Below are positions 1 through 64,000 of a DNA stretch of 64,000 bases, one piece after another. Positions within the stretch are counted from its first letter, which is position 1. Every line of letters begins with the position of its first letter. A program made the position numbers and the translations under genes. Below the pieces are notes generated by a model. That model did no database searches and had not been told where the DNA came from. It saw only the letters and a program-made list of their open reading frames with translations. The DNA is from Tupaia tana (lineage: Eukaryota > Chordata > Mammalia > Scandentia > Tupaiidae), in the NCBI GenBank assembly GCA_026018925.1, contig JAKSZU010000008.1, positions 7,368,415-7,432,414 of the forward strand. Reading direction: 5' to 3'.

Positions 1-59
1 TTCACCCGTGTTGCCTTCCTGTGCACCCACCCCGGCTGGGGTACAGCTCCCAGCATTTT

Positions 60-350
60 TATAAGTTGACTCCTTTATCAATATATAATGTCCATCTTTG
101 TCTCTTACATCTTTTTGATTTAAAGCCTACTTTTTCTGATATTGATATATACCCACTCTAGTTCTCTTTTCATTACTTTTTGTATGAAATATATTTCTTC
201 TCCTTTTATTTTCAGTGTATTCATATCTTTGGATCTAAAGTGAGTCTCTTATTGAGAATACTTACTTGGCATAGATATAAATAAACATTTCTGTCACCCA
301 TGACTTTTAATTGAAGCATTTAATCTATTACTTACATTTAAAATAACAAC
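60..350 (-). mobile_element. L1 fragment (5' part of ORF2, antisense)
   Basis: AT-rich sequence resembling an antisense L1 from the first half of ORF2; the plus strand reads as many stop codons and the minus strand as decayed L1-like coding sequence. It does not continue collinearly into the next piece. Subfamily not determined. The first 59 bases show nothing I recognise. Confidence 0.5.
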
Positions 351-359
351 TGACAAGGA

Positions 360-640
360 AGGACTAATGTCTGCCATTTTACGTTTTGCGGGTTTTACAT
401 TTAGATATTTGATCTATTTTGAGCTGACTTGCTAATGGTGAGAGACAGGGGTTAGTTTCATTTTTCTGCAGGTGCATATTCAGCTTTTCTAGCATCATTT
501 GCTGAAAAGACTTTGTTTTATCCACTGGATTATCTTGTGCCAGTTGTCAAAGTCAGTTGGCTGGACGGTTCTGGATACTCTATTCTGTTCCATTGGTCTC
601 TACGTCTGTTTTTGTGCCAATACTGAGGAGCAGAGAAAGT
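360..640 (-). mobile_element. L1 fragment (ORF2 C-terminal part, antisense)
   Basis: Matches the pattern of an antisense L1 ORF2 3' region, including the stretch corresponding to a call for cttgtgccagttgtcaaagt. It lies on the low-coordinate side of a reverse transcriptase piece, as expected for a minus-strand L1, but with a piece of ORF2 missing or moved at about 640-650. Confidence 0.55.
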
Positions 641-649
641 GGACCACCT

Positions 650-1030
650 CTTCTTGTTCCAGTTTTTAATGGGAAAGCTTTCAGCTTTTCTCCATCCAAT
701 ATGATGTTAGCTGAGTTTTATGTATGACTTTTATTGTGTTGACAATGTGTCTTCTATACCTATTTCATTGAGGGGTTCAGTCATGAAGGGATATTGTATT
801 TTATCAAATGCTTTTTCTGCATTAATTGGTATAATAATATGCTTTTTATCCTTCCATCTGTTGACGTGGTGTATTACATTCATTGTTTTGTGTATATTGA
901 ACCATCTTTGCATCCCATGACACTTGTCATAGTGTATACTCTTTCTGAAGTGCTGTTGGATTCAATTTGCTAGTATTTTTGTTGAGGACTTTGCATCTGT
1001 ATTAATTAAGAATATTAGTCTTTAGTGACA
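650..1030 (-). mobile_element. L1 ORF2 reverse transcriptase fragment
   Basis: The minus strand at 731-913 is open for 60 codons and contains the residues [13 protein letters not shown], a hallmark of the L1 reverse transcriptase. No full ORF2 survives, so this is a dead fragment. Confidence 0.8.
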
Positions 1031-1049
1031 CAGTCTCTTATGATTCCAG

Positions 1050-1340
1050 GCAAATTTTATTATTGCTTTTTCTATTTTTACAAATACCACTGGTAATTAG
1101 ATAAGAATCACATTAAATTTGTAAATCCATTTGGGTAGAATAGACATTGTAATTATATTGATTCTTCCAATCCAAGAGCAAGGGATGTCTTTCCATTTCT
1201 TTGTATCATTTTCAAATATTTTCTTCAGTTTTTCATAATTTTCTTTGTAGACTCTTTACCCTCTTTAGTTAGATTTATTCACAGGTATTTTGGTTTGTAG
1301 TGGCTTTTTGTTGTTGTTGTGTCCTTGTCTGTTTTTTTTT
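1050..1340 (-). mobile_element. L1 ORF2 fragment downstream of the RT core
   Basis: The minus strand reads as the KYLxINL ... [15 protein letters not shown] region of L1 ORF2, with stops. In an intact L1 this region follows the AEKAF block, yet here it lies on the 5' side of it. The two pieces are therefore out of order. Confidence 0.65.
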
Positions 1341-1436
1341 TTTTTTTAAATCAAGATGATGGAGGCTTCATAGGATGATTTGGGGAGGGCTCCTTCCATT
1401 TGGAGCTTTGGAAATTGTCTGAAAAGAAGTGAAGTT

Positions 1437-1695
1437 GGGACCAGCAGTTAGCGTAATGGCTATGTCGCTGAAGTCCCATGTAGCCAACCATGATTCGAGT
1501 CCCAGACCCGGTGGTTTAAACTCACGCCGGGTGCATGTGCGTGCATGCCCAAGATCCTGAGAGGAGAATGGAGGAGAAGGGATTGCGGCGTGACCATCCC
1601 CCCTGGGGGTGATTTCTCGCTTTCTATCTCTCTTTCTCTCTCTGTCTTTCTGGCAAGCTCGCGCGCCCTGTAGCAAAAAACTCTCCAAAAAAAAA
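1437..1695 (+). mobile_element. tRNA-derived SINE, full length
   Basis: Complete copy from the GGGACCAGCAGTTAGCG head to the CTCTCC(A)n tail. A perfect 15 bp target duplication (aaaagaagtgaagtt) lies at 1422-1436 and 1696-1710, showing L1-type insertion. Confidence 0.95.
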
Positions 1696-1710
1696 AAAAG
1701 AAGTGAAGTT

Positions 1711-1993
1711 TTGTAGAATTCAGAGATGAAGCCCATCTTCCCTACTCTAACCTGGAGAGGAGAAAATATATAGAAATAAACTTAAGAAATTTTTAAAATC
1801 AACAGGAAGAATCTTGAAAAATGAAAGTAGACTCTATCAAATGTAAGAATATCCTATTCTCAGATAGGATGTATCAACCTCTGAATGATACCAAATTTCC
1901 TGAAATAAACATTGCAGTAAAATCACCAGTGAAGTTATTCCTGGAGCTAGTCAAGTTGATTCCCAAATTTGTAGAAAGTAAGAATAGCTAGGA
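1711..1993. other. AT-rich intergenic sequence, unassigned
   Basis: No open frame longer than a few dozen codons and no repeat I recognise. Confidence 0.4.
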
Positions 1994-2281
1994 GGGGCCA
2001 GTAAGTGGCATGGTAGTTAAAGGCTCTGGATTCCCACATGGCCAACTATAGTTCAAGTCCCGGACTTGGCAGCTTGAAAATCGCCCTGCACGTGTGTGCA
2101 TGTGTGCTCAGAATCCTGAGAGGAGAATGGAGGAGAGAGGACTGAAGCATGGCCAGCCACCTTGGGCTGTGCTCTCTCACTTTCTCTATCTCTGTCTCTC
2201 TCTCTCCCCCTGTCTCTCTCTCTCTCTTTCTCTCACTCCCTGACAAGCACACAACCCCCAAAAAATAAAAATTAAAAAAAA
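1994..2281 (+). mobile_element. tRNA-derived SINE, older variant
   Basis: Starts GGGGCCAGTAAGTGGCATGG and ends in an A-rich tail after a long CT-rich tract. The near-identical flanks aagaatagctagg (1980-1992) and aagaatagctggg (2282-2294) are the target duplication. Confidence 0.9.
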
Positions 2282-2294
2282 AAGAATAGCTGGG

Positions 2295-2950
2295 AAATTT
2301 CATAAAAAGACAATGAAGAGCAAACAAAATATGTATCCCTTATAATTAAAAGTGTGGTTCTGGTCCATGACATTGACAAAGCGACCAAAAGGAAACAGAA
2401 AATGTGGAAACAGATAAAAGGAAATTTAATATATAATAAAAAGTGAAATCTCAAATCACTGGTGAGAAAACAGTCTTTTTAGTGAGTGGTAGATTATTGG
2501 ATTGTCTTTTGGCAAAATTTTGCATAACAGAATAAATTTCAAATGAATCAGAGGTCAGAATGACTATGAAGAATGTAAATTGTAGAAGAAAATACAGGCA
2601 AATTTTTTTTATAAGCTGAGTATGGGTAGAACCTTTCTAACTTTGACCCCAAATCCACATAGAATATTAAAAATAGAAGACTTATATACTATGTTGATTT
2701 TTTTAAGCCACCCCACTGCTCTCCAGAAAAGAGTTAAAATATCTTAGAAAGTTTTGTTTGCTTCTTGGCAAAGCAAGAAAAGATTGTGAAACCAAAGTCC
2801 AAGGTCTCCATTCATTGTTAAAGGATCAAGCCAGTCCTGCAAAAGTGTAACAGGTGTGGGTTTTGTAGAAATGCACAGGAGAGGGTCAAGTGGATAAGTA
2901 CTGTTCAAGGGGCTTTCAAAAGCTAAAAGGAAATGTATATTATTTAAAAA
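2295..2950. other. AT-rich intergenic sequence, unassigned
   Basis: No convincing gene, motif or repeat identified. Minus-strand open frames here are short and lack any family signature. Confidence 0.4.
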
Positions 2951-2954
2951 ATCA

Positions 2955-3292
2955 TGCATGAATTTTAAATTATTTTGTACTTACACTATTTTCTTTTTAA
3001 AAAAACTTTCCAGAAGGTAACAGCACTTGCCAGAGAGAGAGAGAGAGAGAGAGAGAGAACTCCCCCACTGAGATGTAATCATACAGCATCCCTTCTCTGT
3101 TTCTCTGTATGCTGTAGGGACTGAGGACATGCATTCACCCGTGTTCAGTATGTTTTTCAAGCCTCTGGGCTGGGATTTGAGCCACTCGATCAGGCAAATG
3201 GGACCTGGCTCCCTTAACCACCAAGCCATAGACAGCTCTAAACTTGTACTTTAAGTGCTTTTTTCCATAAAGTTTTGAAGACTTCTTATATT
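2955..3292. mobile_element. DNA-transposon MITE interrupted by a SINE
   Basis: The right part (about 3240-3290: acttgtactttaag then ttccataaagttttgaagac) matches the right terminal repeat of the MITE at 47690-48085. The left part (about 2960-2990) is weaker. A SINE occupies the middle in both loci. Confidence 0.45.
2992..3238 (-). mobile_element. tRNA-derived SINE, older variant
   Basis: Minus-strand copy: A/T-rich tail at the left, a (GA)n tract at 3039-3058 that is the complement of the CT-rich body, and the degraded head near 3238. CpG sites are largely lost. Confidence 0.8.
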
Positions 3293-3535
3293 TATTATTC
3301 ACAATAATATTAATATGTCTATTTATTTCTTATAGCTTCCTGTTTTGTTTTTCTGTTCAACGACAATGAGGCTAAGCAGGATAGATTAATGTAGCTGAAT
3401 TGATTGGTATTTTAAGAAACAGCCTACAGAGAAAAAAAAAAAAAAACACATGCTTAATAAAATCTAAAAGAAGACTTTTATAAAAATTCGACTGTCCAAA
3501 TATAGAGCAGGAAAGAAAATTCACTTAAATTTACA
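3293..3535. other. AT-rich sequence, unassigned
   Basis: Contains an A run at about 3432-3446. Nothing else recognised. Confidence 0.4.
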
Positions 3536-3539
3536 GTAT

Positions 3540-4065
3540 GGCCACAACATAATCCTCCTTTGCTTCCCCCCACAGGAAAGAAAAATTAGTATATTGTAGA
3601 GATATCTATGCTCCCATGTTTATTACAAGACTATTCACAATAGCTAGATTATGAAATCAAACTAAGTATTATAAACAGATGAACGGATAAAGAAAATGTA
3701 GCACATATACACAATGTAATACTATTTAGCCTTAAAAAAAAGAAAGAAATGTTATAATTGGAGGCAACATAGACGAGTCTGGACATTACATTATGTTAAA
3801 AGAAGTCAGTTAGGCACAGGAGAAATACCATGTGTTCTCACCCACACATGGAAGCTGAAAAGGCTGATCTTATAGAAGCAGAGTAGAACAGTGGTTACTA
3901 AAGGCTGGGATGGGCAGGTGGAAAGGGGGATAAGGAGATGTTCAACAAATGAAAAATTATGATCAGATATGAGGAATAAGTTCCAGTGCTCTACAGCAAA
4001 TATGGGGACTGTAGTTAACAATAATTAATTGTCTATTTCAAAATAGCTAGAGGAAAGGTTTTCTG
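3540..4065 (+). mobile_element. L1 3' part (ORF2 end and 3' UTR)
   Basis: Plus-strand L1 3' region: the block with tatctatgctcccatgttta, gatgaacggataaagaaaatg and the following purine-rich stretch is typical of the ORF2 C-terminus and 3' UTR of older L1s. It is interrupted by a SINE and resumes at 4305. Confidence 0.75.
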
Positions 4066-4304
4066 GGTTTTTGTTGTTGTTGTTGTTTGTTGTTGTTATT
4101 TTGTTTTTAAGACTTTTAGCACTCGCCAGACAGAGAGAGACAGAAAAGAGACCCCCTAGGTGGCATGGCCATGTCACAATCACTTCTTCTCCATTCTCTT
4201 CCTGGGATTTTGGCATGCATGTACATGCAGCTGGTGTAATTTTTCAAGCCATGGGGTCCAGGACTCAAACTGTGATTGGCCATGTGAATACTGACTCCAA
4301 AAGA
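4066..4304 (-). mobile_element. tRNA-derived SINE inserted in L1
   Basis: Minus-strand copy with a TTG-rich tail at the left, body at 4110-4220 and a degraded head near 4290. The short repeat tgggttttt on both sides may be the target duplication. Confidence 0.85.
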
Positions 4305-4482
4305 GTGGGTTTTTATGATGTTACCAACATGAAGTGAAGATAAATATTTGAGTGATGGATATGCTAATTGCCTTGATTACAATGTGCGCATTACTCACTA
4401 AACTCACGTATGAAAAAGTATACTATAGCTGATACGTCTGTACAATTTTTATGTATCAAGTAAAAATAATAGAAGGATGGGC
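4305..4482 (+). mobile_element. L1 3' terminus
   Basis: Resumes the L1 at 3540-4065. The phrase gtgatggatatgctaattgc and the ending caagtaaaaataat are typical of L1 3' UTR ends. Confidence 0.75.
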
Positions 4483-5998
4483 TTCCTTGGTGATGGAGGA
4501 ATAAAACCAGAGGCCACATTTTGCAACATAGAGTTTGATTGATTCTCTTCCTTCTGAGGAACCTCACATTGTAACACTGTAACACACAGAGCAGAAACCT
4601 AGAAGACCTGATTCTGATACAACACAGAGCAAATCAGGTTTCCCCACTATTAAATGCACATGGTAAAGATAAGATGTGGACTAATTAGCCCCTAGGCTAG
4701 ATGCAGATTATGTGCTGACTCTTCTATGTCAATGCAATGAAGAGATAATACTGTTACTCATTTAGCCTCATGCTAATAACCTCTATCATTGAAAGGAAGA
4801 AAACATAATGATGTTCCTTTACTAGGTTAATAAATGAGATACAAAAGAAAAAACAAATGCATGACCTAATGTCATAAAATCAGCGTGGCAAACCTCTTAG
4901 ATGTCCTCACTCTCAAGCTAGGATTCTCTTTCATACATTATGCTCTGCTTTCTAAAATGTATTATCTGAGTTGTTTTAAACATGTGGTTAGAAAAAGGAT
5001 AATTCAAAGCTAAGTGTCTGTTCTTTCCACTCTGCCTTCTCTTGACATCAGTATGTTAGAAATAAAGTGGATTAAAAATAGTATCAGCTGTCACTAACTA
5101 GTTGTAGAATATCACTTGAAGGTTGACCCTGTTAGTTCCTTTCTCATCTATAACCTGATGATAGCAGAGACTGCCTTAGCCTACCAACATATGGTTTGAG
5201 GAAGAATTTGACAATGGATTTGCACATGCTGTGAACAGTATAAAGTCTTATTTGCTATAATAATAGCACCACTAGCACCAACGAAACACTTACGAATAAC
5301 CTGACCCTTTCTGAGTTTTGACAACACTTCATCTGTATCTGTCTTAAGATGCTGTGATGTCTGGACTAATCAAAGCTTGTCTGGTTTCTCCAATACCTGA
5401 CAACAAATTTTAATCTCTCTTGTGTGATGAATAAGTCCTTTTATGCTTAATTCAGATGACACTCCAAATAGAGTAAAGAGTGTTTTCGAATGAATCAGTT
5501 TATTGAAGAAAAGACACACACAAGCAGAGAACAGTCAAATACATAGGCTATTAAAAGGTAAATAAGTAAGAATGTGCTTGAATGTCCACAGATAAGCTTC
5601 AATATTGAAGATATTTTACATCAGACACTTCATGTAAGCCCATACTGTTGTGTAATGATATGTAGTGATTATAATGTTCTCATATCTTGAAAAAAATGGA
5701 CATTAGCAATGGGGAAGTAAAAAGAACCATTAAAGACTTATTCTGTGATAAGGGCATTAATCTGTGTGGGTGTATGAGTTGGTGTCGGTAATGGGGTACA
5801 TGTGTGAGTGTATTGGTACACACATAGCAGTACTCTCCCCAGAAAAGTAGTACTTTGACTTGTGCTTCCAGGGAAAACAAGAATTTATTCTAATATATTC
5901 ATTTCACTAAACCATTTTGTAATTAAGAGACAAATTTTCCAGAGAGCTGACCTAGGTCAATTTGTGATCACTGAAAAGTTTAAAAATAATTGACTCTA
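4483..5998. other. AT-rich intergenic DNA, unassigned
   Basis: About 1.5 kb without a SINE. No open frame above about 66 codons and no recognised family; I see nothing that supports a gene here. Confidence 0.45.
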
Positions 5999-6253
5999 GG
6001 ACCAGCAGATGGCATAATGTTACATCGCCAGACTCCCACATGGCTGACTGTGGTTTGAGACTCAAGCTAGGAGGCTTGAAACTCATGGCAAGCACATGTG
6101 TATGCATGCTAAAGATCCCAAGAGGAGAATGGAGAAGAAGGGATTGCAGCATGGCCATCATGGGGTGATTTCTCACTTTCTGTCTCTCTGTCTCTTTCTG
6201 TGTCTCCAGGGAGCACATGTCCTATAGCAAAAATATCTTAAATAAATAAATGA
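5999..6253 (+). mobile_element. tRNA-derived SINE
   Basis: GACCAGCAGATGGCATAATG head, CT-rich body and a tail of aaataaataaatg. Imperfect duplications aataattgactcta and aataattgaccct flank it. Confidence 0.9.
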
Positions 6254-6391
6254 AATAATTGACCCTAAAGAAAGCCAAAGTCTTTGACCTCAGCAAAGAA
6301 TGCCAAATATTTTATGAGTAATATTCAAAAAAGTGGATCACGCTATGCAATGTGATCTGTCTTTGCATCTCTATTTTGTTCAGTTTTAGGA

Positions 6392-6438
6392 TTCTTTTTG
6401 GAAAGATTTCTGCTATATGGTGCATAAACTCACCTGGT

Positions 6439-6472
<34 letters not shown>

Positions 6473-6661
6473 TAAGAAATCACCTTCCATGGGAGAGGCC
6501 CACACTGCAATCCCTTCTCCAAACTCCTCTAGGGATTTTGGGCACACACACACACACACACACATGTCTAGCATGAGTTTCAAGTCACTGGATCTGGGAC
6601 TCAAACTGCAGTCAATCATGTGAGAGTCCAGTGCCTTAACCATTATGCCAATCACTGGCCC
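6392..6661 (-). mobile_element. tRNA-derived SINE with a CA microsatellite
   Basis: Minus-strand copy. The segment that normally reads gcacgcacacatgcgc has expanded into (CA)n at 6542-6563, and the CT tract appears as (GA)n near 6450-6470. Confidence 0.9.
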
Positions 6662-6966
6662 CAGGTGTATAGTTCTTAGAAGTTTAATCATCCTTCTTTT
6701 AGAAAAGGGCTCTGTCCGTCTATATGCTGACTGTAAAAAACTCACCTCACCTGTAAACCTACACAGAGAATGAAAACGAACGGATGCAAATGTATTCCAG
6801 CAAACAAAAGCCAAAAACAAGTTAAGAGTAGCTATATGGACATCAGATAAAATAAACTTCAGTAAAAACAAAGATAAAGAAGACTATCTTATAATTAAAG
6901 AAAGGATTAGTCCAGCAAAGAAATGCACATGCAGCAAGTACAACACAGGTAAACCTGTGTGGTCTT

Positions 6967-7217
6967 TTTGTTTGTTTGTTTGTTTGTTTGTTTGTTTTTT
7001 TGCCATAGGGTTTATGCATGAGTCAGAGAGGAAAATGAGAAATCATCCCCCAGCAGGAATGGCCATGCCGTAATCTCTTGTGCTACCTTCTCTCAGGATT
7101 TGGGCTTGCACACACATGCAGCAGGTGTGATTTTCAAGCTGCTGGGCCTATGACTTGAACCAGAGTCAATCATGTGAGAATCCAGCACTTAACCATCACA
7201 CTACCTACTGGCTCTGT
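6967..7217 (-). mobile_element. tRNA-derived SINE inserted in L1
   Basis: Minus-strand copy. Its tail has become a (GTTT)n tract at 6966-6996, the complement of an A-rich AAAC tail, and its head is near 7215. Confidence 0.85.
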
Positions 7218-7317
7218 ACCTAGTCAGCATTTACAGAACATTCTACCCTTAGTTTCATGATACTCATTATTTTCATCTGCACATGGATCATTTTCCAGGA
7301 TAGACCACATGTAAGGC

Positions 7318-7320
<3 letters not shown>

Positions 7321-7350
<30 letters not shown>
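7321..7350. repeat. (CA)n microsatellite
   Basis: Fifteen uninterrupted CA units within the L1. Confidence 0.95.
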
Positions 7351-7352
<2 letters not shown>

Positions 7353-7849
7353 AGTGAGAGTTTCAAAAGTTACAAATCATACCAAGTATCTTTGCTGACT
7401 ACAACTGAATAAAGCTAGAAATTGTTAACGATGAAAATAATTTAAATACACAGAAAGTAAAACTATGCTCATGAAAGACTACTGAGTTAAAGAAGAAATC
7501 AAGATAGAAATTTAAAAATTTATTAAAACGAATGAGAATTAAAAACACAACTTATCAAATCTTGTGACATACATCATCAGCAGTTTCAAGGGGGAAATTA
7601 GTACCAATAATTGGTTTTATCACAAAAAGAGGAAGATCTTAAATAAACAATCTAACAGTTCACCTCAAGGAACTACAAAAATGAGAACGAAGTTATTCCA
7701 AAATTAGAAGGAAAGCAATAGTGAAGATCAGAGAAGAAATAAACAATCTTGACATACACAAAAATATATATAAAATACCAATGTTAAAAATCTGTGTTTT
7801 TTTGAGAAGATAAACAAAATTGACAAACCATTTCTAGACTAACAAAGGT

Positions 7850-7874
7850 TAAAAAAAAAAAAAAAAAAAAAAAA
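7850..7874. repeat. Poly(A) tract within L1
   Basis: About 24 consecutive A residues inside L1 sequence; no SINE body is joined to it. Confidence 0.9.
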
Positions 7875-8127
7875 GCTCAACTAAATAAAATAAAGAACAA
7901 AAGAAGAGATATCATAACAAAAGAGACTGGATAAGTAGAAGTCTCCCAACAAATAAAAAGTTCAGGACTAGAGGAACGCACTACTGAATTCTACAAAACT
8001 TCTGAAGAGTTAATACTAATATTCCTCAAACTATTCTACAAATTTGAAGTGAAAGGATTTCTCCCAACCCAACCTCATTCTATGTGGTCAGCTTATCCCG
8101 ATACTAAAACCAGACACACAGTGGAAA

Positions 8128-8136
8128 ACACACACA

Positions 8137-8170
<34 letters not shown>
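8128..8170. repeat. (CA)n microsatellite
   Basis: CA units with one interruption (cacacatacaca) inside L1 ORF2. Confidence 0.95.
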
Positions 8171-8837
8171 AGAAAACACACAAGCAAACAAACAAAAATC
8201 TGTGATGTATATAGATAAAAAAAAACCTCAAGAAAATACTAGCAAGTCAACTCTAAAAACATGTCAAAAACATAATGCCCCATGATCAAATTAATTCTAT
8301 CCCAGAGATGCAAGAATGGCTTGACATATGCAAATTTATAAATGTGATATATTATATCAACAAAGTAAAAGACAAAAACCATATGATAATCTTAATATAT
8401 TTTTAAAAGGCATTTAACAAAATTTAATATTCTTTTATGATAAAAATGCTCAACAAATTAGGTATGGAATTAATTGCCTCAATGCAATCAAAGTCATTTA
8501 CAACAAACTCACAATCAACATTGTGAGAAAAAGTGAAAACTTTTTCCCTAAATACTGGAACAAGGATGTCCACTTCTACCACTCTTATTCAACATGGTAC
8601 TAGAAGTCCTACCCAGAGCAGTTATACAAGAGGAAGAAATAAAGTGCATCCAAATTGGAAAATTGTCCCCATTGCAGATGATATAGTCATATTTAGAAAG
8701 TTCTAAAGATTCCACAAAAATTTTAGAACTGATAAATGAATACAATAAAGTTGCAAAATATAAAATCAATATATAAAAATTGGTGCATTTCTATAGTTCA
8801 GTAATGAAATAACTAAAAAAGAAATAAAGAATTCACT

Positions 8838-9091
8838 GGGACCAGCAGTTGGCATAATGGCTAGGTCACTGGACTCCCATGTGGTCGACCGCAGTTCAAG
8901 TACTGGACTTGGTGGCTTAAACGCATGCCCGGTGCTTGTGAGTGCATGCCCAAGATCCTGAGAGGAGAATGGAGGAGATGGGATTGTGGCATGGCCATCC
9001 CCCCAGAGGGCGATTTCTTGCTTTCTGTCTCTCTGTCTCTCTGTCTTTCTGGTGAGTGCATGCACCCTATAGCAAAAACCTCTCCAAAAAA
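8838..9091 (+). mobile_element. tRNA-derived SINE inserted in L1
   Basis: Complete plus-strand copy ending CTCTCCAAAAAAAG. It splits the L1 just after the reverse transcriptase active-site region. Confidence 0.92.
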
Positions 9092-9218
9092 AGAAATGTA
9101 AAAATTTCTTTCTACAATAACTAGAAAGAAAATAAAATACCTAGGAATAAGTTTTGAAAGGAGGTAAAAGATCTCTACAATGAAAACTTTAAACCACCTA
9201 TGGGAAAAATTGAAGACA

Positions 9219-9455
9219 GGCAGCCAGTGGTGTGGTGGTTAAGGAGGCTGAATCATACATGGTTGACCATTTGATTCACGTCCCAAAATTGGTGTTTTTA
9301 AAACAGTCCAGGCATGTATGCACACATGCCCAAAATCCTGAAAGGAAGAAGAAATGAAGGAGAAGGGATCAGAGCATGACTATTCCCCAGGTGGGGTGCT
9401 TTCTCACTAAAATAGAAGAAGAAAAGAAGAAAGGAAAAAAGAAAAGAAAAGAATA
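9219..9455 (+). mobile_element. tRNA-derived SINE, old variant, truncated body
   Basis: Head AGGCAGCCAGTGGTGTGGTGG. The CT tract and 3' end are replaced by a long A/G-rich tail at 9405-9455. Confidence 0.8.
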
Positions 9456-9849
9456 AATGCAAAAAGATATAAGAAAAAAATCCCATGTTCATGGATTGAG
9501 AGAATCAATACTGTTACAATGTCTATACTGCAAAAAACAAATAAGCAAGCAAACAAACAAAAACCCCTACAGATTCAATATCATATTTGTCAAAATATCA
9601 ATAACATTCTTCACAAAAATAGAAAATTATAAAATTGATATGGAATCACAAAATATCCCAAATAGCCAAACCAATCCTGAGCAAAAAGAATAGAGATAGA
9701 GGCATTATACTACAGGATTTCAAAATACACTCTGAAGCTATAGTAACAAAAATAGCATGGTACTGGCAGGGAAGGGGCATACACACAGAATAATAAAACT
9801 AAACAGAAACTAAAAAATAAATTCACTTATATATAGCCAGATGATTTTT

Positions 9850-10115
9850 TTAAGTTTTGTTATAGGGTGCATGTACTTGCTAGAGAGAGACAGAAAGAGA
9901 GAGAGAAAGAGAGAGAATGAGAAGTTTCCCCTCTGTGGGGATGGCCATACCACAATCCCTTCTTCTTCATCCTTCTCTCAGGATTTTGAGCACGCAGGCA
10001 CACATGCCTGGAGTGTTTCCCAAACTGCCAGGTCCAGGACTCGAACTGCAGTCATCCAAATGGGACCCAAGCACTTTAACCACCCCACTTTAACTCCATA
10101 CCACTGGCTGACTCC
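9850..10115 (-). mobile_element. tRNA-derived SINE inserted in L1
   Basis: Minus-strand copy flanked by similar sequences (agccagatgattttttt and agccagctaattttttt), which are the diverged target duplication. Confidence 0.88.
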
Positions 10116-10838
10116 AGCCAGCTAATTTTTTTATAAAGGTGCCAAAAACACCATTGAGGAAAAGACAATTTCTTCAATAAATGGTGTTGGGAAAACTAGA
10201 CATCCATAGGTAGAAAATTGAAGCTAGACCTGTATTTCTCACCATACACAAAAATCAACTCTAAATGGACTAAAACTTAAACCATGAAACTGTGAAGCTC
10301 CTAGAAGAACACATAGGTGAAACACTTTAGGACACTGGTACAGAATTCATGAGTAGAACCTCAAAAGTACAGGCAACATAGTTAGACAAATGTGACTATC
10401 TCAAATTAAAAATCTACACAGTAAAGGAAACAAACAGAGTGAAGAGAACCCAGAGAATGGCAGAAAATATTTGCATACTATTCATCTCACATGATATTAA
10501 AAACCATTTTAGACAAGAAACTCAAACAACTCAGCAGAGAAAAAAACATGTTTTTTTAAAATAACCCAGTTTTTTTAAATGGGCAAATAATCTCAATGAA
10601 CAGCTCTCAAATTAACTCACATTAACACAAATGCATTACGAACATGAAAAAAAAATGCTTAACACCACTAATTATTAGAGAAATGCCAATCAAAACCACA
10701 ATGAAATATCGTCTTACCCCAGTTAGAATGGTTATTACCAAAAAGACAGAAATTAACAAATGTTGGTGAGGATGCAGAGAATGGGATGCTCTGTAAAAGA
10801 GGTGGCAACAGAAATTAGTAAGGCCATTATAGAACATA

Positions 10839-10908
10839 CTGGGTTGTCAAAAAAGTCATGACATATTTTTTTATGCAAAAATGCATCATGATTTTTTCAA
10901 CAAACCAA
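10839..10908. mobile_element. Mariner-type MITE inserted in L1
   Basis: About 70 bp with inverted ends: ctgggttgtcaaaaaagtca at the left, and at the right a sequence whose complement begins ttggtttgttgaaaaaatca. It is flanked by TA at 10837-10838 and 10909-10910, and removing it with one TA restores the L1 sequence gaacata-gtatggagg. It is one of three related copies in the window (also 25427 and 47605). Confidence 0.8.
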
Positions 10909-11370
10909 TAGTATGGAGGTGCCTGAAAAACAAAAATGTCTTATGATCTGGCAATACCACTACTTGGCATATATCCAAATGAAACAAAATCAGTATGTTG
11001 TAAAGATATCTACACCATAATGTTCATTGCAATACCATTCACAACAACCAAGATTTGGGAGCAGCCTGTGTCCATCAATAGATGAATGGGCAAATAAAAT
11101 GTGATACACATATACAATAGAAAAGTATGCCATCATTAAATATGATTAAATCCTATTTTGATGTTAAATGGGAAAGTCTGGAGGACATCATGTTAAGTGA
11201 AATAAACCACATAAAAAGAAATACCACATGTTCTCCTCCAAATGTGCAAAGAGAAAAAAAAAATTACCTTGTAGTTGTACAGAGGTGAAGAATGACTGCA
11301 AGAGACTCAGAAGGATGGGATGGTGTGGGTGAGGGGTAGGGAAGGATGTTGATTAGCAGAAACAAACTTG

Positions 11371-11598
11371 CAGGCCTGTAGGTGGCATGGTGGTTAAGGC
11401 TCTGGATTCTGCATGGCCAGTGGCTTGAAAAACATGCTGGGTAAATGTATATGCATGCCCAAAATCCCAAGAGAAGAATGGAGAAGGGACTGTGGCATGG
11501 CCATTCCCCTGGAGAGTGATTTCTTCTCTCTAGCAGTGTACACAACCCATAGGAAACAAAACAAAACAAAACAAAGAAGAAAGAGAGAAAAAGAAAGA
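11371..11598 (+). mobile_element. tRNA-derived SINE inserted in L1 3' UTR
   Basis: Head GGCCTGTAGGTGGCATGGTGG, a shortened CT tract, and a tail of repeated aaaac units followed by A/G-rich sequence. Confidence 0.85.
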
Positions 11599-11870
11599 AT
11601 GAGTCAAAATGGCAAATGGGGGCGGAATCCTTTCTAGTATTATAAAATACAGTGGGGAGAATATAGAGACAATAACTTGCTGTGTATCTCAAAATAACTG
11701 AAAGGAAGGATTTTGAATGCTCCCAACACAGGTAAGGACAAAGTTGAGATGGTAGGTATGCTAATTACCCTGAGTTAATCATTACGCATGGGGTTCTTTA
11801 CCAAAAACTCATACTGAACTCCCATAAATATGAACAATTATTATATGTTTAATAAAACTATTTTCTTAAA

Positions 11871-12100
11871 GGAAAGATCTCTGCTAAAACCTACAATCAT
11901 TGCTTCCAATTATCACGATTGGCCTTTACAAAGAGGGCATTCCAGTTTCCTGGTCAACCACAAGATACAATTCCATACTTGAGAAGAATGGTTAGAGCTA
12001 CGCAGCGCATGGAGACAGATGACGTTTGTACCACTGATGACCCAGCGCTTTGTGGCTTAGTAAGAGTCCTCTGAAGTTTCTAGGAAATTTTAGAACTGGA
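11871..12100. other. Non-repetitive sequence, unassigned
   Basis: Short stretch with normal base composition and no recognised element. Confidence 0.4.
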
Positions 12101-12260
12101 TTTACTGTTTTACTAAATCGCCTTTTCATATTCTTTAATCTGGTTTCCATTGAATTGTTTACAGTTCCCTGAATGATTTTTCATAGGACTTTCTGGTACA
12201 TAAGTTAACCCTTCTCCTCAATGTTCATTGCCATTTTCTTCAAAATATATTGATAATATG

Positions 12261-12526
12261 CTTTTTTTTTTTTTGAGAGGTTTTCGCTATAGGGCACGTG
12301 CGCTCGCCAGACAGACAGACAGAGACATAGAGACAGAAAGCGAGAAATCACCCCCCAGGGGGGATGGTCACGCTGCAATCCCTTCTTCTCCGTTCTCCTC
12401 TCGGGATCTTGGGCACGCACACACATGCGCCCAGCGCGAGTTTTGAGCCACCGGGTCCGGGACGCGAACCGCGGTCGACTACGTGGGAGTCCAGCGACAT
12501 AGCCATTACGCTAACTGCTGGTTCCC
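12261..12526 (-). mobile_element. tRNA-derived SINE, young copy
   Basis: Minus-strand full-length copy that keeps many CpG sites (cgctatagggcacgtgcgctcgcc). A perfect 15 bp duplication tatattgataatatg lies at 12246-12260 and 12527-12541. Confidence 0.97.
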
Positions 12527-13650
12527 TATATTGATAATATGTAATTCGTTTATAATATTTAACCTAATTCTTTATTTAACTCCTATATATCCTGAGTTCA
12601 TTGTAAAGTATTTTCCCCCTCCTTACATTTTACCTGCAGTCTTTATATTTACTTATAAGATCTGTACCATTTTTCCACTATGTATTTAATGCATCTGGAA
12701 TTTTTTTTTTTAATGTGGGATAAGATAGGGGTCCAATTTTTGTTGTCTTATAGATGACTATTCTGCTATGCCAGCACCAATTTTAAATAACCCTCTTTTC
12801 GCCACCAATGGCACCAAATGTCGTGTGTTATCTTTCATATTTTGAAATCTTTCTCACCCTGGGCCTCTATTCTGTTATACTGTGCTATTTTTCACCCTGC
12901 ATCTAGCAATGTTCTAACATTTGCTTGAAACAGTTCTCTATTATTATTTTTTCTATGTTTCTTACTATTTTTAAATGTATGTTCTTTCTTGTGAATTTTA
13001 AACTAATTTAATACCGCTCTACTAAAATGTTTTTCTACTAGAAAGCTAATTGTAATTTAAATTTACATATGGCTTTTTGAAGAACTGACATTTAAATTAC
13101 CTCAATTCCTTCCCCCTTAGGGTGCTCCTGTGGTAGGTTCCCTCAGTTCTTGTCTGTTCCTCAGGAATTTACAGGCCTGGTAGCTTCTTGGATTTATCTC
13201 CATTTGAATTTATTTCCATTTATAGAATTTTTCTTTTCACTATTGGGAATGAAATACTTCATTGTACACTTTTATTTTCAAATTCTAAGCACTACTGATA
13301 TGAGCACCACTGGTTTTATATAAATATTACATATTTTCACTTTATCAAATTTTCCTTTTGTTTTCAATAGTTCTATTCTAAATTGCTCAAGATTTCTACA
13401 TATACAAATAGATTCTCAGCAAAGATAGAAATAGGCTCTAATTTTCCAATATTTATTCTAATTACTTCACTTTCCATTCTCATCTTATTTGCTGGAACTT
13501 CAAAGCAATGTTGAACATTAACAGGGATTAACTGTTATCCTTCTCTAGTTTTGACTTAGATTTTTGTCTGAAATTTTGAATAATAGTTATTATTAGTATT
13601 TTGTTTTGCTTGTTTTGGGAAAGTATATGCTTAAGCAACTTTCTACTATT

Positions 13651-13808
13651 GTTAGGTTTTTTTTTAGAGAGAGATTTTTGCTACAGGGTGTGTGTGCTTC
13701 TCAGAAAAACAGAAAGAGACAAACAGAAAGCGAGAAATCACCCCCCCCCCCCCAGGGGAGATGGCCACACCGCAACCCCTTTTCCTCCATTCTCCTCTTG
13801 GGATCTTG
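13651..13808 (-). mobile_element. tRNA-derived SINE, 5'-truncated
   Basis: Only the 3' half is present: tail, CT tract and the CCCCC block (a 14-base C run at 13741-13754). It stops at gggatcttg, so head and promoter are missing. Confidence 0.88.
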
Positions 13809-14340
13809 TTTTTATATAGAAATTGCTGTTAACATTTTAATTGATTTTTACCATCCTTTTATACAGTATAATATTTTCAACCTCTAGTTTTTATGTAAAA
13901 AAATATGAAAATATACTTCTTAAAATAAGTTTTACTTGGGTTTACAATAATATACAGTTGGTTAATTTGGGCATCTCCTTTCACAGATTTTATTTAAAAA
14001 TATTTGCATTTATATGTATAAATGAATTTATTCATACTGTTATTCAATATATTTACTAGGCTTAAATGCCAAAGTTAATTTAGAAGATTTCAAATTTGTC
14101 TATAGTCTTGAATTATTTAATAATACTGAAGTTTGTGGTTAGATCAAATTAATCTTCAAATTTGTTTAAAGATTTTTCAAAGATAGAATATTAATCACCT
14201 TTCTAATCTCTCCTTTGATAACTCGTCTGTTTGAATTTTCGATTTATTTTGTTTCAAGTCTGAAAAATTCTATTTTGCTGGGTAACCATGTAATTCTATC
14301 ATTAAAATTTTATTATACTAGAGCTGCATATGTTGTTGCT

Positions 14341-14605
14341 TAACTAGGAAGACTCAGAAACCGAGGAAGACGGTTAATCTGAGCGAGAGGCAGAGGCCAT
14401 GCTAGCTGGAGAGGTATGGGTCCCAGGAACCTCAGAGTTTGCTCTGGGAGGGGAAGTGTGGGAAATCACACCTTTATGCACTGGGGAGTCCACCCGCAGA
14501 GGCAGTTCCCCACTTTCTTTGCCATTATTGCTGGGGCAGGATTATCTACCCTCCCATCACCTTTAATCCCCTTTCCTAGCCCAACTCTTCTAGACATTTT
14601 GGCTG
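14341..14605. other. Unassigned sequence
   Basis: No recognised repeat. An open frame from 14416 has no family signature. Confidence 0.4.
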
Positions 14606-14945
14606 ACAGCTCAGGCTGCTATAGCAAAAATACCACAGACTGGTGGCTTACAACGAACATTTATTTCTCCTAGTTCTGGAAGCTAGAGATCCAAGACGAG
14701 GTTCCAACATGGGTGGGTACTGCTGAGGGCTCTCTTTCAGGTTTACAGATGGCTGTCTTCTCGTGTCTGCAATGACAAAAAGAAGAGGGAGGAAGTAAGA
14801 TCTCTGGGTCTCTTCTTATTAGAACACTAATCCTGTCCATGAGGACTTAACCCTCATGACCTAATTACCTCCCAAAGCCATTAGCACAATCACGTTGGGA
14901 GTTAAGTTTACGAAAAGTGACTTTAGAGGGGAACACAAACATTCA
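14606..14945. repeat. Ancient eutherian interspersed repeat, family unresolved
   Basis: Contains the widely seen mammalian repeat signature accacagactggtggctta followed by tttatttctcctagttctggaagct. A related signature is at 57480-57625. I recognise the pattern but cannot assign the family name. Confidence 0.6.
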
Positions 14946-15139
14946 GTTCCTAATGTCAGCCATCTGTGGTATGCATATAATTTGGACATTTCTCAGCATT
15001 CAGTGGCAGCCTGGGGGAACCCAAGTTCAATTTTCCTGGCTTATGATTCTTCACTAGGCCTAAACCTTGGGCCGGCCTGAGATCTGTCTCTATGATAGTG
15101 AGTAAGAATCAGAGGGATACTGCTAGTCCACAGGCACAG

Positions 15140-15330
15140 TCTGAATCTAGTTTAAGAACTCCAGTCATTCAGTCCAGTAACTCAGTCATCAGCTACTTAA
15201 CAAGCCCGGCCCAAGTACAGGCACTGTGCTGAGTACTCTGGTACATGGGTAGCAGTGGTGAGGGAGGCAAAGGTGGATCTATAACACATTGGTCCCCTCT
15301 GCTCGGGAACTTGGAGATTGTGCAGAGATG
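15140..15330 (+). repeat. L2/MIR-type ancient repeat
   Basis: The string aagtacaggcactgtgctgag, followed by a block ending in gggaacttggagattgtgcag, resembles the conserved 3' part of L2-type elements. Strongly diverged. Confidence 0.5.
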
Positions 15331-15489
15331 CAGCCTTATTCAGGATGTCCAAATGAGCATGAATATATTTATCGATTTTCTTTAAGAACACTTAACTTTG
15401 AATACCTAGGATCTTAGAGGAAAAGTTCAGACATTGGAAGGTTAGGCAGGATTGGCTTCTAGATATATTTATAGGTCTCCTGGAGAAAG

Positions 15490-15640
15490 TCCAGGAAATC
15501 AGAAATTCATTTATTCATTTAAGTTGGTGTTTTTATGTCTGCTCTACACCTGGCATTGCTGCCAGCCATTGGGAATGCACAGCATATACCAGGGGACTGC
15601 CTGGCAGTGTGTCTGGCCCCAGCAAGGGAGGGATTCTGTA
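15490..15640 (+). repeat. L2-like ancient repeat fragment
   Basis: Contains catttattcatttaagttgg and a decayed tgccagccattgggaatgca block that resembles the same ancient family as at 15140. Confidence 0.4.
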
Positions 15641-16291
15641 GTTACTAGCCCTACGCATGCACTGTGAACTCAGTTTGTATTTCATTGTCCAGTACATACA
15701 CCAGCTCAGTTCTCAGCATCATGAGGGAAGCAACAACTGTCTCTCAGGAGATAACCCAAGATGGGCTGCGAGGCAGACAAAGCATGTCACTCCTGGTAGC
15801 CCTGGGAGAACATGCACTGATTTCCCCTCACTGCACAGTGGTAAGATTTGCTCAACATTCACGATCATCTTTGAGACTAATTCCTTCGTGTTGTGAAACC
15901 TGAACAGATCTCATCTCTAAACACAATGTCCATATATGTTAAATAAAAAGAGAGACTCCCATATCCAGAGTAGACTTCTTATGATACCAGCTTTAGTGAA
16001 ATCAACAATATTGGTTACGGACAGATGGAACTTTTATAAGACTGACCCTCTATACGATTAGGACATGAGTTATTCATTAGCCTCCCTGCCTCCATTTGCC
16101 CTGGCAGGGTGACCAGCTGTTTAAGTTTTCCTGGAATTGGAGGACAGGGGTGGTGGGCAGGTTCCTAGAATGTTAGAACAGTTCCGGCTGAACCAGGATA
16201 CTTTGGCACCCTGCTCCTGGAAAACACCTTTTCCTGGCCCTCAACTAAGTGAGCCAGCAGGTTTGGTTCTTTTGGGGGGTCAGAAGCTTTT
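15641..16291. other. Non-repetitive sequence, unassigned
   Basis: Balanced composition and no SINE or L1. Short overlapping open frames at 15657-15903 have no family signature, and no splice-site-bounded exon stands out. Confidence 0.4.
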
Positions 16292-16545
16292 TTATTTTTA
16301 GAGCTTTATGCCCTAGGGTGCATGTACTCAGCAGAGGGAGACAGAGACAGTGAGAGGGAAAGTGAGAAATCACCCTCCAAGGCAGATGGCCATGCCACAG
16401 TCCCTTCTCCTCCATTCTCCACCCAGGATCTTGGGCATGCACGCACACACCTGGCATAAGTTTCAAGCAACTGGGTCCAGGACTCAAACCACAGTTGGCC
16501 ATGTGGGAGTCTAGCAATGTAACCACTATACCATCTGCTGGCCCC
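16292..16545 (-). mobile_element. tRNA-derived SINE
   Basis: Minus-strand copy from gagctttatgccctagg to ccatctgctggcccc. The flanks cagaagctttt and cggaagctttt mark the target duplication. Confidence 0.9.
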
Positions 16546-16579
16546 AAGGGCCGGAAGCTTTTAAGACGTTTTTTATGAG

Positions 16580-16722
16580 ACAGCAGGTGTTGTGGCAGTT
16601 GCCGCTAGATTCCCACATGACTGACTGCAATTTGAGTCCTGGCTCTGGTGGCTTGCTTTCTCACTTCCTTTCTTTCTGTCTGGTGAGTCCATGTGTCCCA
16701 CAGAAAATGATTTTAAGATAAA
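16580..16722 (+). mobile_element. Short tRNA-SINE variant (internally deleted)
   Basis: Only about 140 bp. The head joins directly from the B-box region (ggtggcttg) to the CT-rich tract, missing the central atgcccaagatcc...ggaggagaaggg block. The same short form is at 18564, 47092, 52456 and 55752. Confidence 0.8.
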
Positions 16723-17720
16723 AATAATAAATTAAATTAAATAAGTAATTCTTAAAAACAAAACAAAAGACCTGCTTAAGCCATCGAGTACGTAAAATAT
16801 TTTATCATGCTGGACATCACTTGAGAAGATGCAGGGTCTGAAGCTGCTGGGACCAGCTTGGATTGACATCTGGGAAATTTGAAAATAGAGCCAAACTAGA
16901 AGATGGAAAAAAAAAAGACATAAAGAAACTAGTGGCATTAGCAATTATACTTGAACACCCCAATCAATCTATGCTTAAACAAAACTAACTCATACCCTAC
17001 ATGTTTCTGCTCATATTCGTGTGGTTAAAAGGAAAATTTCAGATTAACTCCTTGGTACCTTTTCAGCTTCAAATAAGTTAAGGAAATTGCTAGATATACT
17101 CCCAGTTCTCAAGAAGTTCAGAATTGATTTGGGTCATAAAAGAGAAGAAAAGGTAACTGGAATTTTAGGATGGCATATGGTGAGAGGTATCATCGGTAGG
17201 TGGTCTTCAGTTCTGAGAAATTGGTTTGGCCAGTGAGGATCGGGAACATTTTTGAGCTTATTGTTAAAGGATAAACAGACCTTCTACAAGCAGAAACGAA
17301 AAGGAGGACTCCAAGCAGAGGGGCCGGTATGAGCCACGTATTACACACCTGGACAGGTGAAAGCTGTTAATCACATGGCTCCTGCTGGAGGAAGCCCGTG
17401 AAGGCAGAAGCTGTGTTTACCCCCACACCCAGAGAGAGCCGGGAACATCTCGGTACCCAGAAATGGGAGTGAGCAAGTGAGAATGAGTCTGCATAATGCC
17501 TGCCCAGAATATAAAGTAGGCAGATGAACTGATAGGAGCTAATCACCTTCTAGCCCATCAACAGCATTTCTTTTCTTAATCGCATCAATAGCTCTCTGTA
17601 ACAACTTAAGTTATCCCTTTGCTAATCTGTTTAATGTCTATTTGTTCTCACTGCAGTGTAAGTCTCACAAGAGCAAGCTCCTGCCTGTCCTAACAGCAGA
17701 AGACCTTGTCTTCCACACAC
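16723..17720. other. Intergenic DNA, unassigned
   Basis: About 1 kb with no recognised SINE or L1 and no supported open frame. Confidence 0.4.
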
Positions 17721-17721
17721 A

Positions 17722-17913
17722 GAGGCTGGGTAGCGAAGAGCACAAACTCAGGCCTGTCTGGAATCCAGCTAGGCCACTCGCTGCACGGTCTGGAACAAAC
17801 TACCCTCTCTATGCCCCAGTTTTCTCATCTGTAAACAGGAACTAATTTGGCCTCATACTCATAGCTTATCATATACCTAAGTCAAGTAGGTCACTTAAAA
17901 CAGGGCCTGGTAA
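17722..17913 (+). repeat. MIR element, 5' part
   Basis: The ancient tRNA-derived mammalian MIR core is visible: an anchor block around gcacggtctggaacaaacta, then ccccagttttctcatctgtaaac, then catagcttatc. It is interrupted by a younger SINE and continues at 18180. Confidence 0.8.
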
Positions 17914-18173
17914 GGCCAGCAGATAGCATAGCGGTTACATCGCTGACCTCCCATATGACCGACCACTGTTTGAGTCCCAGACCTGGTACTTGAAACATCA
18001 CACTAGGCGCGTATGCATGCATGCCCAAGATCCCAGGAGGAGGATGGAGGAAAAGGATTGCCGTGTGACCATCCCCTCTTGGGAGTGATTTCTCACTTTC
18101 TCTCTTTCTGTCTCTGTCTGTCTCTATCTCTCTCTGGCAAGCACATATACCCTAGAGCAAAAACCTCTTTAAA
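17914..18173 (+). mobile_element. tRNA-derived SINE inserted in a MIR
   Basis: Plus-strand copy that splits the MIR. The flanking aaacagggcctgg and aaatagtgcctgg are the diverged target duplication and both belong to the MIR. Confidence 0.9.
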
Positions 18174-18236
18174 AAGAAAATAGTGCCTGGCATATCACAG
18201 ACGCTCGACAATTATAATCTAGCTTTATTTGTGATC
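18174..18236 (+). repeat. MIR element, 3' part
   Basis: Resumes as agtgcctggcatatcacagacgctcg, the well-conserved 3' part of MIR, directly after the SINE. Confidence 0.8.
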
Positions 18237-18563
18237 ATCCCTATATCTCTTACACCTAAAAAAAAGTCCAATAGGTAATGGATGCTCAACAAATATTTTT
18301 TAAATTAATGTGGATCAAGTCTTTAAAAAGAATAAGTGAAACCCAGATTAAGGAGTTTCTTGAAAATAAGACAAAAAATTATGAAATACATTGTATAGAT
18401 CAGTAGTTTTCAACAAAGTGGGTCAAAATAAAGGTCCCAAGTATACTCTGTTACAAAGTGCGGGGCAAAATGAAGGGGGAGTGTTTCTTACATGGCTTGA
18501 AAAAGTTTGCAAGTAACTTCAACAAACAGTACATTGCTCTTTACCTTAAAAATCATGGTGTAC

Positions 18564-18692
18564 GGGGCCAGCAGGTGGCGTGGTTGTTAAGGCGCTGGAT
18601 TCCCAGGTGGCCGAACACAAAGCAAGTCCCTGGTGGCTTACTTTCTCTTTCTCTCTATCTCTGGTAAGTGCACATGACCTAGAGTAAATTAA
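18564..18692 (+). mobile_element. Short tRNA-SINE variant (internally deleted)
   Basis: Head GGGGCCAGCAGGTGGCGTGG, B-box region, then straight to the CT tract and tctctggtaagtgcacatgac end. Confidence 0.85.
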
Positions 18693-19055
18693 ATAATATC
18701 ACCATTGTCATAATTTTGTGATGGTTATTGGGGTACCTGTGTCTATGTCTCACTCTTTCTCATGGAAGAAATAAAATAAAATTTTTAAAGATTCAAACAT
18801 TAGAAGAATCATGGTGAATACTGAGTGACAAAAGTAGAACATTCTGGCCATTTTATGAGTAATGAATGCAAGAGATATCATTCCCCTACTTCTTTTCTTT
18901 ATCCAATTTTATTTAACCAGGATGTATTATTTTGTATATTTAAAACTCTGAAAAAGTATGGGAAATTATCATAATATATCAAAATTATCATCTATCTATA
19001 TCAAAAAAAGCAACGTTCAGGATCACACACGATAAGATTATAGGCATGATGAAAA
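18693..19055. other. AT-rich sequence, unassigned
   Basis: Contains a possible SINE-like CT tract near 18740 and otherwise nothing recognised. Confidence 0.35.
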
Positions 19056-19283
19056 CATGTAGAGGAAATCTTACAGAAGAAAACGAATCAAACATGAGCA
19101 ACGCTAGAAGGATTTGAATATTCCCAATGCAAAATGGCAATTAATGTTTGAGGTGATGGATATCTAATTATCTTGTTTGATCATTACATGTGGCATTTAT
19201 GTGCCGAAAAATCACGCTGTATTCCATCAATACGTACAATTGCAGCATCAGTTAAAAATAATTATGATTAAAAAGTAATGATT
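19056..19283 (+). mobile_element. L1 3' UTR end
   Basis: Plus-strand L1 terminus with gaggtgatggatatctaatta and the end tcagttaaaaataattatga. A SINE is inserted in its A-rich tail. Confidence 0.7.
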
Positions 19284-19546
19284 GGGACCAGCAGTTAGCG
19301 TAATGGCTATGTCACTGGACTCCCACGTAGTCGACCGCGGTTCGCATCCCGGACCCGGTGGCTTAAAACTCACGCCGGGCGTGTGTGCGTGCATGCCCAA
19401 GATCCCGAGAGGAGAATGGAGGAGAAGGGATTGCAGCGTGGCCATCCCCCCTGGGGGGTGATTTCTCGCTTTCTATCTCTCTGTCTGTCTCTGTCTGTCT
19501 GGCGAGCGCACGCGCCCTATAGCAAAAACCTCTCAAAAAAAAAAAA
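19284..19546 (+). mobile_element. tRNA-derived SINE, young copy
   Basis: CpG-rich full-length copy (gtcgaccgcggttcgcatcc). The flanks aaagtaatgatt (19272-19283) and atagtaatgatt (19547-19558) are the target duplication. Confidence 0.96.
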
Positions 19547-19966
19547 ATAGTAATGATTATATTTAGGTAGTTAGAATTATTGAATAGGTTTTTTTCTATT
19601 TATTTAATATTTTTCTATATTGTGAATATTACTTATACAATTAAAATTTTGGAAAGAAATTAAACTGGGACCCTCATTATACTTGGCTTCCCCGATTTGC
19701 AGCCTCATTTTCATGTTCAGGGCACTGTTCTCTGAGGGTAGGAGCTGGAAGTCATCCTCTCCTCACCAGGTGAAATCTTAGAAACTCGTGCCTAGAGTGG
19801 GGAACTAGGGACTGCACGTGCTATGCAGGGAGGTGCTCCTGGACATGTTTAATTCAATACAACAGGGTTTTAGTCATTTTAGAAGCCTGTGACTACATCC
19901 CTGTGTCACTAAACTGAGGACTCAGTTAAGAAAATGAAATTAAATTGATAGAAATTTTTTAGTTAA
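19547..19966. other. Unassigned sequence
   Basis: AT-rich at first, then a more balanced segment at 19680-19920. No gene supported. Confidence 0.4.
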
Positions 19967-20207
19967 GGGACCAGCAAATGGCATAGTGGACTTCCACATA
20001 GTCTACCATGGTTCGAGTCCTAGACCTGGAGGCTTAAAACTCATACCAGGTGCATGTGAATGTGTGCCCAAGATTCTGAGAAGAAAATGGAGGAGAAGGG
20101 ATTGAGGTGTTCCCGCCCCCCGGGGGGGGGGGGGAATTTCTCACTTTCTCTCTGTCTTTCTCTGTTTCTCTGGTGAGCACGCGGGCCCTATAGCAAAAAT
20201 CACTCTC
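19967..20207 (+). mobile_element. tRNA-derived SINE
   Basis: Starts GGGACCAGCAAATGGCATAG with part of the anticodon-like region lost. It contains a G run at about 20123-20134 and ends in CTCTCTAAAAAAA. The flanking gaaattttttagttaa and aaatttttttttagttag are similar. Confidence 0.88.
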
Positions 20208-20944
20208 TAAAAAAATTTTTTTTTAGTTAGCCCAATACAGATATTACTCCTCTCTTGGGAGAGCTGAAACCGTCCGCAGTTATTCTTCAGCATTTCTCAT
20301 GTACACTGAAACTGTACCCCAGACTGCCCGGGGACGTGCTTTTCACCTGGTTAGGGTTTTCATCCAAGTTGTTTTTGGTATCCTATGCAGATTACTCGCA
20401 GTAACACACACACATAAACACACAAAAACAGCATGCATTTATTTCTCTAGAGTCATTAGCTCAGAGGCTTATAAGCTAAATCTGTCCATCTGCCTACTTT
20501 TGTATGGCCATAAACTGAACATGGTATTTACATGATTGAATAGTTACATTTCAAATGATAACATAATTACAAAATATCTTCCATATTGCTTATTGACTCA
20601 CAAAACCTAAAATATTTGTTATCTGGCCTTTTATAGGAGAAGTTGGTCAACCCCAAGTTTGGCTGATTTTCAACATTCTGCCTTTAGGCAAGCTTCCTGG
20701 AAAACACACAGTAATACGCCTCAGTGGGCCAATGTGTGGCTTGCCCTTAAGTAGATCTATGGTAGCCTATATCGTGTTTTTCCAGTTAAGCATCAAAGTG
20801 CTTCATGAAAATTGAGACATCAAGATTTTTTTCCTACAGACCAGCTTATGGTACTTAAAGCTTCTTAAGTTTTGCCTACTTAAGGTCTCTAGAAAAGATT
20901 TTCAACAAATTTAGTAAAGTAAATTTCATTTTAACTAGACTTGC
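20208..20944. other. Intergenic DNA, unassigned
   Basis: No recognised element and no supported open frame. Confidence 0.4.
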
Positions 20945-21145
20945 ACCACTTTTTTAAAAAATTAATTTATTTCTTTCATGAGAGCGAGAAAGTGCCCTTG
21001 ACAGTTGCGCCACACCATCATGCTGCCACCCAGCCTGTCAGCCACCCATGACACAGCGGCACCCACATATTCTGGTTGACTCTAACCGAACGTGGACCCC
21101 CAGTGGCTCCAGTATCACTCAGCAGCCCAGTTTCCTGCGCTAAGT
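20945..21145 (-). mobile_element. Divergent SINE of a second subfamily
   Basis: Minus-strand element with an A-rich tail (ttttttaaaaaattaattta), a purine-rich tract (gagagcgagaaagtgccc) and a GC-rich head. Similar structure at 45670 and 53605. It lacks the CCTATAGC 3' end of the main family. Confidence 0.55.
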
Positions 21146-21675
21146 CCTTAAAGATTTGTACTCTTCTGAACCTTCAATCCAGCTTACCCTTCACCATAGC
21201 ACCCTAGTTCTTAGGAACATGCATTGGCTCTTTCTCTATAGATAAGAGTTTTCAGCTAGGCAGTCATCGGAAATAACTGTGTTATATGGACGTTTTTCAT
21301 TGCTAAGGTTTGCTTTACTCATTATTAAAACAAGACTACTAATAACTATAGTGATAGTTAAACAAAAGCACTTAAACAATGCCTGTGTAAACGTTGTGTT
21401 TCCATATGCCCTTTGGTTGAACTCTGCACTTCAAGTTGTTGTGAGAATGTGAGTCTACAACCTCAAAGGCTTATAGGGCAGTGAGCGTATTTCTTGCTAA
21501 CTGGACATCCTTGTCAGGACATTCATCAGCCAAGGCGGCTCTCTTCCAGGCACTTAAGGGGCTCAAGCTCTTTGCATCTTACAAGACTCTGTCACCTTGT
21601 AGGGCTTCACTGTGATCTACAGCCAACTGGCAGGAAAGGAGAGAACAGGGGCATTCATGGGAAGGCTCTTTTAGT
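21146..21675. other. Intergenic DNA, unassigned
   Basis: No repeat recognised. A 61-codon open frame from 21494 has no family signature. Confidence 0.4.
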
Positions 21676-22500
21676 TTGACTTTTAACAGTTTTATTGAAA
21701 TATAATTTACCTAACATACAATTCACTCATTTCAAGTATACAATCAGAAGATTCTAGTAAATTCACATAGATACACAGATAATTTTAGAACATTTTTATC
21801 AACCCTGGCAAAAGCCCCACATCCCTTAGCAGTCATTCCCCAGCATTCCTACCCACTCTCCCAGTCCTAGGCAATTACTACTCTAGTCTCTGTCTCTATA
21901 GATTTGCCTATTCCAGCTGTTTCATATAAATGAGATCATAAAATACGTGCTCTTTGTAACTGGTTTTACTTAGCATAATGTTCTCAAGGTTCACCCACGT
22001 TGTAGCTTGTATCAGTACTTCATTTCTTTTTATTGCCAAACAACAATTCCATTGCCTGATGACAAGACGTTTTATTTAGCCATTTGTGAGTTATTGGACG
22101 CTTGGGTGGTTTCTACCTCTGGCTATTAATGAGTAATGCTGCTGTGAGCATTCATGTAAAATTTTTTGTGTGGGCAAAAAATTACTTACCTAAGAGTGGA
22201 TTTGGGATCCTGGGGTAACTTGATGTTTAAGGTTTTGAATAAATGCCACACTGTTTTCCAAAGCAACTGCACCATTTCGCGTTCCCAGCAGCAGTGTAGA
22301 AGAGTGCTGCCTTTGCTACATCCCAGCCAACACTTGTTATCATCCATCTCCCAGTGGGAGGGAAGGGCTGGTTCATTATGCTTTCATCTGCATTCCCCTG
22401 GTGTCCAGAGGTACTGAGCATCTTTTCAACAATAAGAGATTGACTGTAAGATGAAAGAGTGTGCGTGTGTATAAATATTTTCATGTTAGACAAGTTCCCT
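21676..22500 (-). mobile_element. L1 3' UTR, antisense
   Basis: Starts cttttaacagttttattgaaat and contains cctaggcaattactactctag, catataaatgagatcataaa and attgccaaacaacaattcca, a familiar order of an antisense L1M-type 3' UTR. Confidence 0.75.
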
Positions 22501-23965
22501 CAATTCTTGATGTCTTAAGATGTTTTTGTTAGTATATTGTTCATTTTTAAATCATGAGTAAGTATTAAAATTTGTCACAGAAAGTTTCTATAGCAGCCAT
22601 GGAAGCAGCACACATTCTATGGGAAATAACTTCCCTTGGGAAGTGGAATCCGGCTGTAGACCTGTAGAAAGGTTTCTGCCGTTGCACTCTTTTCACTTGA
22701 AGGTATGTGTACTTGTCTCATCTATCCGAAAGGATGTGTGTTAAAGGGACTGCCTTTCTCACAGCCTCTTCTGTGCACAGATGATGCTAAGAGGATGCAT
22801 ATATGCATCAAATGCAATACCAGGGCACTTCAGACGTTCATGGCAAGACGGAATTAATGTACATATTTGTTTTGAGGCAAACATTTTTGAAATTCATCTA
22901 TAGTTTTTTCATGATACGCATTTTCTGTGAACTTTCTGAAGATGCCTGGTGATGTCCCTCCTTTGAAGCGCACTTGCAGGAGCTATAAAATATTATCCCT
23001 GAAGGCTGGCTTCTGTGTATTTCTGATTGAGTCCACAATCATCCAATTACGCAACCTGCCAATAACAAAAAAGAAATAAAATGTAAATCTAGTTACACAG
23101 ACATTATTGATTTTCATGGAAAGAAAATGGCAGCTATGGCTTAGAGCTGGAAAATTAAAGCACGGAGGAGAAACTAGCAAATGCTTTTGTCCTCGGAAGT
23201 TGGCATTTTTTAAGCCAATTTTAAAAGCACAGGAAAATGAAGTTAAACAAGAAACTCTTTCCATCCTCTTAGAAACCATCCCTGTCTCATGACATAGTGT
23301 CCATATCTGAACTGTACAACAAAATCATGGTAAATACCAAAATAGTTTCCATTTACATAACTCGAAATTAATTAATTAGCTAACTAATTAATTAAGTGCA
23401 CATTATTCACGTCTGTTTTTTCCATTTTATATCTTTTCTGTTTGAAATTAAATCATTTATCTGCATCAGGAGGCTTAGCAAGCCGAAATGTCACCTTAAG
23501 GTCAACTCGAATTTTTTGTGGCGTGGAAGGAAGGTCATGCCCACTAGCCTATGAATCTACTGTCTGCCTGCCTTTTCCTGGGTTTCAGCAGGAAAGATTA
23601 TGAGGCTGGCAGGAAGATGAAAATGAAGGACACCATGACTCACTGTGAAAGCTATGGAAGTCCACAGATGGGCCACATGTGGGAAAACAGAGCCTCGTTG
23701 GGAGCCACCCCCTAATGTTATCTGGACACTGCTGACTCAAAATCCATAAATTACAAAATTCTCCCAAATACCGAGATTTTTTACTCAAAAAAAAAATTTC
23801 ATTGAAATTTCAAAGGATGGAGGAAAGCAAATCCCATTCCATCCAGTCACCCACTGAAAGCTGCACTCGGGTGCTTTCCGCAGGGCTGAGAGAATCTCTG
23901 TCCTTTTCAAACCCCCCACCCTGGAAGACTCTTGTGCTTTGGCTTTGTAAGCTCCGGAACTGCTT
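22501..23965. other. Intergenic DNA, unassigned
   Basis: About 1.4 kb free of the main SINE. An AT palindrome-like stretch (ttaattaattagctaactaattaatt) is at 23368-23395. Overlapping short frames at 22983-23292 and 23585-24000 lack family signatures. Confidence 0.4.
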
Positions 23966-24209
23966 TTTTTGTTGAGAGAAATTTTTGCTATAGGGCACAT
24001 GAGCTCACTGGAGAGACACAGAGAGACAGTGAGAGGGAAAGTAAGAGATCACCTACCCAGGAGGAATGGCCATGCCACAATCCCTTCTCCATTCTCCTCT
24101 TGGAATTTTGGGCATACACACACATGCACCCAGTGTGAGTTTCAAGTCGCCGGGTCCAGGACTCAAATGTGGGAATCCAGTGCTTTAACCACTACGCCAC
24201 CTACTGGCC
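23966..24209 (-). mobile_element. tRNA-derived SINE
   Basis: Minus-strand copy with the tail at tttttttgttgagagaaattt and the head at ccacctactggccc. Confidence 0.9.
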
Positions 24210-24425
24210 CTCAGGAGCTCCATTTTAACAGTTCAACTAGTGGTGATCAGTCTCAGGCTTTGAGAAGCAGAAACACAAATGACAGTATAATGATTGAGTA
24301 AAAAAACTACTTGTAACAGAGCAGGAAATACACTTTAAAAAAAAAAAAAGGTGAGTTTGGAGTGTCTTTTTACTTATTTCAGTGTTCATAATAAAAAAAA
24401 TTTGCTTTTAAAAATAATTGATCTT
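24210..24425. other. Short unassigned spacer
   Basis: Includes an A run at about 24335-24348. It ends in the target sequence of the next SINE. Confidence 0.4.
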
Positions 24426-24699
24426 GGGAACCAGCAGTTAGCGTAATGGCTATGTCGCTGGTCTCCCACGTAGTCGACGGCGGTTCGTGTCTCGGACCCG
24501 GTGGCTTACAACTCACGCCAGGCGCATGTGCGTGCGTGCCCAAGATCCCGAGAGGAGAATGGAGGAGAAGGGATTGCGGCGTGACCATCCCCCCTGGGGG
24601 GTGATTTCTCGCTTTCTGTCTCTATGTCTCTCTCTCTCTGTCTGGTGAGCACACTTGCCCTATAGCGAAAAACCTCTCCAAAAAAAAAAATAAATAAAT
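24426..24699 (+). mobile_element. tRNA-derived SINE, first of a head-to-tail pair
   Basis: Young CpG-rich copy flanked by aataattgatctt (24413-24425) and aatcattgatctt (24700-24712). A second SINE starts three bases after the right duplication. Confidence 0.95.
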
Positions 24700-24715
24700 A
24701 AATCATTGATCTTTT

Positions 24716-24977
24716 TGGGGACCAGTAGTTGGTGTAATGGCTATGTCACTGGACTCCCATGTAGTCGACTGCGGTTCGAGTCCTGGACCCAGTGGCTTAA
24801 ACTCACGCCGTGTGTGTATGCATGAGTGCCCAAGACCCCAAGAGGAGAATGGAAGAGAAGAGATTGTGGCATGGCCATCCCCCCTGGGGGGTGATTTCTC
24901 TCTTTCTGTCTTTCTGTCTCTCTCTGTCTTTCTGGCAACTGCATGCGCCCTATAGCAAAAACCTCTCCAATAAAATA
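24716..24977 (+). mobile_element. tRNA-derived SINE, second of a head-to-tail pair
   Basis: Full-length copy ending CTCTCCAATAAAATAATA. The target sequence attgatctttttg recurs as attgatatttttg at 24980, so three copies of the target bracket two SINEs. Confidence 0.93.
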
Positions 24978-25019
24978 ATAATTGATATTTTTGTTTTTAT
25001 GGTAAATAAACATAATAAA

Positions 25020-25300
25020 TAATACTAAGACTCCCTATACCCGTTAGCTGGTGTACATCAGTAGTAGTATCTTGGAAACTACACTACAATCATACAGCCA
25101 GCATACTGACATTTTGATACCATGAAAGCACAAATATTGTTATCAACACAAGGATCCCTTATGTTCTTTAACAGCCTCACACACTTCCTCCACTTCCACC
25201 AGCTCCTAACCTCTGGCAACTACTGATCTGATCTTCATTTATGTAATTATGCTATTGCAGTAATAATACAAAAATAGAAATCATAATAATCAAAACAAGC
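25020..25300 (-). mobile_element. L1 3' UTR-like fragment, antisense
   Basis: The block ccaccagctcctaacctctggcaactactgatctg is a decayed version of the antisense L1M 3' UTR. Weak but in the expected context. Confidence 0.5.
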
Positions 25301-25311
25301 CTCTTGGGATT

Positions 25312-25312
<1 letters not shown>

Positions 25313-25346
<34 letters not shown>
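25313..25346. repeat. (CT)n microsatellite
   Basis: Sixteen uninterrupted CT units. Confidence 0.95.
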
Positions 25347-25347
<1 letters not shown>

Positions 25348-25426
25348 GATAACTCTCTAGAGATTCATCCAAATTGTTGTATGCATCAATAGTCATGATA
25401 AAAAAATGTTTAAGAATTCAACAATG

Positions 25427-25494
25427 TTGGGTTGTCAGGAAAGTCATGACATGTGTGTCACGACATGTGTGTCATGACTTTCCTGACAACCCAA
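25427..25494. mobile_element. Palindromic mariner-type MITE
   Basis: 68 bp that is almost a perfect inverted repeat: it begins ttgggttgtcaggaaagtca and ends with the exact reverse complement of that arm. The centre holds two copies of gacatgtgtgtca. TA follows the right end and TG precedes the left. Transcribed, it would form a strong hairpin. Confidence 0.85.
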
Positions 25495-25691
25495 TAATTT
25501 AGAACTAACATTCTAAAAGTAGGAAAAAACTTTATCCAGATAAAATCCCCAGGCACCACTCCCCCATTAAAACAAGACATGAAAAAATAATAATTGTAAC
25601 CAGATGTAAATGTTTAAGTTCTTTTTAAATGATGTGGTTTCTTTTTTCAACCTAAAAAAGAAGCTGAAGCAAAATTCAAAAGCGATCCGTT
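25495..25691. other. AT-rich flank of the class I provirus
   Basis: No recognised element. Confidence 0.4.
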
Positions 25692-26122
25692 TGTAGTGGG
25701 ATTCTCAGTGAGAGAGACAGGACACTGAGGCTTCTGCAGGAAAACATCAATTTATTAAGTGCCAGCACTGCTTCAGCAGATTCACATCCAAAGGCTGAGC
25801 CCAGAATTTCTTGGTGCTCTTCCTTTTCTTTGTTTTAGCTTGTCTGTCTCTATATATGGCTATATTATACTTTTACAGACTTTCGATTGAGTGACAGGCT
25901 ATTACAGAATTATGCAGGCATAGACTGGACCACCGTGTGGTTAGATACACAGGCGTACATGAAGTTACAGGGTTGCTAGGTTACTATCAGGGCTACAAGG
26001 TCACTAAGCGTGGCTAAGTCGCCGTGAGGACAGGGTGACAAGGTCGCCACAGGATGCACTTGCGTTTTTAAGTTTCGAGCACATCCGTTATCTTCCTGGG
26101 TCCTGGAGTCCCTCCTACCACA
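25692..26122 (-). repeat. 3' LTR of the class I provirus
   Basis: 431 bp running, on the minus strand, from TGTGGTAGG to CCCACTACA, so it has TG...CA ends. The minus strand shows a TATA-like CCATATATAG and an AATAAA (plus-strand tttatt at about 25753). It pairs with 32885-33314. Confidence 0.92.
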
Positions 26123-26134
26123 TTTGCCCCTTTG
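26123..26134 (-). promoter_or_regulatory. Polypurine tract of the class I provirus
   Basis: The minus strand reads CAAAGGGGCAAA directly before the 3' LTR, the position and composition of a plus-strand primer. Confidence 0.8.
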
Positions 26135-27261
26135 ATGCTGAAATCCTATTAGGGTCAAAAAGCATCATCTCGGTTTAGGGGTGTGTATTTCTAATAACAT
26201 CATTACATGTGCAGCTGTCGTTCAGTGTGGCTTCTAAGAGGCTGGCGACAGTATCGTAATCAGGGGTGCCAAACATGGGAGGGTCAAACCAGCTCCCAGA
26301 ACGATTAGCACTGCACTTATGAGGGCCTTCAATCTTCCAACAGCTGAAAACCATCCTTCAAATAATTTACTGGGGTTCTCTCTCTCCCACGTTTAGACTG
26401 GAACACGGGCAGTTTTTCTCATTCCACTTGTCATTTCTTCTATTAATTTTCCCTCATCATCTATTTTCAGGCAACAGTTACTTAAATGTTCTACTCCTCC
26501 TTCAGAGGCTAAAACATAATCTAAAACCGAACGATTCTGACAGATAGCAGTGCGCATCTGACTCTGCTGAAGGCTAGTTCGTAAGGACCCTTGCGGATTC
26601 ACTAGTTAAGATGTCAACAATCACTTGTAACCTGATGATGCAGTTCGGCATGTATATGGGGTACGATATTCCCAAGAGACATCCTCCGCCCATGTGGCCA
26701 GACCATAATGCTGGAGTATGCACTCAGAAGGCCATTCATCATCTTTCCAGCTGTTGATTTGCAGGGCACGCTCCTTCGACTGAGTCTTCCAATTTCAAAC
26801 ACCTGAATGCCTAAATGTTCTCCTCTGCTAAGAGGGAGCGATAAAAATGATGAGCAGATGGACCCCAGCACACAAGAACCTGGCCAGTGCTGGGGAAGCA
26901 CTGTATAGGCCATCCTCCCACAACTCTAGTCAGCAGGGGCAACTTCAGCCAGTTCTGTCGCCAGGATGAGGGCAATAAGCAACCACAAAGGAGAATTGCA
27001 TTCTAACAACAAAACTACTGTGAGAACAAAATGGTGTAGACCAGAGGTGCATGGTGCTAGACAGTTGACTCCTTGAGCTTCTGCCAAACATAGATTAGTC
27101 AGCTTTCTGGGGTGTCTAGAGAAAGGCTGTAGTCTTTCCCAGTCTCCAAGGCTGGGACTTGCTTCCTGCAGATGGTCAGCATGCATGGAGTCGCTGGAGC
27201 AGGAGTGCACTCCGGGCTGGAGAGGCTGGCTTCTCTCTGCTGTACTGAGTCTAGGGGACAA
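26135..27261 (-). pseudogene. env remnant with a large surface-subunit deletion (class I)
   Basis: The minus strand encodes a hydrophobic signal-peptide-like segment (PLWLLIALILATEL, about 26945-26990). Almost immediately afterwards comes sequence typical of the end of the surface subunit (HWPGSCVLGSICSSF, near 26880). The transmembrane subunit follows at 26393-26602, with the conserved QNRSVLDYVLASEGG block and a nearby CC pair. The cysteine normally at the start of that motif appears as glutamate. Total length is about 1.1 kb, less than usual for such env genes, so most of the surface subunit seems deleted. Frames are broken and no functional product is expected. Confidence 0.7.
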
Positions 27262-28400
27262 CTTCAGCTACCTTTGCTGCAGTGGGGCAGATAAAATGAC
27301 AGAGGGGCTTTAGGGGCTGGATATTCCACTTCTTTACCCAGACTGCATCCCTGGCTTAAAGGAATGGACATCAGTGGTCATGCTCACAGGTAGCCTTTCT
27401 CTTACCCAGTGATCAGAGATCAATCCTAGGGCCTGCATCTGCTGCCTCAGGGTAATGTTACCCAACTCTTTTAGATCTCCCAGTATGCCCCTGACAATGG
27501 GGAAGGGCGGTCATAAAGAATCTCATAAGGAGAAAATCTTGTCTGTTCAGTGAGACTTCACCTCATTCTTAGCAAGGCAATCGGTAGCGATTGGTCCCAG
27601 CAGATGTGGGCTTGCTGACAAAGCTTGCTCACCTGTACTTTTAATTTTTTTTTCTTTTTTTGGAGAGGTTTTTGCTATAGGGCATGTGTGTTCACCAGAC
27701 AGACAGAGAGAGACAGAAAGAAAGTGAGAAATCACCCCCTAGGGGGGATGGCCATGCCGCAATCCCTTCTCCTCCATTCTCCTCTCGGGATCTTGGGCAC
27801 GCACGCCCACGCGCCCGGTGTGAGTTTAAGCCCTAGGTCCGGGACTCAAACCGTGGTCGACTACGTGGGAGTCCAGCAACATAGCCATTATGCTAACTGC
27901 TGGTCTCCTCACCTGTACTTTTAGTCTGGTTCATCTGTTCCACCTTTCTGGCACTCTGGGGGTGGTAGGTCATATGTAATTTCCAGGCAATACCTAGTCC
28001 TTTGCCAACAACTGCACTATTTTAGCTACACACATTGGCCCATTATCTGACCCAATGGTGACTGGGCTCCCAAACTGGGGAGTAATTTCCTTTAAGAGGA
28101 GACAGGTCACTTTTTGTGCCTTTTCTGTACATGTAGGAAAAGCTTCTACCCAGCCAGAGAACCACAGATACTGAGCCCCTGACCTGAGGAAGCTCAGTTA
28201 AGCCCACGACAGTGTTCTCAAATGGGGCTTCCCCAGCACTGTGTTTCCAAAAGGGCTCTGGGGCCCTGCCAGGGTTTATGGTGAGTACACACTTCACATT
28301 GTTCACTCATTGTCTGAGCTATAGTGGTGAGTCAGGTAATCATGTGTGACGTTCCTGGCAATGTGTAACTGCCACCCTTTGAGGGCCCCCCCAGCATCTA
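27262..28400 (-). pseudogene. Integrase remnant, split by a SINE (class I)
   Basis: The minus strand at about 28040-28160 reads as an integrase catalytic core, with the second acidic residue in TIGSDNGPMC. The downstream part is interrupted by a SINE at 27644-27907, and the C-terminal domain would lie at 27300-27600. Several stops and frameshifts are present. In an active virus the enzyme joins viral cDNA to host DNA in the nucleus; this copy cannot. Confidence 0.8.
27644..27907 (-). mobile_element. tRNA-derived SINE inserted in the class I integrase
   Basis: Full-length minus-strand copy. A perfect 16 bp duplication ctcacctgtactttta flanks it at 27628-27643 and 27908-27923. The insertion therefore postdates the provirus. 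Confidence 0.97.
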
Positions 28401-29290
28401 AGAGCTCAAGGGTTTCTCTGCCATACTTACGTCCTTCCCACCTGCATTAATTAGCACCTTCTCTTCATGGAAGGCTTCGCGCGTATGGAGAGCAGTAAAG
28501 GTGGATCCTGAGTCTGCGTAACATTGCCACAAATCCCTGCAGCCAGCCGAGGAGCCCACGTCGGGGCCACGCGTTCTGCCCTTGGTGCCGAGGCCCCTCG
28601 CGGAGAGGTGTAGCCTCGAGGACGGACTGTAATACCACCACAGAGTAGCCAGCTACAGGTTCCCTGTCTTCCACAAAACTCCTCCCAGTCGTAAAATACT
28701 CAGCCTCTGGGTGAGCGAGGGGCTGATCCGTCCAATCCAGTCAGCTGGGAAATACCTCATCTGTGACTTCAAGGCAGTCATGACTTGGCTGACCCAGCCC
28801 TATAGGCAAAGGGCGGCAGGGTTCAAAGTCCATACCACTTCTAGGTGAAAATGGGGATTTTCACAGAGCATTCCGATATCTGACCACGTGAGTGCTAGTT
28901 CACCAATATTGCCCTTTACATTCCATTAATGTCATCGCTGAGTCTAGCACTCAGATGGTTAATTCCTGTCCCAAAGTCAGTGTGTCAGCTTCTGATACTG
29001 AGAAGACTGTAGCTGTAAGTGCCTGCCGGCAAGGTGGCCAGCCTTGGGCAACTGAGTCAGCTTGTTTATAAAGAAAAGCTACTGGACGCTGCCATGACCC
29101 AACATCTGGGTCCGTACTCCCACTGCCACGCCAGGAGGCTCCTGTACATTCAGTAGGAAAGGCTTAGGTATGTCTGGGGACCCTGAGCCCGGGGCGGCGA
29201 CCAGGGCTTGCTTAATGTCCTCAAACGCTCTCCGTTGCATCCTCTCCCATAAGAGAGGCTCTCGTTCTCCCCCCCTTTGTGGCCTCATAA
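28401..29290 (-). pseudogene. RT connection and RNase H remnant (class I)
   Basis: The minus strand at 29079-29288 has the block AFEDIKQALVAAPGSGSPDI PKPF typical of the region after the polymerase fingers and palm. Downstream, fragments at 28465-28674 are consistent with RNase H in changing frames. Assigned by order between RT and integrase and by these blocks. Confidence 0.7.
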
Positions 29291-30226
29291 AGGCGCTCTG
29301 TCATGAAGGAGAAGTTGGGAATCCAGATCCTAGGAAAATCTGCAGCCTCCACAAACTCCCAAACCTGGCCCCTGGTGGTTGGGACTGGAATTGCAGAGAC
29401 GCTCGCTTCCTCTCTGGGCCAAGTCGGAGCTCTCTTTAGGAAATGTGAAATCCGAGGCACGCAAGTCTCTCCTGACTGATTTGAGCCTTTTTCTTTGACA
29501 CCTTTTGCCAGTTTTCCATAAAAGGGGAGAAGTTGCTGTGTTCGCCCCATGAAAACATTCGTGTTCTCCCTGCCAGCAGCAGGTCACCCACAGACTAGAG
29601 CAGTGCATGCCCGTGTTGTGTGCCTGGAAGGCTTTTAAATCAGAGGCCAGTGCAGTGCCAAAGATGGCCGGAGAACTTCTGAAACCCTGAGAGAGCCGAC
29701 ACCAGGTCGGCTGACCTCTATGCCCATTTTCAGGGTTTTCCCATTAGAAAGTAACAACCGGCTGACGCTATGGAGCCAGGTAGATGCGAAAGAAAACATC
29801 CTTAAGGTCCAGACATGTAAGGAAGTTGGCCTCTGTAGGAGTGAGACCCAGGAGGGTGCATGGGTTGGGAAGACAGGATGCGGGATAGTGGCCACCTGTT
29901 CCCTGCTCTTCAGTCCTGAACTGGTCGATATTCATCGATCCCTGGTTTCCAGACCAGCAAAAGAGGCGTGTCCCAAGGGGACTGACAGGGTCAGATCGTC
30001 TCATACTTCAGGAGCCTTTCCAGGTGTTTTTGGACCCCCATCTGAGCCTTACGAGTAATGAAATATTGCTCTGGAGGACTGGCTCAGGCCCAGACTTCAG
30101 CTCTGCTGTTCTCAGGGAGGTGTGCAGGACCAGTTTGGGAGGATTACCCTCTGCCCACACCCCGGCACCTGGAAAGGGTGCTCCGGTTTCAGTCTCGGCT
30201 TTTCCACGAGGCTGTGAAGGCACCAC
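29291..30226 (-). pseudogene. Reverse transcriptase remnant (class I)
   Basis: The minus strand shows TCLDLKDVFFRIYL at about 29768-29812, which carries the first catalytic aspartate. The second catalytic site, normally YxDD, reads SVGD at 29583-29594, preceded by a TAG, so an active-site aspartate is lost. Downstream, EFVEAADFPRIWIPNFSFM fits the segment after the palm. Stops and frameshifts occur throughout. Confidence 0.82.
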
Positions 30227-30600
30227 TGCTCTAGGAATTGTAATGGTTAATTCTTGTCTCTGGCCTTCCTAGAGTCAGGGCCTCCTGGTTATGGTGTTGA
30301 ACGTTATTTGGGCTTGCAACTTTCTCAGTAAGTCTCGACCCATCAGTGCCACCAGACAGCCAGGGAAATATAAAAACTCGTGAACAACTTCACGACCACC
30401 TAAATTGCATTGTCGGAACAGAAGAAAGGCATGATGAGCTCAGCCACCAGTGACTTCCACGATGGCAGCTTGTCTCAGAGAGGGAGGGCTCACTGGCTGA
30501 GCCACCAGAGAAAGCCCTGCTCCTGTATCTACTATAAAGTCAGTTGGTTGACTCCCGATAATAATTCAGACTATAGGCGTCTAGGGGCCTAATGAGATGG
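30227..30600 (-). pseudogene. Retroviral protease remnant (class I)
   Basis: The minus strand reads DFIVDTGAGLSLVA, containing the DTGA catalytic motif of aspartic proteases at 30518-30529. The C-terminal GRDLLRKLQAQ motif is at about 30310-30340. An in-frame TGA lies between them. This is the expected length and order between gag and RT. Confidence 0.85.
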
Positions 30601-32860
30601 AGCCTGGTCTCCCTAATCTTCCAGATTTCCTGTAGAGGCCAGTCCAACAAACTCAGAGCTTTATGGGGCCGTAGTGCTGGCCATTATTGGCCCTGGATCG
30701 CTCAGCCTTGCTCCCTTTGAGGGGATGCTGCCTGAACGTTTTGTAGCCGGTAGGGGTACTCGTGTTTCCAGTGGCCATCCTGGAAGAAGAGGTACGTCCG
30801 TTCGGTCCCAGGACCACTCCTGGGCAGGAAGCCCTCTGCTCTGTCTTCTCCTTCGGCCCCGTCCCCAGCCCCGTGGAACTGCCCTCTGGAAATGACCAGA
30901 CTACTCCACCAGAGCGACAGGCAGCAAACCCACCTTCTTCATTTTTCTGTCTGCCTCCTGGCGCCGGTTTACGCTTTGCTGGAGACCTCCACCAGCTGGC
31001 TGTGTCCATCTCAGCAGAACCTAACGTCTGCAGGCCGTGTGGAACAGCTCCCTGAGCCCGACCTACACAGGCTGCATGATCACCTGTTGGATTTCAGTTG
31101 TCTCTGAGTCAAAGGGGTGGAGACCCGAAAGGCTTCACATGACCTCTGATAGAACTGGCGTGGGCTTCCTCTGGGGCCCTGGAGTACTCCCGAGGTTCGT
31201 CTCATATTTAAATAACCCTTCTACCTCCCTCCTTTAAACTGGTCAGGAGGGCTGCTTGATGTCACTCAAGCCTCTGGAAGTCCCGGTTTACACTGGGGTT
31301 CCACTGGGGATCCTCTTCAGAGAAATAGACCTGAGAGTAAGCCTGGACATTCATTGTCCCCCTGGGGCACATCCTTCCAACCACTTTAGAGCAGCCTGCA
31401 TGACTCTGCGGGGCTCCTGGGTGTTAAACCATCAGAAGAAGCTGGCGGCAGTCTGCCCAGGTGGGCCTGTGGGTCCGGATAATGGACAGCGTTAAATCAC
31501 GGTTGCCCGCGGTTTCTCAGTGTAGGAGAGGGATGGTTTCACCAATTGGGGGGACCATAGGGGTAAAGGGCTGATATCTGGTGCTGGCGTCCTTGCATCC
31601 GGCCATCTTGATCATAATAAAGAGGCTCTCGAATCTCCCATAATGGCGTCTGGAAAGTGCCTCCATGACCCTATGGAGGGGGATACGTGCCAAGTTCTCC
31701 CAGCACTTTCCAACTGGAGTGTATGGCGTTAGGACTGGGGGCTTCTGGGTGGCCATGGCCGGGGCTCACGGGTTGCTCAGTGAGAGGAGAGGCCTCAGCG
31801 TCTCTGGCAATGCTCTCACTGTGATCCCTGCAGTGGGGCAGGTGGCAATGGAGGGAATAAAGCCACATAGGTGGGGCATTTGCTCTGACCCCTCAGACAG
31901 AACAGGCTTCTTAGGTCCTGGCTGGCATTTTGAAGAGGTTACTATCTTGATTATCATCATTTTATAGTTTTCTTCCAGAAAGGCTTTCAGCCAAGGTGGT
32001 GGAGAGAGAGCTACATGTTACCAGCAGTTGACAGGTGGGAACTGAGCAGGATGGCCTGGCTCCTGCAATGGCTCTAAACACCTTGCTAACGAGCTCTCTG
32101 TCTAGTGACCCCTCAGGAGACCAGCCCACCCCAAATCTATTTCACAGAATGTCCAGAGTTTCCTAGGAGGTAACACCATAACCTCCTGAATACGCTCTAT
32201 GAAGGTTTTCACCACACACTCTAAGGGAGTAAGTTTACTGGTTACCCCCCCCACTCCTTCCCCTGGAGAACGACGCTCACACGAGAAGGGATGGGGGAAG
32301 AGGTAATCGATTGCTTCACCCGCCTCCAGCTGCTCCCTGGCAGAGCTATTTCAGGTGCCTCTTAGCATTGATGGGACTGTACAAACCACCTCAGGATCCC
32401 TCTGAGGAGGACCACTATCAGCCATGTGAGGATCACCACGGAACCACAGATCGGGCCTCCGCACTTGTCAGTCAGTCACCCACAGTCACACGACGTCCCT
32501 CCAAACCTCTGCCCAGTACTTCAGGGTAGGGCGGTCGGTCTCCTCTTGTCTATACCACGAGAGCATCAGGCCTACCTGGGGAGGTGATCCAACTTCCCCT
32601 CCTGCCCTGTTCGGGGCAGGTTCAGTCTCCAATGAGCCTGGCTTCTTACCAAACGTGCGGACGATGCTCCCTGAGGTAGTTCCTGAGCCTCCCTGGGTTC
32701 CACTGTGCCTCCAGGGGCTGCATCCTCATCTGCTAGGAAGGCTTCTCCCCTACAGAACAACTGGTCCGCTGGCGCCAGGCAAGGTTGCCTCTCCTGATGT
32801 TCCAGGGACCACAGCCTGGTGACAAGGGAGGTGGAAACACACTGTCTCTGAACTCTCCTC
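30601..32860 (-). pseudogene. gag and leader remnant (class I)
   Basis: Located between the primer binding site and the protease. The capsid region is suggested by minus-strand blocks at 31250-31760 (for example VQAYSQVYFSEEDP). The nucleocapsid zinc knuckle near 30745-30790 survives as a decayed CYLFFQDGHWKHEYP in which two of the cysteines are lost. Matrix is not clearly recognisable. Many stops are present. Confidence 0.65.
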
Positions 32861-32862
32861 AC

Positions 32863-32880
32863 ATCCCAGCCAATGCACCA
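32863..32880 (-). promoter_or_regulatory. Primer binding site, tRNA-Gly type
   Basis: Four bases inside the 5' LTR the minus strand reads TGGTGCATTGGCTGGGAT. It matches 16 of 18 bases of the complement of the 3' end of tRNA-Gly(GCC). Confidence 0.85.
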
Positions 32881-32884
32881 GAAA

Positions 32885-33314
32885 TGTAGCGGGTTTCTCA
32901 GCAAGAGGGAGACAGGACACCAAGCCTTTTGCAGGAAACCATCAATTTATTAAGTGCCAGCACTGACTCAGCAGATTCGCATTCAAAGGCTGAGTTCCGG
33001 ATCTCTTGGGGCTCTATCTTTTATTTGTTTTAGCTTCTTTGTCTCCTATATATGGTTACAATATACTTTACAGACTTTTGATTGGGTAAAAGGCTATTAC
33101 AGAATTATGCAGGCAGGTACTAGGCTACTAGGCTGTTAGATACACAGGCACACATGAAGTTACAGAGTTGCTAGGTTGCTATCAGGGCTACAAGGTCACT
33201 GAGAGTTGCTAAGTTGCTATGGGAACAGGGCTACAAGGTCACCACAGGCTGCACATGGGCTTTTAAGTTTTAAGCATCATTATCCTCCTTGGTCCTGGGG
33301 GCCCCCTTACCATA
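32885..33314 (-). repeat. 5' LTR of the class I provirus
   Basis: 430 bp copy of the LTR at 25692-26122. Its outer end reads ...ccttaccata on the plus strand, where CA-type ends would give caca, so the terminal dinucleotide is mutated. The AATAAA complement (tttatt) is at about 32946. Confidence 0.9.
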
Positions 33315-33487
33315 AGTTCATTTGAGCCAGGGCTATGAAGGGCTGCCCAGTGATCATAGATACCAGTTGCTCAGAATATGCTGACCAGAGAATGTCCTTC
33401 AGTGGGGTTAAATTTATAGGAAAAAGGGGAGAATGGAAGGGTTACAAGAATTCCTAAGAATTTATGTTGGTTTACAAGAATACCAAA
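33315..33487. other. Short unassigned flank
   Basis: No recognised element. Confidence 0.4.
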
Positions 33488-33766
33488 GGGACAAGCAGAT
33501 GGTGGAATGGTTACTTCACTGGACTCCCATGTAGTCAACCACAGTTCAAGTCCCAGACCAGGTGACTTCACACTCACACTGGGCACGTGTGCATGCATGC
33601 ACACCCAAGATCCCAAGAGGAAAATGGAGGAGAATGAATTGTGGCACGGCCATCCTCCCAGGGGGTGGTGGGGGTGGGGGTGATTTCTTGCTTTCTATCT
33701 CTCTGTCTCTCTCAGTCTCTCTGGTGAGTACATGCACCCTATCACAAAAATCTCTCAGAAAAAAAA
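33488..33766 (+). mobile_element. tRNA-derived SINE
   Basis: Plus-strand copy starting GGGACAAGCAGATGGTGG. The C/G block has expanded to ggtggtgggggtgggggtg at 33664-33682. Confidence 0.9.
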
Positions 33767-33849
33767 GAGTAGCAGAACCCTGTGCTTGGCTTCCTAACGT
33801 GACATATGTCACGCATTCCTGGAACATGGCAGCAGGCAGGAGGAGAGGT

Positions 33850-34345
33850 TACAATGTAGCGTGTGTAGGTCCTGGTGACCTCCAGCGAAGGGCCAGAGTG
33901 ACTCCATTTTTTTAACAGGGCAACTCCGTTTTGTTAAACCTACCTTGCTGAGAATCGGCGCCATTTCAAGGGGGCAAGCCAATCACATGGGAGAAGGTCA
34001 TAAAACACCTCCCCCCACTGGGGCTGGCCAATGATAAAAAACAAAGGAAATACCAGAGACCTGAAGTAACTTCTTGACAATCAGTAAAACACAACTATAC
34101 TTCTATACTTCCTGAAATCTACAGCCAATGTGTAGCTGCCTGAGTGAATTCCTAAGCACCCCTTGACCTCCCCCGCAACAGCCAAATAAAAACCCAGCCC
34201 GACTAACACCAGGGTTCTGGACTCTGACCCACTGTGTCGGTGAGGATTGGGGGTCCTGGCTCCAGCCCGAATAAAAGCGACCCTATGTGCTTGCATCAGA
34301 ATCAGCTCCTTGGTGGTCTTTTGGGAATTTCGCGACCAGGACACA
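33850..34345 (+). repeat. Probable solo LTR, class I type
   Basis: About 0.5 kb with retroviral LTR architecture on the plus strand: repeated CCAAT-like blocks (gccaatcacatgg, gccaatgataaa), AATAAA at 34270-34275, then a U5-like end ttggtggtcttttgggaatt ... accaggacaca. No internal viral sequence follows. Exact ends and a target duplication were not resolved. Confidence 0.65.
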
Positions 34346-34858
34346 CCACCAGTACCTTTGTTTCAGTTCTAGCTAGTCAGAGGAATTCTTCACTAAAATG
34401 TATCCTTGGGAAATAACTCCTAAATGGCGTGGAGGCTGAGACTCTAAGCTTCAACTCTCCAGGCCGGTTTTAACACACTTCCTCATACTTTAGACTGCTT
34501 TCAATTGTTTCAATTTTGACTTCTTAGTATGATGTACTTCTAGGTTAATTCAATAACAATGGCTATAAAATCCCAAGGTGTGAGCCACAAATAGCCAGTT
34601 ATTAAAGAGTTGATTTATCATCCACTGGTTGACAAGCTAAATGTTACAAGCTAAATGTTACTCATTAGAACTATAAGTTTGAATGTTATTTTTCTTTGGG
34701 AGATAAAACTCAACTATAAGTTATTTTCTATTTATATTTCTAGTTTCTGAACTCAAAAGGGAAACAAATAATAAGCCTAATTTAATTTTGAAGCATCAAG
34801 TGCATGACTGGAAATAAACTTTCTTCTTACATAAAAATTAAATGTATATCTTAGGAAA
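34346..34858. other. AT-rich sequence, unassigned
   Basis: Nothing recognised apart from a short direct repeat (gctaaatgttac) at 34637-34660. Confidence 0.4.
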
Positions 34859-35695
34859 CTTTTTTTCCCTTTGTTTTATTGAGGCATTACATATACTTAA
34901 GGTACACATCATGATCTGGTATGGGCATATTATATGAAGTAATTATCACAGTCAAATAGTTCTTTCTTCACATCAGTATCGTGTTTTGTTTTGATTTGTT
35001 TTGTTTGTGGTAAGAACATTTAACATCTAGTCTCTCAGCAAATTCAAGTACACAAAATAGTGTTGTTAATCATCATCATTACATCTCCAAACACTGTTCA
35101 TCATTCTTTTATATAAAAACTTTCCAGAGGGCAATGTGTGTTTCCCAGAGAGAGAGAGAGAGAAGAAAAGTGAGAAAGCATCACCCCATGGGGTATGGTC
35201 ATACCACAATCCCTGCTCGTCCATTTCCCACTCCCCTTGGGATTCAAGCGCACATGCACCCCACCTGTTTCTCAAGCTGCTGGGTCTGGAACTCAGTCCA
35301 CAATGCAGTCAGCCACATGGGATCCAGCCACCTCAACCACCGCACCACAGGCTCATCTTATAACTGAAAATCAATACTCTTTGACCATTCTCCCAGGCTG
35401 TGGCAAAGGCCGTTTCTCTAAGTTTGGCTTTTTAGACTCCACATACAAGCGAGCTCATACAGTGTTTGCCTTTCTCTGTCTGACTTACGTCCCTCAGCAT
35501 AATGCCCTCAAGGCTTATCCATGGTATTGAAAATGCTAGAATTTTCTTTTTTATAGTTGGATTATATAAACATGCATGCACATACACACAGGATTATTTG
35601 CGTTATCCATTCATAGATTTTTACAACCACAAAAATAACACTTTTTCATTGTACCTCAAACTTTCAGATATAGTCTCTATTCTTGGAATAATCAT
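34859..35695 (-). mobile_element. L1 3' UTR, antisense, split by a SINE
   Basis: The order ttttattgaggcattacata, ggtaagaacatttaacatct, and after the SINE ccctcagcataatgccctca is that of an antisense L1M 3' region. Confidence 0.75.
35109..35353 (-). mobile_element. tRNA-derived SINE, older variant, inserted in L1
   Basis: Minus-strand copy with the tail ttatataaaaactttccag, a (GA)n tract at 35148-35163 and a degraded head near 35350. Confidence 0.85.
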
Positions 35696-36205
35696 CTAGA
35701 CAGTGAATTTGAGAGTTCTCTCACATCTATAGGTGTGAGACCCACACCTATAGGTCCAAACACACCAGCTTCCGTGATAGAATTTGACATTGCAACTTAG
35801 AAATTCATTCCTTTGGTTACGAATTCTGCATGACCAATAGTTATTTGTTTAAAATAATTTGGGGACATCACGATTCTATAGCATTAAAGGTGGGAAGGTC
35901 TTGCTGCAAGAATAATTTTGCAAATTAGTAAAGTAAGAGGTACGAAGTGGTTGGGTCATGCAGCTTAAGTCACTCAGGACTAGAATACTGCTACCCTCAT
36001 ACTCATTCTACTGCTCCATCCAGGCAGCGAGGATCTTTTTTTTTTTTTTTAATATTTTATGTTTAAATTTAGCCATCTGTACTTAAAAGCAGTTATGGGA
36101 CAAAGTCAGCACAACTAAGATGTTTTTGTTTCATTTTATTTTGATAGAACAAAAGGCATGTGGGTGGGGAGAGGACAGAGCAGGTAAAGAAAATCTCAGC
36201 ACTTG
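35696..36205. other. Unassigned sequence
   Basis: Contains a T run at about 36037-36050. No gene or element recognised. Confidence 0.4.
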
Positions 36206-36221
36206 AAGAATAAAGAAAGCC

Positions 36222-36481
36222 ACAGGATCAACAGTTGGTGTGGTGGTTAAGGTCCTGGACTCCCACATGGCTGACTGCAGTTCGAATTCTAGACCTGGTG
36301 TTTTGAAAATCACATGAGGTATGTGTGTGTGCATGCCCAAATTCCTAAGAGGAGAAGGCATTGTGACATGGCCATCCCCCCGAGGGGTGATTTCTCATTT
36401 TCCCTCCCTCTTCATCTCTCTTTCTCCTCTCCAGTAAGTGCATGCACCCTATGAGAAAAACCTGAAAAAAAACAAAAAAAA
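36222..36481 (+). mobile_element. tRNA-derived SINE
   Basis: Plus-strand copy flanked by aagaataaagaaagcc (36206-36221) and aagaatagagaaagcc (36482-36497). Confidence 0.93.
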
Positions 36482-36538
36482 AAGAATAGAGAAAGCCTTG
36501 GAGAGCACAGGGGTAGTGGGACCCTGTAAGACCAGAAG

Positions 36539-36833
36539 TGTCGGCGTCACTTTTGCAGAGACGACACGACACCCGGTTCTTCCTCACGCAGTCTTTATTT
36601 ACAGGTTTCCTCTTTCTTTTTTTCTCCCTCTTCCCTACTTCCCTTTTCCCCCAGTATATATAGGATCCTCCCGGTGGCCCCACCCGCAAGTTCCTTCACC
36701 TGTACGTGGCAAGTCCTGATTGGCTGTTTCTAAAACATGTCCATAGAAGGAGTTGTTTGTAGTACTGGAGACACGCCTCCCTATGCAGCCAGCAGCGCCA
36801 TCTTGGCTCGGCGGCCAACGGCAGCGGCCAACA
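36539..36833 (-). repeat. 3' LTR of the class II provirus
   Basis: 295 bp with TG...CA ends (minus strand TGTTGGCC ... GCCGACA). The minus strand has a TATA-like TATATAC box (about 36655-36661) and AATAAAGACTGC, a poly(A) signal (about 36590-36601). Confidence 0.95.
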
Positions 36834-36846
36834 GTTCCCCCTTTTG
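36834..36846 (-). promoter_or_regulatory. Polypurine tract of the class II provirus
   Basis: The minus strand reads CAAAAGGGGGAAC directly against the 3' LTR, a textbook plus-strand primer. Confidence 0.92.
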
Positions 36847-37273
36847 TTTTTGTCAGGAGAAGGTAGAGGTCACGGCCCCAGATGTGGTGGACTTGCTTAC
36901 TGACCTGTGGAAGGGCCCAGGGGCATCCCCCAGGTCACCCTGTCCAATGCCTTTTTATGGGGATGGGTGTGTTGTCGGCATCAACCCATATGCACCCGGA
37001 CTTGCCTTCCTCCAGGTCCCATCAAGGGCCCCCCGGAGTGCAGTGCTTTGCCTCGCACCCTGAACTGATAGGGGTTTACTGCATCTGGGCCAGCCAAGCC
37101 GCGGGGGAGTATCCTTCTTCGATAGCGGCAAATGCTTGTACGAGGAAGGCGCGGTCACGATTGCGTTGGGCCCTCAATCTGTAAGATACTGGGAAAGTCC
37201 ATCGTTGTTCAGACTGAGCCCCCTGGGGGAGCGTCAGTGTCCCCAGGAGGAGAAGGCATCCCCAGGCCATCAT
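36847..37273 (-). pseudogene. env start, signal peptide and truncated remainder (class II)
   Basis: The minus strand from 37273 encodes MMAWGCLLLLGTLTLPQGAQ, a good signal peptide, in a frame overlapping the integrase end as is usual for pol and env. The frame stays open to a stop at 37076. Only about 230 bases lie between there and the polypurine tract, so nearly all of the surface and transmembrane subunits are absent. I do not see a transmembrane anchor. Confidence 0.7.
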
Positions 37274-37751
37274 CAGGGCTCGGTGTATCAGCAGGCAGGT
37301 TCTCCTGGGATGGAAGGCGTCGTACCAACCTCTCTGGGACCCACACCGGGTCTGGTTTGTCCTGTGGGAAAACACAAACAGATCCTCTCGACCAAACCAA
37401 CACAGGGTCTGGTCCCCTCCAGCGCCCCGTGAGGACGTCCTTCCATTTTACTTTTCCCTGCTTGCTCGGCCCCGGTGCATGGTGCCTGTCGGCAGCCGAG
37501 TGCCCTTGGGAATCGAGCTGAAAAAAATTGAGTGTTAAGAGTGCTATTGCGATGCGGTCTTTCGGGGAGTGACCTTTGCTGACTCCCCCTTTTTGTTTTT
37601 GTAGGAGCTCCTTGAGGGTGCGATGAGCCCTCTCTACTACACCTTGACCTTGAGGGTTATATGGTAGGCCATGTGTGAGCGTGATTCCCATGTGGTTGCA
37701 GAATTGTGAAAATGACCGGGCTGTATAACTGGGGCCATTATCCGTTTTCAT
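37209..37751 (-). pseudogene. Integrase, C-terminal half (class II)
   Basis: The minus strand is open for 180 codons. It starts at the second catalytic acid (KTDNGPSYT) and continues through YNPQGQGVVERAH, which holds the catalytic glutamate. It ends in the DNA-binding domain (LTGRWRGPDPVLVWSRGSVC). The zinc-binding domain and the first catalytic aspartate are deleted. Upstream it joins directly to the protease end without any reverse transcriptase, so it has no route to normal expression. Confidence 0.92.
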
Positions 37752-38454
37752 GTGCTATAAGAGGTCCCGCCCCCAGAGGGATATGGGGAGCTTCAGGACG
37801 TACGGCTGTAAGACCCCTTTATGTCCCTCATCATCTTGCCAACTGAGCTCTCGGGCACTGATACTTGGGGATTGCTCATATCCAAGGCCCCTAAGGTCTT
37901 GGGTGGCCTCTCCTATCGGCCAGGCCGTCGGCCAATCTTAACTGTAGCATGGGCCGGGACGTTAGGTCCATGACTGCAAAGGCTCCTGGAGTTCCTGTGG
38001 ACCCCAACCCGCCTTTTCCCCTAATGTTGTCTTTGGCCGGGAATCGGGCATGTTTGCTAGGCAATATTAAAATCTGGGCAATTTTGTCTCCCGGAGATAT
38101 GGCTGTGATCCCTCTTGGTGAGGAGACCAGGATCTTAACTTTTCCCGTAAAATCGGAGTCAATCACTCTGGGGTGTACCACCAGACCTCTAAGGGTTGCC
38201 GATGATCGACCAAGCAATAGCCCCATGGTGTTATCGGGCAAAGGGCCACAGAAATCAGAGTCAATCGGCTGTACCCCCATTTGAGGGGTTAATACCAATG
38301 TGGCGGTGGAACAGATGTCCAGTCCGGCTGAGCCGGGAGTGGCTCTCCTGACCTCTGAGGTGGGAGGAGACTCGGCCACTGCATGGTGGTGCTCTCGGCC
38401 ATTGCCCCATACATTTGCGGGCCCTGGGAGCGGGGGCCCCGCTGCCCGTTTTTT
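37752..38454 (-). pseudogene. dUTPase and truncated protease (class II)
   Basis: The minus-strand frame is open from the gag-pro frameshift site to a stop at 37891. All five dUTPase motifs are readable: PGSAGLDI, LLLGRSSAT, VVHPRVIDSDFTGKV, ISPGDKIAQI and RGKGGLGSTG. The enzyme family hydrolyses dUTP to keep uracil out of cDNA. The protease that follows begins (RPMLQLRLADG) but the DTGA active site is gone. Its C-terminal end, with LWGRDLL, reappears in another frame at 37755-37860. The deletion point is therefore near 37890-37920. Confidence 0.9.
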
Positions 38455-39584
38455 GACTGGGCTCCTCTAGGGCGGCCTTGGAGAGGTGGAAGAGGTCGAC
38501 CGTCAATATCCTTGACGGATCGGCACTCATTGGGCGGGTGGTTGCCCTTGCGGCATCGCGTACACAAGGTAGGTTGATTCGCATATGCCTGGCCCCGACG
38601 GAATAGACAATCCCGTTTCATATGCCCTGGCCATCCGCAGTGAAAGCAAGCCCCTGCGATATTGTTATGAGCTTTGCGTGACAGCTGCACTACTGCTGCC
38701 GCGAGACCAGTATTGCTCAGAGGCCCTCCCAAGTCCCTACAGAGTCTCATCTACACCTCTAGGCCCTTGTTTTTATAGGGGAGGATTGCATTGTGACATT
38801 CTTTTGTACACTGTTCAAATATAAGCTGTTTGACCAAAGGCGTGGCTGCATCCGCATCACCAAACATCCTGCCCGCCGTGTCCATTATTCTGGCCACGAA
38901 ATCAGAGAAGGGTTCTGTGGGGCCCTGAGTGATTTTTGTAAGGTTGGCCTGTGGTTCCCCTTTGTTGGGAAGCATTTTCCAGGCCTTGATTGCTATAGTA
39001 TTGATGTGATCGTAAACTGCCTGAGGGTAGTCTGTTTGTTGATTGGCGAACCTGCCCTGTCCCATATACATATCCACATCCCACGCCGCCTGTCCAGCGG
39101 CCCTGTTCCAGGTGGCTTGGGCTTGCGCCCCCTCAAGGTAAATAACCTTCCAGTCAAGATACTGACCCGGGGACAGGCAAGTCCTCGCGAGCGTTCCCCA
39201 ATCACTGGGTGTCATACAGTACCGCTGTAGAGTCTCAACGAGACCGACAGTAAAAGCTGCACCATTCCTGTATGTCTTTACGGCCTCTGCTAAAGCCTTG
39301 ATGGTCTGATAATCTAGGGGCTCATGATATCTATTCCCAGCATTATCTGCAAAAACGGGAAATGCCCGAACAGGCCCAAGCTGTCTGGCCTCCCGCCAAG
39401 TCCCGGGGCAGAAAGAAGCTCCGCCCTCCGGGTTCTCCTTTTGTGGGGCAGAGGGATTATGAGGGGGAGGAGCCGTGGGAAGAGGCCAGTCTTCCTCTTC
39501 CTCCTCGGCAACCTCCCAACCTTTAACTTCCTGAATTAATTGTCTTACTTCGTGATCGTCATCTTCCCCGCAGGCTTCCGCCAT
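38289..39584 (-). pseudogene. gag polyprotein with one in-frame stop (class II)
   Basis: The minus-strand frame starts at an ATG in a strong context (AAGATGG) and runs 277 codons to a TAG at 38751-38753. It continues in the same frame for 153 codons. The first part has an acidic segment, a PTAPPP late-domain motif at about residues 36-41, then capsid with the major homology region (QGPTEPFSDFVARI). The second part has two intact CX2CX4HX4C zinc knuckles (CFHCGWPGHMKRDC and CTRCRKGNHPPNEC). Only about 80 residues precede the capsid and there is no second-position glycine, so a myristoylated matrix domain appears to be missing. Apart from the TAG the frame is open. Confidence 0.9.
38448..38454 (-). 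promoter_or_regulatory. gag-pro -1 ribosomal frameshift site
   Basis: The minus strand reads A AAA AAC in the gag frame (codons TCA AAA AAC), the classic X XXY YYZ slippery heptamer. GC-rich sequence directly downstream (GCAGCGGGGCCCCCGCTCCC) could form a strong stem. The dUTPase-protease frame lies at -1 relative to gag and is open from this point. Confidence 0.85.
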
Positions 39585-39670
39585 CTTGGCAGCCCCGTTC
39601 TCGAGATGGCCCAGCCCCCATCATCGTTGTTCTCTTTTATTCCTTACTTTCAGCCAATGGCTTCAGTCTG

Positions 39671-39790
39671 CCTCTTATCCAAGGTCTTTTATCCGCCTCT
39701 CTACCGAGGTCTTCTATCCGCCTCTTTGCCGAGGTCTTCTATCCGCCTCTTTGCCGAGGTCTTTTATCCGCCTCTTTACCGAGGTCTTCC
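39671..39790. repeat. 25 bp tandem repeat in the class II leader
   Basis: Four full units at 39686-39710, 39711-39735, 39736-39760 and 39761-39785 (core atccgcctctttgccgaggt), with partial units on both sides. It lies between the primer binding site and gag, in the region that would carry packaging signals. Confidence 0.95.
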
Positions 39791-39873
39791 TTCCGGGACC
39801 CCCGCCTGGTACTTACCAGCTAGCTGCCCTGTAGACTCGGAGGTTCTGAACCTTCTGTGCTCTATGGTGTGCT

Positions 39874-39891
39874 TCCCCGTACGGGCCACCA
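39874..39891 (-). promoter_or_regulatory. Primer binding site, tRNA-Ile
   Basis: Two bases inside the 5' LTR. The plus strand reads TCCCCGTACGGGCCACCA, which equals the last 15 bases of mammalian tRNA-Ile(AAT) plus CCA, an 18/18 match by my recollection of that tRNA. Confidence 0.88.
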
Positions 39892-39893
39892 CT

Positions 39894-40180
39894 TGTCGGC
39901 GTCACTTCTGCAGAGACGACACGACACCCGGTTCTTCCTCATGCAGTCTTTATTCACAGGTTTCCTTTTTCTTCTTCTTCTTCTACTTCCCTTTTCCCCC
40001 GTATATATATGATCCTCCTGGTGGCCCCACCCGCAAGTTCCTTCGCCTGTACGTGGCAAGTCCTGATTGGCTATCTCTAAAACATGTCCATAGACGGAGT
40101 TGTTTGTAGTACTGGAGACACGCCTCCCTATGCAGCCAGCGGCGCCATCTTGGCTCGGCAGCCAACGGCGGCGGCCAACA
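39894..40180 (-). repeat. 5' LTR of the class II provirus
   Basis: 287 bp with TG...CA ends, aligned end to end with 36539-36833. It carries the same TATA-like and AATAAAGACTGC elements and ends at the cagaag target duplication. Confidence 0.95.
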
Positions 40181-40186
40181 CAGAAG

Positions 40187-40584
40187 AGGGTCCCAAACTT
40201 GGCTGAATAACACAAAGAGGACAGATTAAAGTACTCCATGCACATACCATGTTTTTGCCAATATTTTTAAAACACAAAATCTGTTTTTCCTGCTTGTTGA
40301 TTCTTTGCTCATTGGTTTAGACATAGACTTACACTTACGCTTTCATGATCCAAACTAATTATTTGTCCTAGACTGAATTCAATATTTTGTTTTAGATGGT
40401 TTCTAACATGTGGCCTGCTCAATTACTGTGGTCTAAGAGATGCCAGAGTATCTCACAGGATGAAGTTTCAGTCTCTTAGCTCAAATTGATCAGTATATCA
40501 CTTTTTACACATATGCAGGATGTTTATAGTCATTATTAAATGTTTACAGTTTATGAATTTCGGACACTGGAAAGTATTTAGAGA
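40187..40584. other. AT-rich sequence, unassigned
   Basis: No recognised element. Confidence 0.4.
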
Positions 40585-40710
40585 TTTAGGCTTGATGTCT
40601 TCAAGTCTGAGTTCTAACATAAACCAGCCATATAATTTTAAACAAGTTATTTTACTTCTCGAAGACAATGTACATATCTATAAAATGAGGGCATGAGAAC
40701 ACAGAAAATT
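40585..40710 (+). repeat. MIR fragment
   Basis: The sequence gagttctaacataaaccagcc, then aacaagttattttacttctc, then tatctataaaatgagggca follows the MIR core order. Confidence 0.65.
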
Positions 40711-40958
40711 TAACATTTTCTACTCTAAATTTAATGGCTCTGTATAGAACACAAATAAATGAATAACACCATAAGGACTGCTGACTAATGTCACACATAG
40801 GAATAAAATTCTGCTCCCTCCTGAAACATCTTTACACCACATACACAAGGAAAGAAAGACACGTACACTTGAGAGTAGAGATCATGGTGAGGTCCAACAG
40901 CAACAGGCGGCTAAGGGCCATTAGCTTCACAGCCCGAGAGAACTAAATCTAGGCCTCC
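40711..40958. other. Unassigned flank of the composite retroposon
   Basis: No recognised element. Confidence 0.4.
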
Positions 40959-40975
40959 AAAAGAGGAAGAGCCTC

Positions 40976-41329
40976 TGGCGCCAGCACGCACGGCGGTGGC
41001 GGCGGCGGCGGCGGCGGCGAGGGGGCGGCCAAGCCCGCCCCCCCGTCCCCTGCACCAGCGCGCGCGGCAGCGGCAGCAGCGGCAGCAAGGGGGCGGCTGA
41101 GCCTGCCCCCTGCCCCGGGGGGCGGACTCTCCTCTGCTCTCCGGGTGCGGCGGCCTGGACCGCCCGGCTCCCGCTGCCTCTCCGGTGCGGGATCTGTCCC
41201 GCGCTCAGCGCCGACGTGGACCAGTGGCACCAAAAGGCCGAGGTCGCCGTCCTTTCTGTCTCTGGCCGGGCGGGCGAGTGGGAGATGGCGATGGGTCCCG
41301 GGCACATACGCGCACTCGGGGCTGGTGTG
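40976..41329 (+). repeat. GC-rich leader of the composite retroposon
   Basis: Very CpG-rich, with a (GGC)n run at about 40992-41020 and (GCAGCG)-type repeats near 41065-41085. It could be derived from a promoter or first exon of a gene, though I do not recognise the source. It is the likely promoter-bearing end. Confidence 0.7.
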
Positions 41330-42097
41330 TGGCCGTTGAGCCTGCGCATGGCCACCGGGCCGGCACGAGGCCGCCGGACCTGCGAGTGGCCGCTGGGCGC
41401 ACGCGTGGCCCCCGGACTTGCGAGTGGCCGCCGGGTCTGAGTGTGGCTGCCGGGCCTGCACCTACACGTGGCCACCGGGCCTGCTCCCGGCCACCGGGCC
41501 TGCTCCTGTGAGTGGCCGCTGGGCCTATGCGTGGCCACCGGGACTGCGCCTACGCACGGCTGCCAGGCCGGAGCGTGGTTGCCGGGCTGTGTGGCCGCCG
41601 GGCCCACATGTGGCTCCCGGGCCTGCGAGTGGCTGCCGGGCCCGCGTGTGGCCACCGGGCCCGCGTGTGGCCGCCGGGCCTGCGCATGACCCCCGGGTCG
41701 ACAAATGGCCGCCAGACCTGAGCATGGCCGCTAGTCCTGTGCGTGGCTGCCGGGCCTGCGCCTGTGTGTGGCCGCTAGGCCTGCGCCTGCGAGTGGCCAC
41801 CGGGCCAGCGTGTGGCCGTTGGGCCTGCGTGCAGCCGCCGGGCCGGCGCGTGGCCACCAGGCCTGCGTGTGGCTGCCGGGCCTGCACCCGTGCACAGCCA
41901 CCGGGCCTGCGGGTGACCACCGAGCCTGCGCGTGGCCGCCGGGCATGGGCCCATGCGTGGCCGCCAGGCCTACACGTGGCTGCCGGGCCTGCACCTGGGC
42001 GTGGCCGCCAGGCCTGTGCATGGCTACCGGGCAGACACCTGGGCGTGACCAACGAGTCAGCATGTGATCGCTCGGCCAGCACGTGGCCACCGGCCGC
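41330..42097 (+). repeat. VNTR of 19 bp units (composite retroposon)
   Basis: About 37 tandem units of the form tggccgccgggcctgcgcg. Some are 25 bp because of a 6 bp insert (such as cctaca). Units are diverged from one another (often 2-5 changes). GC-rich and CpG-rich. Long open frames on both strands are a by-product of the repeat. Confidence 0.92.
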
Positions 42098-42567
42098 GAG
42101 CGGCAAACTGAAGCCAAAAACAAGAATTAAAATCTTGCAAATATAAGCAACAGAAAGAATCTTTAGATGTATTAAACCAATTGAGAAATATATTGTATAG
42201 GAGGACTTTCGCTGCCCATGGGCAATGAGAAGATGATGGTTACCAGCCCTGCATTACCTCAGGGATAAACAAGAACTATTCTACCATTCTTGGGGAAGCC
42301 AGACACTCGAGGATGACTCACACTGCAGATCCCCACATCACCACTCTCAGTAATCACAGGATAGTGGCTGTGCCACATCAACTGATAACCATCTCTGCCT
42401 ACCAGAACTGCGCTCCTAGAACCGTATTCCATAGAAACTCACCTACAATTGCGGAACTGCACGAGACCCACCCTTGACCCAATCCTGAACAGAATCTATG
42501 TTTCCTATTGTGGAAAACTTTATGAGCTCATAATTGAGAAAGGAAAAAAAAAAAAAAAAAAAAAAAA
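42098..42567 (+). other. Module A with internal poly(A) (composite retroposon)
   Basis: About 440 bp of ordinary sequence beginning caaactgaagccaaaaac and ending in A(24) at 42544-42567. No ORF and no homology I recognise. The A tract suggests this was once a retroposon 3' end. Confidence 0.75.
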
Positions 42568-42823
42568 GGGTGAAAGATCTGGAGGGTATGGTCGCAGGGA
42601 TGGCAACTGCGGATGCTGGAGACAGCATGGGAGAGGTAATGGGAATGAATGATGGAGGGCGGTCTAGGGAACGATCATCACATTTGATGGACACAGGGAT
42701 GAAGGGCGGGCTGTTGATGATGATGTATGTAATGGTATCACTGTCTTGACCAATGTGATCTGTACTCATGCTGGAAAAACCACACTGTACACTGTAAAGA
42801 TGTGCAATGAAAAAAAAAAAAAA
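42568..42823 (+). other. Module B with internal poly(A) (composite retroposon)
   Basis: About 242 bp followed by A(14) at 42810-42823. Its start (aaagatctggagggt ... gcggatgctgg) resembles the start of module C, with an offset of about 277 bp. Confidence 0.7.
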
Positions 42824-43101
42824 TAATATCAGCACTCCGGCAGAGGGAGAAAGATCTGATGATTTGATAGCGGAAAGGACAAATGTGGATGCCAGAGGCT
42901 GTAAGGGTGGGGAGTGGGGGGTCGGGAGTGGGTGGTGGAGAGTGGGCGTGGGGGGCAAAGGGAGGAGTCATTTGTCACCAGAAAATGTAGGGTTCTCTGT
43001 TGAAAACTAGATACATGTATCTATATTGTACACATCATAATGAGAACTTTATGTAAAATGAATGTGATTGATCTGAGAAAGAAAAATAAAGGGAAAAAAA
43101 A
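42824..43101 (+). other. Module C and 3' end (composite retroposon)
   Basis: Contains a G-rich stretch at about 42905-42960 able to form a G-quadruplex (several GGG runs), AATAAA at 43085-43090 and the terminal A tail from 43094. The G-rich tract recalls L1 3' UTRs, but I cannot establish descent. Confidence 0.7.
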
Positions 43102-43118
43102 AAAAGAGGAAGAGCCTC

Positions 43119-43207
43119 CAATGTCTATGTTGGAATCTTTAAAAGGTACAGAAACTGGTGGCACCAGACATCTCTGGAAAGAGACACAGAGAGGAAGGAG
43201 AGTAGAA
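43119..43207. other. Short spacer between composite element and SINE
   Basis: Host sequence beginning right after the composite element's duplication. Nothing recognised. Confidence 0.4.
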
Positions 43208-43221
43208 TACCGAGCAGTAGG

Positions 43222-43475
43222 GGGACCAGCAGTTAGTATAATGGCTATGTTGCTGGATTCCCACGTAGTCGACCGCAGTTCAACTCCCGGATCCAGTGGC
43301 TTGAACTTACTCCGGGTGCGTGTGAGTGCATGCCCAAGATCCCAAGAGGAGAATGGAGGAGAAGGGATTGCAGCATGGCCATCCCCTCTGGGGGGTGATT
43401 TCTGACTTTCTGTCTCTCTGTCTCTCTCTGTCTCTCTGGCGAGCGCATGTGCCCTATAGCAAAAACCTCTCAAAA

Positions 43476-43509
<34 letters not shown>

Positions 43510-43518
43510 TAAAAAGAG
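43222..43518 (+). mobile_element. tRNA-derived SINE with (AAAT)n tail
   Basis: Full-length copy whose tail has become about eight AAAT units (43474-43506). The duplication taccgagcagtagg and taccgagcagtggg flanks it. Confidence 0.95.
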
Positions 43519-44066
43519 TACCGAGCAGTGGGTGGAAGCCAGATCACAGTTAGAGACCCCGGGTCACCTTTCCTACATGACACTCGGGGGGAGCACCCTA
43601 ACCCCACCCAAACTTAGAGCTTTATTCTCCAGAAAAGGTTAAACCAAGAGTATCTGTAATAGACAATGCTTCATGAATGAAAGGAGTTAGATCTTACAGA
43701 GAAAATAAAAAGATTAGGAAGCTGAATTTAAAGTGCTCAGGTCTTTCTGTAATGCCTAGGATACCAGAAGGCAGATTTTTAACATAAGGCATGAGATTTA
43801 AAGACTATTTCACACAGACTTTTAGCAGGAAAGGCTTAGCAAATGGCCCACCCAAATTACCCTGTAAAAAAATTCAAAATCAGTAAGTCAGTGCCAGACA
43901 ACCAAAGCTTCCAGGGAGTCTCTCTATCCCCTCTTAATTATGAGCATTCAGGCAAAAATGACCGGGCTCATAAAAAAAAACAAAAAAACAAAAAAAAAAC
44001 AAAAAAAAACTGGTCATACTCAGAGTACAGGTGAAAATTAGCAGAGAAAACGGGGGCAGCCAGCAC
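43519..44066. other. Unassigned sequence with A-rich tract
   Basis: A tract of A runs separated by C lies at 43972-44009. No gene supported. Confidence 0.4.
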
Positions 44067-44146
44067 AGGGGAGTGCGCTTGTGGTTCCAACTACTTGGGA
44101 GGCCAAATAGAAGGATCCGGACACACTGAGACCCTGTCCAAAAAAA
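44067..44146 (+). mobile_element. 7SL-derived SINE fragment, internally deleted
   Basis: The string tgcgcttgtggttccaacta cttgggaggcc is close to the 7SL/Alu left-arm core, and cactgagaccctgtccaaaa to its 3' end. The middle is deleted. This is the only 7SL-like element I saw in the window. Confidence 0.65.
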
Positions 44147-45010
44147 GGGGGTGGGGGTGAGAGGACGAAGAAAGGAAGAAAAACAGTTGGCTGAAATAGA
44201 AACTATGCAAGGAAAACTTCCAGCAGTGGCCTGGGAACAATTCATAAAGAAAGAAAAACGGTGAAACTAGCTCTGAATTTCTCAGTGAAAATCCTGGAAG
44301 TAAGATGATAAAAAATAACTTCCAAACTGGAGTCCACATGCGAACTATCAGCTAAGCATAAGGATTCAGTAGAGACATTTTTAACACTGCAAGACCTCAA
44401 GAAATGTATTACCTTCGGAACTTTTCTTAAAAAGCTATAGGAGTATGTGCTCCATCAGGGTGGAAGCAGAAACAAGTGAACGAAAGACAAAGGATGGTGG
44501 AAACAGGGCTCCACCCAGGAGGACCGCTGAGAAGGCACTTCTGAGAGCTGGCTACTCAGTCTGCCCAGTGTGAGGAAGGCTGGCTTCCCAGATGCACACC
44601 TGGTCTCCCTAACAGGCCTCACTGCTCAGGCCCCTGCAGACATGCCGTCCTGCTGGGCTCTGATAGCACCTGACAGGTGGAGGCCACCCAGAGCTGGATC
44701 AGCTGCAAAACAGCCCCTCACAACTGCCCACGCTCTGCCCCACCCACGTTCAGGAGGTACTCACCCCAGCTGTGCTCCGTATTCCCGATCACGCCAGGCC
44801 CTGGGTGGGGGCTTTGGGGCAGGGGCCCTTTCGCGCCGAGGTCCTGCTGCATCCCTTGGGCTCTCTACAAGCCACTGTCCTCCAGGCAGCTGAGCTCATT
44901 CCTGGCATTGTTAGGTTTGTGTTTACTCCTCACTATTTAATAAAACAAAGGTTGTCCTTGCAACACATAAACAGGTGTTAAAACTGATTTTTTAAAAATA
45001 AGGAAGTATA
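44147..45010. other. Intergenic DNA, unassigned
   Basis: The part at 44530-44900 is GC-richer with overlapping short frames, but no recognisable protein or splice structure. Otherwise nothing is recognised. Confidence 0.4.
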
Positions 45011-45276
45011 GGGACCAGCACTTAGCATAATGGTTATGTTGCTGGACTCCCACGTAGTCGACCACGGTTTGAGTCCCAGATCCAGTGGCTTAAACTCACT
45101 CTGGGCATGTGTGCGTGCGTGCCCAAGATCCCGAGAGGAGAATGGAGGAGAAGGGGTTGCGGCATGGCCATCCCCCCGGGGGGTGATTTCTCGCTTTCTG
45201 TCTCTATGTCTCTCTCTGTCGTTCTGGTGAGCGCATACGCCCTATAGCGAAAAACCTCTCCAAAAATAATAATAAT
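45011..45276 (+). mobile_element. tRNA-derived SINE, first of a head-to-tail pair
   Basis: Full-length copy with an (AAT)n tail. The target aataaggaagtata is perfect on both sides (ending at 45010 and at 45290). Confidence 0.96.
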
Positions 45277-45290
45277 AATAAGGAAGTATA

Positions 45291-45534
45291 GGGCCAGCAC
45301 GTGGTGTGGTGGTGAGAGCCCTGGACTAACCACATGGCTGACCTCTGCTGGAGCTAGACCCTACGGCTTGAAAAGGCTGGGTGCCTATGCATGCCCAAAA
45401 CCCCAAGAGGAGAAGGGAGAAGGGACTGCGGAGTGGCCTTCCCCCTGGGGGGTAATTTCTCATTTTCCCTCTCTCTGTCTCTGGCAAGTGCACAAGCCCT
45501 ATGACAAAAATGTAAAAATTAAAATAAAACAAAA
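45291..45534 (+). mobile_element. tRNA-derived SINE, second of a head-to-tail pair
   Basis: A different, older-type copy (GGGCCAGCACGTGGTGTGG) starts at the first base after the duplication of the previous SINE. Its own right flank reads aaaaggaaatattt, a diverged form of the same target. Confidence 0.9.
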
Positions 45535-45668
45535 TAAAAGGAAATATTTAAAACTAAAGATAGGACAGTGGTTGATTTGCTGGGGAACATGGACCAGAGT
45601 AGCCCAGGATGCTAGCTAGTCCTGCCCCAACTGGTGGCGCTTCAACATTTGTTTTATTTTCATTCATA
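45535..45668. other. Short spacer
   Basis: No recognised element. Confidence 0.4.
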
Positions 45669-45893
45669 TGCTCTTCTTTTCTGAAGTTTTAAATTTTATT
45701 TCATGAAAGAAAGACAGCAAGAGAGAGAGAAGCGCCCTCAATGGGTCCCAGCCACTTCGGCCAGCCAGGATCATAAACAAGCACACCACCCGGTCATGTG
45801 CAGGCCGGTCTGGGAACCAAACCCCGTCCTCTGTGTGACTCCGGCGTTTCAGAGCAGGTGCTGAAGCTGCACCTCTGTGGCTGCACCACTCTT
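45669..45893 (-). mobile_element. Divergent SINE of a second subfamily
   Basis: Minus-strand element with an AT-rich tail, a (GA)n tract at 45720-45730 and a GC-rich head. It resembles the elements at 20945 and 53605. Confidence 0.55.
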
Positions 45894-45924
45894 CTTTACT
45901 ATGATAGTTTACAGTTAAATTTAT

Positions 45925-46165
45925 TTCTTAATTTGCCTAAGAGTTTGTGTGCTTGCTAGAGACAGAGACAGAGGGACAGGAAGAAAGCACCCCCAACAGG
46001 GCATGGTCATGCCACTATCTCTTCTCTCCCTCCTTTCAGGACTTTTGAGCATGTATGCACGTGTGCCCCCTGTGTTTTTCAAGCTTTCAGGACCAGGATT
46101 TGAACCACATCCAAACCAGTCATGTGGGATCTGGCTGCCTTAAACCAGGCCTAAAGCCAGTCCTA
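45925..46165 (-). mobile_element. tRNA-derived SINE, older variant
   Basis: Minus-strand copy: gcttgctagagacagagaca, then a gggcatggtcatgcc block, and a degraded head near 46160. Confidence 0.85.
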
Positions 46166-46352
46166 CAAGGGCTGTATTTTTGATACTTCCTTCAGGTAGT
46201 AAAATAAATGTCTAATTAAATATATACAAACCAAGTAAGAGCCAAAACAGAACGTTATTCTGGTAACCATTTCCAGGCAGTTTCTGGTAGAATGGAAAAC
46301 ATTCCATTGGAACGCTGTACAGAGATCATTTTTCTGTGTTGAAGTCCTCATT
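46166..46352. other. Short unassigned spacer
   Basis: No recognised element. Confidence 0.4.
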
Positions 46353-46367
46353 AAAAAATGTCTTGCT

Positions 46368-46627
46368 GGGACCAGCAGTTAGCATAATGGCTATGGCGCT
46401 GGACTCCCACGTAGTCGACCGTGGTTCACGTCCCGGACCCGGTGGCTTAAAACTCACGCCGGGCGCATGTGCATGCGTGCCCAAGATCCCGAGAGGAGAA
46501 TGGAGGAGAAGGGATTGCGGCGTGACCATCCCCCCTGGGGGTGATTTCTTGCTTTCTGTCTCTCTGTCTCTTTCTGTCTGTCTGGCGAGCGCATGCGCCC
46601 TATAGCAAAAACCTCTCCAAAAAAAAA
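46368..46627 (+). mobile_element. tRNA-derived SINE, young copy
   Basis: CpG-rich full-length copy. The duplication aaaaaatgtcttgct lies at 46353-46367 and at about 46628-46642. Confidence 0.97.
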
Positions 46628-46642
46628 AAAAAATGTCTTGCT

Positions 46643-47091
46643 TGTTTTCCTCATGTGCCTCTCCTACTAAATGCTGTAAAGCTACCTCAAAAACAAACAA
46701 ACAACAACAAAAACCCCTGCAAGGTAATAACTTTTGCTAAATGGCTAAATGAGAAGAGAAAGATTGAGCGGAAGGCAAAGAAAACAGCTAATTTATGACT
46801 CTTAATTTGCTGATAACGACATTGCAACTAAAAAGCACCATTTGTGATGTTGATTTTTCATTGACCAAGAAATATCAGTGAGCTCTATTTTCATCAGATG
46901 GCGTAAGTGTCATAAAGACTGACAAAAAATAATAAATTTTGTATTACCCTCTCCATCAACAGAATTGTTTTTAAAATAATTCATAATAACAGCAATATAT
47001 AATATTATGGTGTAGTATATGTATAGTGTATAGTATATTGTCAAAAGAAAAACCTAAGCACATTTAAATTTTAAAGAGTTTCTTTCAGGGA
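46643..47091. other. AT-rich sequence, unassigned
   Basis: No recognised element. Confidence 0.4.
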
Positions 47092-47245
47092 GGCCAGCAG
47101 GTGGCATGGTGGTTAAAGGCTCTGGACTCACTCATGATTGACTGTGGTTCAAGTCCCAGAACATGCATCTTGCTTTCTTACTTTCTCTCTCTGTGTGTCT
47201 GATGAGTGCATGTGCCCTGTAAGAAATTTTTAAAATAATAATAAT
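47092..47245 (+). mobile_element. Short tRNA-SINE variant (internally deleted)
   Basis: Head AGGCCAGCAGGTGGCATGG, B-box region, then directly the CT tract and gatgagtgcatgtgccctgt. Confidence 0.85.
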
Positions 47246-47604
47246 AATGATAAGTAAAAGTAAATGAATACATTAAAAATAGTTTATTTGAACATTTAGC
47301 AATTCACAATCTAAGTCCCTCCAGACCACAGGAGCTAGCACCTCCCTAGGAAGGGCAGGAAGGGCAACTCTCCTGATGTATTTGCAGAAGCAGGACAAAG
47401 ACACTGTGCTCAGTTAGCACTTAATCTGTGCTTTCTTCTGGCTGGCTCAGTTTCCAGTTTCAATTTACTGTGTACACTCAGCTTTGGCTGTTCACAAAGT
47501 TAAAGTACCAAAGCCACTACAGTCTGTCTCTCCTGAATGTGTGTGCCACACATATATGTCCTAACTATGTATGTCGTATATAATAGTGTAACTTATAACA
47601 TGCA
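47246..47604. other. Unassigned sequence
   Basis: No recognised element. Confidence 0.4.
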
Positions 47605-47681
47605 TTAGGTCGTCAGGAAGGTCATGACATATTTTTCTAGGTGTTTGTATGAAAAAATGCATCATGACTTTTCTGATGGCC
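47605..47681. mobile_element. Mariner-type MITE
   Basis: 77 bp with inverted ends (ttaggtcgtcaggaaggtca at the left and the complement aggccatcagaaaagtcatg at the right). It shares gtcatgacatatttttyta and aaatgcatcatgact with the copy at 10839. Confidence 0.75.
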
Positions 47682-47689
47682 TTTTTCCG

Positions 47690-48085
47690 TAAACTTTGTA
47701 GACCCCTTGTATATCTTCAAAAAGTTTATGGAAAATGGATATTATGAAAAAGTATGTGTGGATTTCAGAAACTTTTTACACCAAAATAAACTCAGACTTT
47801 TCAAAAAAATTGTTAGAAGGCTTGCATATTTGTCAGAGACAGAGACAGAGAGGGTCAGAGAGAGAGAAAGCGCTCCCCTACAAGGCATGGTGCAATCCTT
47901 TCTCTTCCATTTCTCTATCTGTCAGGATTTGGGGCATGTGTTTTTCAAGCTGTGGGAGCTGGATTCGAACTGTGGTCAGTCATATGAAATTTGGCTCCCT
48001 TAACTACTAGGCCACAGGGTCAGCTCTAACTCATACTTTAATTCCATTTCTCCACAAAGTTTTTGAAATCCCTCATATATGTATA
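47690..48085. mobile_element. Second MITE family, interrupted by a SINE
   Basis: The left arm (tatatcttcaaaaagtttatgg..., from about 47709) and the complement of the right arm (tatatgagggatttcaaaaa..., ending about 48083) are similar over about 45 bases. These are the terminal inverted repeats. A SINE occupies the middle. Confidence 0.6.
47815..48027 (-). mobile_element. tRNA-derived SINE inserted in a MITE
   Basis: Minus-strand older copy with gagacagagacagagagggt and a head near taggccacagggtcagc. Confidence 0.8.
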
Positions 48086-48119
48086 ATGTCACATTTGGAG
48101 AGGTATTATGTAACCAAAG

Positions 48120-48900
48120 CTAATGTTAGGGCGATCACTATCCCACTGGAGAACCCAAATGGGCCTCCCATCTACTTGTCCTAACCTGCTCACCTCAGGC
48201 AGGTAGTCATGGAGCCCTCTGAGGTCCTAGAAGCTCCACCAGGGTGAAGGGAGAAGGAAGGCTGAGCCAAGGGCACTCAGACTCTGAACTTGTCCTCACT
48301 TAGAAACACACTCCACCATGTCCTTCCCCACGTAGAAACCCACCAAGAACAAAGCTCATCTTCTCCTGAGAGCTCTTCTGGGTGAGGCAGCCAACTCCTT
48401 CTGAGAATGTACTCCCTTCTGGCCCCCACTAACCTCACATCAGAGCTGTGAGAGCACCAAGGTTTACGGGGACCACGCCTTGATCTCAGTGATGGGGAGT
48501 TCAGGCCTGACAAGAAATCGGTCAGACGAAGGACTTCTCAGGGCCTCTATTTCTCCCATTTCCTGCTGTGTCTGATTAAGATAACAGTCTATGACCCCTC
48601 CCAGACCCAGCTGGCAGTTGTTAAGATAGACTGACTCCAGGAGTTCATGACAAATAAATTCCCAACCCAGGTGTAGCCCTTTGAAATCCTTTTAAAGGCC
48701 TGGCTTGTTGGAGTGATGAGGGAGAGGCACAGAAAGGAGTATAGCAGAGTGAGAAGTGCAGAGTTGGAGCTGCGAGCTTCGTGGGTTTCCCATACCCCTG
48801 GCTCTCTTTTGCAGACAAGTGCTGTGCTGTGCTGTGGCGGAGTTGCTTATTTTGTGTCCAGTCTCACTAATCTGAGCTCAAACAGCATAATGACTCCTCA
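48120..48900 (+). repeat. Possible LTR-like sequence
   Basis: A non-coding block of about 0.8 kb with balanced composition, an AATAAA at 48653-48658 and a pyrimidine-rich segment after it. No matching partner LTR or internal viral sequence, so this is tentative. Confidence 0.25.
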
Positions 48901-48954
48901 AATATGTGACACTCTCCACTTCCTGGCCATGCATTTCTTCTTAAAGAATTAGAA

Positions 48955-49143
48955 AAAGATTCAAAGAGGGATCATCCCCCCAGTGATGGCCATGCTGCAA
49001 TCCTTCCTCCTCCATGCCCCTCTTAGGACTTTGGGCATATATGCACACACATACCCAGTGTGTTCCACCAGATCGCAGATTTGAACCATGGTTTCCCATG
49101 ATTCAAATCCAGCCACTTAACCACCATGCCACCTGCTGACCCC
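48955..49143 (-). mobile_element. tRNA-derived SINE, 3'-truncated
   Basis: Minus-strand copy lacking the tail and most of the CT tract. It begins at tcaaagagggatcatccccc and runs to the head at ccacctgctgacccc. Confidence 0.85.
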
Positions 49144-49189
49144 TTATTTTCTTGTCTTCTCTAAAACCCTCAGTAAAATTCTGAAGTTC

Positions 49190-49481
49190 GGGAGTCAGCA
49201 GGTAGCATAGTGGTTAAGTCACTAGACTCTCATGTGGTTGACCACGGTTCAAATCCCAAGCCTGGTGGCTTGAAACTCACACCAGGTGTTTATGCATGTG
49301 TGTGTGTGTGTGTGGGGGGGGGGGGGGTGTGTGCCCAAAATACCAAGAGTAGAATGGAGGAGAAGGGATTTTAGCACGATCATCCTCTGGGGGGTGCAGG
49401 AGTGATTGCTCACTCTCTCTCTTCTCTCTCTCTCTCTGTCTCTCCAGCAAGTGCATGTGCCCTATAGCAAAAATCTTCCCC

Positions 49482-49512
<31 letters not shown>

Positions 49513-49513
49513 G
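49190..49513 (+). mobile_element. tRNA-derived SINE with expanded internal repeat
   Basis: Longer than usual because the tgtgtgcgtgc segment has become (TG)n followed by a G run at 49298-49327. It ends in about 29 A residues. Confidence 0.92.
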
Positions 49514-50479
49514 CAGTTTTTACACTTTTCCACATATTTATTGTTAAGCTAGTTTCTAAGGCACTCCAATTTTAGTTACTATTGTGGAGAGGGTGTTCTT
49601 CCCCCCTCCTCTGTTTTCTATGGTTGGTATAGAAGAAAGGGGTTAATTTGTGAATGTTTATTTTGTATCCATTCACTTTAAACTCTTACTAATTCTAAGA
49701 ATTTTTCACCAGATTATTATGAGTATTAAATTGCATTATCACAATACCCTTCTTTTCCGTTGTCTAATTCTTCCTCTTTTTCAGCTGTTTTTATGCACTT
49801 GGCAGAGCAGATCCTTTCTAGGATTTCTGGCTTACATATAATCACTGTGCGTCTCTGTGGGATACAGCATGGCTTTTTAAAGTATTTACAGTGTTATAAT
49901 CAAATCACAGATGTATGTGTTTGCATATTTGTTAATCATTTTCTTCCAACACCTCCCCACTTCTTATCCCAATGCAGTATCTAGTTTTTCCACTTATTCT
50001 GTCAATGTTTATGCTATGGAATCTGTAAGATTCCACTGTGAAGTGAGAACACTCAGTATATGTTAAATGAGGACATATAGTATTTATCATCTATAGCCCG
50101 GCTCATTTTACTAAAAATAGAATCCAGGATCATCCATTTCATGTTAAACGCCAAATCATTATTCTGTATGTCCGAGTAGTATTCTTCTGTATATATGTGT
50201 CTCTTTTTCTTTATCCATTCATCAGTTGGGCATGTAGGTTGATTCCACATCTTAGCTGTTGTGAATAATGCCACAATAAACATAGATGTGCAAAAGTCTT
50301 TCTGGTAGAGTGACTTTCTGTCCTTTGGTATCTATCCAATAGTGGGATTACTGGATCATACAATAGTTCTACTTTTAGATTTTTTTTTTGTGGGTTCTCC
50401 ATATTGTTTTCCACAATGACTGTATTAATTATTTCCATTCCCATCAGCAGTGCATGAGGGGTTTCCTTTTTTTTTTTAA

Positions 50480-50646
50480 TGTTTTTTTTTTTTTGCTACA
50501 GGGCATGTACACTCGCCAGAGAGACAGAAAGTGAGAAATCACCCCCTAGGGGGGATGGCCACACCGCAATCCCTTCTCCTTTCTCGAACCGCAGTCGACT
50601 ACATGGGAGTCCAGTGACATAGCCATTTCACCAACTGCTGGTCCCG
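50480..50646 (-). mobile_element. tRNA-derived SINE with internal deletion
   Basis: Only about 165 bp. The central block between cccttctcc and cgaaccgcagtcgac is missing, unlike the short variant at 16580. Confidence 0.88.
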
Positions 50647-50901
50647 ATTTTCTGTATCTTCATAGTTAAACTCACTAGTTTATATGTGCCCAGAAATGTA
50701 TTCTTTTTTTCTATGTTTTTTCATTTGTTGTGGTGTAATTATTCAAAACAGTCCCTTAAGAGTCTTTGAACTTCTGCGATACCAGTTGTAATATTTTTAA
50801 ATATCTGATTATTTTTATTTGGATCTCTTCTTTTTTTTTTTTTTGTAGTCTAGCTAAAGGTTTTTTAAATTTTGTTTGTCTTTTAAAAAAACTCAGCTCT
50901 T

Positions 50902-51167
50902 GGGACCAGCATTTAGAGTAATGGCTATGTCGCTGGACTCCCATGTAGTCGACCGCAATTTGCATCCCGGACCAGTGGCTTAAAACTCATGCCGGGCGCG
51001 TGTGCATGCGTGCCCAAGATCCCGAGAGGAGAATGGAGAAGAAGGGATTGCAGCGTGACCAGCCGCCCTGGGGGGTGATTTCTCACTTTCTGACTCTATG
51101 TCTTTTTCTGTCTGTCTGGCGAGCACACGCGTCATATAGCGAAAAAACCTCTCAAAAAAATTAAAAA
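50902..51167 (+). mobile_element. tRNA-derived SINE inserted in L1
   Basis: Full-length young copy. The duplication aaaaaaactcagctctt flanks it (50885-50901 and about 51169-51185). Confidence 0.96.
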
Positions 51168-51225
51168 AAAAAAAACTCAGCTCTTTGTTTTGTTGATATT
51201 TTATATTTTATGTCTCTAGTTCATT

Positions 51226-51372
51226 TGTTACTACTCTGATATTTTCCATTTATGTCTGTTTTATTTACTACTGCTCTGATATTTTCTATTTTATATCTCT
51301 GTTCAATTTATTGCTACTCTGATATTTTCTATTTTATCACTATTTCACTGATTAGTACTCTGATATTTCTTT
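51226..51372. repeat. Imperfect tandem repeat within L1
   Basis: The core tactctgatattttctatttta occurs four times at spacings of about 40-50 bp (51231, 51273, 51314, 51356). Confidence 0.75.
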
Positions 51373-52249
51373 CCTACTAATTTGGGTTTAGTTTCCACTT
51401 CTTATTACAATTCCTTAAGGTGAAACACTCAATTGTTTATTTGAAATGTTTCTTCTTTTATAATGTAGGTATTTATTGCTTTAAACTTCCCTTTAGGAAC
51501 TAAATTTGCTATATCCCATTAGTCTTGACATGTTGTTTTCATTTTCATTTCTGCCTATTGGTTGTGTTCAGGAACATGTTTTATTTCCATGTATTTGTAA
51601 GGTTTCTGAGGTTTCTTTTGTGCTGATTTCTACTTTGATACCACTGTAGCCAAAAAGGTACTAGATATGATTTCAGTCTCTGTAAATTTGCTAAGACTTG
51701 TTTGGGGACCTAAAATACGATCAGTCCAGGAGAACGTTCCATGGGCAGTTAAGAAAAACTTGTGTTCTGTATGTGTCGGTTGTAGTGTTCTGTAAATAGT
51801 ATTGGCCTAGAGAGCCATTTAAATCCAACGAGTCATGGCTGGTTTTCTGTCTGGATGATCTGTCCATTGATGGAAATGAGGTAATGAATTCTCTACTACG
51901 AATGCATTGCAATCCGCCTCTCTCTTTCGATTTATTGATGTTTGCTGTATGTATCCAATGTTGATTGCATATGTATTACAATATATATCCTTTTGCTAAA
52001 TTGACCTCTCTGTTATATAATGACTCTTTGTCCCTCTTTACTGTTGCTTACAGTCTATTTTATCTCGTATAAAATATGTACTACAGCTACTCCTGCTCTA
52101 TCACGGTTCCATCCGCACATGCTCTCTTTTACCTTCCCTTCTCTATGTAATTCGAGCTCTTTTTCTAATTATTTGCATTGTAAAGATTTACTACAACTTA
52201 GTGTTTGCCTTTCACTTTCATAATGACATCTTTCCATAAACCGCAGATT

Positions 52250-52447
52250 CCAACATGGTAAAACCTGACACTCTGCCAGCCAGTCCTACATGGGAAGGTT
52301 CCTGGTTCATCTGGAGAACTCCCTTAGTATGCCAGGCATGCTTGTGCCCATGATCTGAGCTGGCTGGAGGCTGGGATGGATTATAGCATCAAGACCCTGT
52401 AGGGGATGTGGTCACTCTCTCTCTTCCTTCTCAATCATGGAAAAAAT
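52250..52447 (+). mobile_element. Divergent SINE of a second subfamily
   Basis: Plus-strand element with a head near gccagccagtcctacatggg, a CT tract at 52414-52430 and an A-rich end. It is the sense orientation of the type seen at 53605. Confidence 0.5.
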
Positions 52448-52455
52448 GAATGAAT

Positions 52456-52610
52456 AGGGGTTAGCAGGTGGCATAGTGGCTAAGGCACTGGACTCCCATT
52501 TAGCTGATTATAGTTCAAGTACTGGACCTGACTTGAACTGTAATCTCTCTCTCTCTTTCTATTTATCTATATCTGGTGAGCACCTGTATCCTGTAGCAAA
52601 TTAAAAAAAG
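52456..52610 (+). mobile_element. Short tRNA-SINE variant (internally deleted)
   Basis: Head AGGGGTTAGCAGGTGGCATAG, a B-box region that appears partly duplicated (caagtactggacctgacttg), the CT tract and the gcacctgtatcctgtagc end. Confidence 0.82.
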
Positions 52611-52681
52611 AATAATGAAGATAAAATTAAATAAAAAATACTTTAAAAAAGAAATGAATAAATATACATTAAAAATAAATA

Positions 52682-52962
52682 GGGAGACCAGCAATTGGCA
52701 TTATGGCTATGGCGCTGGACTCCCATGTCATTGACCATGGTTCGAGTCCCAGACACAGTGGCTTAAACTCACAATGAGCACATGTGAGTGCATGCCCAAG
52801 ATCCCAAAAGGAGAATGGAGGAGAAGGGATTGTGGTATGGCCATCGCCCCTGGGGAGTGATTTCTCGCCCCCTGGAGAGTGATTTCTCGCTTTCTGTTTT
52901 TCTCTCTCTCTCTGTTTTCCTGGTGTGCACATGTGCCCTATAGCAAAAACTCTCAAAAAAAT
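52682..52962 (+). mobile_element. tRNA-derived SINE with internal duplication, first of a pair
   Basis: Full-length copy in which cccctggggagtgatttctcg is followed by a second cccctggagagtgatttctcg (52847-52890), a small tandem duplication. A second SINE begins a few bases after its A tail. Confidence 0.92.
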
Positions 52963-52968
52963 AAAAAA

Positions 52969-53225
52969 TAGGGTCAGCAGCTGGTGTTAAGATTAAAGCA
53001 GCTGAATCCCACATGGCCTACTGTGAGCTTTGAATCCTAGACCCATGGGCTTGAAAATTACGCTGGTCACGATGCTTCCCTGTCCAAAATCCTGACAGAA
53101 AAATGGAGGAGAAAGGATTGGATTGCAGTGAGGCCATTCCCCCAAGGTGACTTCTCACTTTCCTCCCAATTCCCTCTCTCTGTTTCTCTCTGGTGACTGC
53201 ACATGCTCTATAGGAAACAAAAATA
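52969..53225 (+). mobile_element. tRNA-derived SINE, second of a head-to-tail pair
   Basis: Older copy starting AGGGTCAGCAGCTGGTG right after the tail of the previous SINE. The short word aaaatag recurs at the junction. Confidence 0.85.
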
Positions 53226-53349
53226 TAGTAATAAATCATTTTTCTATCTCCAGGTTTATTGTTTGGGCTTTCACATTTACATCTTTAATCTCATAAAATT
53301 GACCTTTTTGTAAAGTGTATGGCTTTTTAAATAAAAATATATTCTTTTA

Positions 53350-53597
53350 TTTTTATATATACATATTTATTTGGGCAAGTTCATGTGCACTTGCCAGAGA
53401 GAATCAGAGAGGGTGGGAGGGAAAAGCACCCCACATGGGAAATGGCACAATCCTTTCTCCTCTACCTTGCCCTTCTTTGGGATTTTGAGCAAGTGTGCAC
53501 CCACATCTGACTTGTTTCTCAAGCTTCTGAGTCCAGGAGTCACACCACAGCCATATGGGATCTGCCTGCCTTCACCACCAGGCCAGAGCCAGCCCAC
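53350..53597 (-). mobile_element. tRNA-derived SINE, older variant
   Basis: Minus-strand copy with the tail tatatacatatttatttgg and a head near ccaggccagagccagccc. Confidence 0.82.
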
Positions 53598-53604
53598 TCT
53601 TCTT

Positions 53605-53835
53605 TATTTTAACCTTATTTATTTTTTTCCTTCTACAAGCAATAGTGACAGAGAGAGGGCACCCCCAATGGGATCTTGATGCTGCAAACTGAGTCAGTCC
53701 TGCATCACGGGCACACACGTGCTTAGCATGCTCAGGGAGGTCTCCCAAGGTGGAACCAGTGCCTTCTGGGGAAGGGTTTCTCGTGGGACCATCCCGTGTG
53801 GGTCAGCCTCACAGAGCACAGTGCTTTATTGCCAC
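53605..53835 (-). mobile_element. Divergent SINE of a second subfamily
   Basis: Minus-strand element with the tail ttaaccttatttattttttt, the tract gacagagagagggcaccccc and a GC-rich head. Related to those at 20945 and 45669. Confidence 0.5.
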
Positions 53836-54442
53836 AGCACTGTTCAGCACTCTCAAGGCTCCTTCTCTTTCATTTATTTTACATGCACTCACTGTATGTC
53901 ATTACCGCATAGCAGATGAATTTTCCCATCCAGAGGACACTGCATTTTGGCTCAGTTTGAGATATTACCATACATATTATCTCCACCAGATCATTTTCCA
54001 CTTTGTGTTTGCTACATGTTTCTAATTATTTCTTTTTTCCCCTTGATTTCTCCCTCTCCCCAATTAGTGCTGCCACTGTGGAAAACAATATGGAGATTCC
54101 CCAAGGCTATTTTTAAATTCATTTATTAATTTTATCTCTGTTTTCAAATTTATTTGTATGAAGTTCTCTCTTATCCTCCTAAAATCTTTATGATATCCAC
54201 GTGGTCTCTCCTGGTTTACTATTTACTCCTAATCATGGTTACTGTGCCTTCTCGCTTTTTCTTGCTAAGTCTCGATTGAGATAATGCCAGGTCAAGAAAT
54301 CTTTGTCAAGAGCCAACCTTTGGAATTATGGGATCTCCGTATTTTACAGCTGTTTTCTGATTTCTTCTTTTCCCTTTATTATTTCCTCCCACCTACTTTC
54401 TTTGAGGTTAATTTTGTTTTATCTCTATAACTTCTCTTTATT
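53836..54442 (-). mobile_element. Probable L1 antisense, decayed
   Basis: AT-rich with pieces resembling antisense L1 3' sequence. Assignment rests on composition and on neighbouring L1 in the same orientation. Confidence 0.4.
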
Positions 54443-54684
54443 TCGAGAAGTTTTTGCTATAGGACATGTGCACTTGCCAGAAAGACTGAGAGAGACAGAA
54501 AGTAAGAAATCACTCCACAGAGGGGATGACCACGCCACAATCCCTTCTCCTTCGTTCTCCTCTCGGAATCTGGGGCACACACACATGCGCCCAGCGTTAA
54601 TTTCAGCCACCAGGTCCGGTACTTGAATCGTGGTCGTCTACATGGTCGTCCAGAGACATAGCCATTACACCAACTGCTGGTCCC
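54443..54684 (-). mobile_element. tRNA-derived SINE, one of an adjacent pair
   Basis: Minus-strand copy. The word ctctataactt occurs before it (54422), between it and the next SINE (54683), and after the next (54961, as ctctataattt). Confidence 0.92.
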
Positions 54685-54702
54685 TCTATAACTTTTTTCT
54701 TT

Positions 54703-54957
54703 TTTTTGAGAGGTTTTCACTATAGGGTGCGTGCACTCACCAGACAGACAGAGAGAGACAGAGAGACAGAAAGCGAGAAATCACCCCCTAGAGGGGATGG
54801 TCATGCCGCAATTGCTTCTCCTCCATTCTCCTCTCAGGATCTTGGGCACGCACGCACATGCACCTGGCGTGAGTTTTAAGCCACCGGATCTGGGAAGTGA
54901 ACCGCGGTAGACTACGTGGGAGTCCAGCGACATAGCCATTACACTAACTGCTGGTTC
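54703..54957 (-). mobile_element. tRNA-derived SINE, one of an adjacent pair
   Basis: Minus-strand full-length copy directly next to the previous one, sharing its target word. Confidence 0.94.
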
Positions 54958-55147
54958 CCCCTCTATAATTTCTTGAGATGGATGCTTACATGAATCATTT
55001 TCAACATTTCTTAATTTTTAATATGTTTATTTTGAGTCTATACATTTTCCTTTAAGCACTGATCTTACTGCATCCTACTTATTAATATGTAGAATTTTTA
55101 TCACCACTCCATTCAAAATAATCCTGATTTCCGCTATGATTTCTGGT

Positions 55148-55420
55148 TTTTTTTTTTTTTTTTTTTTTGAGACTGTTTTGCTATAGGGCACGTGCACTTT
55201 CCAGAAAGACAGAGAGAGACAGAGAGACAGTAAGCGAGAAATCCTCCCCAAGGGGTGATGGCCACGCTGCAATTTTTTCTCCTCCATTCTCTTATCAGGA
55301 TCTTGGGCAGACATGCACACATGCCTGGTGTGAGTTTAACTCACCAGACCTGGGACGTGAACTGCTGTGGTCTACATGGGTTTCCAGTAACATAGCCATT
55401 GTGCCAACTGTTGGTCCCCC
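55148..55420 (-). mobile_element. tRNA-derived SINE
   Basis: Minus-strand copy with a long T run at 55147-55168 as its tail and the head at gccaactgttggtccc. Confidence 0.94.
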
Positions 55421-55751
55421 ACTGTGATTTTTTTATTGAGTCATTGGTTTCTTATACACGTTGTACTTAATTTTTAGTCCAATTATATTCTAGTTATTAT
55501 TTTATGACTAATTTCTAGCTTAATTTCATTGTGGACAGAGAACATGCTCAATGGTAAATGATCTGTGAGTACCTCCAGTAAGTTTTTTTCTGTAGTTATT
55601 GGGTGAGGTTACATACACATCTACACCCTTTAGGTCAGATTTGCAAGTCATGTCCAAATCTTTCATAATTTAATGGCCTGTTATCAACCAACACAGAAAG
55701 AAATATGTCAAAACAAGCCTGGAAGAAATACGTAATAAGTACATGTGTTGG
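55421..55751 (-). mobile_element. L1 fragment, antisense
   Basis: Reads as an antisense L1-like stretch (attgtggacagagaacatgc) continuous with 54958-55147. Confidence 0.5.
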
Positions 55752-55905
55752 TGACCAGTAGATGGCATGGTGGTTAAGGGAGCTGGACTCCCACATAGCC
55801 AACTACAGTTCAAGTCCTGGTGGCTTGCTTTCTTACACTTTTTCTCTCTCTCTCTGTCCCTCCATGGTCAAATTAAAATTAAATAAATAAAATAAAGTAA
55901 TTTTT
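55752..55905 (+). mobile_element. Short tRNA-SINE variant (internally deleted)
   Basis: Head GACCAGTAGATGGCATGG, B-box region, then directly the CT tract and an AT-rich tail. Confidence 0.82.
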
Positions 55906-57160
55906 AAAAAGTTCCATGTGTTGTGAATGTGTCTTTTATTCCCCTACATTTAGACGATTTTTTTCTGCATATACATCAAGGGTATGCTATGTACAAGTAA
56001 GTAAAGAATGCTGACATCTTTCTGGTGGATAGATGCCTTACTCTTTAGCAAGTTTCCCTCTTACTTTTTGAATTCAACTTTGTATTTGTATACTAACACA
56101 TTGCATGTCTTCACCCTTAATTTCTTTTTGAGTTTTCTGTACCTTTATATTTTTTAGCAGCTTTATTAAGGTCTGATTAAATAAAATAATCTCCATGTAC
56201 TTCATTTGCACAGTTTTACAGTTATTATCTATACATATTTATCTCCACAATAAAGACAACATCTCATTATCAACCAGCTTCCTGATGCCCATATGCATTT
56301 TTGTCTTTCTATTCTTTCATTTCCAGGCAACCATTGACTTGCTGTCACTATAGACCAGTTTGAATTTTCTAGAATTGTATAATGTGAAATTACGTAGTCT
56401 GTAGTTTATTCACCTGACTTCTTTCACTCATTATAATTACTTTTAAATTACTTTTTATTGGTTAGTAGTAATCCATTGTATAACTGTTTTATTCATTCAA
56501 TAATGATATGTCAGGATTTCACTTGTTGATTATTATAAATGGTGTGTCTTTCAATATTAGTATCTTGTATGCACATATACTTTTGTATGAGAGGTTTTTG
56601 CTATAATGCATGTGCACTCACCAGAAAGTGAGAAACAGAGACAGAAAGCAAGAAATCATCCTCTTGGGGGATGGCCATGCCACAATCCCTTCTGCTACAT
56701 TTTGCTCTCGGGATCTTGGACACACACACACACGCACACGGCCAGCGTGAATTTAAGCCACTGTGTCCAGGACTTGAACTGTGGGAGTCTAGTGACATAG
56801 CCATTATGCCAGCTGCTGGTCCCTATGCATATATACTTTCAATTCTCTTGAGTCCATATCTAGGCATGGGAAATCTCAGTCATATGGTATGTGAACCTTT
56901 ATCTTTTTCAGAAACTTCCAAGTTATTTTCAGAAATAGTTACACTTTTTGCAATCTTACCAACGATGTGCAAGGATTTCAGCTGGTCTTCATTTTGACAA
57001 TGTGTGAGTGTAAATTTCAGACCTTCTAATAGGTGTGTACTTGTACCTCATCATGGTTTTATTTGCATTCCTCTACTGATGTTGTCCATCTTCTTATATT
57101 TTTAAATACCATCTGTATTTTTTTGTTACTGAAATGATAAGCAAGTCTTTTGGCCATCTT
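55906..57160 (-). mobile_element. L1 3' region, antisense, split by a SINE
   Basis: Contains agcagctttattaaggtctg, then aggcaaccattgacttgctg, then after the SINE cctcatcatggttttatttgc, the usual order of an antisense L1 3' UTR and ORF2 end. Confidence 0.7.
56589..56823 (-). mobile_element. tRNA-derived SINE inserted in L1
   Basis: Minus-strand copy with an expanded (CA)n at 56720-56735. Head at gccagctgctggtccc. Confidence 0.92.
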
Positions 57161-57169
57161 TTTATTGGA

Positions 57170-57400
57170 TTTTCTTTTGTTTTTAATCCCTCATTCAGAG
57201 CAAATGTACATGAATGAGAGAAAACCCCCTCAACATGGTGACATCATGCTGAGATCATGTTTACCCAGCCCTCGAGTTCTTCAAGATCTTTGGTGCACAT
57301 GCCTGGTGCTTTCAAGCCAGCCCAAAGATCTGAACCCCAAGTCAGCCCTGTGGCTCTCAGCATGGCGGTCTCGTATGCTGCAGGTGGTATCGCGTAGGAC
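57170..57400 (-). mobile_element. Divergent SINE, older
   Basis: Minus-strand element: agagaaaaccccctcaacat and a head near gccctgtggctctcagcatgg. Poorly conserved. Confidence 0.5.
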
Positions 57401-57474
57401 AGGCCTATTTGTTCTCTTATTGCTAGTGTTTAGAGGTCCGTGTGTTTTCTGGAGTAAAACCTTATGTCAGTGTA

Positions 57475-57630
57475 TTGGTTTCCAATCATAACAAACCACC
57501 ACAAACTTAGTGACTTCCAACAATACAAATTTATTATCTTATAATTCATGAGGTCAGAAGTCCAAGATGGGTCTGTACTTCTAAACACAACGTTTCCACA
57601 TGGGTGTATCTGGAGACTCTAAGGAAGAAT
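57475..57630. repeat. Ancient eutherian interspersed repeat, family unresolved
   Basis: The strings ataacaaaccaccacaaact and gaggtcagaagtccaagatg are a familiar mammalian repeat signature, related in style to 14606. Confidence 0.6.
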
Positions 57631-58115
57631 AAAAAGACTACGAGAATTTATATGTGTGCTTAGCAATGCTCCAATACAGAAGACTAACATACAAGCATTA
57701 ACTGTGCTCTATGTGTAATGAACTGATAAACAGATCTTTTGTATATGTAGTAAATAGGTAGTATATTTAGCTTATATTTGTATTTTGAGCTTATATTATT
57801 TCATGGTATGTATTTATAGAAATGTACATAAGTCATAAATTGATAAATTCTATTTATAAAATAAAACATTAAAATATTGTGGATAGACTGAAACTCCTAA
57901 ATATTGCTCAGAATCAATGAGACACAAATAAACAGAGATATTTTGTACCACATGTTCTCCAGACACACAGACCCAACTAGAACATATATACGAATTGCTT
58001 AATGGTGCTGCCAATCCTATAGCAAGCTTAAAAGAATTAGTTACAGGAGACTAAATGAGGTGATGACAAATAATTTTGGATTTCCTTAGGAATATTTTTC
58101 TTTAAAATATTACTA
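57631..58115. other. AT-rich sequence, unassigned
   Basis: No recognised element or gene. Confidence 0.4.
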
Positions 58116-58118
58116 GTT

Positions 58119-58375
58119 CAGGCACCAGCAGACGGGTAATGGTTACATCGCTGGACTCTCATGTAGTTGACCAGAATTTAAGTCTAAGACCTGGTGGCTT
58201 AAACCTCACGCCAGGCACATGTGTGAGCTAGCCTAAAATCCCAAGAGGAGAATGGCAAAGAAGGGACTGTGCATGGCCATCATCCGTGGGGGTGATTTCA
58301 TGCTTTCTGTCTCTCTGTATGTCTGTCTGTCCAGTGAGCACATGCACCGTAAGGTAAGTATTTCTACCTAAAAAA
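58119..58375 (+). mobile_element. tRNA-derived SINE
   Basis: Plus-strand copy from GGCACCAGCAGACGGGTAATGG to a degraded tail. A few bases of the A-box region are deleted. Confidence 0.9.
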
Positions 58376-58727
58376 ATTACATGTACCACCAGGTCTTTAA
58401 AGTAATGTCTTTCAGACTTCAGAAAATCATTTTCTATTTTCTTAGGTCCTGTGTAGCTTACATCAATTTGATAGAAATATATCATTGAACAAAAATGAAC
58501 CATTGCTGTTTCTCTTTTTGTGCTTCTTCAGATTTTGGAAGCAATGACTGAGTACTCCTATTTTATGACCATACACTTCTTTGGCTCCAATGACAATCTA
58601 TGTTCTTTGAAATAGGACATAATTATAAACATTAATTATATAACTAAGACCGTGACTATGATGCCACCTTGGAAAACACAGACCAAATGAGAACAATGTC
58701 ATGGTTTATAGGTGGGCATGTTTTGCT
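58376..58727. other. Unassigned sequence
   Basis: No recognised element. Confidence 0.4.
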
Positions 58728-58955
58728 TATTTTTTATAATTTTGCAAAAGGGCACATGTGCTTCCTGGAGAAAGAAAGCTCTCTGTATTGGGCATGGTCA
58801 CAGCACGAACCCTTCTCCTCCATTTCTCCCTCCTTTCAGGATTTTGGGAATGTACATTCAGTGTATTTTGCTAATTACTGAGTCCAGGGCTCTAACTGCT
58901 TGGTTGGCCATGTGGCATCCAGTTTCCTTAACCACTACACCACGGACTGGCAAGA
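58728..58955 (-). mobile_element. tRNA-derived SINE, older variant
   Basis: Minus-strand copy without the usual GA tract: ttgcaaaagggcacatgtgc to ccacggactggc. Confidence 0.82.
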
Positions 58956-61589
58956 TTGATGTGTATTATGCTGATGAAAACAAGTGAGTGATGATGGTGG
59001 CAAAGAGTGGCTTACGTACTAATTTTCGTCGATATCCATAACTGAGAGGATGACAAAAGGGGGCCTACTAATATGTACCTAATCAGAAGGCCATTAGGCA
59101 AAGATGGATCCAGCACGCGAGGTTCCTACCTACGCTAACCCACCTACCTCCCTGCAAACACGAAAAAGAGACTTCACCCAAAGTAATTAGAAACTGCCAA
59201 CTAACTTCTAACTAGGGACTCTCCATTTTAACCAAATCCAACATTTTTTTTTCTTTTTTTATACCCACACCATAGGCTTTGCCGTCTAGCCCTGTCTACA
59301 GAGCGCTGACACGTGTGTTGTCTGGAGCAGCCACAATCATAACCTTAATCATAATCAGAGCACACTCTCCCCCTCTCTGCACCACGGTAGGAGCCACCCT
59401 GGAGCCTTAGGTCTCAAACTCTAGGGGGAACCATGCCAGAACCTGACCATGCCAGCACTCACACCTCAGAGTTCAGCCTTGAGAACTGTGAGGAGGAAAT
59501 GTCTGTTGCTCAGAAGTTTATACAGACTAAATTTCTTGCTTTCCTGAACTAAGAAGTGATAGCATGTCATTTTTGTAGTCATCTGCTGGTCAGAAGTGAG
59601 TGTGGTGACCCACTAGGGAGACTGCTCACCCTACGGGACAGCAGAGTCGCATTTTCAGATTATAAACCTAACTGGGAAGACATTTGAAGGTTTAATGTCA
59701 GAGATAACTTTGTTCAAGTTCTGTTTAATTTTAAACTCTTGCTTGTGCAGAGCAGAAAATCAGGTCCGGGGGAAAGCCACTTCCCAGATTACACTCAGGC
59801 CTCCGTCCTCTTGGAGCTGTAGTTAGGCTGCCTCCCACCTCTCTGTGCAGTTCTTTCATCTCTACGTTGGTGCATGGTCTACACATGACACCAAACCATG
59901 AGCTTCCTTAGTCTCACCTTCCCCGATGAGCTCCCCAGGGAGCAGTGGCTAGCAAGATGCCCACTGTGCACGTGGGGAGACTGGGGAGGCCCTGAAACAC
60001 ACAATGGCTTATCTAGGGACATGGAAATCACTAGAAAACATGGTTGTGCATGCAGCTCTGACTCCTCAAACTGGGGCCGTGTTCCCACGCAGGGGCCAGG
60101 AGGCATAACTGTGCATTGACGGAGCTCATATGGGGGAGGGGAGCAGATAAAAGCCCAGAGCAGCCCTTGGGGAGGTGACATTGAAGGAACGGACCCAGGT
60201 CATGGAGTCCTAACGACGCGACCTCAATTCCTCAGCGACAGGCCCGACAGAACTTAGAACTCTGGTAACCAGGCACCCACTGGCTAGGCCTAGTCAGTCC
60301 AGTTGATGGGAAGCACTCGAGAGGGCAAGATGTTTTCTTGCTGCTCTTCAGTGCACCCACGCTCTCCCCCCAGGGGAACCAAGAGGAAGAGTCTTCTACA
60401 GAGACTCAGAGATTGGATGAGCCCAGCCTTCGGATGCCTCTGGCCATCTGGCTGGGGTGACTCACGGGTAACAAAGGGCAGCCCAGGGTAGGCCCATCTA
60501 GGCCAGCCCTCACTGAGGCTCACCTGGGCAGTCCCACAGCCAGTCCCCAGCCCCATGTGTGTATGTGGGGGCTGGGGTAGAAGGGTTGGGGGCTGGTTCA
60601 CAGTAGTAGCAGGTCCCTAGATGTTGGAACCACGGAGGGTCTGCCCTGTGGCTACCTGACGTCATGGCTGGCAGGAGAGCAGAGTGAATGTTCAGACCAA
60701 TTTTGTACCCACATGTTCTTCCCAAGACCTCGGGCTGTGATCTGCTTTACTCCCACAGAGGAGGTCTGTGCAGATGCTCCTACCGCACACCTGATCTGGG
60801 GGTAGAACTGTTCGTGGGCACATCCCCTCTGGGGACAGCCAGAAAGACTGCTGACTCCCGCTGGCCCGCTGCCGGGCACTGTCTTTGCAGAGCTCTGCAG
60901 AGGAGATGGGAGAAGTGTTCAACGTGTCCGACTACGCTTTCCCTCTAGGCACTGGACAAATTCGCCATGGCGACAACCACAACCACAGCTGGCCAGGGGT
61001 GAGAGCAGGCACAAAAAATGTCCACAGAAACAAACCTGAGTTGACCAGGGCTAATCCCGAATCCAGACCTGAACAAAAGGATTCCAGGGGCTGTCCTCGG
61101 CTTTCCCACATGGGCCACACACAGTCCCTTCCCCAAACGATCTGGCCTCTGACAGCTTAGTTACCGGTAAAGTCTCCGATCACACACTCACAGGAAGACC
61201 AGAGGGAACGCCTGTGTAATTCTCTCCTGTCCCACGAGGACGACATCTGCTCGCATGTCCCTGCTGTTGCTGCTGTCGGACCTGCTGTCCTGAGGAACTG
61301 AGAAGCAGCCAGCTCCCGTTCCCTCCCACATCTCCTCCAAGACTGAGTAACCAACAGTCTTACAGGAAGGATTTTACACAAATCGGGGAGCCACCAAAAG
61401 CCTATCTACAGGTTTACTTGGAATCTGTCATCGTAATAACCCCGCAGAGCCGCGGCAGGTCAGAGCTGTGCCCTCACGTGCCTGCATCACATTCCCCACG
61501 ACAGGTTCCTCCCACAGCGGCTCAGCCTGCAGGAGCTGCTGGAACGAGACGTGACTGCAGTTTGCTCTGTTCCCACCCCGACCTCCTGC
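58956..61589. other. Repeat-poor region, no gene identified
   Basis: About 2.6 kb without SINEs or L1, unlike the rest of the window, and with balanced composition. Short overlapping frames on both strands have no family signature. It could contain introns or regulatory sequence of a nearby gene, but I see no promoter or exon I can defend. Confidence 0.5.
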
Positions 61590-62147
61590 AGGCCCACTGT
61601 GTGCTCGGGCTGCCATGGCACAGGCCGCAGGGTGGATGGCTCTCAGCATGATCTTCCCCGTGATTGTCAAGGCCAGGAATCAGTGTCAAGGCTGTTTCTC
61701 CACAGCCGACGACAGACGTGAGGAGACATTGACGGGGCTAATTGTTCAGGCATTCCCTAACCCTCACGTAAAAATCTACTCTGAAGTTTCTGCTTCCTCA
61801 CCAAGGACACTCGGACCCTCCACATGCACAGATCCCAGCAGGGCAGGTTCCTGGTCTAAGCCCACACCCCAGTTTTCAAGGGTTCCTGCTACTGTCACTG
61901 ACCTGAGTCCCTCCTTTCCCTCAGAATGGAAAGAAGTCCCTGTCTGGCCTGCAGGAGGCCAGCACTCTGGGGACCCTCCAGGCACAAGGCACACTCTGAT
62001 GGAGGTCCTGGCACCCACCTTCCAGTTCTCCTCCATCTCTTACTTTGCCAACTTCTTATGCTACACGTGGGACTTCACCAGCGTCCCCCAGTTCCTGGAG
62101 CAGACCTTCAGTGGGAGAGCACGCGACCGCTTCAGGCCACATTGCTG
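61590..62147 (+). CDS. Possible exon(s) of an unidentified host gene
   Basis: The plus-strand frame 61615-62148 is open for 177 codons and its last part looks protein-like (APTFQFSSISYFANFLCYTW, DFTSVPQFLEQTF). A good splice acceptor (ctccctttccctcag) ends at 61924, so the real exon may start there rather than at the upstream ATG. I do not recognise the family. There is no TATA or CpG-island promoter in front. It could be a decayed exon or a chance frame. Confidence 0.25.
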
Positions 62148-62266
62148 ACTCTGCCAACTCCCAGCTGTGCCTGGGATAGTTAACGCTTCCTCAGATCTGG
62201 CCCCTAGAATGGGCTGGTCAGAGGAGCGCCCTCCTAGGGATTTTGTGGTACGAGACAAGGTGGGCG

Positions 62267-62514
62267 TGGGAACCAGCAGTTAGCGTAATGGCTATGTCAT
62301 TGGACTCCCATGTAGTCGACCGCGGTTCGTGTCCCAGACCCGGTGGCTTAAAACTCACGCCAGGCGCATGTGCGTGCGTGCCCAAGATCCCGAGAGGAGA
62401 ATGGAGGAGAAGGGATTGCAGCGTGGCCATCCCCCCTAGGGGGTGATTTCTGGCTTTCTGTCTCTATGTCTCTGTCTCTCTGGCAAGCACATGCGCCCTA
62501 TAGTGAAAACCTCT

Positions 62515-62547
<33 letters not shown>
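62267..62547 (+). mobile_element. tRNA-derived SINE, young, first of a pair
   Basis: CpG-rich copy with a tail of about 31 A. The duplication agacaaggtgggcg flanks it (62253-62266 and 62548-62561). Confidence 0.96.
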
Positions 62548-62550
<3 letters not shown>

Positions 62551-62561
62551 CAAGGTGGGCG

Positions 62562-62815
62562 GTCCTCGTTGCACAGTGGTTAGACATGGGGTACTGGAAC
62601 CAGATACCATGTGGCCTACTGCGGTGGAAATATCTGCCCAGACACTTAGTAAAACACACTGGCTGTGCTGGGGTGTGCACGTGTATGCCTGAGCCCAAAG
62701 GCTGATAGGATAAAGCAATGGAAAGAAAAGACCTGTGGTGTGACCACAACCCATTGACGGATGTTTTCTCTGTCTCTGTCTCTCTGCTGAGCACACTCAC
62801 ATTGTAGTAATTAGA
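62562..62815 (+). mobile_element. Divergent SINE, second of a pair
   Basis: Starts GTCCTCGTTGCACAGTGGTTAG right after the duplication of the previous SINE. It has a tRNA-like head, a CT tract at 62768-62790 and the end gcacactcacattgtagtaat. Different subfamily from its neighbour. Confidence 0.75.
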
Positions 62816-63726
62816 AATGAAAAAACAAAACAAAACCAACCAGCCCTGGCAAGGGGGCGCCTGAGTCAGACTGTGACGAGGAAAGTGGAGGTGCTCTGTG
62901 CCCACACGGACTGTCCTTCCCTCCACGTAACTGAAGGAGCTCCAGTCTCAGGTCTCAGAATCCTGCGCTCCTGTAGCTCGGAAAAGCAAATGGGAAGCAA
63001 ACCAGTTCTTCTATTTTTCGAGCACATTTCAGATCCCTCTAGCTCGTCTTAGTCTTGGTATAGACTCAACAAGGGTCCACGCGAGCTAGAACTGAGGCCC
63101 AGGCTCACTCAGGTAACGGGGATGTCCCAGTAGAAATCCATTCGTCCCGTACATCTGTCGTAAGCACTCACTTTGGGCATCATTTTCTTACATGCTGGCA
63201 TGACTCAGTGACGAAGACCAAGATCTTAGGGATGCAATTCTAGTCGGGGAGTCTGGCTTCCACAGTAGACATGGAATCAGGCCGTGACCTGCGAGTGTCA
63301 GGTTTGCTGCGATCATGACATCCTGCTTGTCACGTGCATGTTCCATATTCCACTCAGGGTGGCAAAACTCAGGACCCCGTCAGAGTGGGGGAATGTGATG
63401 CCAACAGGAGAACCTCTTGTCCCTAAAGGTTGGGGACATTGTAGACTCTGCCTGGGGAGAGGCCGACAGGAGTCTGAATTTCATCCTCTTGGTGATTCTG
63501 ACGGCAGGGCTGAGAAGCGGAGGCTTGCTCTGCCAGAGGAGAGGAGTCAGGGAAGCCGTGAAGGGGACTGTAGGCTCCTGGGGAGGACAGAGGAACCTGA
63601 GCCCAGAGCCGGCCTCTGACCTTTCCATCTCCAGCACGGCTGCACTCCGGGTCCCATACCCCCTACATTCCATGTCCTCTTCTGACCCAGGGCCCAGAAC
63701 CATTCACTGGTAATTAGGAGGGCAGC
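62816..63726. other. Repeat-poor region, unassigned
   Basis: Balanced composition with overlapping short frames and no recognised family. No RNA gene seen. Confidence 0.4.
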
Positions 63727-63765
63727 GTGAATTGTGGCCCAGCTTCTGACTCTGCTTTCCACACG

Positions 63766-63971
63766 CATAGCCCTAGGACAATGGCTTCCTTCACGGTCAA
63801 CTGGCCCAACATGTTTCCGATGGATTTTGATGGCCTCTCACACGTCCCCACATTTAAACTGGAGGTGGCCCATGTGCAGGTCACCCTGTCTGGAGCAGGG
63901 CTGGAACACCACCTGCACATCACTCTGGCTCAGCTGCAATGCCCAGAGCCCGGCACTGAAGAAACACAAGG
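63766..63971 (+). CDS. Possible first or internal exon of an unidentified host gene
   Basis: An ATG at 63780 (acaatggc, A at -3 and G at +4) opens a protein-like frame (MASFTVNWPNMFPMDFDG ... FKLEVAHVQVTLSG) that runs to caag|gtgagg, a strong splice donor, at about 63971. An AG acceptor-like site (cacgcatag) lies at 63772. I do not recognise the family. The window ends 30 bases later, so the next exon is not visible. Confidence 0.35.
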
Positions 63972-64000
63972 TGAGGTGAACTGTGTCTGAAGGAGGGTCC

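Follow-up and report, generated by a model that had tools for sequence, protein, structure and literature searches.

A young SVA-like composite retroposon family, probably mobilised by L1 and built from parts apparently unrelated to hominoid SVA

What is the ~2.1-kb unit, with its CpG-rich leader, tandem array and composite A-tailed 3' part, that lies in the 64-kb window (the whole stretch of DNA analysed here), and does it stand alone in its genome? The initial annotation had seen in it the architecture of the SVA and LAVA elements, assembled from seemingly unrelated parts, a description that our analysis upholds. With a rough probability of 0.93, we consider the unit to be one nearly complete member of a composite retroposon family that is young, non-coding and non-autonomous, that would be mobilised by L1 and that is SVA-like without being SVA. 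We also think it quite probable that this family represents a convergent second version of the SVA design outside the hominoids, in which a CpG leader and a GC-rich VNTR are combined with A-tailed modules added stepwise, and which has been active within the past few million years, giving parallel subfamilies in which the leader is retained and 3' modules are exchanged or lost.

The unit spans 40976-43101 and lies between exact 17-bp direct repeats, AAAAGAGGAAGAGCCTC, at 40959-40975 and 43102-43118, as initially described; the plus strand of the window holds no further exact copy of them. Its parts follow each other in the order GC-rich leader, 19-bp VNTR, modules A, B and C, and A tail:

40959..40975, + strand: 5' target-site duplication of 17 bp with cut site CC/AAAA, from the direct repeat and the duplication scan
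40976..41325, + strand: leader, GC- and CpG-rich, with a (GGC)n stretch, the presumed promoter and 5' end, from base composition
41326..42095, + strand: VNTR of 19-bp units with consensus GTGGCCGCCGGGCCTGCGC, from the tandem-repeat scan
42096..42543, + strand: module A, without a coding match, from the genome searches
42544..42567, + strand: internal A24 ending module A
42568..42809, + strand: module B, its initial ~70 bp similar to the start of C
42810..42823, + strand: internal A14 ending module B
42824..43093, + strand: short linker and module C, with a G-rich purine tract at ~42905-42970 and AATAAA at 43085-43090
43094..43101, + strand: terminal A tail (12 A, 43094-43105, counting the As common to the duplication)
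43102..43118, + strand: 3' target-site duplication

The leader has a GC content of 0.78 and a CpG observed/expected ratio of 0.89, in keeping with its first description as CpG-rich, and the GC content of the VNTR is 0.76 compared with 0.43-0.48 in modules A, B and C. Each 3' module ends in a run of A residues, of 24, 14 and 12 nucleotides, respectively (42544-42567, 42810-42823 and 43094-43105), and the reported 3' end with AATAAA and an A tail is confirmed. For the duplication around the window copy the score is 15.7, with the 99% null at 12.0 (840 placements), and the same null reached a maximum of 28.9, so that single scores barely past the threshold are no proof on their own. A coding origin was rejected, as no Pfam family matched any of seven ORFs of the element (E up to 1) and the longest ORF of module A found no match in the PDB.

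The array had been put at about 37 copies of a 19-bp repeat, which was a fair estimate: the tandem-repeat scan finds 31.7 copies with 63% matches at 41329-41944, and the entire array (~41326-42095) measures 770 bp, or about 40 units. In family copies the VNTR again sits between leader and A, and its length in 48 measurable copies varies from 331 to 994 bp, with 35 distinct values. The longest TRF row has a period of 19 in 40 of these 48 arrays, 44 in seven and 38 in one, and their commonest 19-bp consensus is the one given for the window copy.

Several other repeats accompany the unit. Two direct repeats, 295 bp (36539-36833) and 287 bp (39894-40180) long and 92% alike, surround minus-strand gag/pol-like frames, and we take 36539-40180 to be a decayed endogenous retrovirus; a 25-bp tandem repeat at 39670-39789 lies just inside one of these direct repeats. 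Longer matches, of ~520-550 bp, at 24424-24975, 44990-45510 and 54437-54959 have the look of head-to-tail dimers of a tRNA-like SINE that fills the window, in one copy of which ARAGORN found no tRNA. This SINE and its dimers are reminiscent of colugo SINEs, a possible hint at such a host. At 51194-51368, a 43-bp tandem repeat is present in 4.2 copies, with an 83-bp higher period.

The host assembly (2.95 Gb in 1198 contigs) was searched with modules C, B and A separately. Each search returned at least 40 matches, and the 30 loci fetched per search (90 in all) merged into 62 distinct loci, which are those most similar to the window copy and are thus biased towards young copies in both age and completeness. 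Of these, 48 have the full order leader-A-B-C, six have A-B-C, their 5' end being truncated, inverted or beyond the fetched piece, and four have leader-A-B without a full C; the other arrangements, each found once, are A inverted relative to B-C, a B piece with C, an inverted B piece before C, and B alone.

Genome-wide counts with 30-mers, at up to 3 mismatches, gave 124 sites for the leader, 493 for A, 222 for B and 948 for C, and the control, each pattern read backwards, gave 0 sites throughout. With C so much more frequent than the leader, it may also form the end of another element, such as an L1. C lies 1.36-1.99 kb downstream on the same strand in 81 of the 100 listed leader sites, A in 69, and one or the other in 92, and a leader is found upstream of at least 55 of the 78 exact C sites (100 of the 124 leader sites being listed). 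B follows 75 of the 96 listed A sites, at 286-293 bp (18) or 455-475 bp (57). Among the eight listed leader sites with neither A nor C, one gains a G-type C, the variant described below, and in another A and C are on the opposite strand; six remain alone among the matches listed (C308:7402013, C308:7384071, C297:63615107, C111:8389450, C297:59319611 and C309:115679579, strands checked), and the leader may have originated at one of them. Copies seem to be unevenly spread over contigs. Exact C sites number 0 of 78 on C231, C242, C253, C264, C275 and C286, compared with 11.6 expected for these contigs picked post hoc; a true depletion there was rejected, given A sites on three of the six, and only a bias is left.

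The proposal that many loci would repeat this arrangement, and that every one of them would carry an A tail and a target duplication of its own, therefore stood as to order and copy number, and only in part as to the duplications, which together with A tails mark many copies and not every locus. Scores above the 99% null were obtained for 22 of 56 loci, or for 21, with duplications of 13-18 bp, once an artefact is set aside (C1197:121519437, where the match was over-extended into a SINE). A further, locus-by-locus check covers the 35 of the 62 loci that have their 5' end inside the fetched piece and carry oriented A and C, with 19 loci whose 5' end lies beyond the piece and eight without oriented A and C falling outside it. 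By script, 19 of the 35 have a duplication; about 11 of the remaining 16, C1197:121519437 included, have a matching 9-16 bp by eye (unscored), and five of the 35 have no convincing duplication even by eye. Duplications and flanks differ from copy to copy among those scored. The cut sites of the 22 scored loci, artefact included, are TT/AAAA in six and /AAAA in 14, with A first in all, which lends moderate support, as a duplication may begin within the A tail and the initial A is partly built into the scan.

Five copies have inverted 5' pieces. The sequence at C111:90037828 has a twin-priming pattern, with A4-426 inverted and followed, in direct order, by what remains of A and by B and C; the VNTR is inverted at the 5' end of C420:147702642, part of B at that of C397:26741006, and the leader or leader-A in C420:140667332 and C864:148061744, as judged by the strand of hits. 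One further copy is 5'-shortened inside B and has its own duplication. Four copies end at B or in the B-C linker, three of them with a scripted duplication, and these would fit alternative polyadenylation. In C1197:121519437, downstream of C, the first A tail is separated from the likely duplication by ~45 bp foreign to the element and by another run of A, possibly a small 3' transduction. The L1 mobilisation that had been presumed at the outset is supported by these duplications and A tails and by the 5'-truncated copies and inverted 5' pieces. The genome also offers many open L1 ORF1 frames of 340 aa, with all 150 scored matches (of 43,928 candidates) over the cut-off.

The copies are young. 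In 53 A-B-C copies, the mean K2P divergence from the consensus is 1.8%, and 1.46% at non-CpG positions (range 0.5-2.3%); with the mammalian rates of 2.2-4.5 x 10^-9 given in the accessible text of PMC4198772, the non-CpG divergence points to an age of about 3-7 million years, which applies to the youngest layer only. In nine of the 53, the last part of A is missing together with its A run and the beginning of B, all with the same junction (one adjacent substitution in one copy), and they form one nested clade with a support of 0.78 in a midpoint-rooted tree. As the junction, CCATAGA joined to TGCTGGAG, has no GT-AG and only a 2-bp GA microhomology, splicing was rejected as the origin of this short form, and deletion is likelier. 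The short A-B spacing is found genome-wide in 18 of the 75 A-B pairs among the matches listed.

Further layers can be recognised. The A sites are bimodal by mismatch, with 63 exact, 19 at one, 14 at two and 397 at three mismatches (four of these 397 being among the matches listed), and an older layer of the family therefore exists; at C111:24880280, a three-mismatch A is followed by a B site at 461 bp. A sister layer, which has G at one place in C, accounts for 54 exact sites (reversed control 0), of which 27 have a listed leader, six have A at up to 2 mismatches, and 23 have the leader and no such A. A more diverged A could still be present in these 23.

As to the source of the modules, B and C share ~70 bp at their starts, a similarity that none of 300 mononucleotide shuffles equalled. 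B occurs alone, with an A-rich tail and no clear target duplication, at C531:170600027 (locus L048, C531:170598527-170601763), in surroundings that look to us like an old MLT1-type LTR, and the sister C occurs at L092 as a 154-bp 5'-truncated end within other DNA. We infer from the shared starts and from the occurrence of B (L048) and of the end of C (L092) on their own that the 3' modules were recruited from A-tailed retroposed pieces. After masking of the element copies, a search of the fetched DNA for diverged relatives found none for A or C and one match for B (E 0.13). Another locus, L091, presumably holds an old L1M-type 3' end, and none of A, B and C matched it above shuffles (p 0.46, 0.30 and 0.83, respectively). 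What we take to be a resemblance to 7SL/Alu lies at ~690-735 of the same locus, and some 7SL-derived sequence may be present in the host genome.

A plausible life cycle can be put forward from these features. RNA polymerase II would start in the CpG-rich leader, and the transcript would pass through the 19-bp VNTR and the three joined 3' modules before being polyadenylated past the AATAAA of C. L1 proteins would reverse-transcribe this RNA in trans by target-primed reverse transcription, as the insertion marks suggest, and insertion would yield duplications of 9-18 bp, A tails, some 5' truncations and, through twin priming, inverted 5' pieces. The 3' part would have grown stepwise from pre-existing A-tailed retroposed pieces, some of which later subfamilies would have lost or changed.

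Other explanations of the unit have to be weighed against this one. The single element copy in the 64-kb window might suggest a one-off processed transcript or a local rearrangement, which a lone locus in the genome would have favoured; the 62 distinct loci and the genome-wide counts reject this reading, to which we attach practically no weight. Spread by segmental duplication rather than retroposition would agree with the uneven distribution over contigs, but it is very improbable given that scored copies differ in their duplications and flanks and that L1 insertion typically leaves 5' truncations and inverted 5' pieces. More serious, although still unlikely in our view, is an internally deleted L1 of the half-L1 kind, with leader and VNTR as L1 5' UTR, C as 3' UTR and the ORFs lost. 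HAL1 and other deleted L1 elements are non-autonomous, L1-dependent and A-tailed, as is the element here, and a G-rich purine tract, often present in L1 3' UTRs, precedes AATAAA in C; the excess of C over leader sites (948 versus 124) and the many open ORF1 frames of the host genome also fit. However, A or C lies downstream of nearly all listed leader sites (92 of 100, as above), no L1 ORF remnant was recognised and the seven ORFs gave no Pfam match. Moreover, the 124 leader sites are fewer than the 150 scored ORF1 hits, and the leader is therefore unlikely to be a present L1 5' UTR, for which it is too rare at up to 10% divergence. None of the 132 listed C sites has a listed ORF1 on its own strand within 12 kb, a weak argument with 150 of 43,928 ORF1 candidates scored; one listed C site is 1.5 kb from an ORF1 on the opposite strand.

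True membership among the hominoid SVA, LAVA, PVA and FVA elements, or their ancestor SVA2, would agree with the layout, in which a 5' part rich in GC, a VNTR in the centre, a composite 3' end and an A tail are common to both. An Alu-like region is common to SVA, LAVA, PVA and FVA, and the 3' part of SVA comes from a HERV-K LTR. Here the Rfam search gave no 7SL/Alu match, the CT hexamer has three scattered 2-mismatch matches inside the element and no array, and Alu cores, at up to 4 mismatches and without a positive control, numbered 0 both in the window (64 kb) and in the fetched loci, which total 299 kb, or 217 kb once overlaps are removed, in line with the earlier impression that the window does not look hominoid; another SINE core is present in 19 copies in the same window. 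Membership is accordingly rejected on the defining 5' parts, Alu-like region and CT hexamer, and we hold it to be highly improbable. In the accessible text of PMC4432496, VNTR composites are specific to hominoid primates and have repeat units of 30-50 bp, compared with 19 bp here, and SVA2, the ancestor of all of them, is found in macaque and gibbon, a point in favour of membership.

The L1-mobilised family that we favour thus resembles known VNTR composites in design and differs from them in parts. Like SVA, it is non-coding, with a GC-rich 5' part, a variable GC-rich central VNTR, an A tail, L1-type insertion marks, subfamilies and numerous near full-length copies (by another criterion, 38% of human reference SVAs and 20% of L1Hs are full length in the accessible text of PMC10681720); in contrast to SVA, no Alu-like or CT-hexamer part was found in it, its unit is 19 bp, its 3' modules A, B and C are each A-tailed, and Alu cores were absent from the host DNA examined. 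SVA2 is also VNTR-bearing and also occurs outside hominoids, but, compared by description, it belongs to the VNTR lineage of SVA, whose Alu-like and hexamer parts are absent here. LAVA (L1-Alu-VNTR-Alu, gibbons) shares the VNTR and a 3' end assembled from older retroposed pieces; compared by description, however, its 3' end consists of AluSz, L1ME and unique parts, none of which was identified here, and its Alu-like 5' part is lacking. The gibbon PVA and FVA elements are likewise VNTR composites with exchanged 3' ends, but their hominoid 5' Alu-like/VNTR core was not found in this element. No VNTR composite outside the SVA/LAVA lineage appeared among the papers listed from the literature within reach, which leaves out most subscription journals and all repeat databases.

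Which parts make SVA and LAVA good L1 substrates is still under discussion, according to the accessible text of PMC4432496. A second family that shares the layout, with parts that seem unrelated, offers a natural replicate. Features common to both, namely the CpG leader, the GC-rich tandem array and the composite 3' end, become candidate needs of an L1 passenger, and those not in common, the Alu-like part and the CT hexamer, would be dispensable in principle. For the host lineage itself, the family copies are young insertion markers.
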